Shown piece after piece: positions 1 through 21,807 of a DNA stretch of 21,807 bases. The DNA lies in IMG/VR virus record IMGVR_UViG_3300010297_000105, positions 1-21,807 of that record; one strand, given 5' to 3'. A program made the translations under genes and the position numbers. Source of the DNA: a virus. The notes below the pieces were generated by a model, which was given only the letters and a program-made list of their open reading frames with translations, was not told the origin of the DNA and made no database searches. Within the stretch, counting starts at the first letter, position 1. The number at the start of each line of letters is the position of its first letter.

Positions 1-575
1 GTATTAAACCAGAAATCATCATTCCAATGAGTCCACCAAAGACGCTTGGTTTGTAATTCCACATTGTTAACCTTTACAACAAATCGTGATCTGTTTTCTC
101 CGCTTATTGCTATATGCCTAACATACAGAGCTTCGCCAGGAGCAAGCGTTTTACTGATAACTGTAGTATTCGCTCCTGCAGCCAGATTGTTAGCCTGACT
201 GAATAAATAAGTAGACTTAGCTACTTTTAAACCTGCAGGCACACCGCCTGGGTTTAAAGGGTCGTCAGGATCGGCACCCTGAGCAACGTCTTCACAATCT
301 TGAGTCCATTCTCTTATTTCAGGAACACTTGCAACAACATTTCCCTCATCGTCATAATTAAAGAATCTGTAAAGGGATGGGGCTGGTGAAGTCTGGACTA
401 TGTTTGGGTTAACTTTTGATCGATTTCCGATAGGAACGGTATTAACCCTGGTCTTGTATTGCTCAACAAGGTGGCCTTCATCATCGAAAATGTTACAAAT
501 TTTCTGAAGTAGATTATTGTTTTCAAGTTCTAACCACTTCTCTATATCTGCATTAAAAGCTGTAAATGTTGGCAA
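1..575 (-). CDS. Structural protein downstream of capsid gene, partial (C-terminus beyond window)
   Basis: Open frame of about 191 codons that runs off the left edge. No ATG occurs in the visible frame and a TGA lies in frame three codons before position 575, so the start is almost certainly the TTG at 575, preceded by AGGTGA. The visible part has no signal peptide. Its second half (reading around ALYVRHIAISGENR and WWTHWNDDFWF) alternates hydrophobic and polar residues, as a beta-sandwich would. The place just after the capsid gene suggests a head-decoration, neck or tail-associated virion protein; that is inference from synteny. It is separated from the capsid gene by a strong hairpin, so it is probably made at a lower level. 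I do not recognise the family with certainty. Confidence 0.75.
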   Translation of the reverse strand, partial: MPTFTAFNADIEKWLELENNNLLQKICNIFDDEGHLVEQYKTRVNTVPIGNRSKVNPNIVQTSPAPSLYRFFNYDDEGNVVASVPEIREWTQDCEDVAQGADPDDPLNPGGVPAGLKVAKSTYLFSQANNLAAGANTTVISKTLAPGEALYVRHIAISGENRSRFVVKVNNVELQTKRLWWTHWNDDFWFN

Positions 576-585
576 TTGTCACCTA

Positions 586-610
586 CTAGAAAGAGGGGCC
601 GAAGCCCCTC
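586..610 (-). terminator. Intrinsic terminator after the capsid gene
   Basis: On the minus strand the 7-bp stem GAGGGGC/GCCCCTC encloses a TTCG tetraloop and is followed by TTTCT. The tract is short, so it probably lets some transcripts through to the TTG-started gene. It sits 12 bp past the capsid stop codon. Confidence 0.75.
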
Positions 611-622
611 GTGCTATTTCTA

Positions 623-1951
623 TTAGAAATTCAATGAGTGAATCACACCACAATGAGATGGCTTGCTAACAATAAGCTCACCGAAGAATCTTGTATCGAT
701 GATGTACTTATATCCAGAACCATCAGTTGCTCTGATTTCATAGAATTGCTTCCCATCAGGAGCAGTTCTTCTTTCAAAGAAATCGTTAGAGAAAAGCTTA
801 ACAGCCGACCAGTCGATCATGTAAACAATGTCGTCGTCCATTTCTTGTACACCAACAATAGTTAGTTTACCTTTAACGCCAACAACATCGATTTCAGTCC
901 AACCAAATGCGTTTACTCTAGTGTCAGCTACTCTGAAGTCACGTCCGTAACCACCAGACTCACCGAGTTCTAGGTTTCTCATACAGTGAGCAAGTCTCTT
1001 GTATGACATAATGTAGTCAGTAGGGTTACCCTTACCAACTTCTCTTGTTACATTGTATGCATCAAAAAGCTTCTCTAGGAAGTTGTTGGCAACGATACCT
1101 TCAGCAGTCCCGTCAATATTTACAGCTTGTAAATGTGGGTATGCAAGCTTGCTAATACCAAAAAGAGTTGAAGAAGCACCTGGAACACCTGGGGCTAAAA
1201 GTTGCTCTCTTAGAGATGTAAAACCTCTACCAGCAATCGAAGCGCCTTTAACAAAAAGCTTGTCACCAGCAGCTACAGAAGTAGGTCCAGCACCACCGTC
1301 GTTAAGAGCAGCAAGGTTAGCAGTAGCAGTTAAAGCCTTGTCTGTGTAAAGCGTAATCAACTTAGCACTGATATCAATTTGACCAACATAAAGTCCGTCT
1401 TGAGCGTTTTCACCAGCAGCCTTGTTTTGACCAACAACACCAACCTCGAAGAATTGACCGATAGACAATCTAGCAGGTCTGTCTACAGCAACAACACCGT
1501 TAGCAAGGTCTTCACCTGGCTCACCTAGAACTAAACTAGCGTGGTGTGTACCGTTGAGAAGGTTAACAGAAACAACTTCTTTCATTCTTCCGATGAACGC
1601 CTCTAGACGATCGGGAAGGATTTTTAAGAATGATTGCTTCATGTCACCGTGACGAGCCAAGTCGTGATCGTTGAATACCATAGAACCCCAAATCTCTTTG
1701 TAGTCCGTAACAGTACCGTTCACTGGCTTGTCTTCGTTGATCTCATCTTCTAATGTCATTTGCCCGTAAGCAAAAGAACTGGCATGAGCGCCCATAAAAG
1801 GAACTCTTAAAGTCCCACCTTTCCAGGTTTTATCTTTGTCTACTTTTCCAAGGAAGTAGTCCCTTTTCATTACCTCTTCAAACAATAGCTCATAGGGCAT
1901 ATACTCTTTAAGCATTGTATTGAAGTCGGCATTAGTTGTAGTAAATGGCAT
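623..1951 (-). CDS. Major capsid (coat) protein, HK97 fold
   Basis: A 442-residue protein placed directly after portal and scaffold, the standard slot for the coat protein; that length fits the family. It forms the icosahedral shell around the scaffold core. The N-arm (residues 1-60) has a helix followed by the motif WKGGTLRVPF at 43-52, typical of coat-protein N-arms. Residues about 140-250 look like an inserted glycine-rich beta domain (turns such as GVVGQNKAAGENAQDG), comparable to insertion domains of podovirus coat proteins. The C-terminal part is rich in aromatic residues. The ATG at 1951 has an AGGAG site 5-6 nt upstream, 13 bp from the scaffold stop. The N-arm motif recurs at the end of the gene at 8450-8803. 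The assignment rests on synteny plus sequence character. Confidence 0.92.
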   Translation of the reverse strand: MPFTTTNADFNTMLKEYMPYELLFEEVMKRDYFLGKVDKDKTWKGGTLRVPFMGAHASSFAYGQMTLEDEINEDKPVNGTVTDYKEIWGSMVFNDHDLARHGDMKQSFLKILPDRLEAFIGRMKEVVSVNLLNGTHHASLVLGEPGEDLANGVVAVDRPARLSIGQFFEVGVVGQNKAAGENAQDGLYVGQIDISAKLITLYTDKALTATANLAALNDGGAGPTSVAAGDKLFVKGASIAGRGFTSLREQLLAPGVPGASSTLFGISKLAYPHLQAVNIDGTAEGIVANNFLEKLFDAYNVTREVGKGNPTDYIMSYKRLAHCMRNLELGESGGYGRDFRVADTRVNAFGWTEIDVVGVKGKLTIVGVQEMDDDIVYMIDWSAVKLFSNDFFERRTAPDGKQFYEIRATDGSGYKYIIDTRFFGELIVSKPSHCGVIHSLNF

Positions 1952-1964
1952 AATGCTCTCCTAT

Positions 1965-3014
1965 TTACGCAACCCCAGAAGGAATCTGTCCCGAAAGCTC
2001 TTTCAGTCTCTCTAAAGTCATTCTGTCATTAATCTTATTAGAGTTATTTCCAGTGACCTTGGGGATCGTCGGTTGCTTTTCAACGACTTTTACCTGCTGT
2101 ACAGGTTGCTTATTATTAACTTTAGTTTCATGTTGTTCTTCAGACTTAGCTGCTAATGCTTCAATAAGAGGTCTTCTCATTTCGTACGCCTGTTTAACGA
2201 CTTCAGCCATTTCTGGATAAACCTTATGACCGCTTTCTTCAAACATTTTTGTACCAACTGCGATAACATCTTTCTCGAAGTCATAACCAACCTCGCCTAA
2301 CTTTTGTACTCCGGCAGAGTATTCGTCAGAATCCAAAATTGTCCTTAGCTGGTTCTTTTCTTCGGCAATGATCCTTTCGTGATCAACGTCTTGAAAACTA
2401 CCAACCTGACTTTCAAGGTGTTCAACCCTGTCCCTGAGTTTGCGCTCGGATTCAATCACCTTGCGCTGTTCTTCTGGAAGCTCTTGAAACTCAAGTATGC
2501 TTTCGGCATAATCAAGCAAGTCTTCCTTGTCCCAGCCAATGATCTGCACTAATCGATCCCAATCCTTATCGTCTCGGAGACTCTTAATGTTTTTGAACCC
2601 ATCAACCATTCTATGTAGTTGTGGACTAAGCTCATCTAACTGGCTCTGCAGCTCACTGTTCTTAGTTTTGTATCCGTCTAACCCAGCAGCTCTTGTATAC
2701 AAATCACGGAGACGATCTTCAGCCTCTTTTGTCGTGACAGCAGCTCTTAGGGCTTCGTCAAATTCCAAAACCTCATCTTTAACCTTGTAAGTAAAGTCTG
2801 GCGTGTACTCTACTAATTCTTCGGATGCCTCGACTTCAGGTTGCGCCCGGTCTTCCATGGTTTCAACTTGCTCGCTTTCGGCTGGCTCGTGAGTACCATT
2901 GGCTAATTCCTTAAGGTCTTCAATGCTTGTAATCTGCTCTGAAGATGAATCTTCCTCAACGCTTTCGACATCTTGTACTAATTCCTCTTCTACACTCTCA
3001 TTTTCTAAACTCAT
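1965..3014 (-). CDS. Capsid assembly scaffolding protein
   Basis: A 349-residue, very hydrophilic protein. The first 80 residues are strongly acidic and Glu/Ser-rich, residues about 95-215 form heptad-like helices (candidate coiled coil), and the end has more basic residues around KVVEKQPTIPKV. Scaffolding proteins of podoviruses have this build: a disordered acidic part, a long helical body and a basic C-terminal segment that touches the coat protein. The gene sits between portal and coat, as in P22- and T7-type phages. Its ATG overlaps the portal stop as ATGA and has an AAGGAG site. No protease motif is visible, so a scaffold that leaves intact is more likely than a self-cleaving one. Confidence 0.82.
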   Translation of the reverse strand: MSLENESVEEELVQDVESVEEDSSSEQITSIEDLKELANGTHEPAESEQVETMEDRAQPEVEASEELVEYTPDFTYKVKDEVLEFDEALRAAVTTKEAEDRLRDLYTRAAGLDGYKTKNSELQSQLDELSPQLHRMVDGFKNIKSLRDDKDWDRLVQIIGWDKEDLLDYAESILEFQELPEEQRKVIESERKLRDRVEHLESQVGSFQDVDHERIIAEEKNQLRTILDSDEYSAGVQKLGEVGYDFEKDVIAVGTKMFEESGHKVYPEMAEVVKQAYEMRRPLIEALAAKSEEQHETKVNNKQPVQQVKVVEKQPTIPKVTGNNSNKINDRMTLERLKELSGQIPSGVA

Positions 3015-5074
3015 TCTAAAACTCCTTGGGCTTGCGGCCCTGGCATAGGTATAATATTACCAGCTTGCGGCTGGTTTGATTGAGTATCTTGGCCTATTGA
3101 GGCTTGAGAACTTAAAGGGATTCTATCAATTTCTTCTGCGAATCTCCCCTGGTCTTGTAGTTTTTGCATCAGCCAACTGATTGATTCTGATGGAATTTTA
3201 ACTCTTTCCACCCTATTTGTAGCAGGATTAAACCACGAAGTATTGACTGTAGTTAGGAATCCACCCATTGGAATCATTCCCATCTTAGCCTGTTCAGCGG
3301 ATCGTTTCTGCTCAGTATAAATCATCTCATGCTGATCTAGTTTTTGCTCATATCTTTGTTGGATTTCAGGACTTAAGAACCTGTAGTCCGATTTCTTCAT
3401 TCTGTGGGTCAATGCCTGTATCATAAACTCATGATTCTCGTACAGTTTGACCGGAACCTCTTCTCCTCTGTCTAGAGCCAGTATATCGTTATTTGCATTA
3501 TCCTGGTCTACAGTGAGAGTAGAGAATATCTGCTTCTCATTTCCAAAAGGAAGATTTTTAATGATGTTACCAATCTGATCCGGTGACAACGATGAGCCAG
3601 CATACTGTAAAGTCTGAGTGGCTGCGAGAATCTTCCCGAATCTACTCTCAACATCACCTGAAGACGCTGCGATCTTAATCTCATATCCAGCATCATCCAT
3701 TCTTTTAAACTCAGCTATATTCACAGCTTCAAGTCTGCCTGCGATCTTAACCATATGGTCTTCAGTCAAATACTGCTTAGCCATGGCAAGAATCGTCTTA
3801 GCAATGTTAATTTCAAACCGCTGAAACTTCTCAGCATACTTGGCAAATCGCTTCTTCTCCTTCATGGATCTAAATAGAAGCTGGTAGGGATCACCAATCT
3901 GTTCTTTTTCTTCAAGAACAAATGAAAGGTTAACAGCTTGATACATTTCCTGAACTTGCGAAAGCTTGTAATCTAAATACTGCGCTCCACTTCGACCAGG
4001 TTGAATGACGGGCTGCTGACCACTTACCTGAAATGCTCTAACGCCATGCAGGTATCCACCATTGCTAAGCTTAGTACCCTTTTGGATATAAACCTTGTCG
4101 TCGCCCAATGTTATTTGATGCTCCGCCATTTTGGATGAACTACGGTTAATCTCAACTTGGTACGGACGACATACTTTAATGATTGACGTTGACCGTGGGG
4201 AGGTAGTCATCTCATCAAAGCCTTGGCAAATAATAGGATAGATACCAAAAGGCAGTTCACCTTCAGATAATATAAAATAATCCGAAAATAGGATGTAATA
4301 CCCATTCGGATACTCTTTGTTTTTATTTGGCTTAAGGAACAATTCATAAACCATAACTTGGTCTTCGGCTTCTCTGTACTCGCCTGTTGCTCCATCAAAT
4401 ATCTTCATCGTCTTTTTCTCAGACGTGCTGATTGATTTTGATTTGTCTGGTTGAAACTCCTCAACGAGCTTCTTGTAGTCATCTACATTGATCATCTGCT
4501 CGTGAATCCACCAGGCATTTTCTTTTTCACTTCTTGCGTTTGGATCCCTTTTCATGTCAAATGCAAAGATCCTATCTACGACAAACTCACCCTGCCTAAA
4601 CTCGTTCCCTTTATCGTCTAAGCCGACAACTGGCCCTAAATCATAGTCATATCTGACTTTGGCAAAAACCTCTCCGATTGTGATGAAGTCGTTTGCAAAT
4701 TTAGCCTTTGCGTCTTCCCAATCGTTAGTTTTTCTGGCCCAACCCAATACAGCATTATTCATTTCCGCTGCTTTAACATCATGAAGTTCGTCTTCATTGT
4801 ATGGAACAGCCTCTGCTGACGGATTAGCCTCTATAATAGAGTTTTCGTAAATATTTGTAATTCTATGGACGTGGTTTTGGGTAAGTCTGAGCTTTTGTTT
4901 TTTTGTGATTACACCACGAGTTCGAAGTTCGTCATATACGACATTAGACTTCTTTCTGTAGTGGTCGCCCATCTTGAGTAATATGTTAGTACGCTGCTCT
5001 GCAAAAAGAGCATCATCTACTCTTTTGCCAGTTTTGTACATAGTCATTAGCTTAGAATGTTTATATTTAGGCAC
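3011..5074 (-). CDS. Portal protein, P22 type
   Basis: A 687-residue protein, close to the length of P22-family portals (about 725). It would form the ring at one head vertex through which DNA enters and on which the terminase docks. The N-terminal part (residues 50-110) has the recurrent portal signature around LTQNHVHRITNIYENSIIEA. Next comes a beta-rich wing section, and the second half carries long helices (around residues 340-470) suited to the stem and crown. The end is Gln/Pro-rich and probably flexible. The start is a GTG at 5074, inside the last codons of the 122-residue gene (8-nt overlap), with GGGGAAG upstream. Its stop overlaps the scaffold start by 4 nt. Confidence 0.93.
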   Translation of the reverse strand: MPKYKHSKLMTMYKTGKRVDDALFAEQRTNILLKMGDHYRKKSNVVYDELRTRGVITKKQKLRLTQNHVHRITNIYENSIIEANPSAEAVPYNEDELHDVKAAEMNNAVLGWARKTNDWEDAKAKFANDFITIGEVFAKVRYDYDLGPVVGLDDKGNEFRQGEFVVDRIFAFDMKRDPNARSEKENAWWIHEQMINVDDYKKLVEEFQPDKSKSISTSEKKTMKIFDGATGEYREAEDQVMVYELFLKPNKNKEYPNGYYILFSDYFILSEGELPFGIYPIICQGFDEMTTSPRSTSIIKVCRPYQVEINRSSSKMAEHQITLGDDKVYIQKGTKLSNGGYLHGVRAFQVSGQQPVIQPGRSGAQYLDYKLSQVQEMYQAVNLSFVLEEKEQIGDPYQLLFRSMKEKKRFAKYAEKFQRFEINIAKTILAMAKQYLTEDHMVKIAGRLEAVNIAEFKRMDDAGYEIKIAASSGDVESRFGKILAATQTLQYAGSSLSPDQIGNIIKNLPFGNEKQIFSTLTVDQDNANNDILALDRGEEVPVKLYENHEFMIQALTHRMKKSDYRFLSPEIQQRYEQKLDQHEMIYTEQKRSAEQAKMGMIPMGGFLTTVNTSWFNPATNRVERVKIPSESISWLMQKLQDQGRFAEEIDRIPLSSQASIGQDTQSNQPQAGNIIPMPGPQAQGVLE

Positions 5075-5435
5075 TTACTTCCCCACCGAGTTGAACTTGT
5101 TCATATAGCACAGGATTTGTTAACTTTAACTCTTCCAGCTCTTCTTCTGATAGAGAATCCTCGTTCTCAACTAAATCCTTCTCGTCAATACCATTATTAA
5201 CCATTTCACTACCGTTTGCAACATTTCTTGCTAAATCTGAGATGCTAACCTCTTGCAATCCAGCCATATCGCTAAATTCGATCTCGAAATTCGCACATTT
5301 GAAGCTTTTTACGCCTGATTGACCTGCTACTTTAATAATTTCACAGATATCAATAGTATTCTGCCCATTCTCCGATTTCGTCGTCGATGTCTTGCATCTC
5401 TTCTTCTTCGTCTGCTTTGCTTCTGATGTAGTCAT
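5067..5435 (-). CDS. Unknown 122-residue protein between terminase and portal
   Basis: Not recognised. The first 27 residues are Lys/Thr-rich (KKKRCK at 11-16). The middle contains a short predicted beta segment around KSFKCANFEIEFSD, and the last 45 residues are strongly acidic (EENEDSLSEEELEEL-like). The ATG at 5435 has an excellent GAGGAGG site 9 nt upstream. The gene overlaps the 3' end of the large terminase by 86 nt in another frame and the portal start by 8 nt, so translation is probably coupled. Placement between terminase and portal suggests a packaging accessory or head-completion role, but nothing in the sequence proves it. Confidence 0.8.
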   Translation of the reverse strand: MTTSEAKQTKKKRCKTSTTKSENGQNTIDICEIIKVAGQSGVKSFKCANFEIEFSDMAGLQEVSISDLARNVANGSEMVNNGIDEKDLVENEDSLSEEELEELKLTNPVLYEQVQLGGEVSA

Positions 5436-6936
5436 TTGGCCTCGCCTCCTCAGGTGAACCTGGTTTTGGTTTATTTGAATTTTCGCTTACGTCAACTTTT
5501 CCATTTAATACATCTTCCCAATTTAATGGGATTTGCGTGATCGCGTATCTAACAGAATCAATGAAATCATCCCTTGCCGATTTTTTATCTGCGTCATGAG
5601 CAAGCGATTCCAGCTCTTCAACAAGTTTAATCGACTCATCTTCAATATCATCTGGATCATAGTAGATAACAAACATACCCGTTTTAAAAGCAGTATTCAA
5701 GGCCATCTCGCCTAAACTATGATCTTTTTTAGCCTTCTCCCAGCTATCAGCATTTCCTGCAATCGTACCAAAATCTGCAGACGCATAATCGTACGCCTGC
5801 TTTACGGGCGTTATTGATCCCCTTGATCTGGTGTAGAACTTATAAACATCTCCTGCTGTGGTTTTGATCCTGTCAAGCCTTCTGCCTCTGAACCACCTTA
5901 TCTTAGTAAGGTCAGGACTGACCATAAGAAAACTATAAGCGCTAGGATGTCCAGTTTTTCCACCAGAACCGATATCAACACCTGAGTAAACCGACCAGCC
6001 ACGAGGAACACCTTTGAAGTATTTACCATCCTTAGTTTTTGGATAAGGTCTGTAATTTTTGTCTCTATCAAACGCCTCATACTTAAGCCCCTCGTCCCTG
6101 ACGAACTTACCATAAACTCTTCTATTTACTTCTGCTTTCGATTTACAGTTTGCTATAACCTGTCTAATTCTTGGGATGGTCCAGGTAGATGGAGTCCCGT
6201 CAGAATACTCCAGGCAATCGAACATTGATATCTGAATCTTCCAAGCGTCTGCCCAAGGCTGCTCTTCGCCTTTTCTTACGCCTTCAATAACTCTCTTCCA
6301 AAAATCCTGCCCAATAGTTGCGGTAAATGCCATGCTAAAATAGCCATCGGATGCAAACAAACGAGCCTGAAGCTCAGGTAGCAAATGTTCAGGAAGCTCC
6401 TCATCGCAGTCAATCGCCCATACTGTACCTGACTGTAGATCGTGTACGTCCTGATTATAAGTCTTAAAGTATATGCGGTAGCCTGAATTGAACTCGATGT
6501 ACTTAACAACCTTGTTTTTTCGCACAATTTTCCAGCCATAAACAGGATGATCCTTAAATTCTCCAGTAGGCAAGTAGTATGGAACCCACTTGTTTTCTAT
6601 CTCATCCGTAACCGTATCCTGGTTAGGGTATAGATACCAACTGTAAGGTTTTGCATTAGAATTTACTTCAAACTGAGCAGGCCATAATTCTGGCCATAAA
6701 TCTGGCTCAGTAGCGATATGAATACGATCTTTAATCTGAATCGTAGACTTACCAATCTGATTAGCAGCACAAAGTAATCTTTTTTTGTTAAACCTTGCGT
6801 TCTGGTAATCGTCCTGCCATTTGTAATTTTTTAAACCGTAGAGATGCGGAAGGCCTTCTTTAAGCCTCAGCTTTTCCTGCATCAGCCTTACTTGCTGAAG
6901 CTTTAGGTTTAGTAAATCGTTTTGGTTTTGCGACAT
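5350..6936 (-). CDS. terL: Terminase large subunit (packaging ATPase and nuclease)
   Basis: A 528-residue protein, a normal TerL length. The ATPase half shows a Walker A-like AANQIGKS at 57-64, Walker B VWAIDCDEE at 172-180 with the catalytic Glu, and coupling motif AFTAT at 203-207. The RNase H-like nuclease half has candidate metal-binding acids at D321 (SGVDIGSG), D384/D388 (YDYASADFG) and D457/D460 (RDDFIDSVRYA). It cuts concatemeric DNA and pumps it through the portal. The C-tail is very acidic (ADEEEEMQDIDDE). The ATG at 6936 follows AAAGGA; a later Met at about residue 19 is a weaker alternative. It overlaps the gene before it by 77 nt and the gene after it by 86 nt. Confidence 0.97.
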   Translation of the reverse strand: MSQNQNDLLNLKLQQVRLMQEKLRLKEGLPHLYGLKNYKWQDDYQNARFNKKRLLCAANQIGKSTIQIKDRIHIATEPDLWPELWPAQFEVNSNAKPYSWYLYPNQDTVTDEIENKWVPYYLPTGEFKDHPVYGWKIVRKNKVVKYIEFNSGYRIYFKTYNQDVHDLQSGTVWAIDCDEELPEHLLPELQARLFASDGYFSMAFTATIGQDFWKRVIEGVRKGEEQPWADAWKIQISMFDCLEYSDGTPSTWTIPRIRQVIANCKSKAEVNRRVYGKFVRDEGLKYEAFDRDKNYRPYPKTKDGKYFKGVPRGWSVYSGVDIGSGGKTGHPSAYSFLMVSPDLTKIRWFRGRRLDRIKTTAGDVYKFYTRSRGSITPVKQAYDYASADFGTIAGNADSWEKAKKDHSLGEMALNTAFKTGMFVIYYDPDDIEDESIKLVEELESLAHDADKKSARDDFIDSVRYAITQIPLNWEDVLNGKVDVSENSNKPKPGSPEEARPNDYIRSKADEEEEMQDIDDEIGEWAEYY

Positions 6937-7111
6937 CTATCCGTCCTTTAGGAACAAGCTCAAAAACGCAGCCGAGAATAGTGCCGGATAAAGAAAAATG
7001 AGTAGCCCCAACACTATAGCCGTTTTCATCAATCCATTGCCTAGCATTCTCAAGTGATTTATCCAGTTCTTTTGCATACTTCATGTCTCCCATTACAGTT
7101 TTATAATTCAC
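6860..7111 (-). CDS. Unknown 83-residue protein upstream of terminase
   Basis: Not recognised. Residues 1-55 look folded (helix KELDKSLENARQWIDENG, then a beta-like stretch SLSGTILGCVFELV). The tail is Lys/Ala-rich and low in complexity (KPKASASKADAGKAEA), so it is probably disordered. It starts with a GTG whose bases overlap the TGA of the preceding gene (GTGA), with GGGAGG 5 nt upstream. This coupling also supports the reality of the preceding overlapping gene. Its 3' end overlaps the terminase start by 77 nt. A terminase cofactor is possible by position only. Confidence 0.75.
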   Translation of the reverse strand: MNYKTVMGDMKYAKELDKSLENARQWIDENGYSVGATHFSLSGTILGCVFELVPKGRIDVAKPKRFTKPKASASKADAGKAEA

Positions 7112-7314
7112 TGTATCCTCCCTAGTTTTTTAAGATTCTTTCCTGATATCGCGATAATCTCCCGATTCAAGCTCAATAGTTCCTGCGTCCTTTGTTTTAC
7201 TGAGTAGTCCATCAACAGTCTTCTTGTCTCCAGAATCTCCGACAGCTCGATTTCCCTTTCTATCGCTAAATCCCTGATCGCCATGTTCCACTCGATCTCC
7301 TTTTCCAAATCCAT
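7108..7314 (-). CDS. Unknown 68-residue helical protein, overlapping out of frame
   Basis: Lies almost entirely inside the 3' end of the 268-residue gene, in another frame (about 185 nt shared). It is supported by its own AGGAGAG site exactly 7 nt before the ATG at 7314, and by the GTGA coupling of its stop to the next gene. The product is a continuous charged helix (EKEIEWNMAIRDLAIE, then RTQELLSLNREI) likely to form a coiled coil. The shared DNA gives the longer protein a Gly/Asp/Lys-rich, probably disordered tail, which is the usual relationship when a new gene arises by overprinting. Function unknown. Confidence 0.65.
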   Translation of the reverse strand: MDLEKEIEWNMAIRDLAIEREIELSEILETRRLLMDYSVKQRTQELLSLNREIIAISGKNLKKLGRIQ

Positions 7315-7936
7315 CTATATTCTCTCCTAGTTTAGACTGAAGCTCTTTAAGCTTCTCTTCAACTGCACTCATATTCATTGTTCCAGCTCCAGCCCCGGCT
7401 GAGTTGCTGGGTCTATCTGTATGAACTGATACTTGCCGCTGGACAGCCGTACCTTTGATGCGATCTTCGAGGTTTTTAATAACTTGGAGTAGAACAAGAG
7501 CTTTTTTAGCGTCAACTTCTGTGATCCATTCCCACTCACCTTCGTCGCTTTTGACTTTTTTTCTTGTGGTGATTTCCATATTGATGAGTTCGTCATATCT
7601 TTCCGTAACCTTATCCAAAGCAGCCATAGTTCTATTTTCATATGTAGTAAGCGGATTAATGATCCATGCCATAGCATATGGATTCTTAATCATGTCGTAG
7701 AATGATTCTTTATGCATGATGTTTCTATACACCCTCGCTACAACCATCCTGCGGCCTTCACTCTGTGCTTTGGTAATTTCTTCCCAGAATGATCTTTTTA
7801 CTTCATAAAGTTTGATATTTGGATCAACTTCTTGACGAAGTTTCTCTTCAGACATTTCCATGATATGCTCAGGAATCTTCTCTATACATTCCTTAACTTT
7901 GTCTGAATATACGGTAATTGCACTCTCTTCACTCAC
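7130..7936 (-). CDS. Probable terminase small subunit
   Basis: A 268-residue, mostly helical protein two short genes upstream of the large terminase. Residues 40-110 (around KRSFWEEITKAQSEG, KESFYDMIKNPYAMAWII and NPLTTYENR) recall, from memory, a family of podovirus small terminases or DNA maturases with the pattern FWxE...Fy..i..P..mAW.i.P...Y. Small terminases bind the packaging start site and stimulate the large subunit. Residues after about 175 (NSAGAGAGT) look flexible, followed by a short helix and a polar tail shared with an overlapping gene. The start is a GTG that shares one base with the TAG of the preceding gene, with GAGGA upstream. The helix-turn-helix expected of some small terminases is not obvious, so the call is moderate. 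Confidence 0.5.
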   Translation of the reverse strand: MSEESAITVYSDKVKECIEKIPEHIMEMSEEKLRQEVDPNIKLYEVKRSFWEEITKAQSEGRRMVVARVYRNIMHKESFYDMIKNPYAMAWIINPLTTYENRTMAALDKVTERYDELINMEITTRKKVKSDEGEWEWITEVDAKKALVLLQVIKNLEDRIKGTAVQRQVSVHTDRPSNSAGAGAGTMNMSAVEEKLKELQSKLGENIDGFGKGDRVEHGDQGFSDRKGNRAVGDSGDKKTVDGLLSKTKDAGTIELESGDYRDIRKES

Positions 7937-8250
7937 TAAGTCCTCGTCGGTATAATTGCCTGACCTTGTGCGGCAGGTTCAACAGGGATCAACTGATCAA
8001 CTGTTCCTGGCATAGTCGGTGACTTCTCGCTCATCAACGATCTTACAAGGTCTTCTTTTATACTAGACTCCTTTTCTCGTGCCTTCAACTCATTTTGTAC
8101 AGCTTTTTGCTCGTTTTTCTGTAATTCCAACTGGTTAATGCGCACGTCAAAGAGTTTGCCAATCTGGTCTTTTTCCAGCTTTAACTGCTGTAATTGCTCA
8201 TCAATAGATAACATTTTTGCGTCTGAAACGCCTTTTGCTAGGTCTGACAT
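7936..8250 (-). CDS. Unknown 104-residue coiled-coil protein
   Basis: Not recognised. Residues 15-75 are a strong coiled-coil candidate (heptads in IDEQLQQLKLEKDQIGKL and on to ELKAREKES), followed by a Pro-containing flexible end. It is the first gene of the packaging operon. The ATG at 8250 has AAGGAGAGG 6 nt upstream, and a good sigma70-type promoter lies about 100 nt further up (8356-8384). The stop shares a base with the next GTG. No membrane segment is present. It could be an oligomeric accessory to the terminase. Confidence 0.8.
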   Translation of the reverse strand: MSDLAKGVSDAKMLSIDEQLQQLKLEKDQIGKLFDVRINQLELQKNEQKAVQNELKAREKESSIKEDLVRSLMSEKSPTMPGTVDQLIPVEPAAQGQAIIPTRT

Positions 8251-8288
8251 AATAAACCTCTCCTTAACTCAATGATAGCATGGAATTG

Positions 8289-8346
8289 ATGGGAGTCAAA
8301 AACCCATAGACAGACTGATGCTTACTCCTGTGGGCTACTCTCCCAC
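8289..8346 (-). other. Two hairpins in the 5' leader of the packaging operon
   Basis: In the transcript from the promoter at 8356-8384, GTGGG/CCCAC (8330-8346, 7-nt loop) is followed by ATGGG/CCCAT (8289-8307, 9-nt loop). Both lie between the predicted start of transcription and the ribosome site of the first gene. They may stabilise the mRNA or tune translation. I see no known riboswitch and no tRNA fold. Confidence 0.35.
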
Positions 8347-8355
8347 CCCATACAT

Positions 8356-8384
8356 ATCATAAAATCCGTAAATAGCTGAATCAA
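8356..8384 (-). promoter_or_regulatory. Sigma70-type promoter of the packaging/head operon
   Basis: On the minus strand TTGATT (8379-8384), exactly 17 nt, then TATGAT (8356-8361). Transcription would begin near 8349 and read into the gene at 8250 and the whole head operon. Confidence 0.65.
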
Positions 8385-8449
8385 GCACTTTTTTGTAAAA
8401 GATTTCGTTTTTCCTATAATTACAATAGCTTGAATAAAATTTGTTTGTA

Positions 8450-8803
8450 CTAATCTCGTACTTTAAATGGTACTGATATCGTACCACCTGTCCAATTGTG
8501 GTTCTGGACTCTTGATAGGAAATGATTGTCGTTTATATCATCTGCCGTAAGAAATCTGACCGGATCGCCATACATCTCATGTAGAGCCTCTGCCCAACTA
8601 AGCGTTGGAACCTGATTTAAAAGCCTGAAATAATGACGCTTCAGCATTAATCTGTATCGCTTCAACAGTTTCTCGTCTATAGTTCCGCGCTTCCATTTCT
8701 GTCTGGCTTTGTGTTCCTGGTAGAATCTCTTAAATGTTCTATATCTACGATGCCATTTAAACTTATCGCCCTTGGATAGTTTCTTAAATTCTTTCAATGT
8801 CAT
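8450..8803 (-). CDS. Unknown 117-residue basic protein with a capsid-like C-terminus
   Basis: Residues 1-65 are extremely basic and helical (RRYRTFKRFYQEHKARQKWKR), as expected of a nucleic-acid or coat-lumen binding part. Residues 95-113 (FLSRVQNHNWTGGTISVPF) match the N-arm of this phage's major capsid protein (residues 33-52): FL..V....W.GGT..VPF is shared, with one residue of gap. The protein stops 4 residues later, and no coat-like continuation is visible in any frame. The ATG at 8803 has GAGG upstream and its own promoter (8823-8851). It could be an internal head protein recruited by mimicry, an assembly modulator, or a capsid-gene relic fused to another gene. Function not known. Confidence 0.75.
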   Translation of the reverse strand: MTLKEFKKLSKGDKFKWHRRYRTFKRFYQEHKARQKWKRGTIDEKLLKRYRLMLKRHYFRLLNQVPTLSWAEALHEMYGDPVRFLTADDINDNHFLSRVQNHNWTGGTISVPFKVRD

Positions 8804-8822
8804 TGGTATACCTCACCATGGT

Positions 8823-8851
8823 ATATTACGAAAAAACCCCAGGCCCGTCAA
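8823..8851 (-). promoter_or_regulatory. Promoter overlapping a terminator
   Basis: TTGACG (8846-8851) lies in the loop of the terminator hairpin at 8831-8860. It is followed by exactly 17 nt and TAATAT (8823-8828). Transcription would start about 13 nt before the ATG at 8803, just including its GAGG site. The -35 is 5/6 and the -10 is 4/6 of consensus. Confidence 0.45.
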
Positions 8852-8860
8852 GGCCCAGGG
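8831..8860 (-). terminator. Strong intrinsic terminator after the metallopeptidase gene
   Basis: Minus-strand stem of 9 pairs (CCCTGGGCC with GGCCTGGGG, two G-T wobbles), 6-nt loop TTGACG, then six T residues. Just upstream in the transcript, AGGCGTA/TACGCCT (8867-8906) can form another 7-bp stem with a large loop. Confidence 0.85.
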
Positions 8861-8927
8861 TGGAGGAGGCGTACTAGATAGAGAGTGCGAGAGAGAAGAT
8901 ACGCCTAAGTTTATGATAAGCTTTTTT

Positions 8928-9242
8928 CTACTTCCATTCCACTTTAAAATGCTTGTCTATAGCGCAGGCCAATAGATCCACAATTACCTCTTCCAGTTGC
9001 CTATCCAGACCCTCTGTGATTCCACAGACATCAATATAGGCATGAAATAACTCATGAATCAAGGTAACTCTTAGCATATGTGGTTGTTTTATCCCAGAGT
9101 CGATCCAGATTATTTTTGTCTTTGGGTCATGCAGACCGTAGACCTCTTTCCCTTCGTATTTTAGCTTCTTTTTTCGGCGTATTTTATACTCAATTCCTTT
9201 GACTAAAATTTTCCTGGGAAGTCTAAATCTTTTCGCGCTCAT
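8928..9242 (-). CDS. Small zinc metallopeptidase-like protein (HExxH)
   Basis: A 104-residue protein with HELFHAYID at 63-71: H63 and H67 as zinc ligands and E64 as the catalytic base. E84 or E85 in RQLEEVIVDLLA is the likely third ligand, the arrangement of IrrE/ImmA-like and SprT-like small peptidases that are common in phages. The N-terminal 30 residues are very basic. There is no signal peptide, so it would act in the cytoplasm, perhaps on a host or phage regulator; the substrate is unknown. The ATG at 9242 has no Shine-Dalgarno site, but TATAAT lies 7 nt before it, which suggests a leaderless mRNA. It ends in a strong terminator and is therefore a one-gene unit. Confidence 0.75.
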   Translation of the reverse strand: MSAKRFRLPRKILVKGIEYKIRRKKKLKYEGKEVYGLHDPKTKIIWIDSGIKQPHMLRVTLIHELFHAYIDVCGITEGLDRQLEEVIVDLLACAIDKHFKVEWK

Positions 9243-9249
9243 GTTGATT

Positions 9250-9260
9250 ATTATACCACC
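9250..9260 (-). promoter_or_regulatory. Extended -10 promoter of the metallopeptidase gene
   Basis: Minus-strand GGTGGTATAAT contains the extended -10 form TGnTATAAT with a perfect hexamer. It lies 7 nt before the ATG at 9242, so the mRNA may start at the A of ATG. No clear -35 is seen. The related GGTGGCATAAT precedes the gene at 10605. Confidence 0.55.
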
Positions 9261-9289
9261 AGATGGTATTAATGCGGTACAATATATTA

Positions 9290-9439
9290 ATGTGGATTCG
9301 TTTTTTTCTTATCCTATTGATTTCGTGTGAGCCTGTGGATATTCAGACAGTTGAAAGCCTCCCCTACGACGAGCAAAGATGCCCCGTTGAGGAGTATTAT
9401 AATATGGATGGCATTCCAATTCCTGTTTGCTACAGATAA
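9290..9439 (+). CDS. Small lipoprotein, 49 residues
   Basis: Short plus-strand frame between two minus-strand genes. It begins MWIRFFLILLISC: a charged N-region, a hydrophobic core and a lipobox LISC with C13 as the lipidated residue, so a mature part of 37 residues would face the periplasm. E14 at the +2 position does not signal inner-membrane retention. C31 and C47 could form a disulfide. Its TAA (9437-9439) abuts the stop of the next minus gene (9440) without a spare base. There is no ribosome site; TACAAT lies 6 nt before the ATG (another possible leaderless start). Outer-membrane spanin subunit or superinfection-exclusion lipoprotein are the two candidate roles; neither is proven. Confidence 0.6.
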   Translation: MWIRFFLILLISCEPVDIQTVESLPYDEQRCPVEEYYNMDGIPIPVCYR

Positions 9440-9778
9440 CTAGCTAATTGTTCCGTAGATCGAGTTTTCAGTCTCTTTTTTCCTCTTCTCGTCTTCTTCT
9501 TTTTGAATTTTCTTAATCTCTTCCTGAGTGCTTTCCTTAAGATCCTTCATGCTTTTAATTTTCTTTTCGTCGGTTTTTGGATCAGTCTCAATATCTTTCA
9601 TTTCGCTTTCAACAGAAACTTTTGTAGCAGACTCTTCTTGTTTTTTCTTTGCTTTATCAGCTTCTTTAGCAGCCTTCATTCCGGCTTCATATCCTTTATC
9701 GTACTCCGAAGGTTCTTTGCTTATATCAATTTTTGGCATTTTTAACACATTTTTCTCAGCGTCTTTCATACTTGGCAT
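9440..9778 (-). CDS. Unknown 112-residue highly charged helical protein
   Basis: Not recognised. Almost entirely Lys/Glu/Asp with few hydrophobic residues; residues 25-50 (YDKGYEAGMKAAKEADKAKK) and 75-105 are long charged helices or disordered. No membrane segment. The ATG at 9778 shares a base with the TAA of the preceding 275-residue gene (TAATG) and has AGGAG upstream, so the two genes form a coupled pair. Its stop abuts that of the plus-strand lipoprotein gene. It might be a minor virion or DNA-binding protein, but nothing specific is visible. Confidence 0.7.
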   Translation of the reverse strand: MPSMKDAEKNVLKMPKIDISKEPSEYDKGYEAGMKAAKEADKAKKKQEESATKVSVESEMKDIETDPKTDEKKIKSMKDLKESTQEEIKKIQKEEDEKRKKETENSIYGTIS

Positions 9779-10605
9779 TATTTTCTCCTTTTTAATATTT
9801 CGTCTCTACGTCTTAGCTCTCCCACTCCTCCACCAAGTATATCATCAATGGTTGGAGATTCAACACGGTCGGCCTGGTTTAATATAGGTACATTCCCACT
9901 TATGAAGTCGTCAAATTTTCCAGTTCGAAAAGCGTCTTCAAGCGCCATAAGCGTTCCGACTACTCCCAACTTACCTAATCCTTTCATAATTGGATTTCTT
10001 TTAGGCATTGGAGCAGGTCCACTTAAATTCCCTCTTGATTTAGGGAAATCCTTAGCAATCTGACGCCTTATTTGATTCATATTCATGCCGCCTTTTTTCT
10101 TTTCGACATATGGTCTAAATGTGCTTTTTTTACCAGGTTCAGTTTTTTGAGGAATATCGCTAGTCAGGTCATCTATTAGGTCTATGCCTTTTGATTTTTT
10201 TATTTCAGCAAGCCTTCTACCTCTTTCCCTTTCCCCTTCTCCGAGGTAATACGTGGGAACCTCAGGATTTGCTATATTGTTTCTTAGGTACTCTTTTTCG
10301 AACTCTCCCATTTCTCTACGTTTTATTTCATTTTTACGAAGAAGCTTTATCCCAAGGATTTCATCTTCAGTCAGCGGACTTTTTGCTCCAGAGGGAGCTT
10401 GGGCAGACCTTCTTTTAAATCTTTTATCTAAGACTTCAGACTCGACGTTTTTCATCTTTCCTCGAGCGTCAAATAGTTTCTTAATAGACTCGTCGTCACT
10501 AGGATCTTTATTTAGTCTTTTTTGAAGTCTCTCTATTTCGCCTGCGATCTGTTTTGATCTGGCTTCAATGGCCTTATCTAGATCGGATTTCCGTTTTCTT
10601 CCCAT
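9778..10605 (-). CDS. Unknown 275-residue basic protein
   Basis: Not recognised. Very rich in Lys and Arg. Residues 1-60 are helical (LDKAIEARSKQIAGEIERLQ), the middle is basic and partly disordered, and residues about 208-230 form the only hydrophobic stretch (GLGKLGVVGTLMALEDAF). The end is GGGVGELRRRDEILKRRK. A small internal or ejected head protein would fit this composition, as would a DNA-binding protein; this is inference. The ATG at 10605 lacks a well-spaced ribosome site (AAGGTGG is about 12 nt away), while CATAAT sits 6 nt before it. A terminator just upstream isolates it from the preceding gene, so it needs its own promoter. Confidence 0.75.
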   Translation of the reverse strand: MGRKRKSDLDKAIEARSKQIAGEIERLQKRLNKDPSDDESIKKLFDARGKMKNVESEVLDKRFKRRSAQAPSGAKSPLTEDEILGIKLLRKNEIKRREMGEFEKEYLRNNIANPEVPTYYLGEGERERGRRLAEIKKSKGIDLIDDLTSDIPQKTEPGKKSTFRPYVEKKKGGMNMNQIRRQIAKDFPKSRGNLSGPAPMPKRNPIMKGLGKLGVVGTLMALEDAFRTGKFDDFISGNVPILNQADRVESPTIDDILGGGVGELRRRDEILKRRK

Positions 10606-10611
10606 TTGTAA

Positions 10612-10622
10612 ATTATGCCACC
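10612..10622 (-). promoter_or_regulatory. Extended -10 promoter of the 275-residue gene
   Basis: Minus-strand GGTGGCATAAT, with CATAAT 6 nt before the ATG at 10605. It differs by one base from the element before the metallopeptidase gene (GGTGGTATAAT). Alternatively AAGGTGG could be a distant ribosome site. Confidence 0.45.
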
Positions 10623-10630
10623 TTCACCAG

Positions 10631-10658
10631 AAAAAAGAAACCCCAACTTTCGTTGAGG
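10631..10658 (-). terminator. Intrinsic terminator with GAAA tetraloop
   Basis: Minus-strand stem CCTCAAC/GTTGGGG around GAAA, followed by TTTCTTTTTT. It would end the transcript of the 69-residue gene at 10794-11003, just before the promoter of the gene at 10605. Confidence 0.85.
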
Positions 10659-10676
10659 CTCTTTAAGGATGTAAAA

Positions 10677-10721
10677 ATGAAAAAACAAGTAAAAGTACCA
10701 GGAGGTAAATCTGATAATTAA
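10677..10721 (+). CDS. Possible 14-residue peptide
   Basis: MKKQVKVPGGKSDN, opposite to its neighbours, with AAGGA exactly 7 nt before the ATG. The basic, Pro-Gly composition is not random-looking, but no promoter is obvious and a frame this short can arise by chance. It lies in the 3' region between the 69-residue gene and its terminator. Confidence 0.25.
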   Translation: MKKQVKVPGGKSDN

Positions 10722-10793
10722 TCGTATCGCGTAAGATAATTGGAGTCAATAACTTCCTCAGAAGCGCCGGACCCGACCACTATCCTGCAATAA

Positions 10794-11003
10794 CTATTGT
10801 TTAGCCAACTGAACCACAGACATCTTGCCATCCTGGTCGAATATGTACATTACATCATCCTCACAGTAAGGGTCTGGCCTAAGGTCGAATCCGAATAGCG
10901 TCTTGATGTCAGCAGGATCTCTCAATAACCCTACCATCTTCGCTTCCAGCCAATACGGACATACGATCATGTTTCTGAATTTTGGTTTCTCGCTATCTTC
11001 CAT
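10794..11003 (-). CDS. Unknown 69-residue protein
   Basis: Not recognised. Mixed composition consistent with a small globular protein (MIVCPYWLEAKMVGLLRD, then a Tyr/Asp-rich end with CEDDVMYIFDQDG). No membrane segment or zinc motif. It is supported by being a complete transcription unit: TAGACA, 18 nt, TACAAT lies upstream, with the -10 only 6 nt before the ATG. There is no ribosome site, and a strong terminator follows about 135 bp after the stop. It is the first leftward gene next to the repeat-rich hub, so it may be an early leftward product. Confidence 0.6.
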   Translation of the reverse strand: MEDSEKPKFRNMIVCPYWLEAKMVGLLRDPADIKTLFGFDLRPDPYCEDDVMYIFDQDGKMSVVQLAKQ

Positions 11004-11009
11004 GCTGTA

Positions 11010-11039
11010 ATTGTAGGCTAGTCCTGAGGTTATTGTCTA
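11010..11039 (-). promoter_or_regulatory. Leftward promoter of the 69-residue gene
   Basis: Minus-strand TAGACA (11034-11039), 18 nt, TACAAT (11010-11015). The -10 ends 6 nt before the ATG at 11003, so the transcript would have little or no leader. Confidence 0.5.
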
Positions 11040-11052
11040 GAAATACCTGCTA

Positions 11053-11084
11053 CGACCTACGACATTACCGACATTACGACATTG
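11053..11084 (+). repeat. Tandem iteron-like repeats, CGACATTA
   Basis: CGACATTAC, CGACATTA and CGACATTG follow each other directly, preceded by a related CGACCTA. Units of 8-9 bp in tandem are like iterons bound by initiators or repressors. They lie directly behind the leftward promoter. Confidence 0.55.
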
Positions 11085-11174
11085 ATGCGAGTCGGTTGAC
11101 TTCTACTTGAGATGGTGATAGGGCAGTCCTGTACCTCTACTGCTTTTCGGTTTTTTCGGCGTTTTTTGGGGGAT

Positions 11175-11203
11175 TTGACAGTCGCACGTTCTAACAATAA
11201 AGT
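11175..11203 (+). promoter_or_regulatory. Rightward sigma70-type promoter
   Basis: TTGACA (11175-11180, perfect), 17 nt, TAAAGT (11198-11203, 4/6). It would read toward the early arm; the first convincing gene starts at 11885, so the leader would be about 680 nt. Confidence 0.45.
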
Positions 11204-11254
11204 CCCGACCGACCCCCCAGCCCCCCATTCGCATAGCGTTGCGAGCGCCGCGTC

Positions 11255-11436
11255 CAATGCAGGTCTCAAGCCGCATCTAGTTGGACCACCGCATCATGCG
11301 CCATGCATTCAATGCAGGTGGCTTAATGCTTATGCCCATGGAATATCCGCAGCATGAGGCAGCAAGTCAGCAGGACCGCCGCATCATATAGTACCAACAT
11401 CAGACCAATATGCTGCAATCCTATAGACGCAGGTGG
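11255..11436 (+). repeat. Interspersed direct repeats in the hub
   Basis: CAATGCAGGT occurs at 11255-11264 and 11310-11319, with GCAGGTGG shared between 11314 and 11429. The 15-bp GGACCRCCGCATCAT occurs at 11283-11297 and 11373-11387 with one difference. Spacing is about 55-110 bp, not a CRISPR pattern. Confidence 0.5.
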
Positions 11437-11612
11437 TTGGGGATGTGGGCGCGTCATAGTATCCTGTCACCTACAATTGTCACATCCACCAAAACAATCG
11501 TCACCCACACACAAACAACTGTTTGAGCAGTCGAACAAAAGGAAGGCTAGGACTAACCCATATTCGCCCCAACATACAACTCACCGCGCTTGACAAGTTG
11601 GACGTTAACCGC

Positions 11613-11690
11613 ATGACCTCTAAATTTGCCGTCTCCGCTGCGTCAATGCTTGCCCTTGTCTCACCCTTCGGAAATGCTGAAAACGGCTAG
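11613..11690 (+). CDS. Possible 25-residue hydrophobic peptide
   Basis: Frame MTSKFAVSAASMLALVSPFG and five more residues. It resembles a signal peptide or a small membrane peptide. There is no good ribosome site, and GGCTAGGACT at its stop is one copy of a direct repeat. It may be chance or a leader peptide. Confidence 0.2.
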   Translation: MTSKFAVSAASMLALVSPFGNAENG

Positions 11691-11702
11691 GACTCAAGCA
11701 CC

Positions 11703-11780
11703 ATGAATCAGTCAATCAATAACCACTATAAAGATGCGGCATTAAAACAGGATGAAAAGCAAGCTAACCGCCTGAAATAA
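11703..11780 (+). CDS. Possible 25-residue polar peptide
   Basis: Frame MNQSINNHYKDAALKQDEKQ and five more residues, ending in a double stop TAATAG. The helix-like polar composition looks protein-like. AGGA lies about 10 nt before the ATG, which is wide spacing. Weak support. Confidence 0.3.
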   Translation: MNQSINNHYKDAALKQDEKQANRLK

Positions 11781-11884
11781 TAGGAAAACAGCAAGAAAGT
11801 CGAAATAATTCTTTCAATAACGTTTAACGTGTGGTTCAATGGTCTCAAGTTAAAAAGTTAACCGTTAAATAGGAGAACAAAAAA

Positions 11885-12067
11885 ATGAAATTAGGTGAAA
11901 CCGTTATTGTAAAGGCTCCCGAAACCATAGACGACATATGGAGTCATGAATTTGTCGGTCGAATTGTACACATAGACAATAGGGATAAATATTGCGAAGT
12001 CATAGACCAAGACGGGCAAGTCTTTTGCCCTGACTTTAGCCAGATAAAGAAGTTTTTAGGACTATAG
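11885..12067 (+). CDS. Unknown 60-residue beta-rich early protein
   Basis: First convincing gene of the rightward arm, with TAGGAGA 8-9 nt before the ATG. The alternation of hydrophobic residues (GETVIVKAP, FVGRIVHIDN, YCEVIDQDG) is like a small SH3/KOW-type barrel of five strands, which in phages often binds nucleic acid or a host protein. This is a fold guess only. A GC hairpin follows its stop. No membrane segment or cysteine motif. Confidence 0.75.
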   Translation: MKLGETVIVKAPETIDDIWSHEFVGRIVHIDNRDKYCEVIDQDGQVFCPDFSQIKKFLGL

Positions 12068-12077
12068 AAATTAAACA

Positions 12078-12093
12078 GGGGCGGCAACGCCCC
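12078..12093 (+). other. GCAA-tetraloop hairpin between two early genes
   Basis: Perfect 6-bp stem GGGGCG/CGCCCC around GCAA, 10 nt after one stop codon and about 13 nt before the next ATG. There is no T tract, so it is not a terminator; mRNA stabilisation or processing is more likely. The AAAGGA ribosome site of the next gene follows at once. Confidence 0.5.
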
Positions 12094-12106
12094 AAAGGAT
12101 TACGCA

Positions 12107-12280
12107 ATGAATATTGAATGGAAAAAAAATTATCAAGGTTTACGCAGCGACTGCGGCAAGTACTCAATAACTCGCTGCCTTGGTTCTTACTGGCTTTGCT
12201 TTAAAAGCATAGAAAGGCAATATTCTGATATTAATGACGCAAAAATGGCCGCTAATGTTTTAAAAGCGGTATGGGGTTAA
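12107..12280 (+). CDS. Unknown 57-residue early protein
   Basis: Complete frame starting MNIEWKKNYQGLRSDCGKY, with AAAGGA upstream of the ATG. It has three Cys (16, 24, 31), several Tyr/Trp, and a C-terminal helix (NDAKMAANVLKAVW). No family recognised. The following gene starts two bases after its TAA, so they are co-translated. The size and context suit a host-takeover or regulatory small protein. Confidence 0.65.
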   Translation: MNIEWKKNYQGLRSDCGKYSITRCLGSYWLCFKSIERQYSDINDAKMAANVLKAVWG

Positions 12281-12282
12281 CG

Positions 12283-12540
12283 ATGAACGATAAAACATTT
12301 TGCCTAGCTTATGCAGGGCGCATGAAAATTAAAAAAGCTTATACGATGACCACAGTGCATAAAACCTGCACGGATGAAATTGTGTACCGAGTCACAAGAA
12401 ACTATAAAAACGGCAAACAGCGTTATATCGGGCGCGAGTACAAGACGCATGACGGCGCAATGGGAATGGTGCGTCACCGTAACGCTTGCCATCGTGACAA
12501 GTATAAAACGGATATAATAATTCTAAATAAGAGGGGATAA
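12283..12540 (+). CDS. Unknown 85-residue basic early protein
   Basis: Basic protein with beta-like stretches (YTMTTVHKTC, EIVYRVTRNYKNGKQRYIG) and a His/Arg-rich end (MVRHRNACHRDKYK). Another in-frame ATG at 12271 lies inside the previous gene; I prefer 12283, the first start after the upstream TAA, with GGGG at a usable distance. No domain recognised; nucleic-acid binding is possible from charge alone. It is followed directly by the GP88-like gene. Confidence 0.65.
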   Translation: MNDKTFCLAYAGRMKIKKAYTMTTVHKTCTDEIVYRVTRNYKNGKQRYIGREYKTHDGAMGMVRHRNACHRDKYKTDIIILNKRG

Positions 12541-12541
12541 A

Positions 12542-13324
12542 ATGAAATTGCTATCAATTCAAAGCGACGCAAAGACGATAAAAGGTGAAAATAGCCAAGA
12601 TATTCAAGACCTAATAAAAGAGCAGCTAAAGGCCTTGGGGTTAGCCGAAAACTCTAAATTTATGACGGCTATCCTATACCTAGAGCCAGACGAGATTTTA
12701 TGTCCACACGCATCAAAAGGATGCATGGCAGCGTGTCTCAAGTCATCTGGACGTATGGGAATGCATATGGCCGAAAATGCCAGGCTGCGTCGAACTGGGC
12801 TATGGCATAAGCATCGTGACGCATTTCTATATATGTTGACGCAGGAGATTGAGAAGTTTATCAAGAAAGCGGAGCGCAAAGGATTGACGCCAGTTGTTAG
12901 ACTCAATGGTACAAGTGACATCGTTTGGGAAGCGGTGCGTTTAGACGATGGCCAGACTATCTTTGAACGCTTTGCGTCAGTGCAGTTCTATGACTACACA
13001 CCCAATAAATATAGACTATCGCGTCAACTGCCGCCTAATTATCATCTAACTTTTAGCTTGAAAGAAGACAACAAAAGGCAAGCATTAGACGCATTGTCAG
13101 AAGGCCATAACGTGGCCGTAGTCTTTAGAAAAGAGCTGCCCAAACAATGGCATGGGTTCAAGGTTATAGACGGCGATAAGCATGATTTGAGATTCTTGGA
13201 CGGTCAAAATGTAGTAGTGGGATTAAAGGCAAAAGGCAAGGCAAGAAAGGACGAAAGCGGATTTGTGCAGGATGTTGAAGAATCATATCAACCTGCATCA
13301 TTTTTACAGGGAGCGTTAGCATGA
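12542..13324 (+). CDS. GP88-like phage protein with three-cysteine motif
   Basis: A 260-residue protein. The N-terminal third contains CPHASKGCMAACL with C54, C61 and C65 (and H56), a probable metal site. Then come ENARLRRTGLWHKHRD, VVRLNGTSDIVWE at about 98-110, FYDYTP near 129, and VIDGDKHDLRF followed by GLKAKGKAR toward the end. From memory this matches the phage family called gene product 88 (GP88), of unknown biochemical function; the layout vaguely recalls a barrel with a metal cluster at its mouth. The ATG follows AGAGGGGA, and its stop overlaps the next start (ATGA). It is the largest gene of the early cassette and its best landmark. Confidence 0.65.
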   Translation: MKLLSIQSDAKTIKGENSQDIQDLIKEQLKALGLAENSKFMTAILYLEPDEILCPHASKGCMAACLKSSGRMGMHMAENARLRRTGLWHKHRDAFLYMLTQEIEKFIKKAERKGLTPVVRLNGTSDIVWEAVRLDDGQTIFERFASVQFYDYTPNKYRLSRQLPPNYHLTFSLKEDNKRQALDALSEGHNVAVVFRKELPKQWHGFKVIDGDKHDLRFLDGQNVVVGLKAKGKARKDESGFVQDVEESYQPASFLQGALA

Positions 13325-13506
13325 GTTTAACACAAGGCGAAACAATTTACCAGTGGTGGGAAAAAAGAGGGATTAACTACGATGCAGTTATGCATATAGT
13401 CGATAAAACTAAAGAAGGAAGTCATGTATGCGAAGCGGCAAAATATCTAATATGTATGCTTGATGATGCAGCGTTTAATGAGGAGGAAATAAATGCAGGG
13501 AGTTAA
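13321..13506 (+). CDS. Unknown 61-residue early protein
   Basis: Small acidic helical protein (ETIYQWWEKRGINYDAV, then CEAAKYLICMLDDAAF). Not recognised. The ATG overlaps the stop of the GP88-like gene as ATGA, with GGGAG upstream. Its own end overlaps the next gene by 14 nt. Coupled translation suggests that it is made in step with the GP88-like protein, and a partner role is possible. Confidence 0.65.
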   Translation: MSLTQGETIYQWWEKRGINYDAVMHIVDKTKEGSHVCEAAKYLICMLDDAAFNEEEINAGS

Positions 13507-13741
13507 ATTTTACGATGAGACGATGGACCGCACAACTAGACGCGATGCGGAAGATGAATTGATTGACGCGCTACTAGCTGACTACTTGTGTGGTGTCGCA
13601 GAGCATCTAAGAGAATGGGCTGCGCTGAATCATAAAGAGACACTTTGGAGCGAGGTGTCAGAGTACACAGACAATGAACTGCGTCAAGAATATTATGACG
13701 TTATTGGCAAAAGATTAAACGAGTATGAGGGGGACGAATGA
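13493..13741 (+). CDS. Unknown 82-residue acidic early protein
   Basis: Strongly acidic and helical (RDAEDELIDALLADYLCG, EHLREWAALNHKETLW, YYDVIGKRLNEYEGDE). Small acidic early phage proteins are often DNA mimics or inhibitors of host enzymes, but no specific family is recognised here. Excellent GAGGAGG site before the ATG; overlaps both neighbours (14 nt upstream, ATGA downstream). No cysteine motif or membrane segment. Confidence 0.7.
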   Translation: MQGVKFYDETMDRTTRRDAEDELIDALLADYLCGVAEHLREWAALNHKETLWSEVSEYTDNELRQEYYDVIGKRLNEYEGDE

Positions 13742-13947
13742 CCGAGCGAATCAAATTACGCCTTGCGTCCTGGTATTGGGGTGCATGGGTCTGGTCAGAC
13801 TCTTATGAGGCCAAAAAAAACGGGTGGCACATTGGTGGTACTGCCCATGGTTATAAGTTTGAAGAATATAATGAAAAGCTGCACGGGTGGCAGCATTCAG
13901 AAGAATATAAAAACGGGAAAATGAAACCGTATGAGGGCGATAAATGA
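13738..13947 (+). CDS. Unknown 69-residue aromatic-rich early protein
   Basis: Unusually rich in Trp, Tyr, Gly and Lys (SWYWGAWVWSDSYEAKKNGW, KLHGWQHSEEYKNGK). This suggests a small beta protein with an aromatic surface; it is too polar for a membrane protein. The ATG overlaps the previous stop as ATGA and follows GAGGGGG; its own stop overlaps the next start the same way. No family recognised. Confidence 0.65.
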   Translation: MTERIKLRLASWYWGAWVWSDSYEAKKNGWHIGGTAHGYKFEEYNEKLHGWQHSEEYKNGKMKPYEGDK

Positions 13948-14429
13948 AACTTGTACCGCAAGGCGTTAGTAATCCAGATGAATTTATTCATCATTACGAC
14001 TGTGTGCATAAAGCACGAGGCGTTGGACGCTATGCAAATGAATACGTGGAACGACGTGTTGGCGAGCTGCGTAAACCGACTAGGGATTTAGATGCTGAGA
14101 TGCGAAAATATCAAGATTCGTACTTGTCAAAAATTAACGGCCACCTAAAAGGCTCGATAGTGTCAATGTTAAGGGACCGCAAAAAAAGCGCGCTTGTATT
14201 ACCTTTAACGCGTGATAAGTCTAGCAAGTTGGTTTGGAGTTGGTCAATAACACTAAGGGAGCCTAACGCCTACTTAAACGCGGCTAAAAGCTTAGGGAGA
14301 TTAAACGCACAGGAAAGAAAGCAGAAAAAAGAGACGCAAAGAAGGGCTAAAATACGGGCTAAAATAGCCAAGTTTAGAAAAAAACAGGATGATGACAAAA
14401 CTTTAAACCATCACCCATTTTACACGTAG
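13944..14429 (+). CDS. Unknown 161-residue basic early protein
   Basis: Residues 1-105 look folded, with mixed helices and strands (HKARGVGRYANEYVERRVGE, KLVWSWSITLREP). Residues 110-150 are an intensely basic helix (AQERKQKKETQRRAKIRAKI) that could bind DNA or RNA. Not recognised. It starts by ATGA overlap with GAGGG upstream and ends 12 bp before the next gene. No membrane segment, cysteine motif or nuclease motif was seen. Confidence 0.7.
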   Translation: MKLVPQGVSNPDEFIHHYDCVHKARGVGRYANEYVERRVGELRKPTRDLDAEMRKYQDSYLSKINGHLKGSIVSMLRDRKKSALVLPLTRDKSSKLVWSWSITLREPNAYLNAAKSLGRLNAQERKQKKETQRRAKIRAKIAKFRKKQDDDKTLNHHPFYT

Positions 14430-14441
14430 GAGAGTTAAAAG

Positions 14442-14774
14442 ATGAAAACAAAAGAGATTATTAGCAGGCTAGACGCAGTGTCCTATTACTTATACCACAA
14501 GATGGAAGGGACCGAGACCACAGACGCAGCGCAAGAGGCATCAAAAGACCTAAGGGCTGTCTTTGCTGCCATGAAGCTTATCAAGGCAATAGACCAGATA
14601 GAAATAAAAGAGCATATGACTATTAGCGTCTCAGAACTAGACGATGAAATATGGCAGGCTGTGTCAGATGATCAATGTAACGCTGCATTGGACTACACAC
14701 CGCAGCCACACAAGGCAGCATTGAGCGCAGTGTTGAAATACCTACAATGCAAGGGGTTGAAATATGAAGACTAG
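14442..14774 (+). CDS. Unknown 110-residue helical early protein
   Basis: Helical throughout, near neutral to acidic (IISRLDAVSYYLYHKMEG, DAAQEASKDLRAVFAAMKLI, HKAALSAVLKYLQCKG). Not recognised. TAGGAGAG lies 8 nt before the ATG. The last 11 nt overlap the next gene. Members of this cassette share a pattern of small acidic helical proteins, which suggests repeated gain of host-interacting genes, but no functional motif can be named. Confidence 0.7.
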   Translation: MKTKEIISRLDAVSYYLYHKMEGTETTDAAQEASKDLRAVFAAMKLIKAIDQIEIKEHMTISVSELDDEIWQAVSDDQCNAALDYTPQPHKAALSAVLKYLQCKGLKYED

Positions 14775-15006
14775 AAACGCGTGGAATAATGACGCAGGAC
14801 AATGGGACTTTACAGATGAAACACTGGATGCTGCGGCGGATTACTTGGTAGAATATTACTTAGCCAATGCGTCACAATCTGAATTGATGCGAATGGCAAG
14901 AACTTATTTAAACGGCTCTATGGAAAATATGTCAACCATAGAACTTATAGAAAGATTTGAACTAATAACAGGAAAGGACATAGAGGAGTTAAATCATGAC
15001 ATTTAG
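14764..15006 (+). CDS. Unknown 80-residue acidic early protein
   Basis: Acidic, mostly helical (DETLDAAADYLVEYYLANAS, QSELMRMARTYLNG, IELIERFELITGKDIEEL). No family recognised. The ATG follows AAGGGG inside the end of the preceding gene, and its own end overlaps the next start by 11 nt with GAGGAG in between, so the three genes 14442-15301 form a coupled run. Composition resembles the acidic protein at 13493-13741. Confidence 0.7.
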   Translation: MKTRNAWNNDAGQWDFTDETLDAAADYLVEYYLANASQSELMRMARTYLNGSMENMSTIELIERFELITGKDIEELNHDI

Positions 15007-15301
15007 AGACCACATAGAAACCAGTTTAGTAAGCGATGCAGCTATATATGGATATGCCGCCTATGATGAAGACGGTAAATACTGCGACGCAGCCAGGGAG
15101 CTTCTAGAATACCGCTATAAGTATATTATTGACGGCGATACTAGGGCAGAAATTAGAAACGACGGGCAGGCAGGTTTTGCAAGCTTTACAACATGGTCAG
15201 ATTGGACCAGATTGACATTGGCACAGTATGTCAGAGAGATGTCAAAACTTGGTAAAGATATTTCAGTGCTTGAGAAAAAACAAAGAACGGTTAACGCTTA
15301 G
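14996..15301 (+). CDS. Unknown 101-residue early protein
   Basis: Mixed composition, Tyr-rich N-terminal half (AAIYGYAAYDEDGKY-like) and a basic C-terminus (KKQRTVNA). It has helix and strand features but no known motif. Overlaps the preceding gene by 11 nt with a GAGGAG site. It is the last gene of the GACGC-rich cassette; a new promoter candidate follows at 15306, so this is probably the end of one transcription segment, though no terminator is seen. Confidence 0.65.
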   Translation: MTFRDHIETSLVSDAAIYGYAAYDEDGKYCDAARELLEYRYKYIIDGDTRAEIRNDGQAGFASFTTWSDWTRLTLAQYVREMSKLGKDISVLEKKQRTVNA

Positions 15302-15305
15302 TGTA

Positions 15306-15333
15306 TTGTTAAAGGTAAAAAATAGATTATTAT
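15306..15333 (+). promoter_or_regulatory. Candidate promoter of the replication module
   Basis: TTGTTA (15306-15311), 16 nt, TATTAT (15328-15333, 5/6). It sits in the only sizeable gap (50 bp) between 13 and 19 kb, just before the gene at 15352. Several -10 alternatives exist because the stretch is AT-rich. Confidence 0.4.
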
Positions 15334-15351
15334 TATCATAGGAGAGTAAAA

Positions 15352-15747
15352 ATGGAAAAATTAACAGGGTATAAGGACTACAGGGTAAGACTGTTTCAAA
15401 AGAACTTACCCAGAAATTACAGTAAAGAGATTAAATTACATCATGGCTTTGCGACTACTGACTACACGATCATTGACGTAAGGGAAGGGTCGGGAAGCGT
15501 TGACATGGGGCGGAAGGAATGTGCTGCATATGCTTTGATGCATATTAGAAAGATGAAACCATTCTTTCATAAGCATGACGCATTACAATTTAAGCAGGGC
15601 ATCCAAGATTTAGTCTATGTGCTGCAAAGGTTTGTGACACCTAATGTTGATAAGGTTGAAATGAAGCTGCAAGGCAACGATAAAGAGGGCTATTATTTTA
15701 GCCATACTATTAAATATCTTGAGGAGGATAAAAATGAGACTAACTAA
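15352..15747 (+). CDS. Unknown 131-residue protein
   Basis: Basic N-terminal part (YKDYRVRLFQKNLPRNYSKE), then a beta segment with DYTIIDVREG and a helical centre rich in His and Met (AYALMHIRKMKPFFHKHDAL). The end is acidic. Not recognised. TAGGAGAG lies 7 nt before the ATG. It heads the replication segment, and its last 14 nt overlap the next gene. Possibly a nucleic-acid binding protein, from charge only. Confidence 0.65.
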   Translation: MEKLTGYKDYRVRLFQKNLPRNYSKEIKLHHGFATTDYTIIDVREGSGSVDMGRKECAAYALMHIRKMKPFFHKHDALQFKQGIQDLVYVLQRFVTPNVDKVEMKLQGNDKEGYYFSHTIKYLEEDKNETN

Positions 15748-16114
15748 AAAAGAAGCTATTAAAGCACTATTAGAAGGCCATAAAGTATGGGTGTCTAGTG
15801 TGAAAGACAATTATCTAGAGTATGAGCCTCTCTATGGGAAGTTTATAGACAAGCATGGGAATGACAGGGACTTGAACCATTTTGGCAATTCATTCGGTGG
15901 AATTTATGAGGAGCCGAAAGAGATTAAATTTGGTTATTGGACCCATGTTCATAAAACTAGATCATTCAATAGTCTTTTTATCTGTGGCGACTATAGCACC
16001 ATGGAAGAGGCGCAGGCTGCTGCAAATAGTGAAGTGCTTGCTATTGTCTACATTGATATTAATACAATAGAGGGAGCGAACCTTGGAAACCCAGAAACAG
16101 AAGCAATGCAGTAG
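15734..16114 (+). CDS. Unknown 126-residue protein
   Basis: The start is set by the strong GAGGAGG 6 nt before the ATG at 15734, rather than an in-frame alternative further upstream. The first 40 residues (LTKKEAIKALLEGHKVWVSS) recall a small domain often seen in phage early proteins, with helix EAIKALLEGHKV followed by strands. The rest is mixed, ending in a polar tail that overlaps the zinc-ribbon gene by 32 nt. Function unknown. Confidence 0.65.
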   Translation: MRLTKKEAIKALLEGHKVWVSSVKDNYLEYEPLYGKFIDKHGNDRDLNHFGNSFGGIYEEPKEIKFGYWTHVHKTRSFNSLFICGDYSTMEEAQAAANSEVLAIVYIDINTIEGANLGNPETEAMQ

Positions 16115-16268
16115 ATGCAAGAGAGAGTTTTCAATCGAATATTTCAATAAGGAAAAGAGAAGGCCAGACGGTTATAGAAGCGAGTGCAAAAGCTGTCAAT
16201 ATTCGATGATGATTAAGTCGTTAACAAAAAAAGTGGAGGAGATAGAAGATGGATTACGCAGCACCTAA
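16083..16268 (+). CDS. Small zinc-ribbon protein, TTG start
   Basis: A 61-residue protein with CSRCKREF (C9, C12) and CKSCQY (C35, C38), a four-cysteine zinc site of the kind found at the N-terminus of phage HNH endonucleases. Here the HNH part is absent, and only a short coiled-coil-like helix follows (LTKKVEEIEDGL). The start is TTG at 16083 with GAGGGAG 5-6 nt upstream. It overlaps the preceding gene by 32 nt and the exonuclease gene by 20 nt. It may be a DNA-binding adaptor for the replication genes, or an HNH remnant. Confidence 0.65.
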   Translation: METQKQKQCSRCKREFSIEYFNKEKRRPDGYRSECKSCQYSMMIKSLTKKVEEIEDGLRST

Positions 16269-16935
16269 AATTTATGCAATAGATATCGAGACTGTTAGCC
16301 AAGGCAAAAGAGCTAGGGATTATACAGACAATAAGCCGTATAAGCTCGGGAATGTTAAGGCTGAGGACAAAGTAAAAAAAGCACTTGAAGAAAAGAGAAA
16401 TGAAGCAGCAGCAAAGCATGGTTTATTTTGGTTTACTGGTAAAGTTGTCTCTATTGCTATCGTTGATATTTATGGCGATGATGAACCTGTATGTATCTAT
16501 GGTGTGGATGAAGTAGAGATATTAAAAAAAGCTTCAGTTTATTTAGATGGTCATAAATTATGGGGTATGTCTTCAGAAGGCTTTGATTGTCCTTTCTTAA
16601 TTGGAAGATACATGGCCAATGACTTGCCTATTCCAAGGTCTCTAAAGGCTGAGAATAGACTTGCTAATGATGTTAACAAGTTTTTTGGTTGGTCTACTTC
16701 AAGCTCACAAAGAGGCTCGCTTGCTGATTACATTCAAGGCTTAGGCATGGAGAAAAAACCGTTAACAGGAAATAAAGTCCAGGGTATCTATGACACTGTA
16801 TTAGCAGCTAAAATGGAAATGGATGAAGTTGCTGAGAAAGCAGCATGGAAAGAGATCATTGATTACAACATCTATGATTCGCAAGTAGTTAAGGAAATGG
16901 TTATTAAATACAATAGGGGGTATGATGGAAATTAA
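16249..16935 (+). CDS. Stand-alone 3'-5' exonuclease, PolB type (DEDDy)
   Basis: A 228-residue protein with the three exonuclease motifs: Exo I YAIDIET with D12 and E14, Exo II SEGFDCPFLIGRYMA with D113, and Exo III DYNIYD with Y206 and D210 (YxxxD, the DEDDy subgroup). This matches the family of predicted PolB-like 3'-5' exonucleases encoded apart from a polymerase. No polymerase domain follows. It would trim 3' ends of DNA, for proofreading or to make recombination substrates for the Sak4-like protein beside it. The ATG has GGAGGAG upstream. The end overlaps the next gene by 14 nt. Confidence 0.85.
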   Translation: MDYAAPKIYAIDIETVSQGKRARDYTDNKPYKLGNVKAEDKVKKALEEKRNEAAAKHGLFWFTGKVVSIAIVDIYGDDEPVCIYGVDEVEILKKASVYLDGHKLWGMSSEGFDCPFLIGRYMANDLPIPRSLKAENRLANDVNKFFGWSTSSSQRGSLADYIQGLGMEKKPLTGNKVQGIYDTVLAAKMEMDEVAEKAAWKEIIDYNIYDSQVVKEMVIKYNRGYDGN

Positions 16936-17614
16936 AAGTAGTAAAACAATATTAGACGACAAGAGAGTAAATAGTCTTTCTATCGGTGACAGTGGGAAGG
17001 GTAAAACCTTTTTCGCAGGAACAATTTGCGACCATGGGAATCCATTCTTTATTGATAGTGAAGGCGGATTGAAAACGATTGCCGATAAAGATTTCGAGTT
17101 CACTGAAGTTAATACTTGGAAAGAGTTCTTAGATGCTTGCGCTTGGTATTACAACAATTATCAATCGCACAGCTATACTCACTTAGTTGTTGATAGCTTC
17201 ACAAGGCTGCAGCATTACCTAGTAAAGGAAATCAATGCAGACGGAAAGCTAACGATCAATCAATGGGGCGAAGTATTAGCCGCGCTTAGAAAGGTTATTG
17301 ATAGACTGACTAAGACTTGCCCTACTAGCTTGCACGTTTCAGCTATGGCTCAGGAAAGCAAGGATGAATTATCTGGTTCGATTAAAATTTATCCAAACCT
17401 ACAGGGAGCTTTCAAGCATGATCTAGCAGGTTATTTTGACGTGGTACTTTACCATGACTGCGCTGAAAAGAACGGAGATCAGGTCTACTGGGTTCAGACC
17501 CAAGGCGACCAAAGAATTACAGCTAGGTCTAGATTAAACAGTGTTCACAAACTTAATAAGCATGAGAAGAATGATTACGAAATCATTGCAAACATTTTTA
17601 AAGGAGATAAGTAA
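16922..17614 (+). CDS. RecA-fold ATPase, Sak4-like recombinase
   Basis: A 230-residue single-domain ATPase. Walker A is IGDSGKGKT at 21-29, then FFIDSEGG, Walker B HLVVDS at 87-92, a polar sensor region around HVSAMAQESKD at 138-148, and a long C-terminal strand-helix section. This is the pattern of the phage nucleotide-binding AAA_24/Sak4 family, short RecA relatives that promote single-strand annealing with a cognate SSB. The immediate neighbours, an exonuclease and an SSB-like protein, fit that role well. The start is one of two adjacent ATGs (16922 or 16925) after AGGGGG. Its stop shares a base with the next start (TAATG). Confidence 0.88.
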   Translation: MMEIKSSKTILDDKRVNSLSIGDSGKGKTFFAGTICDHGNPFFIDSEGGLKTIADKDFEFTEVNTWKEFLDACAWYYNNYQSHSYTHLVVDSFTRLQHYLVKEINADGKLTINQWGEVLAALRKVIDRLTKTCPTSLHVSAMAQESKDELSGSIKIYPNLQGAFKHDLAGYFDVVLYHDCAEKNGDQVYWVQTQGDQRITARSRLNSVHKLNKHEKNDYEIIANIFKGDK

Positions 17615-18069
17615 TGACTGATTTTAATTTTTTCAAACCAACAGAAGAAGACATCAATGAAGCTCAAAATGGAGGCGCATTAAAATTCAAGAAAGATGAG
17701 AATGTTGGCTTCTTAATTGAAGACGTAAACGAAAAGGTTGATGAAGGTGGAGACTCTGTATTAGTAGTCGGATGCCAAGTATTAACAGGAGACAATGAAG
17801 GGAAGAAATTCTCTCACTGGATTAGAAACAATAAAACCTCAAAGGGTATCTGGATAAATATGCTTAAAGCTTTCTTTGATGATGAGACTATTATGTCAGG
17901 AACATTAACACCTGCGTCTCTTATTAGCAGAAAGATGGAATCTAAATGCGTAATCAACACCAGTAAAGGTAAAGAGTATGCGAACTTTTATAAGTTCAAA
18001 GAGTTTGGTGTAGCCCCAGATATTGGTGGACAAACTCCAGAAGTAAAAGAATCTGATATTCCATTTTAG
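17614..18069 (+). CDS. Single-stranded DNA-binding-like protein
   Basis: A 151-residue protein. The core (residues 20-125) alternates hydrophobic strands (NVGFLIEDVNEKV, SVLVVGCQVLTGDNEG, KCVINTSKGKEYANF) as in an OB-fold. It ends in ESDIPF, the acidic hydrophobic tip that bacterial and phage SSBs use to recruit partners. Residues 1-15 with DFNFFKPTEED are a typical short lead. It would coat ssDNA and load the Sak4-like ATPase encoded upstream, with which it is translationally coupled (TAATG). AAAGGAG precedes the start. Confidence 0.75.
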   Translation: MTDFNFFKPTEEDINEAQNGGALKFKKDENVGFLIEDVNEKVDEGGDSVLVVGCQVLTGDNEGKKFSHWIRNNKTSKGIWINMLKAFFDDETIMSGTLTPASLISRKMESKCVINTSKGKEYANFYKFKEFGVAPDIGGQTPEVKESDIPF

Positions 18070-18083
18070 AAAAGAGGTAGAGG

Positions 18084-19037
18084 GTGCATAAATATTATAC
18101 ATGGACTGACAGCGAGGGTTATTTTAGGGGTCAGCAATTACTGCATCGGACGCAAATTGCAGAATTGTTGAAGTATACAGCTAAACCTACTGAGGCCTTT
18201 GCAACGATTCAGGATTACGATGCTGAAGGAAATTGCATAGGATGCCCATTGTACTTTGATATTGATTCACCTTCCCTATGGGATGCATATCATGAAATGC
18301 AAGAGTTGGTTGAAGACCTCAGAGCCACATTGGAAGTGGAGCCGTCTGTCTGGTTTTCGGGGAGCAAAGGTTTTCATGTTGTGTGTCCCATATATATCCG
18401 GCACGAAAGATGCCATGAGATAGTTAAGATGATGGTAGATGATGTTACTGACATAGGAGACAGGTCAGTCTACAGAACTAGATCGATGTGGAGATGTGAT
18501 AATACTTGGAATGCTAAGGGTGAAAGGTTTAAAAACAGAGTTCGTCCAGAGCTTTCACTTGATGCCATATTAGTTCAGTCAAAAAACAAACATGACGGTA
18601 CTATACATGGATGGTCGATGAGAGATGCTAAAATCGATTCTTACGTTGCCAAACTTCCAACGTATACAGAACGTATACAAACTATTTCGGGCGATTTTGA
18701 GCAGGATTTTAAGCCCTGTATGAAGACGTTATGGCAGATGTCTAGCCCACCGGAAGGAAGCAGGCATAATTTATGCCATCTAATGGCCAGACATTGTTAT
18801 CGCTCAGGATTGAGCATTAATGAAGCCATAGCATTATTTGACGATCATCCCTACTGGGGAACGGTTAGAAGATCAGAAGGTCACTTTCCTGAGAAGATTA
18901 TCAGGTCAGTTTACAGGTCAGGAAAGGCGATGATAGGCTGTAAGAACGGGATTGATTCAGAATTATTACAACCATATTGCAGCAAGATGTGTAACCTCAA
19001 TGACGAGGTTAATATATTAGACTTTATAAAAATGTAG
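18084..19037 (+). CDS. DNA primase of the archaeo-eukaryotic (AEP/PrimPol) type
   Basis: A 317-residue protein. Motif I is PLYFDIDSPS with D59 and D61 (metal binding). Motif II is WFSGSKGFHVV with S92 and H98 (nucleotide binding). Motif III is probably DIGDRSVYRTRSMWR around 124-137. The C-terminal part has a helical segment (PEKIIRSVYRSGKAM) and Cys-rich GCKNGIDSELLQPYCSKMC, a likely structural zinc site. It would make primers, perhaps also polymerise, for phage replication. The start is GTG at 18084 after AGAGG; no helicase domain is fused and none is in the window. Confidence 0.85.
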   Translation: MHKYYTWTDSEGYFRGQQLLHRTQIAELLKYTAKPTEAFATIQDYDAEGNCIGCPLYFDIDSPSLWDAYHEMQELVEDLRATLEVEPSVWFSGSKGFHVVCPIYIRHERCHEIVKMMVDDVTDIGDRSVYRTRSMWRCDNTWNAKGERFKNRVRPELSLDAILVQSKNKHDGTIHGWSMRDAKIDSYVAKLPTYTERIQTISGDFEQDFKPCMKTLWQMSSPPEGSRHNLCHLMARHCYRSGLSINEAIALFDDHPYWGTVRRSEGHFPEKIIRSVYRSGKAMIGCKNGIDSELLQPYCSKMCNLNDEVNILDFIKM

Positions 19038-19045
19038 GAGACACT

Positions 19046-19264
19046 ATGAGAAGATTATTAGACGCAATTAGAGTATTTTGGACGATGTTATTGGGAAAGT
19101 ACATGACAGTACACCAGTTCCAAACAGTATTAGCGACGATGCCAGAGAAGCCACAAGGGAGAGTCGTGAAGACAAGCAGGAAGTACGACGTACTAGAGTT
19201 CCAAGTGAAGCTGCACAGACCAAGAAACAAAAAAACCAGAAAGGGGAACGCATGGGGCGTGTAA
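19046..19264 (+). CDS. Unknown 72-residue protein before the M15 peptidase
   Basis: TAGGAG precedes the ATG at 19046. Residues 1-25 (MRRLLDAIRVFWTMLLGKYM) form a hydrophobic to amphipathic helix that could sit on or in the membrane; the rest is strongly basic. Placed directly before the likely endolysin, it could be a holin-like or lysis accessory protein, but the hydrophobic part is short and contains charged residues. The frame of the peptidase is also open across most of this region, so part of the signal may belong to a longer peptidase form. Moderate confidence. Confidence 0.5.
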   Translation: MRRLLDAIRVFWTMLLGKYMTVHQFQTVLATMPEKPQGRVVKTSRKYDVLEFQVKLHRPRNKKTRKGNAWGV

Positions 19265-19287
19265 TGAACCCAAGGGAGGATGTTGTA

Positions 19288-19623
19288 GTGACAGATTTAT
19301 TATTAATAAAACCTACCCTGTATATTGTTATAGGACATTTCTTATCTTTTGCAGAAGGTAGGGGATTACCAGCAGAACCTACAAGCATTATCTCTGATCG
19401 TGAAAACGTGCAGGCAGTAAGCACCACACATGAAGACGGAAGAGCTATCGATTTTAGTGCTACTGGTTGGGATAAAAAAGACATAGAAGATTGTATTAGC
19501 CACATGAACAATATAGCAGGTCATTACGGGGCAATTAGCTATAGCGACAACGAGAGAAGAGTTATTGTATATCACAATTACAAAAATCAAGGTGACCACT
19601 TTCACCTACAAGTAGCGAGGTAA
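19288..19623 (+). CDS. M15-family peptidase, likely endolysin
   Basis: Zinc peptidase of the M15 (D-Ala-D-Ala or L-Ala-D-Glu) type, about 111 residues from the GTG at 19288. TTHEDGRAIDFS supplies ligands H48 and D55; GDHFHLQV near the end supplies the third ligand (H106, with H104 as the HxH partner). It would cut peptidoglycan cross-bridge peptides for lysis. The GTG has AGGGAGGA 7 nt upstream, the best start. An in-frame ATG at 19252 (after AAGGGGAA) and one at 19264 are alternatives, and the frame is open back to 19078. No signal peptide or cell-wall binding domain, so it needs a holin. Confidence 0.82.
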   Translation: MTDLLLIKPTLYIVIGHFLSFAEGRGLPAEPTSIISDRENVQAVSTTHEDGRAIDFSATGWDKKDIEDCISHMNNIAGHYGAISYSDNERRVIVYHNYKNQGDHFHLQVAR

Positions 19624-19625
19624 GA

Positions 19626-20051
19626 ATGAATAAGCAGTATTTAGTAATGGAGTATGATGGGTCAGCGTTTCATGCTCTACACAACAGAAATGATTATGAC
19701 ATCAGATTATTAGACAAGTTCATAATGGACAGAAACCCATTAGAGATCGAGAAGGAATGTATGAATAGAAAGCTTGAGTCTGATGATGGTTTTGCAGCTA
19801 GACTTAGAACTGCTGAAAGAGAGAATAAAGAGCTTCATGAGATCAATCAGAAACTTAGAAACAAGGTCAGTTACATGAAGTCGACGGTTCATATGGAAGG
19901 TGTAAAATGCGGCATGGTTAGCACATATACCAGGACAACTATCGACCCTAATTTCGTAACCTGTAAGCGATGTACAGCTAAATTAAAGGAGGCTGCCAAT
20001 GACTATCCTAATACTGATATTCACAGCGAAACTACTGTTCACACCGTATGA
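19626..20051 (+). CDS. Unknown 141-residue protein with HCCC zinc finger
   Basis: Residues 1-45 are mixed, residues 55-88 form a coiled-coil candidate (AERENKELHEINQKLRNK), and residues 89-116 hold H89, C95, C113 and C116 (HMEGVKCG...VTCKRC). This is the small zinc-binding pattern seen at the end of many phage early proteins of unknown role. The ATG is 5 nt after the GAGG that overlaps the peptidase stop. Its 3' end contains the ribosome site and start of the membrane protein at 19999. Confidence 0.65.
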   Translation: MNKQYLVMEYDGSAFHALHNRNDYDIRLLDKFIMDRNPLEIEKECMNRKLESDDGFAARLRTAERENKELHEINQKLRNKVSYMKSTVHMEGVKCGMVSTYTRTTIDPNFVTCKRCTAKLKEAANDYPNTDIHSETTVHTV

Positions 20052-20151
20052 TCAACCGGTGGAAGTGGAGCAGGTAGACGGTATTGATAGATGCATAACT
20101 GAGCTACCTAGAGTTAGGGCGCATGAGATTTCCAATGCGAGGTACGAATGA
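19999..20151 (+). CDS. Small membrane-anchored protein, 50 residues
   Basis: Starts with an excellent AAAGGAGG 6 nt before the ATG, out of frame inside the end of the preceding gene. Residues 2-16 (TILILIFTAKLLFTP) are hydrophobic and could anchor the protein. The remaining 34 residues are polar with a single Cys (C32), which does not fit a lipobox. Its TGA overlaps the next ATG (ATGA). Closeness to the M15 peptidase allows a lysis role (spanin or holin partner), but a one-helix small protein of any kind fits equally. Confidence 0.6.
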   Translation: MTILILIFTAKLLFTPYDQPVEVEQVDGIDRCITELPRVRAHEISNARYE

Positions 20152-20348
20152 CCGATAAAAACAGTGAAAGTAAATTTGAAGAGTGGTGTAATAATAATTA
20201 CTGGTTAACAGATAAGGTGCATAAGCATCACGCAAGGACAGCATGGAACCACCAACAAAAAATCATCGATGAACAAAAGTCTACAATTGACGACCTAAAT
20301 AATACGATAAGGGAGCTTAGAGAAGGAGGGCTTGGAGATGAATATTGA
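20148..20348 (+). CDS. Unknown 66-residue helical protein
   Basis: Polar N-terminal half with FEEWCNNNYWLTDKVHKHHA, then AWNHQQKIIDEQKSTIDDL, which continues as a coiled coil. The pattern of a Trp-rich start followed by xAWxxQxxxID...L is common in short phage early proteins of unknown function. Starts by ATGA overlap with GAGG upstream. The end overlaps the next gene by 11 nt. It shares IDEQ heptads with the protein at 20338. Confidence 0.65.
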   Translation: MTDKNSESKFEEWCNNNYWLTDKVHKHHARTAWNHQQKIIDEQKSTIDDLNNTIRELREGGLGDEY

Positions 20349-21063
20349 ATATGTAAGCTTTGACAGGGTTGTTGAGGAATTAAAAGGGCGAATGGAACCA
20401 TTTGTCTACATCGAAAGAAATTTCGAAGGGGTTGAGTATCAGGTTTATATCCCAGAAACAGGGGAATTTGAAAAAGAAGATGTATTTAATCTTAAAGAAG
20501 GACTTCTTAAGACAATTGAAATTTTAGATAAAGAACTTAATCACGAGAAAGAGCTTGTTGACAACTTTCTCAAGGAATATGGGCACGTTAAAATAAGTTT
20601 TGATAGCGATAGGGATTTTTCAACACGCGAAAGCACTATTGAATACGCCGAGAAGTTACAAAAAACCATTGACGAGCAAGCAGAAAGAATTAAGGAGCTT
20701 GAGGAAAAAGAAGAGTTTTCTGATAGGTGTATTAAAAATGGGATTATCTTAAATAAGCAGATAGACGAGCAAGCGGAAAGAATCAAGAAGCTTAAGGAAA
20801 TAGTTGAGTATCTGGAATATTTTATAGAATGGTGCGAGTGTGGGAACCCGAAAGCAGATTGTGTTTGCGAGCATCAGAACGGGTGGCACAACTCCAAAGA
20901 ATATAAACTCCTAGCCGAATTACGGAAAGCTAAAAAGGTGATGAAGAAGTATATCAGAGTCCCCGAAAACGGCACTGATTTTCCAGAAACAAATCATAGC
21001 TATGATTTCAGACAATACCTATCAACCTTACCGCCTGAGATTAAGGAGTTATTAGATGAGTGA
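20338..21063 (+). CDS. Unknown 241-residue coiled-coil protein with internal repeat
   Basis: The start is chosen at ATG 20338, 7 nt after AGAAGGAGGG; a TTG six bases earlier is possible. Residues 1-60 are beta-like (YVSFDRVVEELKGRMEPFVY). The centre is a long coiled coil containing IDEQAERIKEL and again IDEQAERIKKL about 37 residues later, near-identical at DNA level. A Cys cluster follows (WCECGNPKADCVCEH, four Cys and a His), a possible zinc site, then a charged helix. Function unknown; possibly an oligomeric scaffold or regulator. Confidence 0.7.
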   Translation: MNIEYVSFDRVVEELKGRMEPFVYIERNFEGVEYQVYIPETGEFEKEDVFNLKEGLLKTIEILDKELNHEKELVDNFLKEYGHVKISFDSDRDFSTRESTIEYAEKLQKTIDEQAERIKELEEKEEFSDRCIKNGIILNKQIDEQAERIKKLKEIVEYLEYFIEWCECGNPKADCVCEHQNGWHNSKEYKLLAELRKAKKVMKKYIRVPENGTDFPETNHSYDFRQYLSTLPPEIKELLDE

Positions 21064-21391
21064 CTGTTTACATAATTTTATAGATAAGGATGATTACGTC
21101 TGGTGTGACAAGTGCGATACCTCTTTTACTCACCATGAGCAATCATTTTGGGAGCAATGTGAAAAGGTGACTATTCTCGAAGCAAAAATCAAAACTCTCG
21201 AAGCTGAAAACGCTCTACTTAAAGAGAGTAATGAAAGGCTTGAGAATAGTCTGAGAGAATTTAAAGTGTTCGGCACAGATGAGTGTACAGAGTGTGTTAA
21301 TGAGAAAGGTCGTGCCCATCTCGGCGAATCATATAATCGGATAACTCTATTTTATAAGCCGAAAGAGCATAGTATTCATAAGCAAAACTAA
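21056..21391 (+). CDS. Unknown 111-residue zinc-ribbon and coiled-coil protein
   Basis: N-terminus has C4, H6, C17 and C20 (CLHNF...WCDKC), a compact zinc ribbon common in phage early proteins. Residues 38-70 are a coiled coil (KIKTLEAENALLKESNERL), and ECTEC at 76-80 may form another site. Overlaps the preceding gene by 8 nt with AAGGAG. The same plan (zinc site plus coiled coil) recurs in the genes at 19626 and 20338, so these may be related by duplication and divergence, or act as a set. Confidence 0.65.
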   Translation: MSDCLHNFIDKDDYVWCDKCDTSFTHHEQSFWEQCEKVTILEAKIKTLEAENALLKESNERLENSLREFKVFGTDECTECVNEKGRAHLGESYNRITLFYKPKEHSIHKQN

Positions 21392-21413
21392 AAGAACTAA
21401 ATAAGGAGGGGGT

Positions 21414-21581
21414 GTGACACCACAAGAAGCGAATAAGATAAGCGCAATGGTTGAAACTTTCAAAGAGGGCGAAGCACAATACAAGCAAGCTATCAAGGAG
21501 CTTGAAGAAAGGATAGCTTTTTTATCTAAGGAAAATAAAGCTAAAAATGCTGTAATTGGTGAGAATCAGAAAAAAGATTAA
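21414..21581 (+). CDS. Unknown 55-residue coiled-coil protein, GTG start
   Basis: GTG at 21414, directly after AAGGAGGGG (nearly the whole anti-Shine-Dalgarno match, but close spacing). The product is a single charged helix (QYKQAIKELEERIAFLSKEN) ending in a polar tail. Not recognised. It lies between the zinc-ribbon gene and the small membrane protein and is probably in the same transcript. Confidence 0.5.
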   Translation: MTPQEANKISAMVETFKEGEAQYKQAIKELEERIAFLSKENKAKNAVIGENQKKD

Positions 21582-21604
21582 GGAGCTATTGGAGAGGGAG
21601 GAAC

Positions 21605-21793
21605 ATGGCACTAATTAGCGCATTAATATACACATTTTGGATTTTCCCACTATCGATTATCATGTTAGTGGTCAACACAATCGTCAGCGCATTGACTTTG
21701 AACTTTGAGTTTGTAGATGAGTCAGGCGTGATGTTTGAAGAGTTATTCTTAGGTCTGGTGGATGTATGGCGAGCAGTTTGGCAGAGGGGATAG
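21605..21793 (+). CDS. Small membrane protein, holin candidate
   Basis: A 62-residue protein. Residues 3-35 are almost wholly hydrophobic (ISALIYTFWIFPLSIIMLVV and on), long enough for one long or two short membrane helices, with a Pro at 16. The second half is acidic, ending WRAVWQRG. GAGAGGGAGG lies before the ATG. Size and topology suit a small phage holin, and the M15 peptidase is 2 kb upstream in the same arm; other small membrane proteins cannot be excluded. Confidence 0.55.
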   Translation: MALISALIYTFWIFPLSIIMLVVNTIVSALTLNFEFVDESGVMFEELFLGLVDVWRAVWQRG

Positions 21794-21795
21794 CG

Positions 21796-21807
21796 ATGGC
21801 GAACAAA
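21796..21807 (+). CDS. Start of next gene (MANK...), cut by the window edge
   Basis: ATG at 21796 with GAGGGGA 6-7 nt upstream, two bases after the preceding stop codon. Only four codons are visible, so nothing can be said about the product. Confidence 0.4.

Follow-up and report, generated by a model that had tools for sequence, protein, structure and literature searches.

The 21,807-nucleotide stretch of viral DNA analyzed in this study (IMG/VR record IMGVR_UViG_3300010297_000105, hereafter the window) encodes a small basic protein of 117 residues, and its C-terminal tail resembles the major capsid (coat) proteins of the same phage family, a resemblance that profile comparison confirmed as real and clearly above chance. 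We tentatively propose that this open reading frame (ORF) is an accessory gene whose product would combine a basic part with a coat-strand tail that contacts capsid subunits.

The ORF starts with ATG and is located on the minus strand (8450..8803, read from 8803 to 8450), where it is recognized by its open frame and in-frame coat-like tail. The ORF reported at 8450-8803 by the first-pass annotation is real, but its strand needed correction, as the plus strand of this interval contains many stops and is closed to translation. A Shine-Dalgarno-like GAGGT, noted by sequence reading, lies 6 nt before the start codon (8810..8814, minus strand). The codon score of the ORF is weak, yet similar to that of the adjoining metallopeptidase-like gene, and a 117-codon frame ending in an in-frame coat motif is best read as a gene, a small basic product encoded beside, yet outside, the head operon. 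Its residues 1-64 (8612..8803, minus strand) contain 23 K+R against 5 D+E, in agreement with the very basic N-terminal part described earlier, and are probably helical, the helix itself being a low-confidence prediction (pLDDT 54); folding of the whole protein from the single sequence gave a poor model, too poor for a structure search. The coat-like segment FLSRVQNHNWTGGTISVPF, delimited by profile and pairwise alignment, corresponds to residues 95-113 (8465..8521, minus strand). The shared pattern FL..V....W.GGT(L/I).VPF with one gap is indeed seen there and in the coat protein, whose residues 32-52 read as initially given; the pattern had been placed at the very end of the protein, but the residues KVRD intervene between it and the stop.

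Smith-Waterman alignment of the tail with the coat of the window yields a score of 59 with one gap, which was reached by 2 of 5000 shuffles. This pair ranks at the top among the 595 gene pairs of the window (E 3e-4 per pair); however, one pair in the reversed-sequence null for these 595 pairs scores better, and therefore the pairwise match alone proves little. Scans of viral contigs provided 55 coat relatives, and a coat N-terminal profile (56 sequences, 60 columns) was searched against 8,247 ORFs from the window and related loci. The 117-residue protein is the only strong non-coat match (22.3 bits, E 3.2e-5), the next non-coat ORF being 14 bits lower (8.6 bits); omission of the window's own coat from the profile leaves its score at 22.1 bits, and none of 20,000 tail shuffles attained it (maximum 13.2 bits). 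With the A3 profile, which assigns the tail 22.7-25.3 bits, each relative among 38 whole records has one site, the coat, whereas the window has a second site (E 1.6e-6), and besides the window a second site was found only in record G036, where it is marginal. The best score of this profile among 177,635 distinct PDB sequences is 10.9 bits. The signal is confined to W104-K114: in a split profile, the NHNWTGGTISVPFKVRD part scores 20.7 bits (0 of 10,000 shuffles as good), whereas residues 65-100, covering the helical part, score -0.6 bits and are matched or exceeded by 1607 of 10,000 shuffles (16%). Extension of the homology to the whole coat N-terminus was accordingly rejected for the helical part. 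The core of the match, WTGGTISVPFK (residues 104-114; 8462..8494, minus strand), was located by the split profile and by 11-residue scoring.

The alignment with shuffled controls that had been proposed thus takes the resemblance beyond chance once related coats are included. A random C-terminus that happens to match the coat motif is improbable, given the profile E-value, the shuffles, the gap to the next ORF and the low PDB scores, although the core spans only 11 residues with an E-value by itself of 0.0022 in 8,247 ORFs, the pairwise score with the own coat is within reach of the reversed null, and two weaker look-alikes occur in other records at E about 0.1. In G036, a 66-residue ORF ending in VFKRVKKDENYKPEPIIVPLKDSK was considered as a second instance and discarded as probably unrelated (E about 0.1-0.2); its only relative is in L127, a record that lacks this coat family, and the two share VKKDENYKP but not VPF. 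Another look-alike is an 81-residue ORF of record G006 (L116 13777-14022, plus strand), identified by its coat-profile match, with a basic N-terminus followed by a sequence ending ...SFAWMMAYYLRDGQLKDAIRNMHSVFNLIPKEHDTWKGAYVPIPMNFKR. Among non-coat ORFs, it ranks second with the coat profile; hmmsearch aligns it to positions 5-48 and hhalign over 45 columns (probability 78), and it has the same basic-then-coat-like layout and ends just past the VPF position. It could suggest that the window protein is one of a broader class, small and basic, in which the C-terminal part resembles the whole coat N-terminus, but its hmmsearch E-value is only 0.05-0.15, BLAST finds no similarity between the two proteins and it has no homologues beyond itself, and we regard such a class as very improbable.

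The coat itself is a 442-residue protein of the HK97 fold (623..1951, minus strand), assigned by structure match; its model, built from 49 relatives (pLDDT 87.9), is most similar to the cyanophage A-1(L) capsid (Z 19.0). A search of 50,697 phage records gave no match to it, Pfam had no family for it and PHROGs none that was useful; 55 relatives come from viral contigs, and another is encoded on an Acidobacteria MAG contig (L057). The window phage thus belongs to an uncultured phage family, the host of which is perhaps among the Acidobacteria. By sequence and the coat model, the counterpart of the tail is WKGGTLRVPFM, coat residues W43-M53 (1793..1825, minus strand). Helices H10-17, H20-30 and H32-36 of the model form the N-arm, whereas the model strands E48-55 and 75-81 should, from the order of elements, form the base of the E-loop. 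In the P22 coat, the N-arm comprises residues 2-30, the F-loop residues 34-50 and the E-loop residues 51-78 (PMC9965877). Based on this layout and the order of elements in the model, the shared stretch 43-53 probably sits at the F/E-loop boundary rather than in the scaffold-contacting N-arm helix. The tail had been described as a copy of an N-arm motif; since the match runs into the strand at the E-loop base and no signal comes from the N-arm portion of the profile, both this label and the reasoning that followed from it need correction. The tail keeps the near-invariant coat residues W43, G45, G46, V50, P51 and F52, and lacks the equally conserved R30, D31 and D40. The P- and A-domain core that follows the E-loop in the HK97 fold is absent from the 117-residue protein, which stops four residues past VPF, and the coat continuation (GAxASS..G) is not encoded 3' of the motif in any frame.

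The idea that the tail tracks its own coat did not hold. The window's coat ranks 19th of 56 in alignment to the tail, 18 of the 55 others being better, with the best score for L043 (76 vs 59). On the coat tree, the window belongs to a six-member clade (100/100 support), and the ten best-scoring relatives marked on it all fall into the other (sister) clade, which contains 50 rows; the best scorers overall belong mostly to that clade. At the DNA level, the motif shares 23 of 31 bases with the own coat gene and 30 of 39 with that of L020; the latter similarity of about 39 bases was equaled by none of 500 codon shuffles. Judged from these alignments, the DNA-level likeness of the tail to coat genes is old. 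Recent duplication of the own coat gene was rejected on the low identity at the motif and the higher scores of sister-clade coat genes, and a frameshifted or decayed coat gene was rejected because no coat-like sequence lies downstream in any frame.

Residual DNA similarity to coat genes, a tail nearer to the sister-clade coats, absence of the gene from all relatives examined and a stop soon after the motif are all consistent with a chimeric relic, in which a piece of a sister-clade coat gene recombined behind an unrelated small gene in a cargo slot and left a functionless tail. This explanation is less probable than coat contact and ranks close behind it: decay should strike conserved and free positions equally, whereas the positions kept are near-invariant and neighboring coat residues are gone, and there is neither a trace of the following GAxASS..G nor any signal in the helical part.

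Searches for homologues of the 117-residue protein were negative in 50,697 phage records, 72,556 plasmids, PDB, Pfam and PHROGs, as well as in 2.9 million viral contigs queried with six exact peptide seeds. Among 47 related records, the query was answered only by coats and by one marginal place in G024, a weak match of 77 residues that was discarded because there is no convincing protein there. A viral-contig scan for W.GG...VPF with a stop four codons later returned two stretches, which are chance occurrences unrelated to the coat or the 117-residue protein. The closest relative spanning the locus, L001, has a coat 69% identical to that of the window and keeps both neighbors, but encodes a 40-residue ORF in place of the 117-residue one; therefore the ORF is judged to occupy a variable slot, bordered by the metallopeptidase-like gene on one side and by the head operon on the other.

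The slot is flanked by putative regulatory sites on the minus strand, all of which are consensus-type matches only. A strong, terminator-like hairpin lies in the gap between the upstream gene and the ORF (8836..8861), overlapped by a sigma-70-like promoter TTGACG-17-TAATAT (8823..8851). Downstream of the ORF, two further promoter-like sites precede the head operon: TTGATT-17-TATGAT (8356..8384), the counterpart of which in L001 is TTGACT-16-TATTAT, and TTGACT-16-TATCAT (8272..8299), which also has an L001 counterpart. L001 has an 11-pair hairpin (635-672) in the corresponding position, following the metallopeptidase-like gene, with a different stem; the loop CUUGACGG is common to both hairpins and is preceded by TCTCGCACTCTCT in both. 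Of the traits of moron-type cargo genes, absence of the gene at the corresponding place in L001 is seen, whereas an own promoter and terminator are suggested by consensus matches only, and the hairpin lies upstream of the gene. Elsewhere in the window, the divergent early arm on the plus strand encodes a protein of PHROG 1617, a family whose function is not known (12542-13324, E 2.5e-72), a Sak4-like annealing protein and a primase-like protein (16922-17614 and 18084-19037).

An independent slot outside the head operon and a tail that fits other coats more closely than the own one would also agree with a decoy, that is, a coat mimic that poisons the assembly of sister-clade rivals or satellites, or occupies a coat-sensing host defence protein. 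Host defence systems that coat proteins trigger directly are known, namely CapRel and, as an older case, T4 Gol/Lit (PMC9712102), and prophage-encoded assembly blockers such as Tab exist (PMC10884400). However, no PADLOC defence family matches the 117-residue protein at E up to 1, 11 residues are short for a decoy, and the CapRel escape sites are elsewhere in the coat (residues 111-124; PMC9712102). Nothing in the data points specifically to coat-sensing defence or assembly blocking, and we consider a decoy unlikely.

We therefore return to the accessory protein that engages the coat, the leading though tentative explanation. The gene fills a variable slot, with the terminator-like hairpin on one side and the promoter-like sites of the head operon on the other; the basic helical part of its product would probably bind nucleic acid or bear charge, and its tail would copy the coat strand at the E-loop base, W.GG.(I/L).VPF. 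Most likely, the tail would engage coat subunits by pairing at the normal place of this strand, and the protein would thereby be drawn into the procapsid or modulate it; its expression, coat contact and effect on assembly are all inferred. This proposal is supported by the profile match, which is the only strong one outside coats, unmatched by 20,000 shuffles and far above all PDB sequences; by retention of near-invariant coat residues with a stop four residues after VPF; by an own slot on the head strand with a Shine-Dalgarno sequence and flanking signals; and by L001, which has the same flanks around a 40-residue ORF. A precedent is offered by at least nine small proteins of the same phage family that carry a scaffold-type C-terminal motif, described below, and the P22 coat is bound by the C-terminal helices of its scaffold (PMC9965877). 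On the other side are the better fit to sister-clade coats, the loss of R30, D31 and D40, the weak codon score and the poor model of the protein; moreover, the mimicked strand may have a structural role inside its own subunit and not form part of an interface, and no homologue that could reveal selection on the tail turned up in the collections searched. Regarding the original suggestion that the tail lets the protein occupy coat binding sites as an internal head protein or assembly modulator, the above-chance coat-like tail stands, whereas its N-arm basis and own-coat tracking do not.

The scaffold-like protein of the window (1965..3014, minus strand), recognized by its position and C-terminal conservation, has the C-terminal motif TLERLKELSG. 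By inference, the C-terminal motif S(I/L)xDLRKxA may bind coat in this family. A scaffold-tail scan revealed a second motif copy, SIEDLKELANG (ITSIEDLKELANG), near the scaffold N-terminus (2898-2933, minus strand), which is also present in L001 and G034. Scaffold homology of the N-terminus of the 117-residue protein was considered and rejected, there being no profile signal; the likeness of its MTLKEFKKLS to TLERLKELS is a post hoc 12-mer score only, as good in 1 of 1304 ORF starts.

Small non-scaffold ORFs of related phages repeatedly carry the scaffold motif S(I/L)xDLRKLA at their C-terminus or close to it. Leaving aside one scaffold fragment, a search of 11,640 distinct ORFs gave nine such ORFs, from seven records, at E<0.01, against none in the reversed control. 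These ORFs are located at L107 4290-4484, L106 11012-11341, L121 9702-9917, L086 19622-19888, L020 4556-4786, L102 3385-3600, L119 8339-8839, L119 11546-11785 and L101 2302-2517, and a whole-record scan found weaker scaffold-type tails in further records. The nine ORFs belong to several unrelated-looking groups, e.g., PKSIEDIRKMAKEMKDDSNY, KPKSIDDLRKLANAPGEDSEEE and IESIEDLKKLANEKMHEEEDMD, and their tails are candidate head-targeting peptides. They support the borrowing of head peptides in the family, though of the scaffold rather than the coat type. A general system, in which small proteins of this family are sorted to the assembling head by borrowed scaffold-type or, more rarely, coat-strand tails, the latter, like that of the 117-residue protein, inserting into coat subunits by strand donation, is conceivable, though we would consider it rather doubtful.

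The internal head proteins of T4 are small and basic, and a short peptide, the capsid-targeting sequence, directs them to the prohead; this sequence is N-terminal, scaffold-directed and cleaved. In contrast, the tail described here is C-terminal and coat-like, and the 117-residue protein matched no such family in Pfam or PHROGs. We know of no coat-like tails on the SaPI proteins CpmA and CpmB or on P4 Sid. These small capsid modifiers of satellites act on the coat assembly of another element as internal or external scaffolds (PMC5644958, PMC7552001), and no homology between them and the 117-residue protein was found. The C-terminus of P22 gp8 and similar scaffold-coat contacts are comparable in that a small protein touches coat subunits from the inside through a short peptide at its end (PMC9965877), as the window protein would; however, gp8 carries a coat-binding peptide, whereas the 117-residue tail resembles the coat itself, and scaffold and scaffold-tail profiles give no signal with the 117-residue protein. 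With HK97-fold coats it has W.GG.(I/L).VPF in common, the rest of the fold being absent.

If the tail binds coat, it would represent a natural case of a protein that gains entry to an HK97-type capsid, or controls it, by means of a coat-like strand instead of a scaffold peptide; peptides would allow a direct test of this activity, which would also be of use in cargo loading. If instead the tail is a relic, it records recombination between the coat genes of sister clades. For the family as a whole, the scaffold-like tails would provide a rule, based on sequence, to predict which of the uncharacterized small phage proteins travel inside the head.
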